DNA from: Thiobacillus sp.
Lineage (GTDB): Bacteria; Pseudomonadota; Gammaproteobacteria; Burkholderiales; Thiobacillaceae
Assembly (NCBI GenBank): GCA_024708885.1
Contig: JANJXT010000026.1
Location: 1 to 64,000 of the forward strand
Reading direction: 5' to 3'
Length of the DNA: 64,000 nt
Each line of letters begins with the position of its first letter. Position 1 is the first letter of the stretch. Below the pieces are notes generated by a model, which saw nothing but the letters and a program-made list of their open reading frames with translations, was not told the DNA's origin and made no database searches. A program made the translations under genes and the position numbers. This document shows, piece after piece, positions 1 through 64,000 of this stretch.

Positions 1-126
1 ATTCCTTTCTCGGTCACCCCACCCCTTTTTGACGTTGACAGTAAATGTGCCGTGGCTGGCCAGGAATCACATAGCGGGGAAGACGGGCCATGGTACTTCA
101 TGCACTGGAACCTTGATAGGCTGGAA
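1..126. repeat. RAYT-flanking direct repeat, copy 1
   Basis: This 126-base segment recurs almost exactly at 182-307, with one difference seen (cgtggctgg against cgtggttgg). Its inner part, 23-76, recurs in inverted orientation at 1351-1404 on the far side of the transposase gene. The first copy may continue off the left edge of the window. Confidence 0.9.
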
Positions 127-181
127 AAAATAAATGGGGTCGAAAAAATAAATGGAAATAAATGGGGTCAGACACGATTAA

Positions 182-307
182 ATTCCTTTCTCGGTCACCC
201 CACCCCTTTTTGACGTTGACAGTAAATGTGCCGTGGTTGGCCAGGAATCACATAGCGGGGAAGACGGGCCATGGTACTTCATGCACTGGAACCTTGATAG
301 GCTGGAA
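182..307. repeat. RAYT-flanking direct repeat, copy 2
   Basis: Second copy of the 126-base unit at 1-126. Between the copies and just after this one lie short pieces of the form AATGGGGTCAGACACGAT (near 163-178) and its reverse complement (near 322-338). A degraded version, AATGGGGTCGGACAC, lies near 2128-2142. These look like mobile palindromic pieces linked to the neighbouring RAYT gene. Confidence 0.9.
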
Positions 308-345
308 GTGTAGTCGCAATATCGTGTCTGACCCCATTTTTTGTC

Positions 346-402
346 CAACTTCCTTGGGGGCACTGGCAGCGGTGCAAGCAATTGCGGCGAGAAGTCTGTC
401 TC
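346..402. repeat. 57-base dispersed repeat
   Basis: This segment recurs at 2264-2320 in the same orientation with one difference seen (attgcggcg against attgtggcg). It lies between the direct repeats and the transposase gene. No coding potential is apparent. Confidence 0.85.
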
Positions 403-417
403 CACATTTCGGGAAAA

Positions 418-459
418 AGCCAGGGTCAGGTCTTGCAAAACCACATTCCCCGTCTAAGC
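418..459. repeat. 42-base repeat, left arm flanking RAYT
   Basis: This segment contains GGTCAGGTCTTGCAAAAC. It is matched in inverted orientation at 1404-1445 with one difference, so the two copies bracket the transposase gene. A third copy at 3165-3206 lies in the same orientation with one difference (tattgc for tcttgc) and interrupts a radA remnant. Confidence 0.9.
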
Positions 460-466
460 TGAATCC

Positions 467-1312
467 ATGTCACGCCCTCTAAGAATCGAACTCGCCGGCG
501 GCCTCTACCACGTCACCTCGCGCGGCGATGGGCGCGAAGATATCTATCTGTCGGACGCCGACAGGCTGGCATGGCTGGACGTGTTCGGTCAGGTCTGCAA
601 GCGCTTCAACTGGGTGTGCCACGCCTGGTGCCAGATGACGAACCACTACCACATTCTGATCGAAACGCCCGAGGCCAATCTTGCGCAGGGGATGCGCCAG
701 CTCAACGGCGTCTACACCCAGCGCTTCAACCGTGCCCATGCAAGGGTGGGGCACGTTTTCCAGGGACGGTACAAGGCCATCCTCGTCGAGCGCGACAGCT
801 ATCTCCTCGAACTGGCGCGCTACGTCGTGCTCAACCCGCTGCGCGCCCGCATGGTCAGGCGCATCGAGAACTGGCCGTGGAGCAGTTACCATGCCACCTG
901 TGGCCAGGAAGCGGCGCCCACTTGGTTGCAGACCGACTGGATCCTGGCCCAGTTCGGCAGGCAGCGCGCCAGCGCCATCCGCAAGTATGTCGAGTTCGTG
1001 CACGAGGGCGCTCGCCTGCCTGGGGTGTGGACGCAGTTGCAGGGACAAATCTACCTCGGCTCGGAAGCGTTCGTGAAGACGATGCAGGCGAAGATCGATC
1101 AGAAACCTGCGCTGGACGAGATCCCGCGTGCCCAACGACGTGCGTTGGTGCAGGCGTTGACGGATTTCGAGCGACGCTACTCGCGCAACGAAGCGATGGC
1201 GCGCGCTTACCTGTCAGGTCAGCACACCATGCTGGCTATAGCGGAGCACTTCGGGGTGCACTATTCGACGGTGAGCAGGATGGTAAGGGGTTATGAAAAT
1301 CCGAAGGCGTAA
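467..1312 (+). CDS. REP-associated tyrosine transposase (RAYT, Y1_Tnp/HUH family)
   Basis: This 281-residue protein belongs to the IS200/IS605-like single-strand transposase superfamily. It carries the HUH signature as NHYHILIETP at about residues 66-75, and a helix with conserved tyrosines (SYLLELARYVV, about 112-122) holding the candidate nucleophile. Typical RAYT phrases such as LYHVTSRGDGRE and FQGRYKAILVE are present. The last 30 residues form a helix-turn-helix (IAEHFGVHYSTVSRMV). RAYTs nick and mobilise REP-type palindromes; here the gene is bracketed by inverted copies of a 42-base and a 54-base repeat, which are probable substrates. The ORF looks intact. The start is the first ATG after the left repeat. 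Confidence 0.93.
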   Translation: MSRPLRIELAGGLYHVTSRGDGREDIYLSDADRLAWLDVFGQVCKRFNWVCHAWCQMTNHYHILIETPEANLAQGMRQLNGVYTQRFNRAHARVGHVFQGRYKAILVERDSYLLELARYVVLNPLRARMVRRIENWPWSSYHATCGQEAAPTWLQTDWILAQFGRQRASAIRKYVEFVHEGARLPGVWTQLQGQIYLGSEAFVKTMQAKIDQKPALDEIPRAQRRALVQALTDFERRYSRNEAMARAYLSGQHTMLAIAEHFGVHYSTVSRMVRGYENPKA

Positions 1313-1350
1313 CGGGGGATGTTGTTTTGCAAGACCTGACCCTGCCTTTG

Positions 1351-1445
1351 CGCTATGTGATTCCTGGCCAGCTACGGCACATTTACTGTCAACGTCAAAA
1401 AGGGCTTAGACGGGAAATGTGGTTTTGCAAGACCTGACCCTGGCT
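1351..1445. repeat. Inverted right flank of the RAYT element
   Basis: Positions 1351-1404 are the reverse complement of 23-76 and of the same part of copy 2. Positions 1404-1445 are the reverse complement of 418-459. In both cases a single mismatch was seen. Together they make long inverted repeats around the RAYT gene. The order of the two units is also mirrored, so the element looks like a composite with two nested inverted arms. Confidence 0.88.
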
Positions 1446-1447
1446 TT

Positions 1448-1495
1448 CCGAAGGCGTAACGGGGGATGTTGTTTTGCAAGACCTGACCCTGCCTT
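1448..1495. repeat. Duplicate of the RAYT gene 3' end
   Basis: Positions 1448-1495 repeat 1301-1348. The copied piece starts inside the last codons of the RAYT gene, includes its TAA stop and runs into GTTTTGCAAGACCTGACCCTG. Short direct repeats of tgcctttctgt follow up to about 1530. This is a scar of a local rearrangement. Confidence 0.85.
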
Positions 1496-1498
1496 TCT

Positions 1499-1735
1499 GT
1501 GCCTTTCTGTGACCCTGCCTTTCTGCCTTTTCAGCAGAACTCGTCGGTCTTGAGAAAAGCTCTAAGAGATGGTTATGAAATACGTGATGCCTCTGTTTTT
1601 AGACCAAACTCGTCGCTTGATCCTACTAGGCTGCGCCCGGATCGTACAGTAGGACAAAGCTTTCTTGGTACGGAGCGAAATATCCTCGATAACAAGGGAC
1701 TGAAGCTAAGTCCGGATGGGGTATATCGCCCATGA
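1499..1735 (+). pseudogene. Truncated toxin-like C-terminal fragment
   Basis: A 78-codon frame opens at a GTG that lies inside the repeat scar; native-looking sequence begins only at about 1530. The part after that contains ASVFRPNSSLDPT, RTVGQSFLGTERN and a C-terminal DGVYRP. In style it resembles the extreme C-terminus of a large secreted polymorphic toxin (CDI or Rhs type), with its upstream part removed by the repeat insertion. The stop overlaps the ATG of the next gene, as in many toxin-immunity pairs. The region is visibly richer in A/T than the flanking genes, which suggests transfer. Toxin identity is inferred from style and position, not from a recognised catalytic motif. Confidence 0.4.
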
Positions 1736-2121
1736 GCCACGCGACGCAGATTGAGTTTGCACGGCTGGTTGATATCTATTACCAGAAGTATAAAAATGCT
1801 TTGACGTTAGCCAGCCCGAGTTTCGACAACAATGGTTTCGTCAGTCGTGCCACACTGTCGGGTTCGGGAGGTGATATTGAAATTCTCTGTGGCCCTGCGG
1901 AATATCACGCTGAAATATTCATCACCATGTTGAAAGATAATAAGCGCTGGAATCTGGCTGATTTGATGAGTGTGGGGACACTGAAGCATTGGCTTGTTAG
2001 CTACAGCCAGCGGGCAAATAACCAAGGTAAATCCGAGCTAGAGGCTGACATTGAATGGATATTTTTAATCCTTATTGAAGGGCTAAGGGGGGCTATCGGA
2101 TTTGAATGGCTGGTTCCTTGA
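1732..2121 (+). CDS. Hypothetical protein, possible immunity protein
   Basis: This 129-residue protein belongs to no family I recognise. It is a soluble, mixed alpha/beta sequence with no signal peptide and no clear membrane segment. It starts with MSHATQIEFARLVDIYY and ends with an acidic helix and a hydrophobic stretch (IEWIFLILIEGLRGAIGF). Its ATG overlaps the stop of the toxin-like fragment (ATGA), so the two were translationally coupled. Low local GC sets both apart from the housekeeping genes. Position, size and composition fit an immunity protein that outlived its toxin. Confidence 0.55.
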   Translation: MSHATQIEFARLVDIYYQKYKNALTLASPSFDNNGFVSRATLSGSGGDIEILCGPAEYHAEIFITMLKDNKRWNLADLMSVGTLKHWLVSYSQRANNQGKSELEADIEWIFLILIEGLRGAIGFEWLVP

Positions 2122-2363
2122 GGAAAAAAATGGGGTCGGACACTGAGGTTTTCCCACGAATAATGATTGCGAATCAATTGGTTGGGGAGTGGTTTCCGCA
2201 AAAATGTCCAGCATTGGGTCAGGTCTCAATGCTGTTCGGTTACGCTTAGATTCTTTTTGCATACAACTTCCTTGGGGGCACTGGCAGCGGTGCAAGCAAT
2301 TGTGGCGAGAAGTCTGTCTCGGTAATCCCCATCTTAAAGACTCTGCCCCCATCTATTTAATAA
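2122..2363. other. Gene-free stretch made of repeat debris
   Basis: No supported gene was seen here. The stretch begins with an AATGGGGTCGGACAC piece (about 2128-2142) and contains the second copy of the 57-base repeat at 2264-2320. It appears to be the relic of a further RAYT-linked repeat cluster. Confidence 0.6.
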
Positions 2364-2630
2364 TCACTGATGCCCAACCCTCTCCTGCAACCATATCTTG
2401 ATCAGCGACTGATACGGCACGTCACGCGCGTTGGCCGCCGCCTTGATGGCGTCGAGCAGATGTTTGGGCAGCCGCAGCGAAATGGTGTTGGTCGTGGGTT
2501 TCAGGTTGGGCAGGACGATGCGCTGGGCTTTCGACCAGTCGACGTAGTCCGCGCTGTCATGGCTTTCCCAGAATGTGCGTTCTTCGGTCTCCGAGGCGAA
2601 GGCCGGAACGGATTTAAGGCGTTTGCTCAT
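2364..2630 (-). CDS. brnA: BrnA-like antitoxin (CopG/ribbon-helix-helix type)
   Basis: This 88-residue protein has a C-terminal ribbon-helix-helix-like segment (NTISLRLPKHLLDAIKAAA, about residues 48-66) suited to DNA binding, and an N-terminal part with FWESHDSADYVDWSKA, typical of antitoxins paired with BrnT. It would neutralise the upstream toxin and repress the operon. Its start overlaps the end of the toxin gene by 17 bases, which means coupled translation. The toxin-before-antitoxin order is the rule for brnTA. Confidence 0.8.
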   Translation of the reverse strand: MSKRLKSVPAFASETEERTFWESHDSADYVDWSKAQRIVLPNLKPTTNTISLRLPKHLLDAIKAAANARDVPYQSLIKIWLQERVGHQ

Positions 2631-2907
2631 AGATGCTTCGCTCCTTCCGGTGCATGTCGCGCGCGGAAATCACCCGGATTCTCGTTCCGCGTACGGTAAA
2701 CGTGATGTGCAGCTTTCGCCCTGTGTGGGTCATCCCAAGGGCATGAAAGCGCGGCTCGTCCCGACTGTGCTTTGCGTCTTCCAGCATCAACAGCGGCTGA
2801 TTGAAAAATACCTGCTCCGCTTCCGATGCGGTCACGTCATGTTTGTCGTTCTTGCGGGCATTTCCATCATCCCACTCGAAGCCTTCAAGCAGCGTCAGGT
2901 CGATCAT
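2614..2907 (-). CDS. brnT: BrnT-like ribonuclease toxin (DUF497)
   Basis: This 97-residue protein has the family landmarks FEWDDGNARKNDKHDV near the N-terminus (about 10-25), then EAEQVFFNQP and a central strand-rich part with RKLHITFTVRGTRIRVISARDM. BrnT toxins adopt a RelE-like fold and cleave RNA. The basic and aromatic residues are present and the reading frame is intact, so the toxin could be active. It is transcribed away from the radA remnant and overlaps the antitoxin gene. Confidence 0.82.
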   Translation of the reverse strand: MIDLTLLEGFEWDDGNARKNDKHDVTASEAEQVFFNQPLLMLEDAKHSRDEPRFHALGMTHTGRKLHITFTVRGTRIRVISARDMHRKERSIYEQTP

Positions 2908-2956
2908 GGATGTATATTATGAACATATACAAGCGAAATCAAGCAAGCGATCGGGC

Positions 2957-3164
2957 TCAGCTTTCCCTGAACAAACGGATTGCCTCGTCCAGCCGCTGCA
3001 CCGCATGAATTTCCATCCCCGCGATTTTCTGCTTGGGCTGGTTGGCGGCCGGCACGATGGCTTGGGTAGAGCCGAGCTTGGCAGCTTCCTTCAGGCGTTC
3101 CTGACCGCGTTGCACCGGGCGGATCTCGCCGGCCAGCCCCACTTCGCCGAACATCACCCACGGA
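2957..3164 (-). pseudogene. radA: radA C-terminal remnant
   Basis: About 69 codons encode the end of the DNA-repair protein RadA/Sms, with recognisable VMFGEVGLAGEIRPV and RLKEAAKLG and an intact stop after LDEAIRLFRES. The full protein is normally around 450 residues; the zinc finger, the ATPase core and most of the Lon-like domain are missing. The break lies at 3165, exactly where the 42-base RAYT-linked repeat begins, so loss of the upstream part is linked to that element. A complete radA may exist elsewhere in the genome. Confidence 0.85.
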
Positions 3165-3206
3165 AGCCAGGGTCAGGTATTGCAAAACCACATTCCCCGT
3201 CTAAGC
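3165..3206. repeat. 42-base RAYT-linked repeat, copy 3
   Basis: This copy matches 418-459 with one change. Similarity continues a few bases further (TGAATCCA), as at 460-467, so the copy includes the bases just before the RAYT start. It separates the radA remnant from the ISL3-type transposase remnant. Confidence 0.9.
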
Positions 3207-3231
3207 TGAATCCACGCAAAAAAAGGGTTCA

Positions 3232-3336
3232 TCACACTTTCCCGGGGAACGCGTCCTTGATTTTGAGGAAGAAGTAAGCTGAGTCGCGGAAGCCGTATGC
3301 CATGCGCTTGATGACTTTGATACGGTTGCCAACCCC
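3232..3336 (-). pseudogene. ISL3-family transposase C-terminal remnant
   Basis: About 31 codons before a TGA read NRIKVIKRMAYGFRD then SAYFFLKIKDAFPGKV. This matches the typical end of ISL3/IS204/IS1001-type transposases as I know it. The rest of the transposase is absent; upstream is AT-rich sequence (tatata runs at 3345-3362) and then uvrD. It is a dead fragment marking an old insertion. Confidence 0.7.
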
Positions 3337-3403
3337 TTGATAAATATATACAAAAATATATACGTTCTGCTTGCGTGTGCAAGAGAGGCGCGAAGCCGGC
3401 GCC

Positions 3404-5515
3404 TCAGGCCGGCGACAATTTCGCGTAGGCGAGCGCAAGCCACTTGGTGCCGGCGTCGCCGAACTTCACCTGTACCCGCGCGTCGGGGCCGCGTCCCTCG
3501 AAATCGATGATGATGCCGGTGCCGAATCTGGCGTGCGCGACGCACTGCCCGATGCGATAGCCGGTGCCGTGGCCAGCCGGCGCCGCACGGGGGACCGGCG
3601 GCGCAGGGGTGTCGCGGGTGGCGGTGCGGCGGTTCAGAGGCAGCAGCACGGCGTCGGGCAGTTCGGCGAGAAAACGCGACGCGAAGCCGTAGCGCACCTG
3701 GCCGTGCAGCATGCGCGACTGCGCGTGGCTGAGGTACAGGCGCCGCCGTGCGCGCGTGATCGCCACGTACATCAGGCGGCGCTCCTCTTCCAGGCCGCGC
3801 TCGTCGTGCGCGCTCTGCTCGTGCGGGAACAGGCCTTCTTCCAGGCCGGTGATGAACACCGCGTGGAATTCCAGGCCCTTGGCGGCGTGCACCGTCATCA
3901 ACTGCAGCGCGTCGCGCCCCGGCTCGGCCTGGTGCTCGCCGGCCTCGAGCGCGGCGTGGGAGAGGAAAGCGTCCAGGGTGTCGTCTTCCGCTTCCTCGGA
4001 AAACAGCGCCGCTGCGTTGACGAGTTCGTTGAGGTTTTCCAGGCGGTCGGCGCCGTCCTTGTCGGCGCGGTAGTGGTCGGCCAGCCCCGACGCCTCGATC
4101 ACATGATCGATGGTTTCGGCGAGCGTGAGTCCGGCGGTGGCCTGTTTGATGCCCTCGATCAACCGGGCGAAGGCGGCGACCTTGCCGCTCGCGGTACACG
4201 CAGCCTGCCACAGGCTGGCTCCCGCATGGGCGGCGGCGTCGGCCAGCTGCTCGACCGTGCGGGCACCGACGCCGCGCGTCGGGAAATTGACCACGCGCAG
4301 GAAGGCGCCGTCGTCTTCCGGGTGGGTCAAGAGACGCAGGTAGGCGAGTGCGTGCTTGATTTCCTGGCGCTCGAAGAAGCGCAGGCCGCCGTAGACGCGG
4401 TAGGCGACACCGGCGGTGAAAAGGGCGTGCTCCAGCACGCGCGACTGCGCGTTGGAGCGGTACAGCAGCGCCATGTCGGACAAGGCCGTGCCCTCGCGGT
4501 TCAGCGCCTTGACTTCGTCGACCACGAAGCTGGCCTCGTCCTGGTCGTTGAAGGCTTCGAACACGCGGATCGGCTCGCCCTCGCCGTCCGCGGTCCACAG
4601 GCTCTTGCCGAGCCGGTGCAAATTCCGTTCGATGAGCGCATTGGCGGCGGTGAGGATGTTGCCGTGGCTGCGGTAGTTCTGCTCCAGCTTGATGACCCTG
4701 CCGTGCGCGAATTCGCGCTCGAATTCCAGCATGTTGCCGGTGTTGGCGCCGCGGAAGGCATAGATCGACTGGTCGTCGTCGCCCACCGCGAACAGTGCGG
4801 TGTCGCGGCCGGCGAAGAGCTTGAGCCAGCGATACTGCAGCGCGTTGGTGTCCTGGAATTCGTCGATGAGGATGTGGCGGAAGCGTGTCTGGTAATGCTG
4901 CCGCAAGGGCTCGTTGCGGTAGAGCAGTTCGTAGGCGCGCAGCAGCAGTTCGGGGAAGTCGGCCACGCCCTCGCGCTGGCATTGCGCGTCGTAGGCCTCG
5001 TACAGCTCGGCGAGCTGCATCGAATATTCGTCGTGGGCGTCGGCGTCGCGCGCACGGCGGCCGGCTTCCTTGTGGCCGTTGATATAGCCCTGCACTTTTT
5101 TCGGTTCGTATTTCTCGGTGTCGATGTTGAGCGACTTCAACAGCCGCTTGACCGCCGAGAGCTGGTCCTGCGCATCGAGAATCTGGAATGACTGCGGCAG
5201 CCCCGCCTCGCGCCAGTGGGTGCGCAGCAGGCGGTTGGCCAGGCCGTGGAAGGTGCCGACCCACATGCCGCGCGTGTTGATCGGCAGCATCGCCGCGATG
5301 CGCGTCATCATCTCCTTCGCCGCCTTGTTGGTGAAGGTCACCGCGAGGATGCCGTGCGGCGACACCCGGCCGGTCTGGATCAGCCAGGCGATGCGCGTGG
5401 TGAGCACGCGCGTCTTGCCCGAGCCGGCCCCCGCCAGAATCAGCGCCGATTCGTGCGGCAGCGTCACCGCGGCGCGCTGTTCGGGGTTGAGGCTATCCAG
5501 CAGGGGGTCGGACAT
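3404..5515 (-). CDS. uvrD: DNA helicase II (UvrD/PcrA, SF1A)
   Basis: This ATP-dependent 3'-5' helicase acts in nucleotide excision and mismatch repair. At 703 residues it has the usual length. Visible motifs are Walker A in ILAGAGSGKTRVLTTR (near residue 30), motif II with IDEFQDTN, motif III with GDDDQSIYAFRGA, motif IV with LEQNYRSHGNIL, motif V with LMTVHAAKGLEFHAVF and motif VI with RRLMYVAITRAR. The start chosen (MSDPLLDSLNPEQ) matches family N-termini; an upstream in-frame ATG at 5539 would add eight residues. It is divergent from the small MoaD-like gene, 47 bases away. Confidence 0.97.
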   Translation of the reverse strand: MSDPLLDSLNPEQRAAVTLPHESALILAGAGSGKTRVLTTRIAWLIQTGRVSPHGILAVTFTNKAAKEMMTRIAAMLPINTRGMWVGTFHGLANRLLRTHWREAGLPQSFQILDAQDQLSAVKRLLKSLNIDTEKYEPKKVQGYINGHKEAGRRARDADAHDEYSMQLAELYEAYDAQCQREGVADFPELLLRAYELLYRNEPLRQHYQTRFRHILIDEFQDTNALQYRWLKLFAGRDTALFAVGDDDQSIYAFRGANTGNMLEFEREFAHGRVIKLEQNYRSHGNILTAANALIERNLHRLGKSLWTADGEGEPIRVFEAFNDQDEASFVVDEVKALNREGTALSDMALLYRSNAQSRVLEHALFTAGVAYRVYGGLRFFERQEIKHALAYLRLLTHPEDDGAFLRVVNFPTRGVGARTVEQLADAAAHAGASLWQAACTASGKVAAFARLIEGIKQATAGLTLAETIDHVIEASGLADHYRADKDGADRLENLNELVNAAALFSEEAEDDTLDAFLSHAALEAGEHQAEPGRDALQLMTVHAAKGLEFHAVFITGLEEGLFPHEQSAHDERGLEEERRLMYVAITRARRRLYLSHAQSRMLHGQVRYGFASRFLAELPDAVLLPLNRRTATRDTPAPPVPRAAPAGHGTGYRIGQCVAHARFGTGIIIDFEGRGPDARVQVKFGDAGTKWLALAYAKLSPA

Positions 5516-5562
5516 ACGGGGGTAAAATCGGGCGGTCAATGACGAATTATAAAGGGCACCCC

Positions 5563-5814
5563 ATGGTGAAAATCCTGTTTTTCGGCGACCTGGTCGAAAC
5601 CCTCGGCATGGCGTCCGACGAAATCGACCTGCCGCCCGACGTGACCGACGTCGAGCGCCTGCTGTTCGTACTGTCCAAACGCGGCGAGATGTGGAAGAAG
5701 ATGCTGCTCGGCAACCCCAAGCTCAACATCACGATCAACAAGCAGTTCGCCGAGAAATCCGCGCCGATCAAGGATGGCGACGAGATCGCGCTGGTGGGGT
5801 TTTCAATGGCTTGA
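5563..5814 (+). CDS. MoaD/ThiS-like ubiquitin-fold protein without C-terminal Gly-Gly
   Basis: This 83-residue protein has a beta-grasp sequence pattern: VKILFFGDLVETLG at the start and NITINKQFAEKSAPIKDGDEIAL near the end, as in molybdopterin synthase small subunits. Sulfur-carrying MoaD proteins end in Gly-Gly, which is thiocarboxylated; this one ends VGFSMA, so it should not be able to carry sulfur that way. It may be a divergent MoaD-like protein with another role. ATG at 5563 fits the family N-terminus; the upstream in-frame ATG at 5539 lies in the uvrD promoter region. Confidence 0.75.
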   Translation: MVKILFFGDLVETLGMASDEIDLPPDVTDVERLLFVLSKRGEMWKKMLLGNPKLNITINKQFAEKSAPIKDGDEIALVGFSMA

Positions 5815-5892
5815 CAGCCCAGGCATCGGCCTGTTTCGGGCGATCCGAGGGGGAACTCCGCCGAAGCCTGCTGTTCCGTTTGGCGCGCCCTG

Positions 5893-7542
5893 CTACATCG
5901 AAGCGTACACCGGCCCGCTGCCGCCTTCCGGCGGTTTCCACACAATGTTCTGCAGCGCATCCTTGATGTCGCAGGTTTTGCAGTGGATGCAATTCTGCGC
6001 ATTGATTTGCAGATGGCGCTTTTCATCCGTGACCACAACCTCGTAAACCCCGGCAGGGCAGTAACGCTGTTCCGGCGCGTCGAACTTTTCGATGCTGGTG
6101 GCAACGGCTTCCGCCTTGTCGAGCAGGTGCAAATGGCAGGGCTGGTCGCGGTCATGGGTGATGTTGCTGAGCGCGATGGAGCTCGGTTTGTCGAAGCTGA
6201 TTTTCCCATCCGGACTGGGGTAGCCGATGGCCGGCATTTCCGACGCGGGACGCGTGCATTCGTGGTCAGCCTGCCGATGGCGCAATGTCCAGGGCAATCG
6301 CAGCCCGGCTGAAGCCAGCCACATTTCAACACCGCCAAACAGCGTTCCGAGTGCGGTTCCGAAACGGGACAGCATCGGCTTGACGTTACGCACGGCATGC
6401 AGGTCGCGCCAGACCCGTGAGTTGCGCAGGGCGATCGGATATTCGCCGAGACGATCGTGGCTGCGATCCGCTGCCAGGGCTGCCATCACCGCTTCGGCTG
6501 CCAGCATCCCGGATTTCATCGCGTTGTGGATGCCCTTGATGCGCGGCACGTTGACCATTCCGGCGCTGCATCCGATCAGCGCACCGCCCGGGAACACCAG
6601 TTCAGGCCAGGATTGCAGGCCGCCTTCGGTGATGGCGCGCGCGCCATAGGCTAAGCGCTTGCCGCCCTCAAGCAGCGGACGAATGGACGGATGCGTCTTG
6701 AATCGCTGAAACTCGTCGAAGGGCGACAAGTGCGGGTTGGCATAATCCAGGTGAACCACGAAGCCGACCGACACCAGGCCATCGCCATAATGGTAGATGA
6801 ACGAGCCGCCCCCCGTGTCCGAGGCAAGCGGCCAGCCAAGGCTGTGTTGTACCAGCCCGGGCCGGTGCTTCCCCGCCGCAACCCGCCAGACCTCCTTGAT
6901 TCCGAGGCCGTACTTTTGCGGCGACGCGTCTTGGCGAAGTTGAAACCGTTGCTCCAGGTCGCGGGTCAGCGACCCGCGCGCGCCTTCGGCAATGAGCGTA
7001 TAGCGGGCGTGAATTTCAATGCCCGGCGCAAACTGCGGACCTTCCTCACCGTTTGCGGTGCGTCCCATGTCGCCCGTGATGATTCCGGCAACCTCGCCTT
7101 GCTCGCCATACAGGATTTCCTGCGCCGCGTAGCCGGCGTAGATCTCCACGCCTGCCGCTTCTGCCTGGCTTCCCAGCCATTGGCAGAACTCGCCCAGGCT
7201 GACGATGTAAGTCCCGTGGTTGGCCATCAGCGGCGGCAGCAAAGCGACCGGTATGTTCCAGGCGCCCCGTTCACCCAGCAAGACAAATTCATCCTTGCTT
7301 ACGGGCGTATGCAGCGGCGCACCCAGCGCCTCCCAGCCGGGCAGCAATTCATTCAATGAAACCGGGTCGATCACCGCGCCGGACAGCGTGTGCGCCCCGA
7401 TCTGGGCAGCTTTCTCCAGCACGCAGATGCTGACTTCCTGCCCGGCCTGCTGCGCACACTGTTTCAGGCGCAACGCTGCCGCGAGCCCGGCCGGGCCTCC
7501 GCCGACAATCAACACGTCATACGACATGACATCCCGTGACAT
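5893..7542 (-). CDS. Electron transfer flavoprotein-ubiquinone oxidoreductase
   Basis: This 549-residue protein passes electrons from reduced ETF to the quinone pool at the inner membrane. The N-terminal FAD dinucleotide motif is DVLIVGGGPAGLAAALRL (about 8-25), followed by the family phrase GAHTLSGAVIDP. The C-terminal domain has the 4Fe-4S ligands, a Cys in CPAGVYE and three in NCIHCKTCDIKD. It is divergent from etfBA, 71 bases away, and so forms a module with them. A second in-frame ATG (7527) is an alternative start. Confidence 0.95.
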   Translation of the reverse strand: MSRDVMSYDVLIVGGGPAGLAAALRLKQCAQQAGQEVSICVLEKAAQIGAHTLSGAVIDPVSLNELLPGWEALGAPLHTPVSKDEFVLLGERGAWNIPVALLPPLMANHGTYIVSLGEFCQWLGSQAEAAGVEIYAGYAAQEILYGEQGEVAGIITGDMGRTANGEEGPQFAPGIEIHARYTLIAEGARGSLTRDLEQRFQLRQDASPQKYGLGIKEVWRVAAGKHRPGLVQHSLGWPLASDTGGGSFIYHYGDGLVSVGFVVHLDYANPHLSPFDEFQRFKTHPSIRPLLEGGKRLAYGARAITEGGLQSWPELVFPGGALIGCSAGMVNVPRIKGIHNAMKSGMLAAEAVMAALAADRSHDRLGEYPIALRNSRVWRDLHAVRNVKPMLSRFGTALGTLFGGVEMWLASAGLRLPWTLRHRQADHECTRPASEMPAIGYPSPDGKISFDKPSSIALSNITHDRDQPCHLHLLDKAEAVATSIEKFDAPEQRYCPAGVYEVVVTDEKRHLQINAQNCIHCKTCDIKDALQNIVWKPPEGGSGPVYASM

Positions 7543-7613
7543 ATCAGGCGCCCCGCCACATTAACAATCCATAAGATTATAATATGCCCTCGATTTGCGC
7601 CGGGTGGATAGGG

Positions 7614-8366
7614 ATGAAGCTATTGGTGGCAGTAAAAAGGGTTGTCGATCACAACATCAAGGTACACATCAAACCCGACGGCTCCGATGTGGAGTTGGCC
7701 AACGTCCGCATGAGCATCAATCCGTTTGATGAAAATGCCGTGGAGGCAGCCGTGCGCCTGAAAGAAAGCGGCGTGGCGCACGAGGTTGTTGCGGTAGCGG
7801 TGGGCACGGCGGCGGCGCAGGATGTATTGCGGCATGCGCTCGCCATGGGGGCGGACCGGGCCATTCTGCTGGAGAGCGGCGATACCTTGCAGCCTTTGGG
7901 GACCGCCAAGCTGCTCAAGGCGTTGATCGAGCGCGAACAACCCGACTTGGTGCTGCTCGGCAAGCAGTCGATCGACGACGATACGTGCCAGACAGGCCAG
8001 ATGCTGGCCGCGCTGCTGGGCTACGGGCAAGGCACGTTCATTTCCGCATTGGAGATGGAAAATGGCGAAGCGATCGTCACCCGCGAAGTGGAAGGCGGCT
8101 CGGAAAGGATTGCGGTGGCATTGCCCGCTGTCCTGACTGCCGACCTGCGGCTCAACGAACCGCGTTATGTGAAACTTCCCAATCTGATGATGGCCAAGAA
8201 AAAACCGATACAGACCATCCAGGCGGCAGAATTCGGGATCGATGTGTCGCCGCGGCTGGCCCTGGTCAACGTCGCGGACCCCCCGGCCCGCAAACCATGC
8301 ACCATGGTCGGCAGCGTGGGCGAGCTGGTCGAGAAATTACGTTCCGAGGCGAGGGTGTTGCCATGA
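7614..8366 (+). CDS. etfB: Electron transfer flavoprotein beta subunit
   Basis: This 250-residue protein is the AMP-binding half of the soluble heterodimeric electron carrier ETF. It has the classic N-terminus MKLLVAVKRVVDHNIKV, then INPFDENAVEAA and GKQSIDDDTCQTGQ. The ATG at 7614 is preceded by GGATAGGG and gives the standard N-terminus; an upstream in-frame start at 7584 would add ten atypical residues. A -10-like TATAAT lies at 7578-7583. The stop overlaps the etfA start (ATGA). Confidence 0.96.
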   Translation: MKLLVAVKRVVDHNIKVHIKPDGSDVELANVRMSINPFDENAVEAAVRLKESGVAHEVVAVAVGTAAAQDVLRHALAMGADRAILLESGDTLQPLGTAKLLKALIEREQPDLVLLGKQSIDDDTCQTGQMLAALLGYGQGTFISALEMENGEAIVTREVEGGSERIAVALPAVLTADLRLNEPRYVKLPNLMMAKKKPIQTIQAAEFGIDVSPRLALVNVADPPARKPCTMVGSVGELVEKLRSEARVLP

Positions 8367-9295
8367 GTGTTTTGATCCTGGCCGAATACGACAACCAGAA
8401 GCTGAAGCCTTCGGTCGCCCAGCTGGTCAGCGCCGCACAGTGCTGGAAGCAGGCGGTGCATGTGCTGCTCGTCGGCAATGACCTCGCCGAGCCAGCCCGG
8501 GACGCCGCCGCCATCACCGGCGTCGCGGGCGTGATGTGTGTCGAGGCGCCGCATCTGCAGCACCCGCTCGCCGAAGACGTCGCCAACATCATTGCAGGCA
8601 TGGGTCGAGAGTATTCGGTGATCCTGGCCGCGCATAGCGCATTTGGACGGAATGTACTGCCGCGCGCCGCGGCGCTTCTGGATGTGGAAATGGTGGGCAA
8701 TGTCGTTGAGATACAAGCGCCAGCCACCTATGTGCGGCCCATCTACGTCGGCAACGTTTTCGCGACCGTGCGGAGCAATGACCCGATTCAGGTGGTCACG
8801 CTGCGTGCCAGCCGGTTTGACACGGCCGGCACGGGCAATCACGCTGAAATCGTCAACCTGGCGCCACCGCCCGCGTCGGCCAGGACGCGGTGGCTGAGTG
8901 AAATACGCAACCAGTCGGATCGGCCCGAGCTGGGCTCGGCGAGCGTTGTGGTTTCAGGCGGGCGCTCGCTGGGTAGCGCGGAAAACTTTGAATCCGTACT
9001 GTCGCCGCTGGCGGACAAGCTTCATGGCGCACTGGGCGCCACGCGTTCCAGCGTGGATGCCGGATTTGCGCCAAACGACATCCAGATAGGACAAACGGGC
9101 ACTGTCGTTGCCCCCGAGCTTTATATCGCCGTCGGCATATCCGGCGCCGTGCAGCACATCGCGGGCATGCAGGACAGCAAGATTGTCGTTGCCATCAATC
9201 ACGATCCCGATGCCACGATTTTCCAGATGGCGGATTATGGTCTGGTGGCGGACCTGTTCGAAGCCGTTCCCGCCCTGACCGCGGCACTCCCCTGA
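8363..9295 (+). CDS. etfA: Electron transfer flavoprotein alpha subunit
   Basis: This 310-residue protein is the FAD-binding partner of EtfB. The C-terminal FAD domain shows the family signature: VVSGGRSLGSAENF, then GQTGTVVAPELYIAVGISG and QHIAGMQDSKIVVAINHDPD. It starts inside the etfB stop, which suggests equimolar coupled translation. With the divergent ETF-QO and the downstream reductase it could link acyl-CoA or similar dehydrogenases to quinone. No dehydrogenase gene is seen nearby. Confidence 0.96.
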   Translation: MSVLILAEYDNQKLKPSVAQLVSAAQCWKQAVHVLLVGNDLAEPARDAAAITGVAGVMCVEAPHLQHPLAEDVANIIAGMGREYSVILAAHSAFGRNVLPRAAALLDVEMVGNVVEIQAPATYVRPIYVGNVFATVRSNDPIQVVTLRASRFDTAGTGNHAEIVNLAPPPASARTRWLSEIRNQSDRPELGSASVVVSGGRSLGSAENFESVLSPLADKLHGALGATRSSVDAGFAPNDIQIGQTGTVVAPELYIAVGISGAVQHIAGMQDSKIVVAINHDPDATIFQMADYGLVADLFEAVPALTAALP

Positions 9296-9319
9296 ACGCA
9301 GCAACCTACCGAGCCCGCC

Positions 9320-10111
9320 ATGTCCGAAAAGCCCTCAAGCAACACCACGACTGTACGCGTCCTGAGCGTGCATCACTGGAACGACTCGTTGTTCAGTTTC
9401 ACGACCACCCGGGATCCCGGCTTGCGCTTTGAGAATGGCCAGTTCGTCATGATCGGATTGATGGTCGACGGGAAACCGCTGATGCGCGCGTACAGCATTG
9501 CCAGCCCCAATTACGAAGAGCACCTGGAGTTCTTCAGCATCAAGGTGCAGGACGGCCCGCTGACCTCGCGCCTGCAACACTTGAAGGTGGGCGACGAGAT
9601 GCTGGTCTCCCGCAAGCCCACCGGCACCCTGGTTGTGCGGGACCTGCTGCCTGGCCGTAATCTCTATCTGCTTTCCAGCGGCACCGGAATGGCGCCATTC
9701 ATAAGCCTGATCCAGGATCCGGAAGTTTACGAACTGTTTGAAAAGGTCGTGCTGGTCCATAGCGTTCGCCAGGTCAGCGAACTGGCCTATGCCGACTTCA
9801 TCACCAAGGAACTTCCGCAAAACGAGTTTTTTGGCGATCAGGTACGCGAGAAATTGATCTATTACCCTACCGTCACGCGCGAGCCCTTCCGTAATCAGGG
9901 CCGCCTGACCGATCTGATCGGCAGCGGAAAACTATTCGCCGACATCGGCTTGCCGCCCTTGGACCCCGAGAAGGATCGCGCCATGGTTTGCGGCAGCCCG
10001 CAAATGCTGAAGGACACCATGCTCATGCTCGATGGTTGCGGTTTGACGATATCGCCCCGCAGCGGCGAGCCCGGCGCCTACGTCATCGAGCGCGCTTTCG
10101 TGGAAAAGTAG
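9320..10111 (+). CDS. fpr: Ferredoxin (flavodoxin)-NADP+ reductase
   Basis: This 263-residue flavoprotein transfers electrons between NADPH and ferredoxin or flavodoxin. The FAD-binding motif is MRAYSIASPNYEEHLEF (about residues 55-71), and the pyrophosphate loop includes LLSSGTGMAPFISLI. The C-terminal part has MVCGSPQMLKDT and ends YVIERAFVEK, as in the subclass found in proteobacteria. It lies 24 bases after etfA and is probably in the same transcript, ending at the terminator at 10169-10199. Confidence 0.94.
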   Translation: MSEKPSSNTTTVRVLSVHHWNDSLFSFTTTRDPGLRFENGQFVMIGLMVDGKPLMRAYSIASPNYEEHLEFFSIKVQDGPLTSRLQHLKVGDEMLVSRKPTGTLVVRDLLPGRNLYLLSSGTGMAPFISLIQDPEVYELFEKVVLVHSVRQVSELAYADFITKELPQNEFFGDQVREKLIYYPTVTREPFRNQGRLTDLIGSGKLFADIGLPPLDPEKDRAMVCGSPQMLKDTMLMLDGCGLTISPRSGEPGAYVIERAFVEK

Positions 10112-10168
10112 GCAATACCGGATCAAGCAACCGAACAAGCCAGGCCTGGGTTCGTCGTACCCGGCCAT

Positions 10169-10199
10169 GAAAAAACGGAGCCACATCGGCTCCGTTTTT
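10169..10199. terminator. Bidirectional hairpin terminator
   Basis: The stem ACGGAGCC / GGCTCCGT is flanked by an A-run on the left and a T-run on the right. It lies between the converging fpr and prk genes and can end transcription from either side. Confidence 0.88.
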
Positions 10200-10217
10200 G
10201 ATCCAGGGCAAACCGAT

Positions 10218-11105
10218 TTACTTGCTCTTGTTCGCGATCATGTCCTGGATGATCGGCGCCAGGATCAGTTCCATGGCGAAGCCCATCTTGCCGCCGGGCA
10301 CCACGATGGTGTTGCGGCGCGACATGAAGGAATTCGGGATCATGTTCAGCAGGTAGGGCAAGTCGACGCCCTTCGGGTCGCGGAAGCGGATCACGATGAA
10401 ACTTTCGTCCGGCGTCGGGATGTCGCGCGTGATGAAGGGGTTGGAGGTGTCGACGGTGGACACGCGCTGGAAGTTGATGTCGGTGCGCGAGAACTGCGGG
10501 GTGACATAGTTCACGTAGTCCGGCATGCGGCGCAGGATGGTGTCGACGATGACCTCGGCGGAGTAGCCGCGCTCGGCGCCGTCGCGGTGGATCTTCTGGA
10601 TCCACTCGAGGTTGACGATGGGCACCACGCCGATGCCGAGGTCGACGTGCTTCGAGACATCGACGGTGTCGGTTTTCACCAGGCCGTGCAGGCCCTCGTA
10701 GAACAGGACGTCGGAGCCGGCAGGGAGATCCTGCCACGGGGTGAACTCGCCCGGATTGAGGCTGGTGTTGAGGCGCTTGTTGTGCTGGTCGGCCTCTTCG
10801 TCGCTGTGGATGTAGTAGCGGCGCTTGCCGCCCCCGGTCTCGCCGTAGGTCTTGAACAGTTCGGCCAGCTTGTCGAAGTGGTTGGACTGAGGGCCGAAGT
10901 GGCTGAAGTGCTTGTTGCCCTCGGCCTCGGCCTTCTTCACGGCATCCTTGAACTCCACGCGCGACAGGCTGTGGAAGCTGTCGCCCTCGATCACCGCGGC
11001 GTTGATTTTCTCGCGCAGGAAAATGTGCTCGAAGGCGCGCTTGACGGTGGTGGTGCCGGCGCCGGACGAACCCGTGACCGCAATGACGGGATGCTTCTTG
11101 GACAT
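10218..11105 (-). CDS. prkB: Phosphoribulokinase (PrkB type)
   Basis: This enzyme phosphorylates ribulose 5-phosphate to ribulose 1,5-bisphosphate, the committed step that feeds RuBisCO. At 295 residues it has the length of the proteobacterial octameric form. The P-loop is VTGSSGAGTTTVKRAFE (about 9-25). Other landmarks are EGDSFHSLSR, FSHFGPQSNHF, FYEGLHGLVK and FSRTDINFQRV. No other Calvin-cycle gene lies in the window, but this one strongly suggests an autotrophic host. It converges on fpr across a shared terminator. Confidence 0.96.
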   Translation of the reverse strand: MSKKHPVIAVTGSSGAGTTTVKRAFEHIFLREKINAAVIEGDSFHSLSRVEFKDAVKKAEAEGNKHFSHFGPQSNHFDKLAELFKTYGETGGGKRRYYIHSDEEADQHNKRLNTSLNPGEFTPWQDLPAGSDVLFYEGLHGLVKTDTVDVSKHVDLGIGVVPIVNLEWIQKIHRDGAERGYSAEVIVDTILRRMPDYVNYVTPQFSRTDINFQRVSTVDTSNPFITRDIPTPDESFIVIRFRDPKGVDLPYLLNMIPNSFMSRRNTIVVPGGKMGFAMELILAPIIQDMIANKSK

Positions 11106-11131
11106 GCTGGGGCTCCTTGGAGGATGGCTGA

Positions 11132-14545
<3,414 letters not shown>

Positions 14546-14549
<4 letters not shown>

Positions 14550-15586
14550 AGATCTCCGCCGACCGCCTGCCAGACCAGCTCGCCCGCGGGCTGGCGGCGC
14601 TCTATGTGCTGGTTGGCGACGAACCGCTGGCGGCGCAGGAAGCGGGGGATGCCATCCGTGCCGCGGCGCGCGCGGCCGGCCACAGCGAGCGCACGGTGTT
14701 CACCGTGCAGGGACGTTACAACTGGCAGGCGATCTTCGCCGGGGGCGACAATCTTTCGCTGTTCGCCGAGCGGCGGCTCACCGAAATCCGCGTTCCCTCC
14801 GGCAAGCCCGGCGTCGACGGCGCCAAGGCGCTGGAAGCCTACGCGGCGAAGCTGCCCGCCGACACCCTCACGCTCGTCAGTCTGCCGGGACTTGAATGGA
14901 AGAGCATGCAGAGCCGCTGGTTCGCCGCGCTGGACACGGCCGGTGTGGTGGTCGAGGCAAAGCCGATCGGGCGCGCGCAGCTCCCTGCCTGGATCGAGCG
15001 CCGCCTGGCGAAGCAGGGCCTGCGCGCCGAGCGCGATGCGCTGGAATTTCTCGCCGACCAGGTCGAAGGCAATCTGCTCGCGGCGCAGCAGGAAATCGAC
15101 AAGCTCGCGCTGCTGCTGCCGCCGGGCGCGGTGACGCGGACCGATGTCGAGCACGCCGTGGTCGACGTCAGCCGGCTGGAAGCCGACGTGCTCGCCGACG
15201 CGCTGTACGCCGGGGACGGCGCGCGCTTCGCGCAGGGTGTGACCGACCTGCGCGACAGTGGCGAAGCGGTGCCGGCGATCCTGTGGCAGGTCGCATCCGC
15301 AGTGCAGCTGCTGCTCAGGTTAAAATTGGCACTGGCGCGGGGCGAGTCGCTGCCGGGGCTGATGCGGGGGGTGTGGGGGCGCGACAAGCTGCGTGTGCCG
15401 CAGATCGAGCAGGCGCTCAAGCGCCTGGCACACGCGCAACTCGAAGCCGCGCTCGACGACCTTGCGCGTGTCGACCGCCAGGCCAAGGGACTCGAGCGGG
15501 TCGGCGACGCATGGGATACGCTGCTGCGCGTGGGGGCGGCATTGGCTGTGCCGACCGCGGGCGCAACGGGCAAGAGGACGAGATGA
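14546..15586 (+). CDS. holA: DNA polymerase III delta subunit
   Basis: This 346-residue clamp-loader subunit opens the beta clamp. Landmarks are [18 protein letters not shown] near the N-terminus, [17 protein letters not shown], and [18 protein letters not shown] in the middle. The start is taken as TTG at 14546, which overlaps the lptE stop (TTGA) and gives the usual N-terminal length; no ATG exists close by in frame. Its own stop overlaps the start of proA. Confidence 0.93.
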
Positions 15587-16863
15587 TGGACGTGAAACAG
15601 TACATGCAGACGCTGGGTCGGCAGGCGCGCGACGCCTCGCGCGCGATCGCCCGCGCCGACACGAACCAGAAGAACCGCGCGCTGCTCGCGATGGCGGCGG
15701 CGATCCGCCGTGACGCGGCGAAGCTGCTCGAGGCCAATGCACGCGACATGGAGCGCGCGCGGGCGGCGGGCTACGACAGCGCGCTGCTGGATCGACTGCT
15801 GCTGACCGAGAAAACCGTCGCCGGCATGGCGGAAGGGCTCGAACAGATCGCCGCCCTGCCCGATCCGGTCGGCGAGATCGGCGATCTCAAATACCGTCCC
15901 TCGGGCATCCAGGTCGGCAAGATGCGCGTGCCGCTGGGTGTCATCGGCATCATCTACGAGGCACGTCCCAACGTCACCGCGGACGCCGCCGGCCTGTGCC
16001 TGAAATCGGGCAACGCCGCGATCCTGCGCGGCGGCTCGGAGGCGCTCGAATCCAACCAGGCGGTCGCCGCCTGCGTGCGCGAAGGCCTGGGGATCGCCGG
16101 CCTGCCGGCCGCAGTCGTGCAGGTCGTCGAGACGACCGACCGCGCCGCGGTGGGTGAACTCATCACCATGAAGGACTACGTCGACGTCATCGTGCCGCGC
16201 GGCGGCAAGGGGCTGATCGAGCGCATCACCGGCGAGGCGCGGGTGCCGGTGATCAAGCACCTGCACGGCAACTGCCACGTCTACGTCGACGACCGCGCCG
16301 ACCTCGCCAAGGCGCTGAAGATCGTCGAGAACGCCAAGACGCAGCGCTACGGCACCTGCAACACGACCGAATCGCTGCTGGTGGCGCGCGGCGTCGCCAC
16401 GGTCGCGCTGCCCGGCATCGGCAGGATGCTCGCCGGCAAGGGCGTGGAGATGCGTGGCTGCGCCGAGGCGCTGGCAATCCTCAAGGATGCGGGCATCGCC
16501 CCCGACAGGGTTAAAGCCGCGGTGGAACAGGACTGGCACGAGGAATACCTCGGCCCGATCATTGCGGTGAAAGTGGTCGACGACATCGACGCCGCCATCG
16601 TGCACATCAATACCCACGGCTCGCAGCACACCGACGCCATCGTCACCGAGGACTATGGCCGCGCGCGTCGCTTCCTGCGCGAGGTCGACTCGGCCAGCGT
16701 GATCGTCAATGCCTCGACGCGTTTCGCCGACGGCTTCGAGTACGGCCTCGGCGCCGAAATCGGCATCTCCACCGACAAGATCCACGCGCGCGGCCCGGTC
16801 GGGTTGGAGGGACTCACCAGCCAGAAATGGGTGGTGCTCGGCGACGGGCATGTCAGGGCTTGA
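15583..16863 (+). CDS. proA: Gamma-glutamyl phosphate reductase
   Basis: This enzyme reduces glutamyl 5-phosphate to glutamate semialdehyde with NADPH in proline synthesis. At 426 residues it has the family length. The catalytic cysteine is in [12 protein letters not shown], and [16 protein letters not shown] and [24 protein letters not shown] are hallmark segments. Two adjacent ATG codons at 15583 and 15586 could both serve as starts; a GAGGACGAG stretch precedes them. proC, the last enzyme of the pathway, is at 29109. Confidence 0.97.
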
Positions 16864-16886
16864 TGGTGAGTGGGACGCGGTAAGCC

Positions 16887-17570
16887 GTGAACGGGACATC
16901 TGGCCCCGGGCCGCTCACCGGGAGCCGTGCGTCCGCCATCGGCGTGATGGGAGGTACCTTTGATCCGATCCACTATGGACATCTGCGGCTCGCCGAGGAA
17001 ATGGCGGAATGCCTGGAGCTCGAGCATGTGCTGTTCATTCCGGCCGGTCAGCCGCCGCACCGCGGCGCCCCGCGCACCGCGCCCGCGCACCGGCTGGAGA
17101 TGGTGCGTCGCGCGGTGGCTGGCAATCCACGTTTTGTGGCCGATGCGCGTGAAGTGGCGCGCGCCGCGCCCAGTTATACGGTGGATACGCTCACCGCGCT
17201 GCGCGCCGAACTGGGGCCTGACCGGCCGCTTTGGCTGCTGCTCGGCGCGGATGCGTTTCTCGGGCTGCCGGACTGGCATCAGTGGCGGCGGCTTTTCGAT
17301 CTGGCCAACGTCGTCGTGGCGGAGCGGCCGGGGCCGTTCGAACAGCAGCGCGACGCCATGCCGGACGCGCTGAGGCACGAAGTGGTGCGGCGCGAAGTCG
17401 CCGACGGCGCGGCGGCCGGGTCCGCGGGCGCGATCCTGCTGCGCCGGATGACGCCGCTCGACATTTCCGCCACCGCCCTGCGCGCCACGCTCGTCCGCCA
17501 CGGCAGCGTCCGCTATCTGCTGCCGGATGCCGTGCTCGACTACATTCACGAACAGAAGCTTTACACATGA
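16887..17570 (+). CDS. nadD: Nicotinate-nucleotide adenylyltransferase
   Basis: This enzyme adenylates nicotinate mononucleotide in NAD synthesis. The nucleotidyltransferase motif GGTFDPIHYGHLRLAEE is at about residues 22-38. Later come PPHRGAP, LLLGADAFLGLPDWHQW and the C-terminal ISATALRATL, where many relatives have ISSTxIR. The start is taken as GTG at 16887, which leaves a 20-residue leader before the motif; a shorter product from a later start is possible. The stop overlaps rsfS. Confidence 0.94.
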   Translation: MNGTSGPGPLTGSRASAIGVMGGTFDPIHYGHLRLAEEMAECLELEHVLFIPAGQPPHRGAPRTAPAHRLEMVRRAVAGNPRFVADAREVARAAPSYTVDTLTALRAELGPDRPLWLLLGADAFLGLPDWHQWRRLFDLANVVVAERPGPFEQQRDAMPDALRHEVVRREVADGAAAGSAGAILLRRMTPLDISATALRATLVRHGSVRYLLPDAVLDYIHEQKLYT

Positions 17571-17926
17571 ACATCGAAGACAAGATCAAACTGATCCTCG
17601 CCGCACTCGAGGACGTCAAGGGGCGCGACATCACCGTGCTCGACACCAGCCGGTTCACCTCGCTGTTCGAGCGCATGGTCATCGCCAGTGGCGACTCGAA
17701 CCGGCAGACGCGTGCGCTCGCCGACAAGGTGCGCGAGAAGGTGAAGGAAGCGGGCGAGCATGTCGGCAATACCGAGGGCGATGAAACCGGCGACTGGGTG
17801 CTCCTCGATCTGGGTGACGTGGTGGTGCACGCGATGCTGCCGGCGGTGCGCGCGCATTACAATCTGGAAGAATTGTGGGGCGCGGGCGCGGCAGCGCGGG
17901 CGCGGCACGTGCGGCCGGATCATTGA
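17567..17926 (+). CDS. rsfS: Ribosome silencing factor RsfS
   Basis: This 119-residue protein binds uL14 and blocks subunit joining when nutrients are scarce. Typical segments are ALEDVKGRDITVLDTS, MVIASGDSNRQTRALAD and the C-terminal GDWVLLDLGDVVVHAM then YNLEELW. It starts at an ATGA overlap with nadD. The nadD-rsfS-rlmH order is standard; here rlmH is separated by an intergenic repeat of about 140 bases. Confidence 0.95.
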   Translation: MNIEDKIKLILAALEDVKGRDITVLDTSRFTSLFERMVIASGDSNRQTRALADKVREKVKEAGEHVGNTEGDETGDWVLLDLGDVVVHAMLPAVRAHYNLEELWGAGAAARARHVRPDH

Positions 17927-17935
17927 AGCTACGTT

Positions 17936-18078
17936 CTTCACCACAGAGACACGGAGGCGCAGAGAAACCCGAAAAACGGGGAATCTCCGTGCTTTTTCCC
18001 GCTCAACCATCGGGTGAACCACGGAAGCAATGCAAGCACGTGTTTTTGCTCGGTGTCCTCTGCGTCTCTGTGGTTCAA
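17936..18078. repeat. Palindromic intergenic repeat, family A copy 1
   Basis: This element begins CACCACAGAGACACGGAGG and ends with the inverted counterpart CTCTGTGGTTCAA. The interior contains ACCATCGGGTGAACCA. The element recurs in opposite orientation at 25831-25976. It fits between rsfS and rlmH without disturbing either gene and resembles a MITE-like non-coding element. Confidence 0.85.
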
Positions 18079-18103
18079 CCGCATTTTTTAGGTTGAACCC
18101 GGG

Positions 18104-18574
18104 TTGAAACTGCACCTCATCGCCGTCGGCCACCGCATGCCCGGCTGGGTGGATACGGGTTTCGACGACTACGCGCGGCGCATGCCGCCCGATCTGCCGC
18201 TGAGATTCACGGCGATCAAGCCGGGACATCGCGCGGCGGGGGAGGACGGCGCACGCGCGCGCCAGGTCGAGGCGGAGCGCATCCTCACCGCGCTGCCGGG
18301 CGGCAGCGTGGCGGTCGCGCTCGACGAGCGCGGCACGCAGGTCACGACGCGCGAACTGGCGCAGTGGCTGCAGGGCTGGATGGGCGAGGGCGTGTCGCCG
18401 GCGTTCATCATCGGCGGCGCCGACGGGCTCGACGACAGTGTGAAGGCGCGCGCCGGACGGATGATGGGACTGTCGCGCCTGACGCTGCCGCATGCCCTCG
18501 CGCGCGTGGTGCTGGCCGAGCAGCTGTATCGCGCGGCGTGCATCATCAAGAGGCACCCGTATCATCGGGACTGA
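18104..18574 (+). CDS. rlmH: 23S rRNA pseudouridine-1915 N3-methyltransferase RlmH
   Basis: This 156-residue SPOUT-fold enzyme methylates pseudouridine 1915 of 23S rRNA in the 70S ribosome. The knotted SAM-binding part shows FIIGGADGLDDSV (about 98-110) and the C-terminal LPHALARVVLAEQLYRA and RHPYHRD. The start is TTG at 18104, giving MKLHLIAVGHRMP, the standard N-terminus; no ATG is near. The family A repeat directly upstream probably supplies its leader. Confidence 0.95.
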   Translation: MKLHLIAVGHRMPGWVDTGFDDYARRMPPDLPLRFTAIKPGHRAAGEDGARARQVEAERILTALPGGSVAVALDERGTQVTTRELAQWLQGWMGEGVSPAFIIGGADGLDDSVKARAGRMMGLSRLTLPHALARVVLAEQLYRAACIIKRHPYHRD

Positions 18575-18589
18575 AAGGAGGACGCACCC

Positions 18590-19201
18590 ATGCTGGTCGA
18601 GAAGCGCATCTATCTGGCATCGCAATCGCCGCGCCGGCGCGAACTGCTGAAGCAGATCGGCGTCGCCTTCGACGTGTTGCCGCTGCGTTCGGTGCCGGGG
18701 CGCCTCGATGTCGTGGAAACGCCCAACGCGGGCGAGGCCACGCGCGATTTCGCCCGGCGCATGGCGCAGGAGAAGGCGGCCTGCGGCTGGCGCGCGGTGG
18801 ATACGCGCCATCTGCTGCGCTTCCCCGTGCTCGGCGCCGATACCGTGGTCGACCTCGAGGGTGCCATCCTCGGCAAGCCAGCCGACCGCATCGAGGCCGA
18901 GGCGATGCTCGTCCGCCTGTCGGGCCGCGAGCACTGGGTGCACACCGCCGTCGCCGTGCAGCACGAGGCACGGCTCGAACTGTGCCTGTCATCCAGCCGC
19001 GTGCGCCTCGCTCCGCTTGACGCGCCCGCCATCGCCCGCTATCTGGAAAGCGGCGAGTATCTGGGCAAGGCCGGCGCCTACGCCATCCAGGGGCGCGCCG
19101 GCGCCTTCGTCGAGCATATCGAGGGCAGCTACAGTGGCGTCATGGGTTTGCCGTTATATGACACGAGCGTGTTGTTGAGGGTATTTGGCATCGTCATCTG
19201 A
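18590..19201 (+). CDS. maf: Maf-family nucleoside triphosphate pyrophosphatase
   Basis: This 203-residue house-cleaning enzyme hydrolyses dTTP/UTP or modified nucleotides. Hallmarks are [17 protein letters not shown] at residues 9-25, [18 protein letters not shown] in the middle and [21 protein letters not shown] near the end. A strong Shine-Dalgarno AAAGGAGG lies at about 18573-18580. It lies in a conserved rlmH-maf-rng order. Confidence 0.95.
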
Positions 19202-19276
19202 CGCCGTTCCCACATCCAAGCCGGTCCGCTTTGCGCGTGCCGGACGACGTGCCGGCTTGGATCTGGAAATGGAAAC

Positions 19277-20737
19277 ATGCGTGTCATGAGCGAAGAAATT
19301 CTTGTCAACGTCACCCCGCAGGAAACGCGGGTCGCGGTGATGCATCTGGGGGCCGTGCAGGAACTGCACATCGAGCGCGCCAAGTGCCGCGGCCTGGTCA
19401 GCAACCTCTACATGGGCCGCGTGGTGCGCGTGCTGCCCGGCATGCAGTCGGCCTTCATCGACATCGGCCTGGAGCGCGCGGCCTTCCTGCACGTCGCCGA
19501 CATCTGGGAGGAGCGCCACAGCGGCGAATCCGAGCGTCCCATCGAGCAGATCCTGCACGAGGGGCAGAAGCTGATGGTGCAGGTGATCAAGGATCCCATC
19601 GGTACCAAGGGCGCGCGGCTGTCGACGCAACTCAGTTTCGCCGGACGCTATCTGGTGTACCTGCCGCAGGAAAGCCACATCGGCATCTCGCAGAAGATCG
19701 AAGGCGAGGAGGAACGCGAATCCCTGCGCCAGAAGCTGCAGCAACTGATGCCGCCGGACGTCAGCGGCGGCTTCATCGTGCGCACCATGGCGGAAACGGC
19801 CGAGGACGCCGAGATCGTCGCCGACATCGAGTACCTGCAGCGGCTGTGGCGCAGCATCCAGGCGCGCGTGGACTGCGCCGCGCCCAGCCTGTTGTACCAG
19901 GACCTCGATCTTTCGCTGCGCGTGCTGCGCGACTTCGTCAACGCCAACACCACGCGCATTCTCGTCGACTCTCGCGAAACCCACCAGCGCATGGCCGATT
20001 TCGCGCAGAACTACACCCATGCCGTGCTCGGCACGCTGCACCATTATGGCGCCGACCGCCCGCTGTTCGATCTCTACGCCATCGAGGACGAGATCGCCAA
20101 GGCCCTCGGCCGGCGCGTCGACCTGAAATCGGGTGGCTACCTCATCATCGACCAGACCGAGGCACTCACCACCGTCGACGTCAATACCGGCGGTTTCGTC
20201 GGTGCGCGCAACTTCGACGACACCATCTTCAAGACCAACCTCGAAGCCGCGCAGGCGATCGCGCGCCAGCTGCGCCTGCGCAACCTTGGCGGCATCGTCA
20301 TCATCGACTTCATCGACATGGACAACGTCGAGCACCAGGAAGCCGTGCTCACCGAACTGAAGAAAGCGCTTGCGCGCGACCCCACACGCACCACCGTCTC
20401 CGGATTTTCCGCGCTCGGCCTGGTCGAGATGACGCGCAAGCGCACCCGCGAATCGCTCGCACACGTGCTGTGCGAGACCTGCCCCACCTGCGCCGGCCGC
20501 GGTGAGATCAAGACCGCACAGACCGTGTGTTACGACGTCCTGCGCGAAATCCTGCGCGAAGTGCGCCAGTTCGGCGCACGTGAATACCGCATCGTCGCCG
20601 CGCAGAGCGTCATCGACCTTTTTCTCGACGAGGAATCCGGCAGTCTCGCCCAGCTCATCGAATTCATCGGCAAGCCGGTGTCGCTGCAGGTCGAGACGAC
20701 GTACCCGCAGGAGCAGTACGACATCATTCTGTTGTGA
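19277..20737 (+). CDS. rng: Ribonuclease G
   Basis: This 486-residue endoribonuclease matures the 5' end of 16S rRNA and shares the RNase E catalytic fold. The S1-like domain includes NLYMGRVVRVLPGMQSAFIDIG (split by the 20-residue limit here: NLYMGRVVRVLPG, MQSAFIDIGLERAAF). The DNase I-like part has TTVDVNTGGFVGARN and IVIIDFIDMD, with catalytic aspartates. The zinc-link cysteines are in CPTCAGRGEIKT. The chosen ATG (19277) has a second in-frame ATG three codons later. Confidence 0.96.
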   Translation: MRVMSEEILVNVTPQETRVAVMHLGAVQELHIERAKCRGLVSNLYMGRVVRVLPGMQSAFIDIGLERAAFLHVADIWEERHSGESERPIEQILHEGQKLMVQVIKDPIGTKGARLSTQLSFAGRYLVYLPQESHIGISQKIEGEEERESLRQKLQQLMPPDVSGGFIVRTMAETAEDAEIVADIEYLQRLWRSIQARVDCAAPSLLYQDLDLSLRVLRDFVNANTTRILVDSRETHQRMADFAQNYTHAVLGTLHHYGADRPLFDLYAIEDEIAKALGRRVDLKSGGYLIIDQTEALTTVDVNTGGFVGARNFDDTIFKTNLEAAQAIARQLRLRNLGGIVIIDFIDMDNVEHQEAVLTELKKALARDPTRTTVSGFSALGLVEMTRKRTRESLAHVLCETCPTCAGRGEIKTAQTVCYDVLREILREVRQFGAREYRIVAAQSVIDLFLDEESGSLAQLIEFIGKPVSLQVETTYPQEQYDIILL

Positions 20738-20750
20738 GATGGAAATGCGT

Positions 20751-20847
20751 CATCCGCGAAGGACGCGAAGGACGCGAAGAAACGCGAAGAAGAACGTCTG
20801 GAACGCCCTGGATCGTTTTCGTGTCTCTTCGTGTTCTTCGCGGATAA
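20751..20847. repeat. Palindromic intergenic repeat, family B copy 1
   Basis: The element starts with ATCCGCGAAGGACGCGAAGG and ends with CTTCGTGTTCTTCGCGGAT in inverted form. A second copy is at 22790-22875. The 3' end lies 10 bases before the next start codon, so it forms most of that gene's leader. Confidence 0.85.
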
Positions 20848-20857
20848 ATGGTTTTTC

Positions 20858-21484
20858 ATGAAACCCCATCCGCCTGACTACTGGCCCGCCGCCTGCGCCG
20901 AACTCGCCGCAGCCGACCCGGTGATGGCTGCGCTCATCGCCGCGTATCCGGATTGTGTGCTCGGCAACCGTGGCGATCCCTTCGAGACCCTGGCGCGTGC
21001 CATCGTCGGACAGCAGATTTCGGTGAAGGCCGCGGACAGCATCTGGGCGCGCTTCGCGGCCGCAGTCGAAGCCGTGACGCCGCAGCGGCTCGCCATGTAC
21101 GACCCACATGCGCTCGCCGCATGCGGCCTGTCTCGTCGCAAGGCGGAATACCTCGTCGATCTGGCCGGCCATTTTGCCGACGGCCGCATCGTGGCGGCGC
21201 GCTGGAAGAAAATGGACGATGAAGCCATCATCGCCGAACTCGTCGACGTGCGCGGCATCGGTCGCTGGACCGCCGAAATGTTCCTCATCTTCAACCTGCG
21301 CCGTCCCGACGTCTGGCCGGTCGACGACATCGGCCTGCAGAAGGCGGTGGCGCGGCATTACCTCGACGGCGTGCGCCCCACCCCGAAAGTCCTGCGCAAA
21401 TTCGGTGAACGCCACGCACCGTGGCGTACCGTGGCAACCTGGTATCTGTGGCGCAGCCTCGATCCCGGTGTGGTGCAGTATTGA
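20858..21484 (+). CDS. DNA-3-methyladenine glycosylase II-like (AlkA family, HhH-GPD)
   Basis: This 208-residue base-excision enzyme would remove alkylated purines. The helix-hairpin-helix is in VDVRGIGRWTAEMFLIF and the conserved aspartate follows in WPVDDIGLQKAV. An N-terminal helical part has PFETLARAIVGQQISVKAA. It lacks the extra N-terminal domain of E. coli AlkA, as is common in this subfamily. Start at 20858 (MKPHPPDYW); a longer frame begins inside the family B repeat and is unlikely. Confidence 0.9.
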   Translation: MKPHPPDYWPAACAELAAADPVMAALIAAYPDCVLGNRGDPFETLARAIVGQQISVKAADSIWARFAAAVEAVTPQRLAMYDPHALAACGLSRRKAEYLVDLAGHFADGRIVAARWKKMDDEAIIAELVDVRGIGRWTAEMFLIFNLRRPDVWPVDDIGLQKAVARHYLDGVRPTPKVLRKFGERHAPWRTVATWYLWRSLDPGVVQY

Positions 21485-21489
21485 ACCAA

Positions 21490-21620
21490 GGGGCTAAGAT
21501 TTAGGGGTTAGGGTGTTTTGTGCGGCTACGCCGCGCCTCATGAGTTCATGAAACCGCGGCGTAGCCGCACAGTTCTCCCTAAATCCTGGCCCCTAGCCCC
21601 TAGCCCCTATAACCCCTAAC
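21490..21620. repeat. Large palindromic intergenic repeat, family C
   Basis: Perfect 16-base arms, GTGCGGCTACGCCGCG at 21520-21535 and its complement at 21555-21570, enclose a 19-base loop. Outer weaker arms contain GGGGCTAAGATTTAGGGG on the left and TAAATCCTGGCCCCTAGCCCC-like sequence on the right, followed by repeats of CCCCTA. It lies between converging genes and might also end transcription, although it lacks a T-run. Confidence 0.82.
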
Positions 21621-21640
21621 CCCTGGCCAGAAACCGCCAC

Positions 21641-21841
21641 TCAATAATGCGGCGGGATTTCCTCGCGCAGGCCGCGTGGCTCGGCCCCCTGCACATCCTT
21701 GATCTGCTGGTGCAGCATGCAGAGCTGTGCCTGCAACAGGTCGATCTGCGCCTGCTGGCGCGCCACGGTCTGGTTGAGGGTGTCGAGCAGGTCCTCGGCG
21801 AAGGCAAGCTTGGTTTCGAGTTCGGTGAGGCGGTCTTCCAT
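21641..21841 (-). CDS. slyX: SlyX family protein
   Basis: This 66-residue protein is a short coiled coil: MEDRLTELETKLAFAEDLL, then LNQTVARQQAQIDLLQAQL and a C-terminal GLREEIPPHY. The PPHY ending is typical of SlyX. Its molecular role is unknown. Its start codon overlaps the stop of the upstream tlpA-like gene, so the two are co-transcribed. Confidence 0.9.
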   Translation of the reverse strand: MEDRLTELETKLAFAEDLLDTLNQTVARQQAQIDLLQAQLCMLHQQIKDVQGAEPRGLREEIPPHY

Positions 21842-22368
21842 CAGCGGCCCTCCGGCAGCAGCGGGGCAACGAGTTTTTCCAGCCGGGGATAGTGAACCTG
21901 CCCTTTCACCGTGTGACGGATGCGGCCTTCCGTGTCCACGACGAACGAGAAGGGCACGCTCGACACCTGGCCGAACGCCGTGCTCACCGAGGCGTTGGTG
22001 GGTGCGGCGGGAAATACGTAGCCCTTGTCGCGCATCCAGCTGGCAATTTTCTCCGGTGGATCGTCGACGCTGATCGACACCACCTCGAAGCCGCGATCGC
22101 GGTAATCCTGCCAGAATTCGTCGATCACCGGCTTTTCCTTGCGGCAATAGGGGCACCACGTCGCCCAGAAATTCACCAGCACGACCTTGCCCCTGAGCGA
22201 CGCGTCCGTCAGTACGTGGCCGTCGGTGAGCGTCACCTGCCACGGCGGCACGACGCGGTTGTCCTCGCTCACGTCCGCCGGCGGGCGGAACCACAGCCAG
22301 GCGACCAAAGCCAGTAAAATCAGGGTCAGCGGACTCGGCGTCCATTTCTTGAGGGTGTCTCTATTCAT
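21841..22368 (-). CDS. TlpA/ResA-type membrane-anchored thioredoxin
   Basis: This 175-residue periplasmic thiol-disulfide protein is anchored by one N-terminal membrane segment (PLTLILLALVAWLWF, about 13-27). The redox centre is CPYC in VNFWATWCPYCRKE (about 66-79). The cis-proline region is in SSVPFSFVVDTEGRI. It may reduce apocytochrome c or other periplasmic disulfides, which would suit a host with many c-type cytochromes. Its start codon overlaps that of the divergent hemJ gene. Confidence 0.9.
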   Translation of the reverse strand: MNRDTLKKWTPSPLTLILLALVAWLWFRPPADVSEDNRVVPPWQVTLTDGHVLTDASLRGKVVLVNFWATWCPYCRKEKPVIDEFWQDYRDRGFEVVSISVDDPPEKIASWMRDKGYVFPAAPTNASVSTAFGQVSSVPFSFVVDTEGRIRHTVKGQVHYPRLEKLVAPLLPEGR

Positions 22369-22780
22369 GCTGTGGCTGAAGTCGTTTCATATCGTGATGG
22401 TGGTGAGCTGGTTCGCCGGGCTGTTCTACCTGCCGCGCATCTTCGTCAACCTGGCGATGGAGAACAACGATGCCGCCTACGACCGCCTGCTGCTGATGGC
22501 CGGCAAATTGTACCGGTTCGTCACCCCCATCATGTGGCTGACGCTCGCCACCGGCATCTGGCTGTGGCTCGCATATTTTCCGCTCAGCATGAACTGGATG
22601 TGGGCCAAGCTCGCGCTGGTCACGGGTCTCGTCGTTTATCACTTCGTCTGTCGCGGGCTGCTGCGCGGTTTCGCAGCACGACAGAACACGAAAACCCACG
22701 TATGGTTCCGCTGGTTCAACGAAATCCCCGTGATCGCCTTGTTGATCGTGGTGCTGCTGGTGGTGGTGAAACCGTTTTGA
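22367..22780 (+). CDS. hemJ: Protoporphyrinogen oxidase HemJ-like (UPF0093)
   Basis: This 137-residue protein has four predicted membrane helices. It begins MLWLKSFHIVMVVSWFAG with the conserved histidine and then LFYLPRIFVNL, the family's opening. Later conserved elements are WMWAKLALVTGLVVYHF and RWFNEIPVIALLIVVLLVV. HemJ converts protoporphyrinogen IX to protoporphyrin IX in heme synthesis. The start codon shares CATG with the divergent tlpA-like gene, so the two leaders overlap. Confidence 0.9.
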   Translation: MLWLKSFHIVMVVSWFAGLFYLPRIFVNLAMENNDAAYDRLLLMAGKLYRFVTPIMWLTLATGIWLWLAYFPLSMNWMWAKLALVTGLVVYHFVCRGLLRGFAARQNTKTHVWFRWFNEIPVIALLIVVLLVVVKPF

Positions 22781-22789
22781 CTTCTTTTC

Positions 22790-22875
22790 ATCCGCGAAGG
22801 ACGCGAAAAAACGCGAAGGGAAAAACCAGAATTCGCGTTGGGTCTCCTTCGCGCCCCTTCGCGTCCTTCGCGGAT
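22790..22875. repeat. Palindromic intergenic repeat, family B copy 2
   Basis: Same family as 20751-20847: ATCCGCGAAGGACGCGAA at the left and TTCGCGTCCTTCGCGGAT at the right. It lies between hemJ and the RlmL-like gene. Confidence 0.85.
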
Positions 22876-22897
22876 AAGCCGTTTTTGAAAGCATCAC

Positions 22898-24118
22898 TTG
22901 AAATCCGAACAACGCCGTAAACCTACACCGCACCCCGAGCGCGAGTCGCTGCCGCCCGCCAGCCATTTCGCCACCTGCCCGCGCGGGCTGGAGGAACTGC
23001 TGGCCGCCGAATTGAAAGCTGCCGGCGCGCAGGTCGTGCGCACGCTTCCGGCCGGCGTGCTGTTTTGCGCCGACGTCGCGGCCGAGATGCGCGCCAACCT
23101 CACTTCGCGCACCGCCACCCGCATCCTGCGCAAGGTCGGCTACACGCGCTACCGCAAGGAAGAGCACATCTACCGCGCCGCGCTCGATCTGCCCTGGCCC
23201 GACTGGTTCGACGTGCAGAAAACCATCGCGGTAAAGGTCGGCGCGCAGAATGCGCCGCTGAAAAGCCTCAACTTCATCACGCTCAAGATCAAAGACGCGA
23301 TCTGCGACCGCTTCCGCGAGGAAACCCGTGCGCGCCCGAGCGTCGACACCGAGTCACCCGACGTACCGGTGTACGCCTTCCTCACGGCGGATGCCGCGAC
23401 CTTCTACCTCGACACCTCGGGCGAGCCGCTGTTCAAGCGCGGCTTCAAGCGCGAGGCGAGCGCGGCCTCGATCAAGGAAAACCTCGCCGCCGGCATGCTG
23501 CTGCTGTCCGGCTGGGAGCCGGGCACGCCGCTCCTCGACCCCATGTGCGGCGCCGCCACCATCCTCCTCGAAGCCGTCGACCTGGCTCTGGACCGCGCGC
23601 CGGGGCGCAACCGTCACTTCGCCTTCGAGCACTACCGCGACTTCGACGCCGCGCTGTGGCAGCGCATCAAGACCGAGGCGCGCGCGAAGGAAAAGCCGCT
23701 GACGCAACTGCCGATCTTCGGCGCCGACCAGGATCGCTGGGTGCTCGACAAGGCGAGGAACAACCTCGCCGCCGCCGGCTGCGCCGACGTCGTCGAACTG
23801 AAGTGCTCCGACGTGCTCGATCTGAAAGCGCCGACGCCGGCCGGTACCATCGTCACCAATCCCCCGTATGGCGAGCGCATCGGCGAGGCCGAGGAGCTCG
23901 ACGAGTGGTATCCGCGCCTCGGCGACTGGCTGAAGCAGAATTTCGCCGGCTGGCAGGCGTGGATCATTTCCGGCGACCCGCTGCTGCCCAAGCGCATCGG
24001 CCTCAAGGCGAGCCGCCGCATCGTGCTGTTCAACGGGCAGATCGAGACGCGCTTCCTGCAGTACAGGATGGTTGCGGGTTCGATGGCGGCGAGCAAGCCG
24101 GAGGCGCGCCCGCCTTGA
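22898..24118 (+). CDS. THUMP-domain class I RNA methyltransferase (RlmL-like)
   Basis: This 406-residue SAM-dependent methyltransferase is probably for 23S rRNA guanine N2. An N-terminal THUMP-like part ([20 protein letters not shown], about residues 25-44) is followed by the Rossmann domain with [15 protein letters not shown] and the catalytic [10 protein letters not shown]. It equals the RlmL half of E. coli RlmKL and lacks the RlmK half. The start is taken as TTG at 22898; no in-frame ATG precedes the conserved part closely. Confidence 0.9.
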
Positions 24119-24129
24119 CCCGGATTGCC

Positions 24130-24146
24130 TTGAGAGTTATTCTCAA
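24130..24146. promoter_or_regulatory. Possible operator upstream of catalase
   Basis: TTGAGA-GTTAT-TCTCAA is a perfect 6-base inverted repeat with a 5-base spacer, about 135 bases upstream of the catalase ATG in an otherwise gene-free gap. It could bind a peroxide or metal regulator, but it does not match a consensus that I can name with confidence. Confidence 0.3.
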
Positions 24147-24281
24147 CAACTGCGACTTCGCTCCGCCGTCAATCGGCGGCCCCGCCTCCATCCCATTCAC
24201 GCGCTGCCGTCCACGCATCCTGTGTGTATCACAGCGCTCAATCGCTGGCGGCATCCACCCAACTGCGCAAGGAGTACGAAG

Positions 24282-25730
24282 ATGGACGAGGGAAACAAGA
24301 AGCTGACGACGACCGGCGGCTGTCCGGTGATCGACAACCAGAACGTGATGACGGCGGGGAAGCGTGGCCCGCAACTGCTGCAGGACGTCTGGTTCCTGGA
24401 AAAGCTTGCGCATTTCGACCGCGAGGTCATTCCGGAGCGGCGCATGCACGCCAAGGGTTCGGGCGCCTACGGCACGTTCACCGTCACTCAGGACATCAGC
24501 CGCTACACCCGGGCGCGGCTGTTCAGCCAGATCGGCAAGAAGACCGAGCTGTTCGCGCGCTTCTCGACCGTGGCCGGCGAGCGCGGCGCGGCCGATGCCG
24601 AACGTGACATCCGCGGCTTTGCGCTCAAGTTCTACACCGAGGAAGGCAACTGGGATCTGGCCGGCAACAACACGCCGGTGTTCTTCCTGCGCGATCCGCT
24701 GAAATTTCCCGATCTCAACCACGCGGTCAAGCGCGATCCGCGCACCAATCTGCGCAGCGCCAGAAACAACTGGGATTTCTGGACCCTGCTGCCGGAAGCC
24801 CTGCACCAGGTGACCATCGTCATGTCCGATCGCGGCATTCCGGCCAGTTACCGGCACATGCACGGCTTCGGCTCGCACACCTTCAGCTTCATCAATGCCA
24901 GCAACGAGCGTTACTGGGTGAAGTTCCATTTCAAGACCCAGCAGGGCATCAGGAACATGACCGATGAGGAAGCGGAAGCGGCCGTCGGCAAGTGCCGCGA
25001 AACCCATCAGCGCGACCTCTACGAGGCGATCGAGCGCGGCGATTTCCCGAAATGGACGATGTACGTGCAGGTCATGCCGGAGCTGGATGCCGAGAAGGTG
25101 TCCTATCACCCGTTCGATCTGTCCAAGATCTGGCCGCACAAGGATTACCCGCTGATCGAGGTCGGTGTGCTCGAGCTCAATCGCAATCCGGAAAACTATT
25201 TTGCCGAAGTCGAGCAGGCCGCGTTCAACCCGGCTAACGTCGTTCCGGGGATCAGCTTCTCGCCGGACAAGATGCTGCAGGGCCGCCTGTTTTCCTACGG
25301 CGATGCGCAGCGTTACCGGCTCGGCGTCAATCACGGCCTGATTCCGGTCAACGCACCGCGCTGCCCGGTGCACAGCTATCACCGCGACGGTGCGATGCGC
25401 GTGGACGGCAACTTCGGCAGCACGCTCGGCTACGAGCCGAATGGGTATGGCGAATGGCAGGAGCAGCCGGATTACCGCGAGCCGCCGCTGAAGATCGACG
25501 GCGCCGCCGATCACTGGAACTTCCGCGAGGACGACGACGATTACTACAGCCAGCCGCGCGCGCTGTTCCGTCTGATGACGCCCGCGCAGCAGCAGCTGCT
25601 GTTCGACAACACGGCACGCGCCATGGGCGATGCGCCGGAAGAGGTCAAGCGCCGCCACATCGCCAATTGCACCCGATGCGACCCGGCGTATGGCGCCGGC
25701 GTCGCCAAGGCGCTCGGTCTGTCTGCCTGA
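24282..25730 (+). CDS. katA: Monofunctional heme catalase (small subunit, clade 3 type)
   Basis: This 482-residue enzyme breaks down hydrogen peroxide. The distal histidine is in [15 protein letters not shown] (about residues 52-66), the essential asparagine is in [18 protein letters not shown] and nearby GNNTPVFF, and the proximal heme tyrosine is in [17 protein letters not shown]. The length matches small-subunit catalases. AAGGAG lies about 8 bases before the ATG. It is followed by a strong hairpin at 25755-25785. Confidence 0.95.
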
Positions 25731-25754
25731 AGCCGGCGCCGGAAGGCGCAAAAA

Positions 25755-25785
25755 AGCCGTCCCGGCGCTGGTCGCCGGGACGGCT
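25755..25785. terminator. GC-rich hairpin after catalase
   Basis: A 13-base perfect stem, AGCCGTCCCGGCG / CGCCGGGACGGCT, with a 5-base loop, lies 25 bases after the catalase stop. An A-run precedes it and only a weak T-rich tail follows. It probably ends the catalase transcript. Confidence 0.75.
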
Positions 25786-25830
25786 CCGTTCATATCACGC
25801 GCCGCTGTCCGGATTGATTCCGAAAACCGC

Positions 25831-25976
25831 ACCACAGAGACACAGAGGCACAGAGAACACCGCACAAAAACATGCACTTGCATTCTTTCCATGGTTCACC
25901 CGATGGGTGAATGGGGGAAAGCGCGGCGAATTCCTGTTTTTAGGGTTTCTCTGTGCCTCTGTGTCTCTGTGGTTCA
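25831..25976. repeat. Palindromic intergenic repeat, family A copy 2
   Basis: Terminal 27-base arms are perfectly complementary (25831-25857 with 25947-25973; they start ACCACAGAGACACAGAGG). The interior includes GGTTCACCCGATGGGTGAA, the inverse of the interior of copy 1 at 17936-18078. It fills most of the 381-base gap between catalase and pilU. The rest of the gap (25977-26111) shows no supported gene. Confidence 0.9.
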
Positions 25977-26111
25977 ATTTCTTCTTCCAGGTTTATCGGC
26001 AATGCCAGTGGTGCTCCTGTCGCTGCTGGCCTTGTGCTCGCGCTTTTGCGGCTTGCGCTGCCGCAGTCGAGGCGTCGTCAGGCGTTTTCGTTTTCGCGTG
26101 CGTTCGATGGA

Positions 26112-27239
26112 TCACACGATGTCGAGGTGATCGAGCCCCGCCAGCATGTCGCGCCCCTTGGCTTCCTGGCCGTGCAGCTTGATCTTCAGGCGCAGGTCGT
26201 TGAGGCTGTCGGCGTTTCTCAGCGCGTCCTCGTAGGAAATCATGCCGGCCTCGTACAGGTCGAACAGCGACTGGTCGAAGGTCTGCATGCCCAGTTCGCG
26301 CGATTTCGACATGATCTCCTTGATCTCGTGCACCTGGCCCTTGAAGATGAGGTCGGAGATGAGCGGCGAGTTGAGCAGGATCTCGACCGCGGCGATGCGG
26401 CCGCTGCTGCCCTTGCGCGGGATCAGGCGCTGCGAGATGAAGGACTTCAGGTTCAAGGACAAGTCCATCAGCAGCTGGTCGCGCTTTTCCTCGGGGAAGA
26501 AGTTGATGATGCGGTCGAGCGCCTGGTTGGCGCTGTTGGCGTGCAGGGTGGACAGGCACAGGTGGCCGGTTTCGGCGAAGGCGATGGCGTATTCCATGGT
26601 GTCGCGGTCGCGGATTTCGCCGATGAGGATGACGTCCGGCGCCTGGCGCAGGGTGTTCTTCAGCGCGGAGAACCAGTTGTCGGTGTCGATGCCGACCTCG
26701 CGCTGGGTGATGATGGACTTCTTGTGCTCGTGCACGTATTCGATCGGGTCCTCGACGGTGATGATGTGGCCGGCGTCGTTCTCGTTGCGGTAGCCGACCA
26801 TTGCTGCGAGCGAGGTCGATTTACCGGTGCCGGTGCCGCCGACGAAGATCACCAGGCCGCGCTTGATCATCGCCACGTCCTGCAGGATGGGCGGCAGGTT
26901 GAGGTCTTCCAGCTTGGGAATCCTGGTGTTGATGGTCCGCATCACGACGCCGACGCGCCCCTGCTGGACGAAGACGTTGACGCGGAAGCGGCCGATCTCG
27001 GGCGGGCTGATCGCGAAGTTGGACTCGTTGCTCGCCTCGAAGTCGTGCCACTGCCGGTCGTTCATGATCGAGCGCGCGAGTTCGGTGGTGTGTGCGGGGG
27101 TGAGGCTCTGATTCGACACCGGGGTGATCTTGCCGTCGACCTTGATCGCGGGCGGAAAGCCGGCGGTGATGAAAAGGTCGGACGCGTTTTTCGCCAGCAT
27201 CAGGCGCAGCAGGTCGTGGACGGTTTTCTCGGCGTTCAT
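26112..27239 (-). CDS. pilU: Twitching motility ATPase PilU
   Basis: This 375-residue hexameric ATPase is an accessory to PilT in pilus retraction. Walker A is GGTGTGKSTSLAAMVGY, the Asp box is in IITVEDPIEYVHEHKK, Walker B in DVILIGEIRDRDTM, and the His box in LCLSTLHANSANQ. The C-terminus is longer than in PilT, and the opening LRLMLAKNASDLFITAGFPP is PilU-like. It lies 63 bases downstream of pilT on the same strand, the usual pilT-pilU order. Confidence 0.94.
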   Translation of the reverse strand: MNAEKTVHDLLRLMLAKNASDLFITAGFPPAIKVDGKITPVSNQSLTPAHTTELARSIMNDRQWHDFEASNESNFAISPPEIGRFRVNVFVQQGRVGVVMRTINTRIPKLEDLNLPPILQDVAMIKRGLVIFVGGTGTGKSTSLAAMVGYRNENDAGHIITVEDPIEYVHEHKKSIITQREVGIDTDNWFSALKNTLRQAPDVILIGEIRDRDTMEYAIAFAETGHLCLSTLHANSANQALDRIINFFPEEKRDQLLMDLSLNLKSFISQRLIPRKGSSGRIAAVEILLNSPLISDLIFKGQVHEIKEIMSKSRELGMQTFDQSLFDLYEAGMISYEDALRNADSLNDLRLKIKLHGQEAKGRDMLAGLDHLDIV

Positions 27240-27302
27240 TGTTGATCCTTGGATTCAGGCTTGTTTCAGTCCGGCGTGGTGAAAAAGCTCGGCGTGCGGT
27301 GT

Positions 27303-28346
27303 TCAGCCGAAGAAAGCGTCCTTGTTCTGCGCGGCGTTGCGCGCGGTGCCGGGGGCGATGACGTTGCGCTTGACCAGGTCCTGCAGGTTCTGGTCGAGCG
27401 TCTGCATGCCCAGGTTGCCACCGGTCTGGATCGACGAATACATCTGCGCGACCTTGTTCTCGCGGATCAGATTTCGAATTGCAGGTGTCCCGATCATGAT
27501 CTCGTGCGCGGCGACGCGGCTGGTGCCGTCCTTGGTTTTCAGCAGCGTCTGCGAGATCACCGCGCGCAGCGATTCGGACAGCATCGAGCGCACCATTTCC
27601 TTCTCCGCGGCGGGGAAGACGTCGACGACGCGGTCGATGGTCTTGGCGGCCGACGAGGTATGCAGCGTGCCGAACACCAGGTGGCCGGTCTCGGCGGCGG
27701 TGAGCGCGAGCCGAATGGTTTCGAGGTCGCGCAGTTCGCCGACCAGGATCACGTCCGGGTCTTCGCGCAGCGCGGAGCGCAGGGCGTTGTTGAACGACAG
27801 CGTATGCGGGCCGACCTCGCGCTGGTTGATCAGGCATTTCTTGCTCTGGTGCACGAATTCGATCGGGTCCTCGACGGTGAGGATGTGCGAATACTGGTTC
27901 TCGTTGATGTAGTCCATCATCGCCGCCAGGGTGGTCGACTTGCCGGAGCCGGTCGGACCGGTCACCAGCACGATGCCGCGCGGCTGGTCGGAGATTTCCT
28001 TGAAGATGGCCGGACAGTTGAGCTCCTCCAGCGTCAGCACCTTGGAGGGAATCGTGCGGAACACCGCGCCGGCGCCGTACTGCTGGTTGAAGGCGTTGAC
28101 GCGGAAACGCGCCAGCGAGGGAATCTCGAAGGAGAAGTCGATTTCCAGCGTTTCCTCGTACACCTTGCGCTGGCTGTCGTTCATGATGTCGTACACCATG
28201 CGGTGCACGTCCTTGTGCTCCATCGGCGGCAGGTTGATGCGGCGGATGTCGCCGTTGACCCGGATCATCGGCGGCAGGCTCGACGACAAATGCAGGTCGG
28301 ATGCCTTGTTCTTGACGGAAAATGCCAGCAGTTCGGAAATGTCCAC
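27303..28346 (-). CDS. pilT: Twitching motility ATPase PilT
   Basis: This 347-residue retraction motor of type IV pili has Walker A VTGPTGSGKSTTLAAMM, ILTVEDPIEFVH, Walker B DVILVGELRDLETIRLAL and His box LVFGTLHTSSAAKTIDR. The AIRNLIRENKVAQMYS segment of the C-terminal domain is PilT-specific. The start is taken as GTG at 28346, giving MDISELLAFSVKNKASDLH; longer upstream frames on this strand have no family similarity. It is divergent from yggS. Confidence 0.95.
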   Translation of the reverse strand: MDISELLAFSVKNKASDLHLSSSLPPMIRVNGDIRRINLPPMEHKDVHRMVYDIMNDSQRKVYEETLEIDFSFEIPSLARFRVNAFNQQYGAGAVFRTIPSKVLTLEELNCPAIFKEISDQPRGIVLVTGPTGSGKSTTLAAMMDYINENQYSHILTVEDPIEFVHQSKKCLINQREVGPHTLSFNNALRSALREDPDVILVGELRDLETIRLALTAAETGHLVFGTLHTSSAAKTIDRVVDVFPAAEKEMVRSMLSESLRAVISQTLLKTKDGTSRVAAHEIMIGTPAIRNLIRENKVAQMYSSIQTGGNLGMQTLDQNLQDLVKRNVIAPGTARNAAQNKDAFFG

Positions 28347-28393
28347 GCGTGCCTCGTTCTGTATGGGTGGGATTTTGACGGATAATATTCGAC

Positions 28394-29116
28394 ATGGATA
28401 ACGGCCAGGACACGCATGAACTTGAGGCCGCCGTGGCGCGCCTGCAGGCCGTGCGGACGCGCATCGTGCGCGCCAGCGGCGAGGCCGGGCGCGATCCGGC
28501 GACGGTGCAGCTGCTGGCGGTGAGCAAGACCTTTGGCCCAGCGGCGGTGCGCGCGCTGGCGGCGGCGGGGCAGGGCGCGTTCGGCGAGAATTACGTGCAG
28601 GAAGCACTCGAAAAACAGCGGGCGCTGGCCGACCTGCCGCTGGTGTGGCATTTCATCGGCCCGATCCAGAGCAACAAGACGCGTCCCATCGTGGAAAATT
28701 TCGCCTGGGCGCACAGCGTCGACCGCCTGAAAGTGGCCGAGCGCCTGTCGGCGCAGCGCCCGCCCGGGTTGCCGCGGCTGCACGTCTGTCTCGAAGTCAA
28801 CGTCAGCGGCGAGGCGAGCAAGGGCGGGGTCGCCCCGGCCGAACTGCCGGCGCTGGCCGATGCGGTGGCGAGACTTCCCGCCTTGCGCCTGCGCGGGCTG
28901 ATGGCCATTCCCGCGCCGGCGGCGGATGCCGCCGCGCAGCGCGCGGCGTTTCGCCGCGTGCGCGAACTGTTCGACGCGCTCAAGGCGCGCGGGCACGACC
29001 TCGACACCCTGTCGATGGGCATGTCGGCCGACCTCGAGGCGGCCATCCTGGAAGGCGCAACCATCGTGCGCGTGGGTACCGCGCTGTTTGGCGAAAGGAA
29101 TTACGGCAATGCATAA
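28394..29116 (+). CDS. PLP homeostasis protein YggS (PLPBP family)
   Basis: This 240-residue protein with an alanine-racemase-like barrel binds pyridoxal phosphate and helps balance B6 pools. The PLP lysine is in LLAVSKTFGPAAVR (about residue 45). Conserved are GENYVQEALEK, WHFIGPIQSNK and LSMGMSADLEAAI. It lies opposite pilT and begins the yggS-proC-yggT-yggU cluster seen in many proteobacteria. Confidence 0.95.
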   Translation: MDNGQDTHELEAAVARLQAVRTRIVRASGEAGRDPATVQLLAVSKTFGPAAVRALAAAGQGAFGENYVQEALEKQRALADLPLVWHFIGPIQSNKTRPIVENFAWAHSVDRLKVAERLSAQRPPGLPRLHVCLEVNVSGEASKGGVAPAELPALADAVARLPALRLRGLMAIPAPAADAAAQRAAFRRVRELFDALKARGHDLDTLSMGMSADLEAAILEGATIVRVGTALFGERNYGNA

Positions 29117-29924
29117 AGTCAGCTTCATCGGCGGCGGCAACATGGCTGCGGCCATCATCGGCGGACTGGTCGCCAGCGGTACGGCGCCGACCGACATCGA
29201 AGTGGTGGAGATCAACGCCGACGCGCGCGCGCAGCTGGCGGCGCGTTTCGGCGTCGTCACGCACGGCGATCTGGCGCACGCGCGTCTGCATCCGCTGCTG
29301 GTGCTGGCGGTCAAGCCGCAGACCCTCCCCGAGGTCGCGGCCGCGCTGTCGACGCGCCTGGCGGGACACCTTGTGATATCGATCGCCGCCGGTGTCCGCG
29401 TGGCCGATCTGTCGCGCTGGCTGGGCGGGCACGCGCGCATCGTGCGCAGCATGCCCAATACCCCGGCGCTGGTGCAGGCGGGCATCGCCGGACTCTATGC
29501 AGCGCCCGGGGTTGCCGCCGAGGCGCGCTCGCAGGCCGAAACCGTGCTGCGTGCCGTGGGGGGGGTGGTGTGGGTCGAGGAGGAAACGCAGCTCGACGCG
29601 GTGACCGCGGTGTCGGGCAGCGGGCCGGCCTACGTCTTCTATTTCATCGAATCACTGGAAGCCGCTGCCGTGGCGCAGGGGCTGGCGCCGGCCACCGCGC
29701 GGCAGCTCGCGCTGCAAACTTTCTTCGGCGCCGCGAAGCTGGCGCTGGAGTCGGGCGAGGAGCCTGCCGTGCTGCGCCAGCGCGTCACCTCCAAGGGTGG
29801 CACCACCGAGCGCGGCATCGCCGCACTGGACGCGGCCGCGGTCAAGTCTGCCGTGGGCCAGGCGGTGGACGCGGCGAGCCGGCGCAGTGCCGAACTCGGC
29901 GATGAACTGGGGCGGCTGGCATGA
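29109..29924 (+). CDS. proC: Pyrroline-5-carboxylate reductase
   Basis: This 271-residue enzyme performs the last step of proline synthesis. The NAD(P)-binding motif is VSFIGGGNMAAAIIGGL at the N-terminus. Family landmarks are VRSMPNTPALVQAGI, AVSGSGPAYVFYFIE and VTSKGGTTERGIAAL. The start overlaps yggS by 8 bases, and its stop overlaps the yggT start (ATGA). Confidence 0.96.
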   Translation: MHKVSFIGGGNMAAAIIGGLVASGTAPTDIEVVEINADARAQLAARFGVVTHGDLAHARLHPLLVLAVKPQTLPEVAAALSTRLAGHLVISIAAGVRVADLSRWLGGHARIVRSMPNTPALVQAGIAGLYAAPGVAAEARSQAETVLRAVGGVVWVEEETQLDAVTAVSGSGPAYVFYFIESLEAAAVAQGLAPATARQLALQTFFGAAKLALESGEEPAVLRQRVTSKGGTTERGIAALDAAAVKSAVGQAVDAASRRSAELGDELGRLA

Positions 29925-30496
29925 TCGAGGCCGCGCTCAAGTTTCTCATCCAGACCCTGGGCAATCTGTTCGTTATCGCGGTGCTGCTGCGCTTCATGAT
30001 GCAGCTGTTTCGCGTGCCGTTCCGCAATCCCTTCGCGCAGTTCATCGTTGCACTGACCGACTTCGCGGTCAAACCCTTGCGCCGCGTGGTTCCGGGCGTG
30101 TTCGGGCTCGACTGGGCGTGTCTGGCGGCGGCGCTCGCGGTGGAGTTCGTCGTGGTCGCCGCCGGCTACTGGCTCGACGGCTTCCCCTTCGCGCTGGCGG
30201 GCGCGCGGGTGTGGCCGGTGCTGCTCGGGCTGGCGGCGGTGCGTCTGGTGAGCCTGGCCGTGTACCTGATCATCGGCCTCACCCTGGTGCGCGCGGTGCT
30301 GTCCTGGGTCAACACCAGTTCGCCCCTGATGCCGGTGGTGTACGAACTGTCCGAACCCTTCCTGCGACCGCTGCGCCGCGTCGTCCCGCTGGTTGCCAAC
30401 ATCGACCTCACGCCGCTGGTGCTGTTCATCCTGTGCCAGCTGGTGCTGATGGTTCCGGTGCTGGGTATGGAACGCGCACTGATTGGCGCGCTCTGA
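29921..30496 (+). CDS. YggT family membrane protein
   Basis: This 191-residue protein has two YGGT repeats, each with two membrane helices. The family motif appears as LRFMMQLFRVPFRNPFAQF near the N-terminus and again as ILCQLVLMVP near the end, with EPFLRPLRRVVP preceding it. The exact role is unknown; it has been linked to osmotic and cell-envelope functions. It is translationally coupled to proC and overlaps yggU. Confidence 0.9.
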   Translation: MIEAALKFLIQTLGNLFVIAVLLRFMMQLFRVPFRNPFAQFIVALTDFAVKPLRRVVPGVFGLDWACLAAALAVEFVVVAAGYWLDGFPFALAGARVWPVLLGLAAVRLVSLAVYLIIGLTLVRAVLSWVNTSSPLMPVVYELSEPFLRPLRRVVPLVANIDLTPLVLFILCQLVLMVPVLGMERALIGAL

Positions 30497-30800
30497 GGCG
30501 GTGCCGCCGGTCTGGGCGCGCCGCGACGGCGACGCCTGGCTGCTCGATCTGCATGTCCAGCCGGGCGCGCGGACGACCGGCGTCGCGGGCGTGCATGGGG
30601 GGCGCCTCAAGCTAAAGATTGCCGCGCCGCCGGTCGATAACAAGGCGAATGAGCAGCTGCTGGCCTGGCTCGCGGCTGTCCTGGGGGTGGCGAAATCTGC
30701 GCCGCACCTGGTGAGGGGCGAGACCTCGCGGCAGAAAACGGTTGCCGTGAGGGGCGTCGACGCGCCCTGGATCCTGATCGAGAAGCATAGCAAGCCATGA
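30483..30800 (+). CDS. DUF167 family protein (YggU)
   Basis: This 105-residue small alpha/beta protein of unknown function has the family segments LHVQPGARTTGVAGVHGG and AAPPVDNKANEQLLAWLA, then RGETSRQKTVAVRG. The frame opens at TTG (30483), overlapping yggT by 14 bases; a GTG at 30501 is an alternative with a GAGG stretch just upstream. Its stop overlaps the next ATG. Confidence 0.88.
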   Translation: MARSEAVPPVWARRDGDAWLLDLHVQPGARTTGVAGVHGGRLKLKIAAPPVDNKANEQLLAWLAAVLGVAKSAPHLVRGETSRQKTVAVRGVDAPWILIEKHSKP

Positions 30801-32701
30801 GCATCCACCTGGAAAAGGAAGTCGCCGATTACAGCGAACGCCGCCTGAAACTGGCGACCGCGATCACCGAGTATGCCGACTGGCTGGACCGCCAGCACGG
30901 CATCGACGTCGAGCGCACCCTGCGTCTGGCGGACACCGCTGCCAGCCTGCGCCAGGACCGCCTGGTGGTCGCCTTCGTCGCCGAGTTTTCGCGCGGCAAG
31001 ACCGAACTCATCAATGCACTGTTCTTTGCCGACCATGGCCAGCGCCTGCTGCCGTCCGACGTCGGCCGCACCACGATGTGCCCGACCGAGCTCGGCTTTG
31101 ATCCCGACGAGACGCCCAGCCTGTGTTTGCTGCCGATCGAGACGCGCCGCCGCGAGGAATCGCTGGCGCGCCTGAAGCGCATGCCGATCGAGTGGTGCCG
31201 CGTGCCGCTCGATCCGGAAGACCCGCGCCAGTTGCAGGAAAGCCTGAAGAAGCTCACCGAAACCCGGCCGATGCCGGCGGTCGAGGCCATCGAGCTCGGC
31301 CTGTGGCAGGGCGAGGACGACAACGCGCGCCACGCGCTGCGCCCCGATGGCACGGTCGAGGTGCCTGCCTGGCGCTACGCCATGGTCAACTACCCGCATC
31401 CGCTGCTGCAGGCGGGGCTCACCATCCTCGACACGCCCGGCCTCAACGCGCTCGGCATCGAACCCGAGTTGACGCTCTCGGTGATCCCCAGCGCGCACGC
31501 GGTCGTTTTTCTGCTAGGTACGGACACCGGCGTGACGCGCTCGGATCTGGAAATCTGGCAGAAGCACGTGCACCGCCACGCGAATTATCACGTGGCGGTG
31601 CTGAACAAGATCGACATGCTGTGGGACGAACTGAGGAACGATGCCGAGGTGCGCGCCACCATCGAGCGCCAGGCCGAGGAGACCGCACGCGTGCTCAAGC
31701 TGCCGCGCGCCAGCGTGTTTTCAGTGTCGGCGCAGAAGGCGCTGGCGGCGAAAGTGCGCGGCGACGAGGCGCTGCGCCTGCGCTCCGGCATCGACGCGCT
31801 GGAATATCTGCTCGCGCACCAGATCGTCCCGGCACGGCGCGACATGCTGTTCCATTCCATCGGCCGCGACGTCAATGCCATGATCGAGGAGAGCCGGATC
31901 GATCTGTCGGCGCGCCTCAAGCGCACCAGCGACGAGTTGATCCAGCTCACCCAGCTGTCGGGCAAGAACCGCGAACTGATCGAACAGACGCGCGCCGAGC
32001 TGCTGCGCGAGAAGGAGGCGTACGATGCCGCCGCCCAGCAGTTCCGCGTCACGCGCAAAAACCTGCATGCGCGCGGCAAGGAACTGCTGGGTGAGCTTTC
32101 CGAGGAGACGCTCGACGCCATCCTGAACGATGGCCGCACAAGCATGGAGGGCAGTTGGACCACGCACGGCCTCACCCACGGCATCCGCACGCTGAGCGCC
32201 CAGATGAGCGCACGGCTGCATTACGCCAGCGCGCAGGCCAACCAGATGCTGGACGTGCTCGAGCAGGCGTACGCGCATTTTCATCGCCAGCATCGCCTGC
32301 CGAAGATGCAGGCGCCGCGGCTCGACCTTGGCGCCTACCGCAACCGACTGGAAGCGCTTGCCGTGGAGACCGAGGCCTTCTGCCGCGATCCTGCCAACCT
32401 CATGCTGGAAAAGCGCTTCATGATCCGCCGTTTCTACGCTGGTCTGGCCGAAGAGGCGCGCAAGACCTTTCTGCTCGCGCGTACCGAGGCCGAGCGCTGG
32501 CTGCGCATCGCGCTCGACCCCGTGATGACGCGCATTCGCGAACACAAGCACTATCTCGACACCCGCCTGTCCGCCCTGCAGCGCATCCTCGAAAACATGG
32601 GCACGCTGCACAATCGCATGGCGCAGCTCAAGCAGCAGATCGAGCGCTTGCGCCGCGACAAGGTCGAACTCGAGCGGATCGCCGGCGCGCTGGCGGCCTG
32701 A
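30797..32701 (+). CDS. Dynamin-like GTPase with coiled coils
   Basis: This 634-residue protein has a large N-terminal GTPase and a helical remainder. G1 is AEFSRGKTELINALFF (about 62-77), G3 is TILDTPGLNALG and G4 is VLNKIDMLWDE. The P-loop lacks the canonical first glycine, as in other bacterial dynamin-like proteins. The C-terminal half is rich in charged heptads (for example RMAQLKQQIERLRRDK), predicting coiled coils. Bacterial relatives remodel membranes. No paired partner gene is present and the ATG overlaps yggU. The exact role is unknown. Confidence 0.8.
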   Translation: MSIHLEKEVADYSERRLKLATAITEYADWLDRQHGIDVERTLRLADTAASLRQDRLVVAFVAEFSRGKTELINALFFADHGQRLLPSDVGRTTMCPTELGFDPDETPSLCLLPIETRRREESLARLKRMPIEWCRVPLDPEDPRQLQESLKKLTETRPMPAVEAIELGLWQGEDDNARHALRPDGTVEVPAWRYAMVNYPHPLLQAGLTILDTPGLNALGIEPELTLSVIPSAHAVVFLLGTDTGVTRSDLEIWQKHVHRHANYHVAVLNKIDMLWDELRNDAEVRATIERQAEETARVLKLPRASVFSVSAQKALAAKVRGDEALRLRSGIDALEYLLAHQIVPARRDMLFHSIGRDVNAMIEESRIDLSARLKRTSDELIQLTQLSGKNRELIEQTRAELLREKEAYDAAAQQFRVTRKNLHARGKELLGELSEETLDAILNDGRTSMEGSWTTHGLTHGIRTLSAQMSARLHYASAQANQMLDVLEQAYAHFHRQHRLPKMQAPRLDLGAYRNRLEALAVETEAFCRDPANLMLEKRFMIRRFYAGLAEEARKTFLLARTEAERWLRIALDPVMTRIREHKHYLDTRLSALQRILENMGTLHNRMAQLKQQIERLRRDKVELERIAGALAA

Positions 32702-32770
32702 TCCAGTGTTGCGCTAAAAACCAGCGCAGCAGCGTTTCCGCGTGAAGCCTTCATGCCGCCACGGCATTTG

Positions 32771-32837
32771 TTGTGATGTGTCCTCCCTGACGCTATGCTT
32801 CTTTCACACAACCGTCCAGTGTGATGCAGCGCATCAC
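32771..32837 (+). promoter_or_regulatory. Promoter and palindromic operator of the toxin-antitoxin locus
   Basis: A sigma-70-like pair, TTGTGA (32771-32776) and TATGCT (32794-32799) at 17-base spacing, precedes a perfect inverted repeat GTGATGC-AGC-GCATCAC at 32821-32837. The palindrome ends 17 bases before the antitoxin ATG and is a good candidate for autorepression by the antitoxin. Confidence 0.6.
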
Positions 32838-32854
32838 AGATCAAGGAGAGATAC

Positions 32855-33100
32855 ATGACCACCGTGCAAATCACGTTGCCTGACCAGCTTGCCCAGGAAG
32901 CCAAGCAGGCTGGCCTGTTGTCGGGAGCTGCGTTGGAAAAACTGCTGCGCGAACAGTTGCAGGCCAAACGTCAGGATAAATTCTTCGAGGCGTTGTCGCG
33001 CATGGAACAAACGGCCGAGCCTGCCATGATGTCGCCTGAAGAGCTTGCCGACGAGATTCGCATCATGCGCGAGGCGCGTCGCACCCAGGCCAGCCGTTGA
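32855..33100 (+). CDS. Antitoxin of a PIN-type toxin-antitoxin pair
   Basis: This 81-residue protein opens with a ribbon-helix-helix-like segment (MTTVQITLPDQLAQEAKQAG) followed by LLSGAALEKLLREQL, and has a hydrophobic-acidic tail (SPEELADEIRIMREARR) likely to wrap the toxin. A GGAGAG Shine-Dalgarno precedes the ATG. Its stop overlaps the toxin ATG (TGATG). The frame is intact even though the toxin is broken. Confidence 0.82.
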   Translation: MTTVQITLPDQLAQEAKQAGLLSGAALEKLLREQLQAKRQDKFFEALSRMEQTAEPAMMSPEELADEIRIMREARRTQASR

Positions 33101-33503
33101 TGCGGTTGGTTCTGGATACCAACGTAGTGGCTTCGGCCATGTTGTGGGGCGGCAATCCGAAGTCACTTTTGCAGGCCAGGCGCGAGAAGCGAATCGAATT
33201 ATTCACCAGCGTGGCGATGCTGGCTGAGCTGACGGATGTTCTGGCACGGCCGAAATTCGAGCAGAAGATCAAGGCTTCGCTATTGACGGCTACGCGACAC
33301 TGACGCAGGTGGTGCGCCCCATGCCGACGCCGCGAATCGTGGCTGATTCGGACGACGATGTGGTGGTCGGCACGGCGCTCGCGGCCTGTGCGGATTTGCT
33401 CGTAACCGGTGATCTCGGCCTGCTCGATGTCGAAACTTATCAAGGCATTCGCATCGTCAGCGTGGTCGAGGCGCTCGGAATCATCGCTACAGCAACAAGG
33501 TAA
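33100..33503 (+). pseudogene. PIN-domain toxin, frameshifted
   Basis: The N-terminal part MRLVLDTNVVASAMLWGG carries the first PIN aspartate, then ELTDVLARPKFEQKI carries the conserved glutamate. At about 33280 the frame shifts by one base; the rest continues in another frame with RIVADSDDDVVVGTAL and ADLLVTGDLGLLDVETY, the remaining acidic metal ligands. A one-base loss near 33280-33281 explains it. Restored, it is a normal PIN ribonuclease of about 134 residues. As given it would be inactive. Confidence 0.85.
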
Positions 33504-33926
33504 AAGCAGGGGCCGCAAAACGCACCCGCCAAGCCAATTGTGCCTTGAAAACGACTCTCGCACTGCTGAGCGTTTAAGCAGATGACAATTCCGCATGAAC
33601 CCAGGATTAAGGGTCAACTTGGAGTCTGGGTTCTGCATCTGCGCACTTCTGAGTAAGTCAAAGAGTCCTCTGACAAGACTCAAAAACAGGCTGAGGATAA
33701 ATGAATAAACTCCACGTGCGCCTTGCGCGCACGAACGCCCCATAGCCATACTCACTCCCTTTGCGTCTCATTGCCGAATGTGCTTTTCTGCAAAGTCGGC
33801 CTTGCGTATGTTGCGCAGGCCGTGAGTATGAGCCGGACTTTAGCCGGGTGATTCGGGATTCGTCAAGTCTGACGGGCAGTGAGTCCGCCGTCGGCGTTGC
33901 CGGCCGAGTGTGGAAGCGGCCGGTCG
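33504..33926. other. Gene-free stretch with an interrupted palindrome
   Basis: No gene is supported here. The stretch includes an interrupted inverted repeat: GCAGATG (33578-33584) and GAACCCAG (33597-33604) pair with CTGGGTTC (33626-33633) and CATCTGC (33636-33642). Short frames on both strands lack family similarity. It separates the toxin-antitoxin locus from the 3' end of ptsI. Confidence 0.6.
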
Positions 33927-35651
33927 TCAGCCGTTCAGCCGCGTCAGCAGCGACGCCGTCTTCTCCGGGTCGGTGTTCTTCAGCAGTTTTTGCGCCGCCG
34001 GCGTGAGTTCCTCGATGTGCGATCGCAAAACCTGCTGCTTCACCTGCAGCAGGCTGGCCGGGTGCATCGAGAAGATGCGCAGCCCCAGGCCCAGCAACAG
34101 GCGGGTGAGCAGCGGATCGCCGGCCATTTCCCCGCACACCGATACCGGCTTGCCGGCCTTGACGCAGGCGCGGATGGTTTGCTGGATGAGGGCGAGTACC
34201 GCCGGGTGCAGCGGGTCGTAGAGGTGGGACACGCTGTCGTCGGCGCGGTCGATCGCCAGCGTGTACTGGATCAGGTCGTTGGTGCCGATCGACAGGAAAT
34301 CGAGCTGTTCCGCAAAAAATCCGGCCGCCAGTGCCGCCGCGGGCACTTCGATCATCCCGCCCACGGCAATGCCTTCGTCGAACTTGAGGCCATCGCGGCG
34401 CAGTGAGTCCTTGGCTTCGTCGATGCGCTGCAGCGTCTGGCGCAGCTCCGCGAAGCTTGCCAGCATCGGGATGAGGATGCGTACGCGGCCGTGCGCGGAG
34501 GCGCGCAGGATCGCGCGCAGCTGGGTGAGGAACAGTCCCGGTTCGGCGAGGCACAGGCGGATCGCGCGCAGGCCGAGTGCCGGATTGTCGGCGACGCTGT
34601 GTCCCCACGGTGCCTGCTTGTCGGCACCGAGATCGAGCGTGCGGATGGTCACCGGCTTGCCGTCGAGCGCTTTGGCCACAGCCTTGTAGGATTCGTACTG
34701 CTCTTCCTCGCTCGGCAGATCGGAGCGGTTGAGGAAGAGAAACTCGCTGCGAAACAGGCCGATGCCGTGTGCGCCTGCCGCCTTCACCGCATCGAGATCC
34801 TCCAGCAGTTCGATGTTTGCCATGAGTTCGATCGGGGTGCCGTCGAGGGTGGCCGAACGGCTGGTCTTCAGGCGCTTGAGCTTGTCGGTATCGATGCGCC
34901 ACTGGTTCTGGCGCAGCCGGTACTCGGCAAGCACCGACTCGTCGGGATTGATGATCACCACACCATCGCGGCCGTCGACGATGAGAAGATCGTGGTCACG
35001 GATCAGACCGCGCGCGTTGTGCAGCGCCATCACCGACGGCAGACCCATGCTGCGCGCGAGAATCGCGGTGTGCGACGTGGTGCCGCCGAGGTCGGTGATG
35101 AATGCGGCGAAGCGCACATTCTTGAAGATCACCATGTCCGCAGGGGACAGCTCATGCGCAACGAAAATGCGCTCGCTGTCGAAATCGACGTCGAGCGGCA
35201 TGTGGCTGGGGTGTCCCAGCAGCACCTTCAGCACCCGCTGCACCACCTGCACCACGTCTTCCTGGCGGCTGCGCAGATACGCGTCGTCGATCTCCTCGAA
35301 GCGCGCGACCAGCGCTTCCATCTGCTGCGCCAGCGCCCATTCGGCGTTGCACTGGGTCTCGCGGATCAGGCGCTTGGGCTCTTCCGCGATCATCGAGTCG
35401 CCGAGGAACATCAGGTGCATGTCGAGGAAGGCCGACAGTTCCGCCGGGGCGTTGGCGGGAATGTGGCTGCGCAGGTCTTCGAGTTCGGCGCGCGTGGCAA
35501 GAATCGCTTCGTCGAAGCGCTCCAGCTCGTCCGGAATGTGTTTCTGGGCGAGCATGTATTGCGGCACCTCGACCCGCGCGCTGGAGGCGAGATGCGCGTA
35601 GCCGATGGCGATGCCGCCGGAGACGCCGATGCCGTGCAGGGAGAAACTCAT
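33927..35651 (-). CDS. ptsI: PTS enzyme I (phosphoenolpyruvate-protein phosphotransferase)
   Basis: This 574-residue protein takes phosphate from PEP and passes it to HPr. The active histidine is in GGTTSHTAILARSMGLP (about 188-204). The PEP-binding domain has GIGLFRSEFLFLNR, GGMIEVPAAAL and the C-terminal FSIGTNDLIQYTLAIDR region (LSIGTNDLIQYTLAIDRAD). It is the last gene of EIIA-ptsH-ptsI. No sugar-specific EIIB or EIIC is nearby, so the chain is probably regulatory, as usual for betaproteobacteria. Confidence 0.96.
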   Translation of the reverse strand: MSFSLHGIGVSGGIAIGYAHLASSARVEVPQYMLAQKHIPDELERFDEAILATRAELEDLRSHIPANAPAELSAFLDMHLMFLGDSMIAEEPKRLIRETQCNAEWALAQQMEALVARFEEIDDAYLRSRQEDVVQVVQRVLKVLLGHPSHMPLDVDFDSERIFVAHELSPADMVIFKNVRFAAFITDLGGTTSHTAILARSMGLPSVMALHNARGLIRDHDLLIVDGRDGVVIINPDESVLAEYRLRQNQWRIDTDKLKRLKTSRSATLDGTPIELMANIELLEDLDAVKAAGAHGIGLFRSEFLFLNRSDLPSEEEQYESYKAVAKALDGKPVTIRTLDLGADKQAPWGHSVADNPALGLRAIRLCLAEPGLFLTQLRAILRASAHGRVRILIPMLASFAELRQTLQRIDEAKDSLRRDGLKFDEGIAVGGMIEVPAAALAAGFFAEQLDFLSIGTNDLIQYTLAIDRADDSVSHLYDPLHPAVLALIQQTIRACVKAGKPVSVCGEMAGDPLLTRLLLGLGLRIFSMHPASLLQVKQQVLRSHIEELTPAAQKLLKNTDPEKTASLLTRLNG

Positions 35652-35655
35652 GCGC

Positions 35656-35922
35656 TCACTCTTCTCCGAAGCCGCTGGAAATGAGGCCGGCGAGGCTGTC
35701 GATGGCCTCGACTTCGTCCTCGCCTTCGGTTTCCAGGGTAATCGTGCTGCCGCGCGCGGCGGCCAGCATCATCACCCCCATGATGCTCTTTGCGTTCACC
35801 CGACGGCCGTTGCGCGACAGGTGGACCTGGCTCTTGAACTGGCCGGCGAGCTGGGTGAGCCGCGCGGACGGGCGGGCGTGCAGCCCGAGCTTGTTGACGA
35901 TTTCAACGTCCCGTTGCTGCAT
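35656..35922 (-). CDS. ptsH: HPr phosphocarrier protein
   Basis: This 88-residue protein has the phosphorylated histidine in NKLGLHARPSARLTQLA (His15) and the serine-46 region in NAKSIMGVMMLAAARG. Phosphate flows from enzyme I to the EIIA partner. The gene overlaps the EIIA gene by 20 bases and ends 4 bases before ptsI. Confidence 0.96.
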   Translation of the reverse strand: MQQRDVEIVNKLGLHARPSARLTQLAGQFKSQVHLSRNGRRVNAKSIMGVMMLAAARGSTITLETEGEDEVEAIDSLAGLISSGFGEE

Positions 35923-36319
35923 GGCACATGGTCTCGGAAATATGGTTGATGCTGTTGCGGCCGCCTTCGACGATACGCTCCACGAGCTGCGGCAGGGGCA
36001 GGGTTTCGCGGTAGTTGAGCGCTTTCAGCAGCATGGGCAGGTTGACACCGGTGATGCCCTCGACGTGCGCCGGCTCCAGTACGCGGCACAGCGTATTGCT
36101 GGGCGTTGCGCCGTACATGTCGGTGAGGACGAGGATGCCGTCGCCCTCGTCCAGTTCGTCGAGCCGCGCCTGCAGTGCCTTCTGCCGCTCGTCGGGGTCG
36201 GCGTGGCCGGTGAAGTCCAGCGTGGCGAGTCCTTGCGGGCGCTGTCCCAGCACATGGATGGTGCACTCGACCAGGCTGTCGGCGAGCGAGCCGTGGGCGA
36301 CGATGAGAATGCCGATCAT
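35903..36319 (-). CDS. PTS EIIA component (mannose/EIIA-Man type)
   Basis: This 138-residue protein has the mannose-type EIIA fold signature: MIGILIVAHGSLADSLVE with the phosphorylated histidine at position 9, and GDGILVLTDMYGATPSN. Without EIIB or EIIC genes it probably acts as a phosphorylation-state sensor rather than in transport. It is the first gene of the PTS trio and follows apbE and the gsh genes on the same strand. Confidence 0.93.
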   Translation of the reverse strand: MIGILIVAHGSLADSLVECTIHVLGQRPQGLATLDFTGHADPDERQKALQARLDELDEGDGILVLTDMYGATPSNTLCRVLEPAHVEGITGVNLPMLLKALNYRETLPLPQLVERIVEGGRNSINHISETMCHAATGR

Positions 36320-36353
36320 GGCGTGGATCTTGAGACGAAAAGTGAATTGTAGC

Positions 36354-36380
36354 GTGAAGGGTGAAGGGTGAAGGGTGAGG
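36354..36380. repeat. Short 7-base tandem repeat
   Basis: Three and most of a fourth unit of GTGAAGG lie between the EIIA gene and apbE. It is a small slippage-prone repeat in the intergenic gap. Confidence 0.8.
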
Positions 36381-36416
36381 CGGGAGACAAGGGAAGATGC
36401 CGATCACACATCGCGC

Positions 36417-37445
36417 CTATTTTGCGGTGAGCGTTGCGCGTGCCTTCATTTCGGGAGAGACGTGGAGCCGGCCCGCCGCATCCACGGCGAGATACTCGCG
36501 CACGCCGAGCCGCGCGGCATGATCCGCGAGGCGGGCCGGGCCGTCGATGAACAGGGGCTTGGACAGCGCGTCGGAGCGGGTGCCGGCATGTTCGCCGCGC
36601 ACGAGGACCGTCATCGACTGCATCGCCGACGCCGGCCGTCCATTGCGTGGGTCGATGAGATGGCAATAGCGGACACCGCCCACCTCGAAGAAACGCTGGT
36701 AATCGCCCGAGGTGCCGACCGCTTCGCCGTCGTGAAGCTCGAGGGTCGCCAGCGTGCCGGGCGTGCGCGGATGCTGGATGCCCACGCGCCACGGACGCTC
36801 GCCGTGACGGCCCAGCGCGATGATGTTGCCGCCGATGTTGACCAGCGCGTCGGCAATGCCGTGCTGTTCAAGGATGCCGACGGCATCGTCGAGCGCGCGC
36901 CCCTTGGCGTAGCCGCCGAGGTCGATCTGCACCGCCGGGTTGCGGCTCGACACCGTGTCGCCGTCGATGACGAGATCGGCCATGCGTGGGTGCCGGGCGA
37001 CCCAGGCGGCGATTGCCGCGTCGCCGGGAACGTGCCCCTGAGGCGCGTCGGCCTGGAAACCCCACAGCGCGATCAGGCCGCCGATGGCCGGGTTGAACAG
37101 CTCGTCCGACCGTGCCGCAAGCGCCTGTGCATCCTTCAGCATCGCCGCCAGCTCAGGCGGCACCGTCGCCCGCTCGCCGCGTGCCAGCGCCGCGTTGAGG
37201 TGCGACAGCGCACTGGGCTGCCAGGCGTGCAGCTCGCGATGCAGCGCGTCGAAACGTGCCAGCACGGCCGCGGCCGCGGTGCGCGCCTGCGCCTCCGGCG
37301 CGCCGTAGATGCTCACCTCGACCAGGGTGCCGAACACGTAGGACTGCTGCTGATGCAGCGGCGGCGCGCTGCATGCGGCGAGTACTGCGGCGAACAGCAG
37401 CGCAACCAGGCGGCGCGCGGCTGCCCGACAGGCGGCGGCGGTCAC
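36417..37445 (-). CDS. apbE: FAD:protein FMN transferase ApbE
   Basis: This 342-residue enzyme attaches FMN to threonines of redox proteins such as RnfG, NqrB/C or NosR-type domains. It has a lipoprotein signal with lipobox LAAC at about residue 25. Conserved segments are SYVFGTLVEVSIYG, IDLGGYAKGRALDDAV, ALVNIGGNIIALG and HLIDPRNGRPA. The magnesium-binding aspartate and threonine near the C-terminus are in GTRSDALSKPLFI. The start overlaps gshB (ATGA). Confidence 0.95.
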   Translation of the reverse strand: MTAAACRAAARRLVALLFAAVLAACSAPPLHQQQSYVFGTLVEVSIYGAPEAQARTAAAAVLARFDALHRELHAWQPSALSHLNAALARGERATVPPELAAMLKDAQALAARSDELFNPAIGGLIALWGFQADAPQGHVPGDAAIAAWVARHPRMADLVIDGDTVSSRNPAVQIDLGGYAKGRALDDAVGILEQHGIADALVNIGGNIIALGRHGERPWRVGIQHPRTPGTLATLELHDGEAVGTSGDYQRFFEVGGVRYCHLIDPRNGRPASAMQSMTVLVRGEHAGTRSDALSKPLFIDGPARLADHAARLGVREYLAVDAAGRLHVSPEMKARATLTAK

Positions 37446-38395
37446 GGCCGCACCGCGCGGGCGAAGTTGCGCTCCAGCGCGGCGACGAACGCGCCGGCGA
37501 CGTCATGGCCGCTTTGTGCCGTGATCTCCTGGAAGCCGGTGGGGCTGGTGACGTTGATTTCGGTGAGGCAGTCGCCGATGACGTCGAGCCCGGCGAGAAA
37601 GATGCCCTGTGCACGGGCCCACGACGCAAGCGTTTCGGCGATGCGGCGATCGCGCTCGCTCAGGGCGTGCACGCGCGCACTGCCGCCGGCGGCGAGGTTG
37701 CCGCGCGTCTCGCCGGCCTGCGGGATGCGCGCGAGCGCCCACGGCACCACTTCACCGTCGATGAGCAGGATGCGCTTGTCGCCTTCGCTGATCGCCGGCA
37801 GATAGCGCTGCGCCATGATGGCGCGGGTGCCGTGGCGGGTGAGCGTCTCCAGGATCGCGTTGCGGTTGGGGTCGGCCCGGACGATACGGAAGACACCCGC
37901 GCCCCCCATTTCGGTGAGCGGCTTGACGATGATGTCTTCCTGCTCAGCGAGGAAGCCGAGGATGCCCGCGGCGTCCGCGCTCACCAGCGTGGGCGCGATG
38001 AATTGCGGGAAGTCGAGGATGGCGAGCTTCTCGTTGAAATTGCGCAGCGCCGCGGGACGGTTGAGCACGTGTGCGCCGTTGGCCTCCGCCACGCCGAGCA
38101 GATGGGTCGCGAGCAGGTAATCCGTGTCGACGGGCGGGTCGGTGCGCATCACCACGGCGTTGAAGTCCTTCAGCCGGAAGACTCCGGTATGGGCGACACG
38201 GAACCAGGCGTCGCCGGCGGCAACTTCCAATGTGGCGCACGGCGCGCACACGATGCCATCGCGCACGAAGAGATCGCGCGCCTCGCACACGAGCACATCA
38301 TGGCCGCGCGCCGCCGCACTCCGCATCATCGCCACCGAGCTGTCCTTGTGCGGCTTGAGACTCGCCGGGGGGTCGACGACGAACAGCAATTTCAT
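37442..38395 (-). CDS. gshB: Glutathione synthetase
   Basis: This 317-residue ATP-grasp enzyme joins glycine to gamma-glutamylcysteine. Recognisable parts are MKLLFVVDPPASLKPHKDSS at the N-terminus, VVMRTDPPVDTDYL, VKPLTEMGGAGVFRI in the ATP-grasp domain and FLAGLDVIGDCLTEINVTSPTG near the end (given in pieces: FLAGLDVIGDCL, TEINVTSPTGFQE). It overlaps gshA (ATGA) and apbE, so the three are coupled. Confidence 0.96.
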   Translation of the reverse strand: MKLLFVVDPPASLKPHKDSSVAMMRSAAARGHDVLVCEARDLFVRDGIVCAPCATLEVAAGDAWFRVAHTGVFRLKDFNAVVMRTDPPVDTDYLLATHLLGVAEANGAHVLNRPAALRNFNEKLAILDFPQFIAPTLVSADAAGILGFLAEQEDIIVKPLTEMGGAGVFRIVRADPNRNAILETLTRHGTRAIMAQRYLPAISEGDKRILLIDGEVVPWALARIPQAGETRGNLAAGGSARVHALSERDRRIAETLASWARAQGIFLAGLDVIGDCLTEINVTSPTGFQEITAQSGHDVAGAFVAALERNFARAVRP

Positions 38396-39684
38396 GGTGC
38401 GGCGCCGGCGAGCTCGTTGAGGGTGTCGTCGAGCTCGACGCTGGCCGCCAGCATCGCCAGGCGCGCGATCACGCCGTAGGCATAGAAGCGGTTGGGGCTG
38501 GCGTCGGGGTTGGCGCTGCGGTCCGGCATCAGGCAGGTTTCGTCGAAGGCAAGCGGCACGAAGTGCATGCCCGGGCTGTTGAGGTTCTCGTCGGTGCCGC
38601 GCGTGGTGTGCACGCGGTAGAAGCCGCCGACGACGAAGTGGTCGATCATGTAGACGACCGGTTCGGCGACCGCCTCGTTGATGCTCTCGAAGGTGTACAC
38701 GCCCTCCTGGATCAGCACTTCATGCACCTCCATGCCTTCCTTGCCGACCGCCATCTTGTTGCGCTGGCGGCGGTTGAGTTCGCGCACGTCGTCAGGGGAC
38801 TTCACCGTCATGATGCCCATGCCGTAGGTGCCGGCGTCCGCCTTGACGATGACGAAGGGCGGCTGGTCGATGCCGTATTCGTCGTACTTGGCCTGGATGC
38901 GTGCGAGCAGCCTGGAGACCTTTTCCGCCAGGCAGTCCTCGCCCTGGCGTGCCTGGAAATCGATCTTGCCGCATTGGTCGAAGTACGGGTCGATCAGCCA
39001 CGGATCGATGCCGACGAGCCGCGCGAATTCCACCGCCACCTGTTCGTAGGCACGGAAGTGCCGTGACTTGCGCCGAGTCGCCCAGCCTGCGTAGAGCGGT
39101 GGCATGATGGTCTGCTCAATGCCCTCGAGAATGGCGGGCACCCCGGCGGAGAGATCGTTGTTCAGCAGCACGGCGCAGGGGTCGAAATCCGCGAGGCTGA
39201 TGCGGTCGCCCTGGCGCACCAGCGGTTCCAGCGTGAGGCGGCCGCCGGCCGGCAGCTCCAGCGTCGTCGGCTGCGTGATCTCGGGGATCAGCGTGCCGAT
39301 GCGCACGATCAAGCCGGTCTGGCGCAGGATGTGCGCCAGCACCGCGACGTTCTGCAGGTAGAAGGTGTTGCGCGTGTGGTTTTCCGGGATCAGCAGCAGG
39401 CGGTGGGCATCCGGACAGATCTTTTCCACCGCGCCCATCGCGGCGTGGATCGACAGCGACATGAATGCCGGGTTGAGATTGTTGAAGCCGCCGGGAAACA
39501 GGTTGGTGTCGACCGGCGCCAGCTTGAAGCCGGCGTTGCGGATGTCCACCGAGGTGTAGAAGGGCACCGCCTGCTCCTTCCATTGCTGGCGGAACCAGTG
39601 CTCGATGGTCGGCTGTGCGTCGAGCAGGCGTCTTTCCAGATCCAGGAGCGGGCCGGTGAGTGCGGTGGTGAGGTGGGGGACCAT
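38392..39684 (-). CDS. gshA: Glutamate-cysteine ligase, proteobacterial type 3
   Basis: This 430-residue protein joins glutamate and cysteine as the first step of glutathione synthesis. It is not the E. coli type; it matches the class seen in Nitrosomonas and relatives. Clear segments are PFYTSVDIRNAGFKLAPVD, FPGGFNNLNPAFMSLS and FVIVKADAGTYGMGIMTVK, the last an ATP-grasp-like strand. It starts the gshA-gshB-apbE operon and is divergent from trmL, 44 bases away. Confidence 0.93.
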   Translation of the reverse strand: MVPHLTTALTGPLLDLERRLLDAQPTIEHWFRQQWKEQAVPFYTSVDIRNAGFKLAPVDTNLFPGGFNNLNPAFMSLSIHAAMGAVEKICPDAHRLLLIPENHTRNTFYLQNVAVLAHILRQTGLIVRIGTLIPEITQPTTLELPAGGRLTLEPLVRQGDRISLADFDPCAVLLNNDLSAGVPAILEGIEQTIMPPLYAGWATRRKSRHFRAYEQVAVEFARLVGIDPWLIDPYFDQCGKIDFQARQGEDCLAEKVSRLLARIQAKYDEYGIDQPPFVIVKADAGTYGMGIMTVKSPDDVRELNRRQRNKMAVGKEGMEVHEVLIQEGVYTFESINEAVAEPVVYMIDHFVVGGFYRVHTTRGTDENLNSPGMHFVPLAFDETCLMPDRSANPDASPNRFYAYGVIARLAMLAASVELDDTLNELAGAAP

Positions 39685-39728
39685 AGAATAGGCGTTTCAA
39701 CGGATATTCGTATTCTAGGCCAAGCCCG

Positions 39729-40193
39729 ATGTTTGACATCGTTTTGTATCAACCCGAAATTCCGCCCAACACCGGCAACCTCATCCGCCTCGCCGCCAAC
39801 ACCGGCTGTCGGCTGCATCTCGTCGAACCGCTCGGCTTCGACCTCTCCGACAAACAGGTCGCGCGCGCCGGACTCGACTACCATGACATGGCCTGCGTGC
39901 GGGTCCATGTGGGCTGGGGGGCGGTGCAGGCGGCGCTGCCGGGGCGGCGCTGGTTCGCGATGACGACCAAGGCCAGCAGCAGCTACGCGACCATCGAATT
40001 CCGTCCGGGCGACGTGCTGGTGTTCGGCCCGGAGTCGCGCGGCCTGCCGACGGAAATCCTGGACGAATTCGACGCGGCGCACCGCCTGCGCCTGCCCATG
40101 CTGCCCGGCTCGCGCAGCGTGAATTTGTCCAACGCCGTCAGCGTCACCGTGTTCGAGGCCTGGCGGCAGAACGGATTTTCAGGAGGGGTGTGA
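39729..40193 (+). CDS. trmL: tRNA (cytidine(34)-2'-O)-methyltransferase TrmL
   Basis: This 154-residue SPOUT enzyme methylates the wobble base of tRNA-Leu isoacceptors. The family N-terminus FDIVLYQPEIPPNTGNLIRL is followed by HLVEPLGFDLSDKQVARAG, and the knot region has VLVFGPESRGLP and LPMLPGSRSVNLSNAVSV. The start is the ATG after CAAGCCCG. Its stop directly abuts the ATG of the next gene. Confidence 0.96.
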   Translation: MFDIVLYQPEIPPNTGNLIRLAANTGCRLHLVEPLGFDLSDKQVARAGLDYHDMACVRVHVGWGAVQAALPGRRWFAMTTKASSSYATIEFRPGDVLVFGPESRGLPTEILDEFDAAHRLRLPMLPGSRSVNLSNAVSVTVFEAWRQNGFSGGV

Positions 40194-40685
40194 ATGGACG
40201 TCATGCAAGCACTGGAGGCCGCCAGCTACCTCGTCACCGTCGTCGGCCTGCCGCTGGCGATCTGGGTGTTCGCCCACGACCGCCAGCGCGAGCGGCAGAG
40301 CGACGAGGAGGAAATTTTCCTGCGCCTGTCCGACGAGTATTCCGACTTCATGCGGCTGGTCATCGACAATGCCGACCTGCACCTCATTTCCGCGTCGCCG
40401 CGCGGCGCGCTGAGCGAGGAACAACAGGAGCGCAGGCATGCCCTGTTCGCCATCCTCGTCAGCCTGTTCGAACGCGCCTACGTGCTCGTCTACGAGGATC
40501 GCATGAGCCCGCAGCAGGCACGCCTGTGGCAGACGTGGGCGGACTACATGCAGGAATGGTGCGCGCGCGAGGATTTCCGTACCGCGCTGCCGCGCCTGCT
40601 GCAGGGCGAGGATCCGGGTTTCGTCGCGACGATCGAGGGGGTCGCACGTGCGGCAGCGGGTTTCGCGCCCGTCAAGCCGCTATAG
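40194..40685 (+). CDS. Hypothetical protein with one membrane helix
   Basis: This 163-residue protein is not from a family I recognise. One N-terminal membrane segment (YLVTVVGLPLAIWVFAHD, about 12-29) precedes a charged, helical soluble part with FLRLSDEYSDFMRLVIDN and LFERAYVLVYEDRMSPQQA, which suggests a cytosolic helical bundle. It begins right after the trmL stop and ends in a 6-base overlap with the convergent hemerythrin gene. Confidence 0.75.
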   Translation: MDVMQALEAASYLVTVVGLPLAIWVFAHDRQRERQSDEEEIFLRLSDEYSDFMRLVIDNADLHLISASPRGALSEEQQERRHALFAILVSLFERAYVLVYEDRMSPQQARLWQTWADYMQEWCAREDFRTALPRLLQGEDPGFVATIEGVARAAAGFAPVKPL

Positions 40686-41060
40686 CCAGCGCTCGATTGC
40701 GGGAAACAGTTCGCGTTCCTCGAAGCGTACGTGCGCGATCATGGATTGACCGAACGCCTCCAGGCTGGCCGCGTCATTGCGCAGCAGCCCCTCGCGCAGT
40801 TCCCGTAGCTGCCGATGGTCGGCGAGGGTGCGTTCGACCAGCGGCCGCTGGGCGACGTCCTGCAGCAAGGGCAGCAGCGAGTTTTCCTCGGTCGCGAAGT
40901 GCGGCAGCAGGTGTCCGGCAAGCGCATTCACGGCTTCCTCGCATGCCGCGGCAATCATCGCCGCATCGCCCGACTGCGCCGCGCGTTCGCAGCGCCGCGC
41001 CAGGGAAAGGGCGGTGTGGTGCTCGCGGGACAGGGGAAGAAGGACGGGGGCGCGTTTCAT
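40680..41060 (-). CDS. Hemerythrin-domain protein
   Basis: This 126-residue four-helix bundle has the spaced ligands of a diiron site: LSREHHTAL near the N-terminus, GHLLPHFATEENSLLP, ADHRQLRELRE and AHVRFEERELFP. Relatives bind NO or O2 or help repair iron centres. ATG at 41060 begins 4 bases after the NnrS stop; a GTG at 41093 would extend it into the upstream gene. As the last gene of the NsrR-like operon it probably serves nitrosative stress. Confidence 0.88.
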   Translation of the reverse strand: MKRAPVLLPLSREHHTALSLARRCERAAQSGDAAMIAAACEEAVNALAGHLLPHFATEENSLLPLLQDVAQRPLVERTLADHRQLRELREGLLRNDAASLEAFGQSMIAHVRFEERELFPAIERWL

Positions 41061-41064
41061 GCGC

Positions 41065-42150
41065 TCATCGGCGTGCGCTGGCGCGTCGGCCACGCAGCAC
41101 GCTGGCGACGGTGCTCACGATGAACAGTACCAGGGCAACGGCATTCAGCATGCCGCCCTGGCTGCGCAGCGCCGGCACCGCCAGCATGTCGCCGGCAAGG
41201 CGCAGCAGCAGCGAGCCGTGCAACGCCAGCAGCGGCAGATAGAACGTCCAGTGATACGGCATCTTCACCCGCACCACCGAGGGGAAGATCACCGGTGCGT
41301 GACCGAACACCATGGAGAACACGAAGCCGATCAGGATGGCGTGCAGCACGGCGTCGTAGGCGGGCCCGGCGAGGCGCCCGGCGGCGAGCAGGGTGAGGCT
41401 GCCGACGGCGAGCCAGGCGTAGCCGGAGAGCAGGCAGACGGCGATGAAGCGGGTCAGTCCCTGCTCGCGCACCGTGCGCCGGGCGATGTCCTGGCGCAGC
41501 AGCCAGAGCGCCAAACCGAGCAGCGCCGCGCCGTAAAGCGCGATGCCCGCGCGGGTTGCGGCGAGAAAGCCGCCCGTGACGAGGGCGGCGAGGATGAGCG
41601 TGAACACCCGGCGTGCAGTGGGAGAGGGCGGGAGGAAGCGGGACAGTTCCAGACGCTCGCCGGCGATGGTCAGCACCAGGAAATTGATCCACAGCGTGAC
41701 TACGTCGGCCACCGGTGAGCCGGCGAGCCAGAGCAGGTTGCCGGCGAGCCAGCTGAATGCGCCCAGCGCCATGGTGAGCAGGAACAGCGTACGCTGGCGC
41801 AGCAGGAGGCGCGTGGTCGCAAAAAGCAGCATGGCGCTGCCGAGCGCCATCGCAGCCGCACCCAAGGCCGGCGGCAGCCCGGCGAGGAGGGCGACACCGC
41901 CAAGCCCGGTGAAAAGCGGCGCCGTGTAGGCCCAGCGGCGGCCGATGGCCACCGCCCGCTCCAGGCCGATGACCGTGCCAAGGAAGCCGGATACCATGAG
42001 CGGTCCGTGCAGCAGCACAAGCTGCGGGGTCGGCAGCGGAACGCCCCAGCCGAGGCGTGCAAGGCCGCCGAGCACGCCGCTGGCCAGCGCGGCGAATCCG
42101 AGCACCAGGAGGGGCAGGCGGAAGGGCACGCCGAGGTCGCCGGGGCGCAT
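41065..42150 (-). CDS. NnrS-like multi-spanning membrane protein
   Basis: This 361-residue protein is strongly hydrophobic, with about ten or more membrane helices. It carries histidine-containing membrane motifs such as VLLHGPLMVSGFLGTVIGLE and HAILIGFVFSMVFGHAPVIF, which are characteristic of NnrS, a heme-copper protein linked to protection against NO during denitrification. It follows the DUF59 factor by 73 bases and precedes the hemerythrin gene, all on the minus strand. Confidence 0.82.
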   Translation of the reverse strand: MRPGDLGVPFRLPLLVLGFAALASGVLGGLARLGWGVPLPTPQLVLLHGPLMVSGFLGTVIGLERAVAIGRRWAYTAPLFTGLGGVALLAGLPPALGAAAMALGSAMLLFATTRLLLRQRTLFLLTMALGAFSWLAGNLLWLAGSPVADVVTLWINFLVLTIAGERLELSRFLPPSPTARRVFTLILAALVTGGFLAATRAGIALYGAALLGLALWLLRQDIARRTVREQGLTRFIAVCLLSGYAWLAVGSLTLLAAGRLAGPAYDAVLHAILIGFVFSMVFGHAPVIFPSVVRVKMPYHWTFYLPLLALHGSLLLRLAGDMLAVPALRSQGGMLNAVALVLFIVSTVASVLRGRRASARR

Positions 42151-42223
42151 GTCCTAATGCCTCCAGCGCGAAGCGGGATCGTGGACGGCGCGCGTCATGC
42201 GCGCTCCAGCGGGAGCCGGGGCA

Positions 42224-42544
42224 TCAACCGTGCCATCCGAAATGTTCCCGCGCGTGTTCGCTCATCTTCTCCGGACCCCATGGCGGATCCCACACCAGCC
42301 CGAGGTCGATGGCGACACCGGGCGGGGCCAGCGCGCGCAAGGCCCGCTCGGCGTCGTCGAAGATCATTTCTCCCATCGGGCAGGCCGGGGTGGTCATGGT
42401 GAGGTCGACGTGCAGGGTGTCCGGCGACACGGTGACGCCGTACACCAGGCCCAGATCGACGATGTTCATGCCGACCTCCGGGTCGATGACGCTGCGCAGC
42501 GCGGCCCGCACGGCGTCTTCGGTAATGACGGGTGAAGTGCGCAT
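42224..42544 (-). CDS. DUF59/MIP18-type metal-sulfur cluster assembly factor
   Basis: This 106-residue protein has the family signature VIDPEVGMNIVDLGLVYG (about 18-35) and the conserved cysteine in TMTTPACPMGEMI. It ends with VWDPPWGPEKMSEHA, typical of PaaD/SufT-like factors that help mature iron-sulfur proteins. AAAGGAAGG precedes the ATG closely. Behind an NsrR-like operator and before NnrS and hemerythrin, it may repair Fe-S clusters damaged by NO. Confidence 0.9.
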   Translation of the reverse strand: MRTSPVITEDAVRAALRSVIDPEVGMNIVDLGLVYGVTVSPDTLHVDLTMTTPACPMGEMIFDDAERALRALAPPGVAIDLGLVWDPPWGPEKMSEHAREHFGWHG

Positions 42545-42557
42545 TACGCCTTCCTTT

Positions 42558-42580
42558 AAGCTGTATCAAAAATACATGTT
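42558..42580 (-). promoter_or_regulatory. NsrR-like operator
   Basis: Read on the minus strand the 23 bases are AACATGTATTT-T-TGATACAGCTT. The NsrR consensus as I know it is AAGATGYATTT-N-AAATRCATCTT; 19 positions agree. It lies 14 bases before the start of the DUF59 gene. NsrR is a nitric-oxide-sensing repressor, which fits the operon content. Confidence 0.65.
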
Positions 42581-42655
42581 AAATTTAGCAGACTGGAAGG
42601 CGCGGGGCAATCCGTGAATGGTGCGGACGCGCAGTGTGCTGCGGCACCGGCCGCC

Positions 42656-43642
42656 TCAGAACTCGGCCTTGATTTCGCGATTCAGCAGCGCGTCCACCGC
42701 CTGTGCGGGCGGCAGGCCTTCGAACAGGGTCCGGCACACGGCGCGGGTGATGGGCATGTCGACGCCGATGCTTGCGGCAAGTTCGTTGACTTCGCGCGCG
42801 GTGGTGACGCCTTCGGCGACGTGGCCGAGCTCGGTGAGGATGGCGTCGAGCGGCTGCCCGCGCGCGAGGCGCAGGCCGACCTGGCGGTTGCGCGAAAGGT
42901 CGCCGGTGGTGGTGAGGATGAGGTCGCCCAGGCCGGACAATCCCATGAAGGTTTCGAAGCGGCCGCCGAGGCGGGCGCCGAGCCGGGTCATTTCGGCGAG
43001 GCCGCGGGTGATGAGCGCGGCGCGGGCGTTGTGGCCGAGCGCCAGCCCGTCGCAGATGCCGGCGGCGATGGCCATGACGTTCTTCAGTGCGCCGCCGAGT
43101 TCGACGCCGATGACGTCGTCGTGTGCGTAGATGCGCAGGCGGTGGTTGGACAGCGCTTCGGCGAGACGGCGCGCCAGCGCGGCGTCGTGCGAGGCCAGCG
43201 TGAGCGCGGTGGGGCAGCCGTGCGCGACTTCCTGGGCGAAGCTGGGCCCGGACAGCACGCCGGTTTCAGCGTGGTCGGGCAGCAGTTCGGCGACGAGCTG
43301 GTGCGGCAGCTTGCGGCTGCCGGGCTCGAAGCCCTTGCTCACCCACACCAGCGGCGGCAGCGCGCCGCAGCGGCCCAGCGCACCGAGGGTGGCGCGCAGC
43401 GCGCCGCTGGGGACGGCGACGACGATGAGTTCGACCCCGGCCAGCGCGTCGTCGAGATCGGCGCTGAACGTCAGTTCGGCGGGCAGCGGGCAGTCCGGCA
43501 GGTAGCGCGTGTTGACGCGGGCGGCGCGCATCGCCGCGGCCGCGGCCGGATCGCGCGCCCACAGCGTGACGGCGTGATGCGGCGCCCATGCCGCCGCCAG
43601 CGCGGTGCCCCAGGCGCCGGCGCCGAGTACGGCGAGCTTCAT
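42656..43642 (-). CDS. gpsA: Glycerol-3-phosphate dehydrogenase [NAD(P)+]
   Basis: This 328-residue enzyme makes sn-glycerol 3-phosphate for phospholipids. The dinucleotide motif is [19 protein letters not shown]. Other landmarks are [35 protein letters not shown] and the catalytic lysine region in [17 protein letters not shown]. The start at 43642 overlaps the SH3 gene stop (ATGA); an upstream in-frame ATG would add ten unusual residues. Confidence 0.96.
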
Positions 43643-44085
43643 CGCCCCCACACCTCGAACATCGGCACCCATCCCGCCAGGCCGTCGGCGTGTTTCACCG
43701 GCAGCCAGCCGAAGCCATCCGGCTCGCCGGTGACTTCCAGCAGCACGCCGCGCGCGGCGAGGACGGCCACTTCGGCGTCCGGGCGCGGCGCTTTGCGCAC
43801 GCTCGTGGTCTCGGCCTTGACCATGACGTTGCGTGTGGTGCCGAAGGCGGATTGTTCGATCCAGGTGAGACGGCCGCCGTGGTCGCGCACCTTGATCCAG
43901 CCCTCGGTCTCGATCACGATTTCGAGCGGCAGACCGCTGCCGGCGACGGCCACTTTGGCGGCAGCGGTCGACGGCGCGTCATACAGCACGGCAGGGCGGC
44001 TGGTGGTGCGATAGTCCAGCGCGTGCGCCGCACCCGCAGCAAGCAGCAGGCCGCTGGCGGCGAGAAAACGATCGAGCGCGGCCAC
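43639..44085 (-). CDS. Periplasmic SH3-like domain protein
   Basis: This 148-residue protein begins with a signal peptide-like stretch ([16 protein letters not shown], about 8-23) and has two bacterial SH3-like repeats: [18 protein letters not shown] and then [19 protein letters not shown], each with a glycine- and tryptophan-rich ending such as [15 protein letters not shown]. Such domains usually bind peptidoglycan. The start is inferred as GTG at 44085, 15 bases after secB. It is coupled to gpsA. Confidence 0.72.
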
Positions 44086-44099
44086 CGCGGTCTTCGGGC

Positions 44100-44558
44100 T
44101 CAGTGCGTCTGCGTGCCCGCCTGCTCTTGCTGTTGCTGCTGCTGTTGCAGGAACAGGGCCTCGAAGTTCACCGGGTTCAGCAGCAGCGGCGGGAAGCCGG
44201 CGCGGATGATGACGTCGGACACGGTTTCGCGCAGATAGGGGAACACAATGTTGGGGCAGCCGATGCCGAGGACCATCGGCAGCTGCTCCTGGGGAATGTT
44301 CTGGATGCGGAAGATGCCGGCCTGGGTGCACTCGACCAGGAACAGGGTCTTGTCGCCGTGCTTCGCGGTGACGGTGACGGTGAGGCTGTTCTGGTAGACG
44401 TCGTCGCCGAGCTCGCGGCTGGCCGTCGACATGTTGACTTCCATCTGCGGCGCTTCGCGCTCCAGGAAGCACTCGGGCGCGCCGGGCACCTCGACGGACA
44501 GGTCCTTGACGTAGAGTTTTTCGATGTTGAATACGGGTTGCTGCGGGGTGTCGCTCAT
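44100..44558 (-). CDS. secB: Protein-export chaperone SecB
   Basis: This 152-residue tetrameric chaperone keeps preproteins unfolded and hands them to SecA. It has FNIEKLYVKDLSVEVPGAP near the N-terminus, then IFRIQNIPQEQLPMVLGIGCP and GFPPLLLNPVNFEALF. The C-terminus is unusual for its run of seven glutamines before EQAGTQTH. A clear GGGAGA precedes ATG 44558; an in-frame upstream ATG at 44579 is less likely. Confidence 0.95.
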   Translation of the reverse strand: MSDTPQQPVFNIEKLYVKDLSVEVPGAPECFLEREAPQMEVNMSTASRELGDDVYQNSLTVTVTAKHGDKTLFLVECTQAGIFRIQNIPQEQLPMVLGIGCPNIVFPYLRETVSDVIIRAGFPPLLLNPVNFEALFLQQQQQQQEQAGTQTH

Positions 44559-44642
44559 GGTGTCTCCCTGGATTGGCAAAACGGAGCCGAGGCCCCGGTC
44601 AACCGTACATTCTACACGGCGGAAAGGCGGTGTTGTTTTGGT

Positions 44643-45062
44643 TCAGTGTGCGGCGAGCCAGCGCTTCAGCGCGAAGGCGTCCATGGCACCGGACGTGCGC
44701 GCCACCTCGGCGCCGTTCCTGAACAGGATGAGCGTGGGAATGCCGCGGATGTGGTGGCGCATCGACACCTGTGGATGCGCCTCGGTGTCGACCTTGGCGA
44801 AACGCACCTGGCTGGCGAGCTCGCCGGCGACCTGCTGGAACACCGGCGCCATCATCTTGCACGGGCCGCACCAGTCGGCCCAGAAATCCACCAGCACCGG
44901 CAGGCCGGCACGGGCGATGAAGCGGTCGAAACTCGCTGCGGTCAGCTCGACCGGCTGTCCGGGCAAGAGCGCCTTGCCGCACTGGCCGCATTTGGGAGCG
45001 TCGCCCAGCCGCGCGTCGGGCACGCGGTTGACGGCAAGACAGTGGGGGCAGGCGAGTTCCAT
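44643..45062 (-). CDS. trxC: Thioredoxin 2 (TrxC)
   Basis: This 139-residue cytosolic thioredoxin has an N-terminal zinc site formed by CPHC (residues 5-8) and CGQC (about 25-28). The thioredoxin active site is WADWCGPCKMMAPVF. The cis-proline is in IRGIPTLILF. TrxC-type proteins serve oxidative stress. It is separate from the secB group by 84 bases and from grxC by 118 bases. Confidence 0.95.
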   Translation of the reverse strand: MELACPHCLAVNRVPDARLGDAPKCGQCGKALLPGQPVELTAASFDRFIARAGLPVLVDFWADWCGPCKMMAPVFQQVAGELASQVRFAKVDTEAHPQVSMRHHIRGIPTLILFRNGAEVARTSGAMDAFALKRWLAAH

Positions 45063-45180
45063 GGCGATTTCCGTGCGGCGGATGAGCGTCGCTTCAAGGT
45101 GGTGGCGGGGAGCGGAAAATCAAGCGCGGCATCGGATCCCTGCAGGAGGGCGGCCCAGACGCCGCCGGATGCGCCGGTGT

Positions 45181-45441
45181 TCAGGCGTTCAGCAGCGGCA
45201 CCAGTTCGCCCGCGGCGTCGAGCGCGGACGTGTCGTCGAAGCCGCCGACGTGGCTGTCGCCGATGAACACCTGCGGTACGGTGCGGCGGCCGCCGGAGCG
45301 TTCGACCATTTCGTCCATCTTCGCGGGGTCGAGGTCGACGCGGATCTTCTCGATTTCAGCGACCCCGCGGCTTTTCAGCAGCCTTTCGGCGGCGACGCAG
45401 TAGGGGCAGACGGCGGTGCAGTACATCACGACTTTGGCCAT
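45181..45441 (-). CDS. grxC: Glutaredoxin 3
   Basis: This 86-residue glutathione-dependent oxidoreductase has the dithiol site CPYC in YCTAVCPYCVAAERLL and the GSH-binding segments RTVPQVFIGDSHVGGFDD. It follows the rhodanese by 11 bases and so is the last gene of the RND-linked operon. Confidence 0.94.
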   Translation of the reverse strand: MAKVVMYCTAVCPYCVAAERLLKSRGVAEIEKIRVDLDPAKMDEMVERSGGRRTVPQVFIGDSHVGGFDDTSALDAAGELVPLLNA

Positions 45442-45452
45442 GAGGATTTCCT

Positions 45453-45878
45453 TTATTTCTGGGTGACGGGGAGATTGGCGCGTTCCCAGGCGAGGATGCC
45501 GCCCGCCTGGTTGTAGACCGTGGCAAAGCCTGCCTTCTTCAGGATGCGGCAGGCACGCGCGGAGCGATGGCCGCTGCGGCAGGTGACGAGGATGGGCTGG
45601 CTCTTGAACTTGTCGAGTTCGCCCAGCCGCGCGGCGAGCTTGCCCACCGGAATGTGCCGGGCACGCGGGATGTGGCCGGCGGCGTATTCCTTGTCCTCGC
45701 GCACGTCGAGCACGAGCGCGTCGTCGTTGTAGAGGCGGGTGGCCTTCAGCGTGTCGGCCTGATCGACCCCGCTCATGGAGCCGCCGATGAAGTTCCACGC
45801 CAGCATGCCGCCCGATACGGCCGCAAGCGTCACCAGCATCCAGTTGTCCTGCAGGAATTGCACGTCCACGACGCTCAC
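45453..45878 (-). CDS. Membrane-anchored rhodanese-like sulfurtransferase
   Basis: This 141-residue protein has one N-terminal membrane segment (WMLVTLAAVSGGMLAWNFIG) and a rhodanese domain. The active-site cysteine is in LVTCRSGHRSARACRIL; ALVLDVREDKEYAAGHI is the usual preceding strand. It would shuttle sulfane sulfur. The start is taken as GTG at 45878, which overlaps the DUF2892 stop (GTGA); shorter GTG starts at 45869 and 45863 also exist. Confidence 0.88.
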   Translation of the reverse strand: MSVVDVQFLQDNWMLVTLAAVSGGMLAWNFIGGSMSGVDQADTLKATRLYNDDALVLDVREDKEYAAGHIPRARHIPVGKLAARLGELDKFKSQPILVTCRSGHRSARACRILKKAGFATVYNQAGGILAWERANLPVTQK

Positions 45879-46093
45879 AGGCCGCAGCCCTGCTTGAAGC
45901 CGAATCGCTTCAGCATCGAATCCATCGGGCAGAAGCGGGTGAAGCCGGACTGGAACAGGTTGAAGCCGACGAAGGCGGTGAACCACAGCCAGGACAGCTG
46001 CGTCATGTCGGCGGTGCCGTTGACGTGGGCCAGCGTCAGGGAGAGCAGGATGAAGAATCCGGCGACGATGCGCACGATGCGTTCAACAGTCAT
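45875..46093 (-). CDS. DUF2892 (YgaP-type) inner membrane protein
   Basis: This 72-residue protein has two membrane helices (RIVRIVAGFFILLSLTL and LSWLWFTAFVGFNLFQSG) and a C-terminal CPMDSMLKRFGFKQGC, a hallmark of the DUF2892 family often fused or coupled to rhodanese as in YgaP. Here it is a separate gene directly before the rhodanese and coupled to it. Both cysteines may take part in sulfur transfer. Confidence 0.92.
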   Translation of the reverse strand: MTVERIVRIVAGFFILLSLTLAHVNGTADMTQLSWLWFTAFVGFNLFQSGFTRFCPMDSMLKRFGFKQGCGL

Positions 46094-46105
46094 GGAAGGA
46101 ACTCC

Positions 46106-49100
46106 TTATGCGGTGGGGGAAAGATGCTTGCGGTAATTGGCCGCGTAATAGAGCACCGGGATCACCACCAGCGTGAGCAGGGTGGAAACCAGGATGCCGA
46201 AGATCAGCGATACCGCGAGACCCGAGAAGATCGGGTCGTCGAGGATGAAGAAGGCGCCGAGCATGGCCGCCAGACCGGTGAGCACGATCGGCTTGGCGCG
46301 GGCGGCGCCGGCCTGGATCACCGCTTCCTGGAAATCCATGCCGGCGGCGGTCTGCTCGTTGGCGAAATCGACCAGCAGGATGGAATTGCGCACGATGATG
46401 CCGGCGAGCGCGATCATGCCGATCATCGAGGTGGCGGTGAACTGCGCACCGAGCAGCGCATGGCCCGGCATCACCCCGATGACGGTGAGCGGGATCGGCG
46501 CCATGATGATGAGCGGCGTCAGATAGCTCTTGAACTGCGCCACCACCAGGATGTAGATGAGAATGAGGCCGACCGCGTAGGCGATGCCCATGTCGCGGAA
46601 GGTCTCGTAGGTCACCTGCCATTCGCCGTCCCATTTCAGGCTGAAGCCGGCGTAGGGATCGGCCGGCTGGCGGATGAAATATTCGTCCAGGGTGCCGCCC
46701 GCTTCGAGGGGCTGCTGCTTGAGCTCGCCGCGCATGGCGAACAGGCCGTACAACGGCGAATCCAGCGTGCCGCCGGTATCGCCGAACACGTAGGCGACCG
46801 GCAGCAGATTCTTGTGATAAATGGTTTTCTCGCGCGTGCTGGGCAGCACCTCGACCAGCTCGGAGAGCGGCACCAGATGGCCCTGTACGCCGCGCACCGG
46901 CAGCTTCAGCAGCTCGTCGATGCGGTTTTGGCGTTCCGGGGGCAGCGCCACGCGCACCGGAATCTCGTATTTCGCGCCGCTGCCGTGGATGGGCGTGACG
47001 TCCTCGCCGGCCAGCCCCATCTTCATCGCCTCGACGATGTCCTTCTGCGCCACGCCCGCCATCGCCGCCTTGTTCTGCAGCACGCGCAGCACGAAACGCT
47101 GGGCGTCGTCCTCGACGCTGTCGTCGATGGCGACGATGCCCGCGGTGTTCTCGAACACGCCGCGCACCTGTTTGGCGACTGCCATCTGTGCCTCGTAGTC
47201 CGGGCCGTAGATTTCCGCGACGATGGGCGACATCACCGGCGGGCCGGGCGGCACTTCGACCACCTTGACGTCGGCACCGTGCCGCTTCGCCACGGCCTCG
47301 ACCAGCGGCCGCACTTCCTGCGCGATGTCGTGGCTCTTGCGCTCGCGCGCGTGCTTGTCGACCAGGTTCACCTGCAGGTCCCCAAGCTCGGGCCCGGCGC
47401 GCAGGTAATACTGACGCACCAGGCCGTTGAAGTTGATCGGCGAGGCGGTGCCGGCGTACGCCTGATAATCGGTGATCTCGGGTACGCCGGCGAGCGCTTC
47501 GCCCATCTCGGCGAGCACCTGCGCCGTCTTTTCCAGCGGTGTGCCGACCGGCATGTCGACGACGACCTGAAACTCCGACTTGTTGTCGAAGGGCAGCATT
47601 TTCAGGATGACCAGTTTCACCACCGGCAGCGCCACCGACACCAGAATGGCGACGCCGATGCCGAGCCACAGCTTGTTGCGCGCGCCGCGACCCGCCGCTC
47701 CGCGCAGGAACGGTGTCATGCGGGTGTGGAACAGCTTGACCAGCCAGGTGTCGCCGCCTTGCGCGGCATGCGCGTCCTGCTTGATCAGCTTGAGTGCCAG
47801 CCAGGGCGTGACGACGAAGGCGATGGCGAGCGAAATCAGCATGCCGATCGAGGCGTTGATCGGGATCGGGCTCATGTAGGGACCCATGAGGCCGGTGACG
47901 AAGGCCATCGGCAGGAGCGCGGCGATGACGGTGAAAGTGGCGAGGATGGTGGGGCCGCCGACCTCGTCCACGGCGCGCGGAATGATCGCCTGCATGCCGT
48001 CGTGGTCCAGGCCCATGCGGCGGTGGATGTTCTCCACCACCACGATGGCATCGTCGACGAGAATGCCGATGGAAAAGATGAGGGCGAACAGCGACACCCG
48101 GTTGAGCGTGAAGCCCCACGCCCAGGACGCGAACAGCGTGGCGGCAAGCGTCAGCAGCACCGCGGCGCCGACGATGAGCGCCTCGCGGCGGCCGAGCGCG
48201 AACAGCACCAGCAGCACCACCGAGGCGGTGGCGAAGATCAGCTTCTGGATCAGTTTCTTCGCCTTGTCGTCGGCGGTGGCGCCGTAGTCGCGGGTCACGC
48301 TGACCTCGACGCCTTCCGGGATGACGGCATTCTTCAGGCTGGCGACGCGCGCGATGACTTTTTCGGCGACGGCGACCGCATTCTCGCCGGGTTTCTTCGA
48401 TACCGCGAGCGTCACCGCGGGAAAGCTCTGGCCGGCTTCGGCCGCGTCGGGGCCGCCGGCGCCGGGACCGTGCCAGACGTAGCGCGCTGGCTGATCGGGA
48501 CCGCCGACGAGGCTGGCAAGGTCGCTCATGTAGACCGGACGGCCGTCCGCCACGCCGACGACGAGCTGCTTCACGTCCTCTACGCCGGTGAGAAAGGTGC
48601 CGGTCTGGACGAGGATTTCCTGGTTGTCCGACACCAGCGTGCCGGAGGGCTGCGCCGCGTTCGACACCTGCAGGGCGTCACGGATGTCCTTGGCCGACAC
48701 GCCGAAGGCGGCCATGCGGTCGGGGTCCATCAGCACCCGCACCGCGCGGCCGGGACCGCCGATGGTGGTCACCTCGCGCGTACCTGCGATGCGCTTCAAC
48801 TCGATTTCGGCCGCGTGCGCGACCTGCTCCAGGTCATAGGCCCCGCGGGTCTCGTCGCGCGTCCACAGGGTCACGGTGACGATGGGCACGTCGTCGATGC
48901 CCAAGGGCTTGATGATCGGTTCGCCGACGCCGAGCTCGGGCGAGACCCAGTCGCGGTTCGCCTGGATGGTGTCGTACAGCCGCACCAGCGCCTGGGTGCG
49001 ATCCTGGCCGACCAGGTATTGCACGGTCAGCACCGCCATGCCGGGTTTCGATACGGAATAGATGTGCTCGATGCCGGCGATCTGCGACAGCACCTGTTCG

Positions 49101-49309
49101 GCCGGTGTCGCCACCAGCGCTTCCACGTCCTTCGCCGAGGCGCCGGGAAAGGGGATGAACACGTTGGCCATGGTCACGTTGATCTGCGGCTCTTCCTCGC
49201 GCGGCGTGACCAGGATGGCGAACAGGCCCAGCAGCGCCGCGATCAGCGCGATCAGCGGGGTGAGCTGGGAGGTGAGGAAGAAGCGGGCGATGCGCCCGGA
49301 GATTCCCAT
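46106..49309 (-). CDS. RND efflux transporter (inner membrane pump)
   Basis: This 1067-residue protein has the twelve-helix AcrB plan with two large periplasmic loops. Helix 4 contains the proton relay in SIGILVDDAIVVVENIHRRM, with two adjacent aspartates as in drug pumps, not the CusA-type metal pumps. In helix 10 the relay lysine is replaced by arginine (IIVRNSILLVDFANE). The opening TPREEEPQINVTMANVFIPF is typical of the subgroup found next to sulfur-transfer genes. It lies between its adaptor (6 bases) and DUF2892 (12 bases). The substrate is unknown. Confidence 0.92.
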   Translation of the reverse strand: MGISGRIARFFLTSQLTPLIALIAALLGLFAILVTPREEEPQINVTMANVFIPFPGASAKDVEALVATPAEQVLSQIAGIEHIYSVSKPGMAVLTVQYLVGQDRTQALVRLYDTIQANRDWVSPELGVGEPIIKPLGIDDVPIVTVTLWTRDETRGAYDLEQVAHAAEIELKRIAGTREVTTIGGPGRAVRVLMDPDRMAAFGVSAKDIRDALQVSNAAQPSGTLVSDNQEILVQTGTFLTGVEDVKQLVVGVADGRPVYMSDLASLVGGPDQPARYVWHGPGAGGPDAAEAGQSFPAVTLAVSKKPGENAVAVAEKVIARVASLKNAVIPEGVEVSVTRDYGATADDKAKKLIQKLIFATASVVLLVLFALGRREALIVGAAVLLTLAATLFASWAWGFTLNRVSLFALIFSIGILVDDAIVVVENIHRRMGLDHDGMQAIIPRAVDEVGGPTILATFTVIAALLPMAFVTGLMGPYMSPIPINASIGMLISLAIAFVVTPWLALKLIKQDAHAAQGGDTWLVKLFHTRMTPFLRGAAGRGARNKLWLGIGVAILVSVALPVVKLVILKMLPFDNKSEFQVVVDMPVGTPLEKTAQVLAEMGEALAGVPEITDYQAYAGTASPINFNGLVRQYYLRAGPELGDLQVNLVDKHARERKSHDIAQEVRPLVEAVAKRHGADVKVVEVPPGPPVMSPIVAEIYGPDYEAQMAVAKQVRGVFENTAGIVAIDDSVEDDAQRFVLRVLQNKAAMAGVAQKDIVEAMKMGLAGEDVTPIHGSGAKYEIPVRVALPPERQNRIDELLKLPVRGVQGHLVPLSELVEVLPSTREKTIYHKNLLPVAYVFGDTGGTLDSPLYGLFAMRGELKQQPLEAGGTLDEYFIRQPADPYAGFSLKWDGEWQVTYETFRDMGIAYAVGLILIYILVVAQFKSYLTPLIIMAPIPLTVIGVMPGHALLGAQFTATSMIGMIALAGIIVRNSILLVDFANEQTAAGMDFQEAVIQAGAARAKPIVLTGLAAMLGAFFILDDPIFSGLAVSLIFGILVSTLLTLVVIPVLYYAANYRKHLSPTA

Positions 49310-49315
49310 GGCCGT

Positions 49316-50356
49316 TCAGTTCTTCGCGGGGGCGCCGCCGCGTTTGGCGTAGATGCCCGCCTTCACCGGATCGAGGGCGATGACTTCGCCAGGATTGAGG
49401 CCCGCCAGCACTTCGATTTCGCCGTGCGCATTGGCCGCACCCAAGCGGATCTGGCGCAGGCTCACGCGCTCGCCCGTTACCACGTAGACCGCGGTGACTT
49501 CCGAGCGGCGCACCACTGCATCGGCGGGAATCGCGAGCTTGCGCGCGCTGCCGGTGGCGAAATGGGCGCGCGCAAACATGCCGGGAATGATGCCTTCGGC
49601 GTTGGCCGGCAGATCGAGGCGCACCTTCACCGTGTGGGTGGCGATGTCGGCCGCGGGCAGTACGGTGACGCCGGCGGCGTCGATCCATTTGCCGAGCGAG
49701 GGGATTTCCACTGCGACGCGCGGCGAGGCCTTGATCTCGGCAAGCTTGTACTGGGGAATGCTGGCGACGACGCGCATGTCCCCGGGGTCGAAACCCGTCA
49801 TCAAGGCTTGCCCCGGCGTGACCGACTCGCCGGGTTCGACGTGGCGCACTGCAACCACTCCGGAGAATGGTGCGGTAATCGTGGTGTAACTGCTCACTGC
49901 CGAAGTTTGGCCGACGCCGGCGCGGGCCGCGCGTGCCGCCGCCTCCGCGGCGCGGTATTCCGCGGTGGCGCGGTCGAGCGCCGCCTGGCTGATGAACTTC
50001 TGCTGGAACAATTGCTGCTGGCGCTCGTAGTTGGCGCGCGCGTTGGCGAGATTGGCCTCTGCCTGCGCCACCTGCGCCTGGCTGCCGGCCACCGCGGCGC
50101 CGAGTTCCTGCGCCGACAGGCGCACGATCACCGAGCCGGCCTTGACGGTGTCGCCAGCGTCGAAGTTCACCGCGGCCACGCGCCCCGCCACCTGCGCCGA
50201 GACCGTCGACTGCTTCACCGCCTCGACCGTGGCCTCGGTCGAATACCCGGTGTCGATCATCTGGTACCTGACCGGGGCGACCGCGAACGGCAGCGTCGCC
50301 CACGCAGGCGCTGCAAGCAGCAGGACAACAAACAACAGGGGGGCGGGGTTGCGCAT
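49316..50356 (-). CDS. RND periplasmic adaptor (membrane fusion protein)
   Basis: This 346-residue protein has an N-terminal signal peptide (LLFVVLLLAAPAWA), a biotinyl-lipoyl-like part with STVSAQVAGRVAAVNFDAGD, a coiled-coil hairpin (QAQVAQAEANLANARANYER and following) and a beta-barrel part with ITAPFSGVVAVRHVEPGES. It would bridge the pump to an outer-membrane channel, but no TolC-like gene follows. It is the first gene of the operon, about 40 bases after the palindrome. Confidence 0.93.
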   Translation of the reverse strand: MRNPAPLLFVVLLLAAPAWATLPFAVAPVRYQMIDTGYSTEATVEAVKQSTVSAQVAGRVAAVNFDAGDTVKAGSVIVRLSAQELGAAVAGSQAQVAQAEANLANARANYERQQQLFQQKFISQAALDRATAEYRAAEAAARAARAGVGQTSAVSSYTTITAPFSGVVAVRHVEPGESVTPGQALMTGFDPGDMRVVASIPQYKLAEIKASPRVAVEIPSLGKWIDAAGVTVLPAADIATHTVKVRLDLPANAEGIIPGMFARAHFATGSARKLAIPADAVVRRSEVTAVYVVTGERVSLRQIRLGAANAHGEIEVLAGLNPGEVIALDPVKAGIYAKRGGAPAKN

Positions 50357-50395
50357 GCGGTTACCTCAAGAAACGTGCATTCTCAAGAAAGACAC

Positions 50396-50411
50396 ATTAG
50401 AATAATCTAAT
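50396..50411. promoter_or_regulatory. AT-rich palindrome, likely operator of the RND-sulfur operon
   Basis: ATTAGA-ATAA-TCTAAT is a perfect 6-base inverted repeat about 40 bases upstream of the adaptor ATG, in otherwise GC-rich DNA. AT-rich palindromes of this kind are bound by ArsR-family repressors such as BigR/SqrR, which control rhodanese and DUF2892 genes in other bacteria. No such repressor gene is nearby. Confidence 0.5.
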
Positions 50412-50577
50412 ATGCGTGGCAATTCAATGACTTTCCTGTTGGCGCGGGTGTGGGTGCAGTGCGGTGTGGCAGCAGTATGCGCCACAAGCCGCCGCCAATC
50501 CAGCGTAGCGAAGCGCCCTGCAAGGCCTGCCCATGCGCCTTTGGGTACAATCCCGTTTTGATTTCCGCGCAGCGCCC

Positions 50578-51651
50578 ATGCAAACCCTGACCGTCGATCT
50601 CGGCGACCGCTCCTATCCCATCCACATCGGCCCCGGCCTGCTCGACCGGGCGGAGCTGATCGTGCCGCATCTGCCGCAGAAGCGGGTCATGGTGGTGAGC
50701 AACGCCACCGTTGCGCCGCTTTATCTGGCGCGTCTCACCGCGGCGCTGGAGGGTGCCGGAGTCACGGTGGCGAACGTGGTGCTGCCCGACGGCGAGGCCT
50801 ACAAAACCTGGGAGACGCTCAATCTCGTGTTCGACGCGCTGCTCGGCCAGCGCGCCGAGCGCAAGACCACGCTCATCGCGCTGGGCGGGGGGGTGGTCGG
50901 CGACATGACCGGCTTTGCCGCGGCGTGCTACCAGCGCGGCGTGCCCTTCGTGCAGGTACCCACCACGCTCCTGTCGCAGGTCGACTCCTCGGTCGGCGGC
51001 AAGACCGGCATCAACCATCCGCTCGGCAAGAACATGATCGGCGCCTTCCATCAGCCGCAGGCGGTGCTGGCCGACACCGACACGCTGCAGACCCTGCCGG
51101 CGCGCGAACTCTCCGCCGGGCTCGCCGAAGTCATCAAGTACGGCCTCATTCGGGACGTGGAATTCCTCGCCTGGCTGGAAGCGAACATGGCCAGGCTGCG
51201 TGCACTGGACCCCGCGGCGATCACCCATGCGATCCACCGTTCCTGCGAGATCAAGGCCCAGGTCGTGGCGGCCGACGAGCGCGAAGGCGGTCTGCGCGCC
51301 ATCCTCAACCTCGGCCACACCTTCGGCCATGCCATCGAGAGCGGCATGGGCTACGGCAACTGGCTGCACGGCGAAGCGGTCGCGGCGGGCATGGTGCTGG
51401 CGGCGCAGACTTCACGGCGGCTGGGCTGGCTTGGCGACGCCGACGTCGCCCGCACGCGCGCCATCGTGCGGGCCGCCGGCCTGCCGGATGCCGCGCCCGA
51501 ACTGCCCTTCGACACCTGGATCGAGTCCATGGGGCACGACAAGAAGGTCGAAGGCGGCCGGCTGCGCTTCGTGCTGCTGAAACAGCTCGGCGAGGCGGTG
51601 ATCACCGGCGAGGTGCCGGAAACCGCGCTGCGCGAAATCCTCATCCCCTGA
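50578..51651 (+). CDS. aroB: 3-dehydroquinate synthase
   Basis: This 357-residue enzyme converts DAHP to 3-dehydroquinate in the shikimate pathway. NAD-binding and active-site parts include [36 protein letters not shown] and the metal ligands in [12 protein letters not shown] and [14 protein letters not shown] 50578 gives [14 protein letters not shown], the standard N-terminus; the longer frame from 50533 is unlikely. No aroK is adjacent. Confidence 0.97.
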
Positions 51652-51759
51652 CCCCCACCGCACGTTTCCGGCGGTTTCCCGCAAGGCATTGATTGACTCA
51701 GCAGTCACCAGCTTCGGCGACGACGGTTAGCTGGAAACTCGCACAGAATCAAGGCCTAA

Positions 51760-53607
<1,848 letters not shown>

Positions 53608-53620
53608 GTAAGGAGGGCCG

Positions 53621-53646
53621 GGCGGGCGGAGGCGACTCCGCCCGCC
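53621..53646 (+). promoter_or_regulatory. Intercistronic stem-loop after nirS
   Basis: A perfect 10-base stem, GGCGGGCGGA / TCCGCCCGCC, with a 6-base loop (GGCGAC) lies between the nirS stop and the nirT start. No T-run follows, so it is probably an RNA-stability or partial-termination element giving more nirS than downstream product. Confidence 0.65.
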
Positions 53647-53670
53647 GATCGGCTGAGGGGGTAACGAGAA

Positions 53671-54258
53671 ATGAGTGCAAAGAAGGGATGGTGGTCCCGG
53701 CTGCGTTCGCCGACCGCCAAGTATTCCGTCCTGACCCTGCTGGGCGGCGGCTTCATCGCCGGCATCCTGTTCTGGGGCGGGTTCAACACCGGCATGGAAG
53801 CCACCAACACCCTGGAATTCTGCGTGTCGTGCCACGAGATGCGCGACAACGTCTACCAGGAATACAAGCAGACGATCCACTATTCGAACCGCACCGGCGT
53901 GCGTGCCGTGTGCTCGGACTGCCACGTCCCCAAGGACTGGACCCACAAGATCATCCGCAAGGTGCAGGCCAGCAAGGAAGTGTACGGCAAGCTGATGGGC
54001 ACCATTGCCACCAAGGAAAAATTCGAGGCCAAGCGCCTGCAGCTTGCACGCAACGAGTGGAAACGCATGAAGGCGTCGGACTCGCGCGAGTGCCGCAATT
54101 GCCACAGCTTCGACGGCATGAACACCGAGGCGCAGAAGACGCGTGCCAAGAAACAGCACGAGATGGCAGTCGAGGACAAGATGACCTGCATCGACTGCCA
54201 CAAGGGTATCGCGCACACGAAACCGGCGGACATGACCGAAGAGGACGAGGAGATCTGA
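53671..54258 (+). CDS. nirT: Tetraheme quinol dehydrogenase NirT (NapC family)
   Basis: This 195-residue membrane-anchored cytochrome takes electrons from quinol to periplasmic carriers. One N-terminal helix (YSVLTLLGGGFIAGILFW, about 18-35) precedes four CxxCH hemes: CVSCH (51-55), CSDCH, CRNCH and CIDCH. The NapC/NirT hallmark GMEATNTLEFCVSCHEM is present. It lies 63 bases after nirS. It is the likely entry point for electrons to the NirS system. Confidence 0.95.
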   Translation: MSAKKGWWSRLRSPTAKYSVLTLLGGGFIAGILFWGGFNTGMEATNTLEFCVSCHEMRDNVYQEYKQTIHYSNRTGVRAVCSDCHVPKDWTHKIIRKVQASKEVYGKLMGTIATKEKFEAKRLQLARNEWKRMKASDSRECRNCHSFDGMNTEAQKTRAKKQHEMAVEDKMTCIDCHKGIAHTKPADMTEEDEEI

Positions 54259-54310
54259 GCGCCGGCTCGCAGCATTCGACACGCTTTCCATCGACTCAAG
54301 GAGATTCAGC

Positions 54311-55219
54311 ATGAACAAGGCAGTACTCGGCATTTCGGCACTCGGGCTCGCGCTTGCGGCGAGCACCGGTACGGCGTTCGCCGCCCCCGACTGGAACAAG
54401 GTGCCCGCGCGCAAGGTGACCGTGTTCTATCCAGGCGCGTCCAACATCGAGTGGGTCATGAACGGCACCCAGCACGGCGGCGCCAGGGGCCTGAAAAAGG
54501 GCGAGACGTGCATCGCCTGTCACGAGGACGAGAAGACCCGCAACGTCGACATCGCGTCCGACAAGATCCTCAAGGGCGAGAAACTTGAACCCAAGCCGGT
54601 TGCCGGGCGCGTGCCGAGCATTCCGGTAACGGTGCAGGCCGCCAACGACGGCGCGAACCTCTATCTGCGTTTCAGCTGGAAGGATGCCGGTGGCGGCGCC
54701 GAGAAGATGGACAAGGACAACCCGATCAAGCTCGCGGTCATGCTGGAGGACAACAAGGTCGTCGCCAAGGACACGCGCGGCGCGACCGTGCAGATCGGGC
54801 GCGCCGGCGGCTGCTGGGGCACCTGTCACGCGGATGCGCGCACCATGCCGGGCGCGGCCGACACGAAGACCAAGTACGTCAGCGGCGCCTCGCTCGCGTC
54901 CGGCAACTACTACGACCTCATGCAGTGGCAGAGCGGCAAGGGCGGCAAGGGTGTCGACGGCCATGTCGCCGACAAGCGCGTGATGGAAGGCGGCAAGGCA
55001 CTGGTGAAAGCCGAAGGCAAGAAGGAAGGCGACACCTGGGTGGTGACCTTCACCCGCAAGCTTGCCGGCGGGGAGGGCGACATCGCGCTGGCGTCGGGCA
55101 AGTCGTACAACATGGGTTTTGCCATCCACAACGACCACGCTGCGGGCCGCTTCCATCACGTGTCGTTCGGCTACAGCCTCGGCATCGACACCAAGGCCGA
55201 CATCAGCGCGGCGAAGTGA
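54311..55219 (+). CDS. nirB: NirB-like periplasmic diheme cytochrome c-552
   Basis: This 302-residue protein has a signal peptide (cleavage after TAFA, residue 24). One canonical heme site is CIACH at 67-71. A second apparent site at 168-173 is CWGTCH, that is C-x3-CH with three intervening residues. The second part (from about 85) resembles the ethylbenzene-dehydrogenase-type heme-binding fold. NirT-NirB pairs are known beside nirS in Pseudomonas stutzeri, where NirB is a diheme c-552. The name is given by that order and size. Confidence 0.78.
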   Translation: MNKAVLGISALGLALAASTGTAFAAPDWNKVPARKVTVFYPGASNIEWVMNGTQHGGARGLKKGETCIACHEDEKTRNVDIASDKILKGEKLEPKPVAGRVPSIPVTVQAANDGANLYLRFSWKDAGGGAEKMDKDNPIKLAVMLEDNKVVAKDTRGATVQIGRAGGCWGTCHADARTMPGAADTKTKYVSGASLASGNYYDLMQWQSGKGGKGVDGHVADKRVMEGGKALVKAEGKKEGDTWVVTFTRKLAGGEGDIALASGKSYNMGFAIHNDHAAGRFHHVSFGYSLGIDTKADISAAK

Positions 55220-55238
55220 GCCATCGGGAGACGCGGCA

Positions 55239-55604
55239 ATGAACGGCGGCGGGTGCGTTTCGGGACCAGAGCGGCTGCGGCGGACGGCAGCCGTGCTGTT
55301 CGCCGCCTGCGCGGCCATGGCGCCGCTCGCCGCTCCGGCCGCAGACAGCGGGAGCGAGGTGGCGATCAAAAGCATGCGTTTCGACCCGCCGGTCTTGAGA
55401 ATCAAGGCGGGGACCGAGGTCATCTGGGTCAACCGCGAGAAACGCACCAATCACTCGGTCCTCTTCGAACAGGAAAACGAGCTGGAATCCGACCGCCTTT
55501 TTCCCGGCGAAACCTGGCGCCGCACGTTCGAGCGGCCCGGCAGCTACCCGTACCGTTGCGGCCCGCACCCGGACATGCGCGGCCTGATTGAAGTGATCGA
55601 ATGA
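55239..55604 (+). CDS. Amicyanin/pseudoazurin-like cupredoxin
   Basis: This 121-residue protein has a signal peptide (AAVLFAACAAMAPLAAPAA) and then a plastocyanin-type fold. The type 1 copper ligands are a histidine in KRTNHSVLFE and C, H and M in YRCGPHPDMRGL, like the amicyanin pattern. It would carry electrons in the periplasm, possibly to NirS. A cupredoxin is not a usual member of the nir operon. It begins 19 bases after the NirB-like gene and overlaps nirC (ATGA). Confidence 0.88.
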   Translation: MNGGGCVSGPERLRRTAAVLFAACAAMAPLAAPAADSGSEVAIKSMRFDPPVLRIKAGTEVIWVNREKRTNHSVLFEQENELESDRLFPGETWRRTFERPGSYPYRCGPHPDMRGLIEVIE

Positions 55605-55921
55605 AGCGATGCCGACACTCATGGTTTGCGATCGTGCTCGTGATTCCCTGCGTCGCGCTGGCGGCGGGACCGGACACGGCGCGGCAGGGGGAGATCACCC
55701 ATCTGGTCCGCCAGGATTGCGGCTCCTGTCATGGCTTGACGCTGGCCGGCGGGCTGGGCCTGCCGCTGCACCCGGAAGCGCTGCGCGACAAGCCGAAGGA
55801 AAGTCTGGTCGCGACCATCCTGTTCGGCCGGCCGGGCACCGCCATGCCGCCGTGGGCGCCCTTCCTCAGCGAAACGGAGGCCGAGTGGATCGTCGACATG
55901 CTGTTGCAGGGGAAATTCTGA
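55601..55921 (+). CDS. nirC: Monoheme cytochrome c NirC
   Basis: This 106-residue small periplasmic cytochrome has a signal peptide, CGSCH at about residues 40-44 and a methionine ligand in GRPGTAMPPWAPFLSE. The size and position match NirC (c55), which can reduce NirS or serve heme d1 maturation. It overlaps the cupredoxin and NirF genes. Confidence 0.92.
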   Translation: MKRCRHSWFAIVLVIPCVALAAGPDTARQGEITHLVRQDCGSCHGLTLAGGLGLPLHPEALRDKPKESLVATILFGRPGTAMPPWAPFLSETEAEWIVDMLLQGKF

Positions 55922-57093
55922 TGCGCGGCTGGGTTCCCTTTCTTGCGTTCCTGCTGCTGGTGCTGCAAGGCTGCGCGCAGGCGCCGCTGCGCGGCACGGG
56001 CGATCTCGGCGTGGTGATCGAGCGCGCCGCCGGCAGTGTGGAAATCGTCGAGACCAGCGGCCGCACGGTGCTGGCGCGCGTCACGGGACTGGGCGACCTG
56101 TCGCACGCCTCGCTGAATTTCTCGCGCGACGCCCGCTACGCCTATGTATTCGGCCGCGACGGCGGCCTGACGCAGGTCGACCTGCTGCAGCAGAAGCTTG
56201 TGCGCCGCACCCTGCAGGCGGGCAACAGCATCGGCGGCGCGATTTCGCAGGACGGACGGCTGCTCGCGGTCGCCAATTACGCGCCGGGCGGCGTGAAGGT
56301 GTTCGACGCCGCCACGCTCGAACTGCTCGCCGACATCCCGGCGGTGGACGACGCGGGCAAACCGTCCAAGGTCATCGGCCTGGTTGATGCGGCCGGCAAC
56401 CGCTTCGTCTGGAGCCTGTTTGAGGCGGGGGAAATCTGGGTTGGCGATTTCCGCGATCCGCGCCGGCCGCAGCTGCGCAAGTTCAGGAACGTCGGCAAGG
56501 AACCCTACGACGCCATGGTCACCGCCGACGGCCGCCACTATCTTGCCGGCCTGTTCGGCGAGGACGGTCTGGCGATGCTCGACCTGTGGAACCTCGACGC
56601 CGGCGTCACGCGGGTGCTCGATGGCTATGGCCGCGGCGAAGAGAAGCTGCCCGTCTACAAGATGCCGCACCTGGAAGGCTGGGCGGCGACCGGCACCGAA
56701 CTGCTGGTGCCGGCGGTCGGCCGGCACGAGGTGCTGGTGGTCGACCAGGGCAACTGGAAGGAGGCCGGCCGCATCGCGGTGCACGGCCAGCCGGTGTTCG
56801 TGGTGGCGCGTCCGGACAATCGCCAGGTGTGGGTGAACTTCGCCTTTCCGCACAACGACACGGTGCAGGTCATCGACGTGCCGAGCCGTCGGGTCGTGCA
56901 CACCTTCAAGCCGGGCCGCGGTGTGCTGCACATCGAATTCACGCCGCGCGGCGAGCACGCCTGGCTGTCGGCGCGCGACGACAACAAGGTGCTGGTCTAC
57001 GACAGCGAAACCTTCGCCCTCGTCGGAGAACTGCCCGCCGACAGCCCGAGCGGCATCTTCTTCACCCATCGCGCACACCGGACCGGACTATGA
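55921..57093 (+). CDS. nirF: Heme d1 biosynthesis protein NirF
   Basis: This 390-residue lipoprotein has lipobox LQGC (Cys18), so it sits at the periplasmic membrane face. It has the d1 propeller fold without a cytochrome c domain. The histidine known to matter for d1 or precursor binding lines up with His62 in LSHASLNFSRDARYAYVFGR. It probably takes part in a late step from precorrin-derived intermediates. It starts at a TGATG overlap with nirC. Confidence 0.95.
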   Translation: MRGWVPFLAFLLLVLQGCAQAPLRGTGDLGVVIERAAGSVEIVETSGRTVLARVTGLGDLSHASLNFSRDARYAYVFGRDGGLTQVDLLQQKLVRRTLQAGNSIGGAISQDGRLLAVANYAPGGVKVFDAATLELLADIPAVDDAGKPSKVIGLVDAAGNRFVWSLFEAGEIWVGDFRDPRRPQLRKFRNVGKEPYDAMVTADGRHYLAGLFGEDGLAMLDLWNLDAGVTRVLDGYGRGEEKLPVYKMPHLEGWAATGTELLVPAVGRHEVLVVDQGNWKEAGRIAVHGQPVFVVARPDNRQVWVNFAFPHNDTVQVIDVPSRRVVHTFKPGRGVLHIEFTPRGEHAWLSARDDNKVLVYDSETFALVGELPADSPSGIFFTHRAHRTGL

Positions 57094-58082
57094 ACGCCGA
57101 CCTGGAATTCCGTCTGCTCAACGATTACCAGCACGACTTTCCGCTGACGCCGGCACCGTTCGCCGCCCTTGGCGATGCGCTCGGCGCGTCCGAGGAGGCG
57201 GTGCTGACGGTGCTTGCCCGCTTGCAGGAACGCGGGACGGTAAGCCGCGTCGGCGCGGTATTCCGCCCGCGCAGCATCGGCGCCAGCACCCTGGCCGCGC
57301 TGGCGGTGCCGGAGCACGACCTGGAGCGGGTGGCGCAACTGGTGAGTGCCTATCCCGAGGTCAACCACAACTATCAGCGCGAGCATCACTACAACCTGTG
57401 GTTCGTGGTGACCGCGCCGGACGAGCTGGCCCTGCAGCGGGTTCTGCATGAAATCGAGGAGCGCTCGGGCCGTCGCGTGCTGTTCCTGCCGCTGGTCGAG
57501 GACTATCACATCGATCTCGGCTTCGACCTTGCTGGCGTGCGCAGCAAGCGCACGCGCCGCGCCGAGACCCACGCCGGCGGCGGACAACTGCCCTACGTGC
57601 CGAGCCCTGCGGAAACCCGGCTGATCGCCGCCATCCAGGCGGGGCTGCCGCTGGTGCCCCACCCCTACGCCGTGGTCGCCGCGCAGGCGGGGATGAGCGA
57701 AGACGCGGTGATTGCAGCGCTGCAAAAGCTTGTGGCGCGCAACGTGATCAGGCGCATGGGCGTGGTGGTCCGCCACCACGAGCTGGGCTACCGCGCCAAC
57801 GCCATGGTGGTGTGGGACATCCCCGACGAGGTGGTGAGCGAGGTCGGCACCTGCCTCGGCGGGATCGAAACCGTCACCCTGTGCTACCGTCGGCCGCGCC
57901 GCCTGCCGGCATGGCGCTACAACCTGTTCTGCATGATCCATGGCCGCGATCGCAGCGAGGTGCTGGCGCGCGTCGAGGCGATGCGCCAGAACTGCGGCCT
58001 CACGGACATCGCTTTCGAGGTGCTGTTCAGCACCCGCCGCTTCAAGCAGTGCGGCGCACGCTACGCACGCGCTGCGGCGTGA
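57090..58082 (+). CDS. nirDL: Siroheme decarboxylase NirDL (fused NirD-NirL)
   Basis: This 330-residue protein is two Lrp/AsnC-like halves in one chain: LLNDYQHDFPLTPAPFAALG opens the first, and AETRLIAAIQAGLPLVPHPY the second. Each has the conserved NLWFV or NLFCM stretch, the first in YQREHHYNLWFVVTAP. It decarboxylates siroheme to didecarboxysiroheme together with NirG and NirH. The fused form is known from several denitrifiers. The start overlaps the nirF stop (ATGA). Confidence 0.95.
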   Translation: MNADLEFRLLNDYQHDFPLTPAPFAALGDALGASEEAVLTVLARLQERGTVSRVGAVFRPRSIGASTLAALAVPEHDLERVAQLVSAYPEVNHNYQREHHYNLWFVVTAPDELALQRVLHEIEERSGRRVLFLPLVEDYHIDLGFDLAGVRSKRTRRAETHAGGGQLPYVPSPAETRLIAAIQAGLPLVPHPYAVVAAQAGMSEDAVIAALQKLVARNVIRRMGVVVRHHELGYRANAMVVWDIPDEVVSEVGTCLGGIETVTLCYRRPRRLPAWRYNLFCMIHGRDRSEVLARVEAMRQNCGLTDIAFEVLFSTRRFKQCGARYARAAA

Positions 58083-58086
58083 GGCC

Positions 58087-58530
58087 ATGGACGCGCTCGA
58101 CCGCGCCATCGTGAATCGGCTGCAGGACGGTTTTCCGCTCTGCGAGCGTCCCTATGCGGCGGTGGCGGCGGAGCTTGGCTGTGGCGAGGACGAATTGCTG
58201 GCACGCCTCGATGACCTCCTGGACACGCGCATCCTGAGCCGCTTTGGCCCGATGTACCACGCCGAGCGCCTCGGCGGCGGGCTGTGCCTGGTGGCGATGA
58301 AGATCCCGCCAACGGATTTCGAGCGTGTCGCCGCCCTCGTCAACGCCCTGCCCGAGGTCGCCCACAACTATGAGCGTGAACATGTTTTCAACATGTGGTT
58401 CGTGCTCGCCACTGAAACCCCGCAGGGTCTCGGCGATGCCCTGGCGCGGATCGAGCACGACACCGGCTATCCGACCTATGCCATGCCGAAGCTCCGCGAA
58501 TTCTTCGTCGAGCTGAAGCTGCGCGCCTGA
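58087..58530 (+). CDS. nirG: Siroheme decarboxylase subunit NirG
   Basis: This 147-residue Lrp/AsnC-like protein begins MDALDRAIVNRLQDGFPLCE and has YEREHVFNMWFVLATE, the family's substrate-side motif. It lies 4 bases after nirDL and 2 bases before nirH. The protein works in the decarboxylase complex with NirDL and NirH. Confidence 0.94.
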   Translation: MDALDRAIVNRLQDGFPLCERPYAAVAAELGCGEDELLARLDDLLDTRILSRFGPMYHAERLGGGLCLVAMKIPPTDFERVAALVNALPEVAHNYEREHVFNMWFVLATETPQGLGDALARIEHDTGYPTYAMPKLREFFVELKLRA

Positions 58531-58532
58531 CC

Positions 58533-59018
58533 ATGGAAACCGGTTCGCTGGACGCGCTCGACCGCCGTATTCTCCTCGCCACGCAGCGCGGGTTGCCGCT
58601 GGTGGCGCGGCCGTATCACGCCGTCGCCGAGCGGGTCGATGCGAGTGCGGAGGAGGTGATGGCGCGCATGCAGCGCATGCTCGACGCAGGCATCATCCGG
58701 CGCATCGGCGCGGTGCCCAACCACTATGCGCTCGGCTATACCGCCAACGGCATGACCGTGTGGGACGTGGCGGACGACCGCGTGCTCGCGCTCGGCAGCG
58801 CGGTGGGCGAGATCGAAGCGGTGAGCCACTGTTACCTGCGCCCTCGCCGGCTGCCGGAGTGGCCGTACAATCTGTTTGCCATGGTGCACGGCCACGACCG
58901 TGCCGAGGTGGAACAAAAGGCGCGACAGATTGCCGAACTGCTTGGCGACGCGTGCAGCGCGCACACGATCCTCTACAGCACGCGCATCCTGAAAAAAACC
59001 GGCTTGCGCTTCGCCTGA
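58533..59018 (+). CDS. nirH: Siroheme decarboxylase subunit NirH
   Basis: This 161-residue Lrp/AsnC-like protein opens METGSLDALDRRILLATQRG and has RRLPEWPYNLFAMVHGHDR. Its second half resembles the NirL half of NirDL, so the three genes come from one ancestral unit. The gap to nirJ is 21 bases. Confidence 0.94.
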   Translation: METGSLDALDRRILLATQRGLPLVARPYHAVAERVDASAEEVMARMQRMLDAGIIRRIGAVPNHYALGYTANGMTVWDVADDRVLALGSAVGEIEAVSHCYLRPRRLPEWPYNLFAMVHGHDRAEVEQKARQIAELLGDACSAHTILYSTRILKKTGLRFA

Positions 59019-59039
59019 GCCCGAACCGACGAGACGCCC

Positions 59040-60191
59040 ATGTTCAGAATTTCCCAATACATGCAGGAAATCGCCCAGCCCACGCCGCTGGGCCCCGTGC
59101 GCAACCCGCCCGGCCCGGTGGTGATCTGGAACCTGATCCGGCGCTGCAACCTCACCTGCAAGCACTGCTATTCGATTTCCGCCGACAAGGATTTCCCGGG
59201 CGAGCTCTCCACCGGCGAAGTCAACGCCGTGATGGACGATCTCAAGCGCTTTCGCGTGCCGGTGCTGATCCTCTCCGGCGGCGAGCCGCTCTTGCGTCCC
59301 GATATTTTCGACATCGCCGCGCGCGCCAAGGCGATGGGCTTCTACGTCGGCCTGTCGTCCAACGGCACGCTGATCGACGAGGGCAACATCGACCGTATCG
59401 CCGCGGTCGGCTTCGATTACGTCGGCGTGAGCCTCGACGGCATCGCGCAGACGCACGACACCTTCCGCCGCATGAGCGGCGCCTTCGACAGGTCCATGCA
59501 CGGCATCCGCCTGTGCAAGGCGCGCGACATCAAGGTCGGCATCCGCTTCACCCTCACCCAGGACAACGCCCACGACCTGCCGGCGCTGCTGCAACTGCTG
59601 GAGGACGAGGAACTCGACAAGTTCTACCTGTCGCATCTGAATTACGCCGGACGCGGCAACCGCAACCGCAAGACCGACGCCTTTCACCGCACCACGCGGC
59701 AGGCGATGGACCTGCTGTTCGACACCTGCTGGCGCGCGCAGCAGGCGGGCCGTCCCAAGGAGTTCGTCACCGGCAACAACGATGCCGACGGCGTGTATCT
59801 GCTGTTGTGGGTGCGCGAGCATTTTCCGCATCTCGAAGCGCACATGCGGGCGAAGCTCGAACAGTGGGGCGGCAATTCGAGCGGGGTCAACGTCGCCAAC
59901 ATCGACAACCTGGGCAACGTGCATCCCGATACCATGTGGTGGAATCACACGCTCGGCAACGTGCGCGAGCGGCCCTTCTCCGAAATCTGGATGGATACCG
60001 CCGATCCCATCATGGCCGGCCTCAAGGCGCGTCCGCGCACGGTCGGCGGCCGCTGCGGCGCCTGTGCGCATTTCGCCATCTGCGGCGGCAACACCCGGGT
60101 GCGCGCCTGGCAGGTGAGCGGCGATCCGTGGGCGGAGGATCCGGCGTGCTATCTCAGCGACGAGGAGATCGGCATTGAAGTCCATGCGTAA
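59040..60191 (+). CDS. nirJ: Radical SAM heme d1 synthase NirJ
   Basis: This 383-residue enzyme removes propionate side chains from didecarboxysiroheme. The radical SAM cluster ligands are CNLTCKHC (about 38-45), followed by SGGEPLLRPDIF. The C-terminal auxiliary cluster cysteines are in GRCGACAHFAICGGNTR and DPACYLSDEE. The length and the opening MFRISQYMQEIAQPTPLGPV match NirJ. It overlaps nirN by 17 bases. Confidence 0.96.
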   Translation: MFRISQYMQEIAQPTPLGPVRNPPGPVVIWNLIRRCNLTCKHCYSISADKDFPGELSTGEVNAVMDDLKRFRVPVLILSGGEPLLRPDIFDIAARAKAMGFYVGLSSNGTLIDEGNIDRIAAVGFDYVGVSLDGIAQTHDTFRRMSGAFDRSMHGIRLCKARDIKVGIRFTLTQDNAHDLPALLQLLEDEELDKFYLSHLNYAGRGNRNRKTDAFHRTTRQAMDLLFDTCWRAQQAGRPKEFVTGNNDADGVYLLLWVREHFPHLEAHMRAKLEQWGGNSSGVNVANIDNLGNVHPDTMWWNHTLGNVRERPFSEIWMDTADPIMAGLKARPRTVGGRCGACAHFAICGGNTRVRAWQVSGDPWAEDPACYLSDEEIGIEVHA

Positions 60192-61677
60192 AGTCCTGGC
60201 GGGTCTTGCCCTGCTGGCAGCGAGCGGCGCGGCCGCAGCGGATGCCGCGCCCGAGGTCGAGCAACGCTACGCCGAACACTGCGCCAGTTGCCACGGCGCC
60301 GAGCGGCTCGGCGGCATCGGCCCGGCGCTGCTGCCGGAAAATCTCGCGCGCCTGCGGCGTCCCGAGGCGATCCGGACGATCGCCAGCGGACGCGTAGCCA
60401 GTCAGATGGCGGGCTTTTCCGACAAACTCACGCCGGCGGAGATCGAGGCGCTCGCCGATTTCATCTACACGCCGCTGGCGCAGGCGCCGGTGTGGGGGAA
60501 AAAGGAAATCGAGGCCACGCGCGTGCGCCACGTGCCGTCGGCGAAGCTGCCGGCGCGCCCCGTGTTCAAGGCCGATCCGCACAATCTCTTCGTCGTCGTC
60601 GAATTGGGCGACCACCACGCCACCATCCTCGACGGCGACCGCTTCGAGCCGATCCATCGTTTCGCCACGCGCTTCGCCCTGCACGGCGGACCCAAGTTCT
60701 CACCCACCGGGCGCTTCGTCTACTTCGCCTCGCGCGACGGCTGGATCAGCAAGTTCGACCTCTACAGCCTGAAGACCGTGGCCGAGGTGCGCGCCGGGCT
60801 CAACACGCGCAACCTCGCGGTGTCGGGCGACGGCAGGACGCTCCTGGTCGGCAACTACCTGCCGCACAGCCTGGTGCTGCTCGACGCCGCCGACCTGCGC
60901 GTCATCAAGGTCGTCCCCACGGTCGGGCAGGACGGCACGTCGTCGCGCGTGTCCGCCGTGTACCAGGCCGAGCCGCGCGGCAGCTTCGTCGCCGCGCTGA
61001 AGGATACGAAGGAAGTGTGGGAGATCGACTACACCCGGCGCGATTTCCCGCTGCGCCGCATCGCGGTCGACGACTATCTCGACGACTTCTTTTTCGACCA
61101 GTCCTACAAGCTGCTTATCGGCAGCGCGCGCGACAGCCACAAGGGGCAGGTGCTCGATCTCGATTCCGGCCGCAAGATCGCCGAGCTCGATCTTCCCGGC
61201 ATGCCGCATCTCGGCTCCGGCATCACCTGGGACTATCAGGGGCACCCGGTGATGGCCACGCCCAACATGAAGGCGGGCGTGGTGAGCGTGATCGACATGC
61301 AGACCTGGCAGACGGTGAAGGCAATCAAGACGCTCGGCCCCGGTTTCTTCATGCGCAGCCACGAGAACACGCGCTACGCCTGGACCGATGGTTTCGCCAC
61401 CGGCGACCCGGCGAGCCGCGACGTCATGCACCTCATCGACAAGGACACGCTCGAAGTCGCGCACGTGCTGCGTCCGGAGCCCGGCAAGACCGCGGCCCAC
61501 GTCGAATTCACCCGCGACGGCAAGTACGCGCTGGTGAGCATCTGGGAGAACGACGGCGCGCTGGTGATCTACGATGCCGACACGCTGCAGGAGGTCAAGC
61601 GCATCCCGATGAAGAAGCCCTCCGGCAAGTACAACGTGTACAACAAGATCACGCGCTCCGCCGGCACCAGCCACTGA
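60175..61677 (+). CDS. nirN: Dihydro-heme d1 dehydrogenase NirN
   Basis: This 500-residue NirS-like protein completes heme d1 by oxidising a propionate side chain. It has a signal peptide, CASCH at about 36-40 and the d1 propeller. The proximal histidine lines up in RFALHGGPKFSPTGRF (about 170), with others in MPHLGSGITW and MRSHENTRYAW. The start may be TTG at 60175, 7 bases after a GAGGAG, or ATG at 60184; the first has the better spacing. Confidence 0.94.
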   Translation: MKSMRKVLAGLALLAASGAAAADAAPEVEQRYAEHCASCHGAERLGGIGPALLPENLARLRRPEAIRTIASGRVASQMAGFSDKLTPAEIEALADFIYTPLAQAPVWGKKEIEATRVRHVPSAKLPARPVFKADPHNLFVVVELGDHHATILDGDRFEPIHRFATRFALHGGPKFSPTGRFVYFASRDGWISKFDLYSLKTVAEVRAGLNTRNLAVSGDGRTLLVGNYLPHSLVLLDAADLRVIKVVPTVGQDGTSSRVSAVYQAEPRGSFVAALKDTKEVWEIDYTRRDFPLRRIAVDDYLDDFFFDQSYKLLIGSARDSHKGQVLDLDSGRKIAELDLPGMPHLGSGITWDYQGHPVMATPNMKAGVVSVIDMQTWQTVKAIKTLGPGFFMRSHENTRYAWTDGFATGDPASRDVMHLIDKDTLEVAHVLRPEPGKTAAHVEFTRDGKYALVSIWENDGALVIYDADTLQEVKRIPMKKPSGKYNVYNKITRSAGTSH

Positions 61678-61691
61678 GGCGCGCCTTGACG

Positions 61692-62987
61692 ATGAGGCGG
61701 GCAGGGCGGGACGGCATCGGCCGGGCGGCGCTGGCGCTGGTCCTGGCGGCGTGGATCGCGGCCGCGCGGGCCGGCGCTGGCGTGCCGGCAGTGCCCGGCG
61801 ACGACGCTGCCATTCGTGCCTCGCACGTCGTGCACGCGACACCGGAGGGCATGCCGGCCGACGCCGCGGACCTGCGCACGCGCGTACTGCTGGTGGACCC
61901 GGACGAGCGCCATCTCAGCCTGCTCGACGGCGAAACGTATGCGCCCCTGCGGCGCATCGCCCTCGACCCTGCGCTCGCGGGCGCGCCGCCGGTGTCGCCG
62001 GATGGCCGCTTCGCGTTCCTCGCCACGCGCGACGGCAGGGTGCGCAAACTCGACCTCCTCACCCTGCGCAGCGTGGCCGAAATCCGCGTCGGCAGCGCAT
62101 TGCACAGCGTGGCGCTGTCCGGCGACGGCCGCGTGCTGATGGCCGGCAACGCCGCCCCGCACACCCTTGTTGCACTGGACGCGCGCGATCTCGCGCTCAT
62201 CCGCCGCATTGCCGTGCGCAACAAGGATGGGATCACCTCGCGCGTCGCCCGCGTCGTCGATGCCACGCCGCGGCAAAGCTTCATCGCCACGTTCAGCGAC
62301 ATCCCCGAGGCGTGGGAGATGTCCTGGGAGGCGAATCCGCAACCGGTCTACGAAGGCCTGGTGCACGACTTCAAGCTGCGCGAGGGGCACATCGTCGAAG
62401 GGCCGTTCGCCCCGCGCCGCAGCCGCCTCGACCTGCCCATCGCGGACTTCTTCTTCGAGCCGTCCTTCGAGCACATGCTCGGCGTGCCGCCCGACGGCGC
62501 GACCGCGCATGTCGTGCATCTCGACGTGCGTCGCGCGATTCGGCGCACGCCGCTCCCCGGCCGTCCGCACGCCGGCGGTGGCGCGGCCTGGGAACGCGCC
62601 GGACGCCCCGTGCTCGCGCTGCCGAACTGCGCGGAGGGCGTGGTCAGCGTTCTCGATCGCGCTACCTGGCAGGTGGTGCGACACGTTGCTGTCGATGCGC
62701 CGGGGTGCGCGCTCGCCCATCACGACGCCAGTCCCTACGTCTGGCTGGGCGGCTTCGACGGCGCCTTGCGCGGCTGCTTCGTCGTCATCGACAAGGCGAC
62801 GCTCGAAGCGGCCGGCCGCGTCTGTCCGCAGCCCGGCGCCGTGGCCGCACGCCTCGTCTTCAGCCGCGACGGCCGGCATGCGCTGGCAAGCGTCGGCAGC
62901 ACGCTCGTCGTCTACGACAGCGCCACGCTGCGCGAAGTGAAACGCGTGCCGCTGCAAGCCGCTTCGCTCGCTGAACCCGATATCTGA
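61692..62987 (+). CDS. NirN-like d1-propeller protein without cytochrome c domain
   Basis: This 431-residue protein has a signal peptide-like N-terminus (AALALVLAAWIAAARAGAG) and then a propeller that aligns with NirN but without the CxxCH domain. At the place of the NirN proximal histidine it has alanine (Ala96 in PALAGAPPVSPDGRF). Pocket histidines further on are kept (RPHAGGGAAWE and LAHHDASPYVW). It starts 14 bases after nirN and probably comes from its duplication. It could bind or pass on heme d1, or be a non-catalytic partner. The precise function is unknown. Confidence 0.88.
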   Translation: MRRAGRDGIGRAALALVLAAWIAAARAGAGVPAVPGDDAAIRASHVVHATPEGMPADAADLRTRVLLVDPDERHLSLLDGETYAPLRRIALDPALAGAPPVSPDGRFAFLATRDGRVRKLDLLTLRSVAEIRVGSALHSVALSGDGRVLMAGNAAPHTLVALDARDLALIRRIAVRNKDGITSRVARVVDATPRQSFIATFSDIPEAWEMSWEANPQPVYEGLVHDFKLREGHIVEGPFAPRRSRLDLPIADFFFEPSFEHMLGVPPDGATAHVVHLDVRRAIRRTPLPGRPHAGGGAAWERAGRPVLALPNCAEGVVSVLDRATWQVVRHVAVDAPGCALAHHDASPYVWLGGFDGALRGCFVVIDKATLEAAGRVCPQPGAVAARLVFSRDGRHALASVGSTLVVYDSATLREVKRVPLQAASLAEPDI

Positions 62988-63050
62988 TCCCCGCTGGCGG
63001 AGCGCCCCCGGTTTGCGGCAGACTTGCAGCTTGCCTCCTGGACCTCCAAC

Positions 63051-64000
63051 ATGAACGAACTCGCCCCCTACGCCGCACAGTCCGCCACGAGCCGCGGCCG
63101 CCTGCACGCCGAGCCCTCCGCCGCCCCGCGCTCCGAATTCCAGCGCGACCGCGATCGCATCGTCCATTCCGCCGCGTTCCGCCGCCTGGAATACAAGACC
63201 CAGGTGTTCGTCAACCATGAAGGCGATCTCTTCCGCACGCGGCTGACCCACAGCCTCGAAGTCGCGCAGATCGGCCGCACCATTGCGCGCCTGCTGCATC
63301 TCAACGAGGATCTCGTCGAAGCCGTCGCGCTCGCGCACGACCTTGGCCACACCCCCTTCGGCCACGCCGGGCAGGATGCATTGAATGCCTGCATGCGCGA
63401 GCACGGCGGCTTCGAGCACAACCTGCAGTCGCTGCGCGTGGTCGACCTGCTGGAAGAACGCTACGCCGACTTCGACGGGCTCAATCTCAGCTTCGAGGCG
63501 CGCGAAGGCATCCTCAAGCACTGCTCGCTCGCCAACGCGGAAAAGCTCGGCGAGGTCGGGCGGCGCTTTCTCGACAAGCGGCAGCCCTCGCTGGAAGCGC
63601 AGGTGGCCAACCTCGCCGACGAAATCGCCTACAACAACCACGACGTCGACGACGGTCTGCGCTCCGGGCTCATCAACCTGGAACAGCTCATGGACGTACC
63701 GATTTTCGCGCGCCATCGCGAAGAGGTGTGTGCGCGCCATCCCGCGCTGCACGGCCGGCGCGTCGTCACCGAGACCGTGCGCCGCATCATCAACACCCTC
63801 GTCATCGACCTCGTCGACACCACGCGTGCCGACATCGAGCGCGCCGGCGTTGCACACATCGACGACGTCCGCAACGCGCCGCCGCTTGCCGCGTTCAGCC
63901 CCGCCCTGCTGGAGGAGCACCGCGAACTCAAACGCTTCCTGCTGCGCCACCTGTATCGACACTACAAGGTCGCGCGCATGAGCGCCAAGGCCAGCCGCAT
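63051..64000 (+). CDS. dgt: dGTPase-like HD-domain protein, cut by the window edge
   Basis: The first 316 codons are visible and open at the right edge. The HD metal motif is in [15 protein letters not shown], preceded by [39 protein letters not shown] and [18 protein letters not shown] are family signatures. It hydrolyses dNTPs to deoxynucleosides and triphosphate. The gap to the nir operon is 63 bases, so it may be transcribed with it or from its own promoter. Confidence 0.93.

What the first reader, a model, noticed from the sequence alone, without database searches (positions are those of the whole stretch)
61692..62987. A second NirN-like protein lacks both the c-heme domain and the proximal d1-heme histidine
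The protein aligns without gaps to NirN over the strand before the SPxGRF turn. NirS ([10 protein letters not shown]), NirN (ALHGGPKFS) and NirF (LSHASLNFS) all have histidine there; this one has alanine (ALAGAPPVS). Later pocket histidines are kept and a signal peptide is present. It may be a d1 chaperone, a d1-sensing protein or a binding partner of NirN. I know of no described function for such a form.
Basis: partly seen in the sequence, partly recalled or inferred. Interest (0 to 1): 0.78.

Follow-up and report, generated by a model that had tools for sequence, protein, structure and literature searches.

The report
Dead NirN copy in denitrification operon
Next to the gene for an enzyme that finishes the heme d1 cofactor of denitrifying bacteria, a few Thiobacillus carry a second copy that has lost the enzyme's working parts yet is still held in shape by selection, so it probably has a non-catalytic job.

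Summary
Window 61692-62987 encodes an intact 431-residue NirN paralog with a probable signal peptide, 14 bases behind nirN in a Thiobacillus nir operon. It has no c-heme domain. The proximal-ligand position, His in 83/83 NirN, 14/14 NirF and 14/14 NirS compared, is A, A, T, A in the four orthologs. 'Later pocket histidines are kept' is half right: the His323 and His374 equivalents remain in 4/4, but the His417 equivalent is Arg in 4/4 and the C-terminal strand with the Tyr461 equivalent is gone. It should not work as the known dehydrogenase. Orthologs occur in 4 of 56 genomes of the genus, always between nirN and an HD-domain (dGTPase-like) gene; three relatives with nearly the same operon and the same flanks lack it. 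It evolves fast but under purifying selection (dN/dS 0.27-0.38; nirN 0.08-0.15). Closest fold: NirN. I read it as a pseudoenzyme, most likely a partner in the periplasmic NirF-NirN-NirS maturation complex; that role is inferred. No second NirN-type copy appeared in other genomes of two wider samples.

The parts
61692..62987 (+). nirN2: NirN paralog, 431 aa, d1-type beta-propeller only, no c-heme domain
   Evidence: (Cytochrom_D1, 1.3e-54)
61692..61775 (+). probable Sec signal peptide (about residues 1-28)
   Evidence: sequence read directly; helix 7-27 in the model; cleavage site inferred, no signal-peptide program run
61977..61979 (+). Ala96 codon, at the place of the proximal d1 ligand (His147 equivalent)
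   Evidence: A, A, T, A in four orthologs; His in 83/83 NirN
62349..62414 (+). 22-residue loop (Y220-P241), absent from the neighbouring NirN, present in most NirN sampled; among the most conserved parts of NirN2
   Evidence: 74 of 82 NirN in that sample carry it
62568..62570 (+). His293, equivalent of distal His323: kept 4/4
62721..62723 (+). His344, equivalent of His374: kept 4/4
62850..62852 (+). Arg387, at the place of His417: Arg 4/4
62952..62987 (+). C-terminal end where the PSGKYNVYNK strand of NirN (Tyr461 equivalent; probably the inner strand of the closing blade) is missing
   Evidence: model has no strand after residue 420, pLDDT below 50 at 424-431
62628..62708 (+). Cys313 to Cys339 (first to last codon): present together in 3 of 4 orthologs, absent together in L038; possible disulfide
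   Evidence: pairing inferred
62775..62825 (+). Cys362 to Cys378 (first to last codon): present in 4/4, not the usual residues in NirN; possible disulfide across strands c and d
   Evidence: pairing inferred
60175..61677 (+). nirN: full-length NirN with c-heme domain, without the 22-residue loop (listed from TTG; an ATG lies 9 bases in)
55918..57093 (+). nirF
55601..55921 (+). nirC (c-type cytochrome, CGSCH)
   Evidence: Cytochrome_CBB3, 1.2e-11; name by position and class
59040..60191 (+). nirJ
   Evidence: TIGR04051, 655.8 bits
51790..53607 (+). nirS ORF (the true start probably lies further in)
63051..64000 (+). HD-domain phosphohydrolase gene that follows nirN2 (I call it dGTPase-like from recall); flank used for synteny, runs off the window
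   Evidence: HD 5.6e-15, HD_assoc 2.1e-6

Best explanation
nirN2 encodes a secreted, catalytically dead paralog (pseudoenzyme) of the dihydro-heme d1 dehydrogenase NirN. Shown: it has the NirN propeller fold in a confident model but has lost the c-heme domain (no electron outlet of its own), the proximal iron ligand, the His417 and Tyr461 equivalents and the C-terminal strand, and four related genomes carry it, under purifying selection, in the same place in the nir operon. Inferred: it is exported with NirF, NirC, NirN and NirS, and works through its protein surfaces as an accessory of the transient NirF-NirN-NirS complex, helping hold substrate donor (NirF), dehydrogenase (NirN) or acceptor (semi-apo NirS) together, rather than by chemistry on d1. 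Its surface loop Y220-P241, which the co-resident NirN lacks, and the new cysteine pairs are the most likely specialised parts.
For: Residue losses are uniform: proximal His is A/A/T/A, His417 equivalent Arg 4/4, Tyr461 equivalent absent 4/4. No CxxCH in 4/4. A complete NirN with all these residues sits just upstream, so nirN2 does not replace it. dN/dS is 0.27-0.38 over six pairs, bootstrap upper bounds 0.36-0.49, and 0.20-0.33 from codon 61 on. Four orthologs in the same gene order. Model pLDDT 88; best fold match NirN, TM 0.80. The window of codons 211-240, which holds most of the loop, has mean pN 0.05, second lowest of 15 windows after 151-180 (0.04). Paper PMC3694632 (abstract and passages) reports a transient NirS-NirN-NirF complex, a known assembly to which it could belong.
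Against: No interaction, expression or phenotype data. The gene is absent from most relatives, including three with nearly the same operon, so the role is dispensable or very local. Pair by pair dN/dS is 2.4-3.4 times that of nirN (nirC of the same operon also reaches 0.32), and GC at codon positions 1+2 is 62.5-65.5% against 54.2-55.4% in nirN, as relaxed constraint would give. The distal His and the Arg of RDG are kept, so some tetrapyrrole binding is not excluded. Losses are not significantly concentrated in the inner-strand segments once the missing tail is left out (Fisher p 0.27; with it 0.02; segments drawn by me after seeing the alignment).
Confidence: 0.5

Rival explanations
1. Tetrapyrrole carrier or sensor: NirN2 still binds heme d1, dihydro-heme d1 or an earlier intermediate, with iron held only from the distal side by His293 (or His344), and hands it on to NirN or NirS.
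For: His293 and His344 kept 4/4, Arg113 of RDG kept 4/4; PMC13168839 (passages) leaves the carriage of the intermediate across the membrane unexplained.
Against: Proximal His, His417 and Tyr461 equivalents, the Arg two before His344 and the C-terminal strand are all gone; all eight inner-strand segments are altered.
Confidence: 0.2
2. Fading relic: an extra NirN, perhaps acquired from another lineage, that lost its function and is drifting, with residual constraint only on folding or on not harming the cell.
For: Raised dN/dS, GC-rich codon positions 1+2, stem branch of 1.89 changes per site; patchy presence, 4 of 56 genus genomes.
Against: No stop or frameshift in four orthologs at dS up to 0.68; dN/dS well below 1; near-invariant stretches (141-173, 215-247); new cysteines shared or lost as pairs.
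Confidence: 0.22
3. New ligand or metal site: the propeller was reused for another ligand, for example around the NirN2 histidines 233, 273 and 276.
For: These His are invariant in 4/4 and not the main residue in NirN (at 276, 15 of 82 NirN also have His).
Against: Four sequences only; no geometry available from the model output; no known site of this kind.
Confidence: 0.06
4. An active dehydrogenase that uses NirC or the c domain of NirN as electron outlet.
For: NirC is in the operon; [quoted passage not shown]
Against: The proximal ligand and both residues placed beside the reacting propionate (recalled from the NirN structure paper) are missing in 4/4.
Confidence: 0.02

Closest known systems
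NirN, dihydro-heme d1 dehydrogenase (Pseudomonas aeruginosa, PDB 6RTD/6RTE)
   Same: Best sequence match among solved structures (E 5.2e-76) and best fold match (TM 0.80, 38% identity); Cytochrom_D1 propeller; His323 and His374 equivalents kept
   Different: No c-heme domain; no His147, His417 or Tyr461 equivalent; C-terminal strand missing; 22-residue extra loop that the 6rtd sequence lacks; new cysteines
NirF (6TV2/6TV9)
   Same: Single-domain d1-type propeller of the periplasm
   Different: 23% identical in the fold alignment; NirF keeps the proximal and His417-type histidines in 14/14; NirN2 groups inside NirN, not NirF
NirS, cytochrome cd1 nitrite reductase
   Same: d1-type propeller fold
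   Different: 17-20% identity in the fold alignments; NirS has the proximal His (14/14) and a c-heme domain
Pseudoenzyme paralogs in general (recalled)
   Same: Duplicate that lost catalytic residues but is kept under selection next to the active enzyme
   Different: None described for the d1 propeller family in the search listings seen (open-licence library only)

Membership tests
NirN | d1-type eight-bladed propeller of NirN descent | tested here: met
   but the C-terminal strand, probably the inner strand of the closing blade, is missing
NirN | N-terminal cytochrome c domain with CxxCH | tested here: not met
   no CxxCH in 4/4 proteins and only about 35 residues between signal peptide and propeller
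NirN | proximal iron ligand, His147 equivalent | tested here: not met
   A, A, T, A against H in 83/83 NirN
NirN | His417 and Tyr461 equivalents near the reacting propionate | tested here: not met
   Arg 4/4 and absent 4/4; residue numbers recalled, consistent with a constant offset of 34 in 6rtd
NirN | distal His323 equivalent | tested here: met
   H293 in 4/4
NirN | dihydro-heme d1 dehydrogenase activity | not testable with these tools
   needs purified protein
NirF | groups with NirF and keeps the two histidines invariant in NirF (147- and 417-type) | tested here: not met
NirF | lipoprotein signal (lipobox Cys), as in P. aeruginosa NirF | tested here: not met
   first Cys of NirN2 is residue 313; NirF of the same operon has LLVLQGC

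The most novel reading that the evidence does not exclude
NirN2 is the first pseudoenzyme of the heme d1 propeller family: a dedicated, non-redox partner that acts on the NirF-NirN-NirS hand-over of d1 in one Thiobacillus lineage, supplying in trans the 22-residue loop that the co-resident NirN lacks.
Probability: 0.2. Interest if true: 0.65.

Novelty: new variant of a known kind. Interest (0 to 1): 0.45.

Why it matters
How heme d1 is passed between NirF, NirN and NirS is still unclear (PMC3694632, passages seen, proposes only a working model). A paralog whose chemistry is gone but which selection still constrains offers a way to separate binding and hand-over from catalysis. Close relatives with and without the gene, in nearly the same operon, make a natural comparison.

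Tried and rejected
Tandem duplication of the neighbouring nirN: disfavoured for the four adjacent NirN by AU test (p 0.015), but a grouping with all eight loop-less NirN of the tree was not rejected (p 0.21). The groups were named after the tree had been seen. The free tree groups NirN2 with five loop-bearing NirN of other families (96/93), with a long stem of 1.89 and unusual letter make-up, so the donor is uncertain.

Sequencing error or frameshift hiding the C-terminal strand: rejected, since all four orthologs end at about the same place.

A different histidine at the proximal place: rejected.

Pocket-specific loss as a statistical claim: not upheld without the tail.

Co-evolution of the co-resident NirN: 40 fixed differences between the four NirN beside NirN2 and the three without it, only one at a column at least 90% conserved; nothing telling.

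Plasmid collection: 21 records, all under 60% identity, 20 listed. I took them as ordinary NirN; I looked at the annotated neighbourhood of one only. Promoter and terminator scan 61500-63300: none found. Rfam at gathering score: none.

Limits. One search compared the window's nirN with the others one codon out of register, so its nirN values that involve the window are not used; one search is. One search ended in an error after writing the alignment that read; its length filter (over 330 aligned residues) dropped the partial NirN of L025. The 83 NirN of that alignment are distinct but were fetched by similarity to NirN2 and are not a random sample; genomes for which no locus was given are not in it. 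and one search used 82 (the window's own nirN, held as L004, left out), one search used 83. In some searches only four candidates per genome were scored and matches above 1e-30 are not listed.

Full report
What is there. The window lies in contig C48 of a 2.56 Mb genome, 84% complete. The operon runs nirS, a NapC/NirT-type cytochrome, an ethylbenzene-dehydrogenase-type heme protein, a cupredoxin, nirC, nirF, the siroheme decarboxylase genes, nirJ, nirN, and then the gene in question. A Cytochrom_D1 search of the genome gives five matches, which are NirS, NirN, NirF and this protein in two pieces. The ORF at 61692-62987 is intact and starts 14 bases behind the nirN stop.

Checking the residues. 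P. aeruginosa NirN (6rtd) is the best solved relative (E 5.2e-76). Counting in the printed alignments puts the histidines of ALHGG, MPHLG, RSHAD and GHVEF at chain positions 181, 357, 408 and 451, and the tyrosine of SGKYN at 495. Minus 34 these are 147, 323, 374, 417 and 461. That His147 is the proximal ligand, His323 the distal one, and His417 and Tyr461 sit beside the reacting propionate is recalled from the NirN structure paper (J Mol Biol 2019), of which I saw nothing but its reference; the constant offset supports the recall. PMC7278500 (passages) states that His182 of NirS is the fifth iron ligand and that the corresponding histidine of NirN and NirF rotates to coordinate the iron. In NirN2 these positions read: 147, A/A/T/A; 323, H 4/4; 374, H 4/4; 417, R 4/4; 461, absent 4/4 (the alignment sets Pro there). 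The 83 NirN compared all have H, H, H, H, Y. Of 133 columns at least 95% conserved in 82 NirN, NirN2 keeps 64 in all four, has lost 43 in all four, and is mixed at 26.

Structure. The AlphaFold model from a 42-row alignment of window and locus proteins has mean pLDDT 88 and pTM 0.84. Best match is NirN (TM 0.80, rmsd 2.4-2.5), then NirS and NirF. Reading the strands in order, seven blades have an inner strand a and strands b-d. The first three strands (65-90) need an inner strand from elsewhere, which in NirN would be the C-terminal PSGKYNVYNK segment. NirN2 has no such strand. By the same reading the loop 220-241 lies on the face away from the d1 pocket and the four cysteines on the pocket face.

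Distribution. In the genus, 21 of 56 genomes, the window's included, have a NirN-type match at 1e-30. Seven have a loop-less NirN (sequences), and four of these seven also have NirN2. The 14 others gave one NirN-type match each and no NirN2. The three loop-less genomes without NirN2 (G006, G035, G037) have nearly the same operon between aroB and the HD-domain gene, with nirN directly before the latter. In 399 genomes of the order 85, and in 398 of the phylum 50, have a match at 1e-30; the window's genome is in both counts and is the only one with a second NirN-type protein in either. The two draws overlap, did not include the other three carriers, and scored four candidates per genome. A scan of genome contigs returned three loci, the same three orthologs. 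The 21 plasmid matches are all under 60% identity.

Evolution. The four NirN2 form one clade (100/100) with a stem of 1.89 changes per site, grouped with five loop-bearing NirN of other families (96/93) rather than with the neighbouring NirN. An AU test rejects grouping with the four adjacent NirN (p 0.015) but not with all eight loop-less NirN (p 0.21). The 22-residue loop, present in 74 of 82 NirN of my sample and absent from the neighbour, also speaks for an origin outside the adjacent gene. Pairwise dN/dS is 0.27-0.38 for NirN2 against 0.08-0.15 for NirN, 0.09-0.14 for NirF, 0.07-0.10 for NirJ, 0.07-0.15 for the HD-domain gene and 0.06-0.32 for NirC. Bootstrap 95% upper bounds for NirN2 are 0.36-0.49. 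So the gene is constrained, but less than nirN, nirF and nirJ. GC at codon positions 1+2 is high (62.5-65.5% against 54.2-55.4% in nirN), so GC-driven relaxation is part of the story.

Function. Loss of c-heme, proximal ligand, His417 and Tyr461 equivalents rules out, in my judgement, the known dehydrogenase reaction. [quoted passage not shown] PMC13168839 (abstract, outline and passages) assigns the preceding step to NirF and NirC and places these and NirN in the periplasm. A secreted NirN-shaped protein without chemistry, in the same operon, most simply acts in that assembly. This last step is inference. The carrier and relic readings remain open.

Literature. Searches for NirN with paralog, NirN-like, heme d1 with pseudoenzyme, NirN with His323, Thiobacillus with nirN, and cytochrome D1 domain/NirN/duplication showed, in their listings, no description of such a protein. 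I did not open the listed papers for this. The library holds open-licence papers only.

Noticed in passing
loop at window 62349-62414; NirN at 60175-61677: NirN comes in two forms, with and without a 22-residue loop; 8 of 82 in my sample lack it, among them the NirN beside three NirN2 orthologs; the window's own NirN, not in that count, lacks it too.
   Followed up: partly
window 53671-55604: Between nirS and nirC lie a NapC/NirT-type cytochrome, an ethylbenzene-dehydrogenase-type heme protein (PF09459) and a cupredoxin (PF00127); the block is shared by L036-L041 and L047, except that L041 gave no match to the cupredoxin.
   Followed up: partly
L038 11242-11496: Two 95-base copies of a hairpin-forming repeat sit between the NirN2 ortholog and the HD-domain gene; none at the same place in the window.
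   Followed up: no
L039 7425-8103 and L041 7766-8433: About 670 bases between nirH and nirJ in two genomes with loop-less NirN, but about 70 in L040.
   Followed up: no
window 55918-55980: NirF has a lipobox-like LLVLQGC, in line with the lipid-anchored NirF reported for P. aeruginosa (PMC13168839, passages).
   Followed up: no
window 61692-62987, residues 233, 273, 276: Histidines invariant in NirN2 but not usual in NirN; a possible new site.
   Followed up: no
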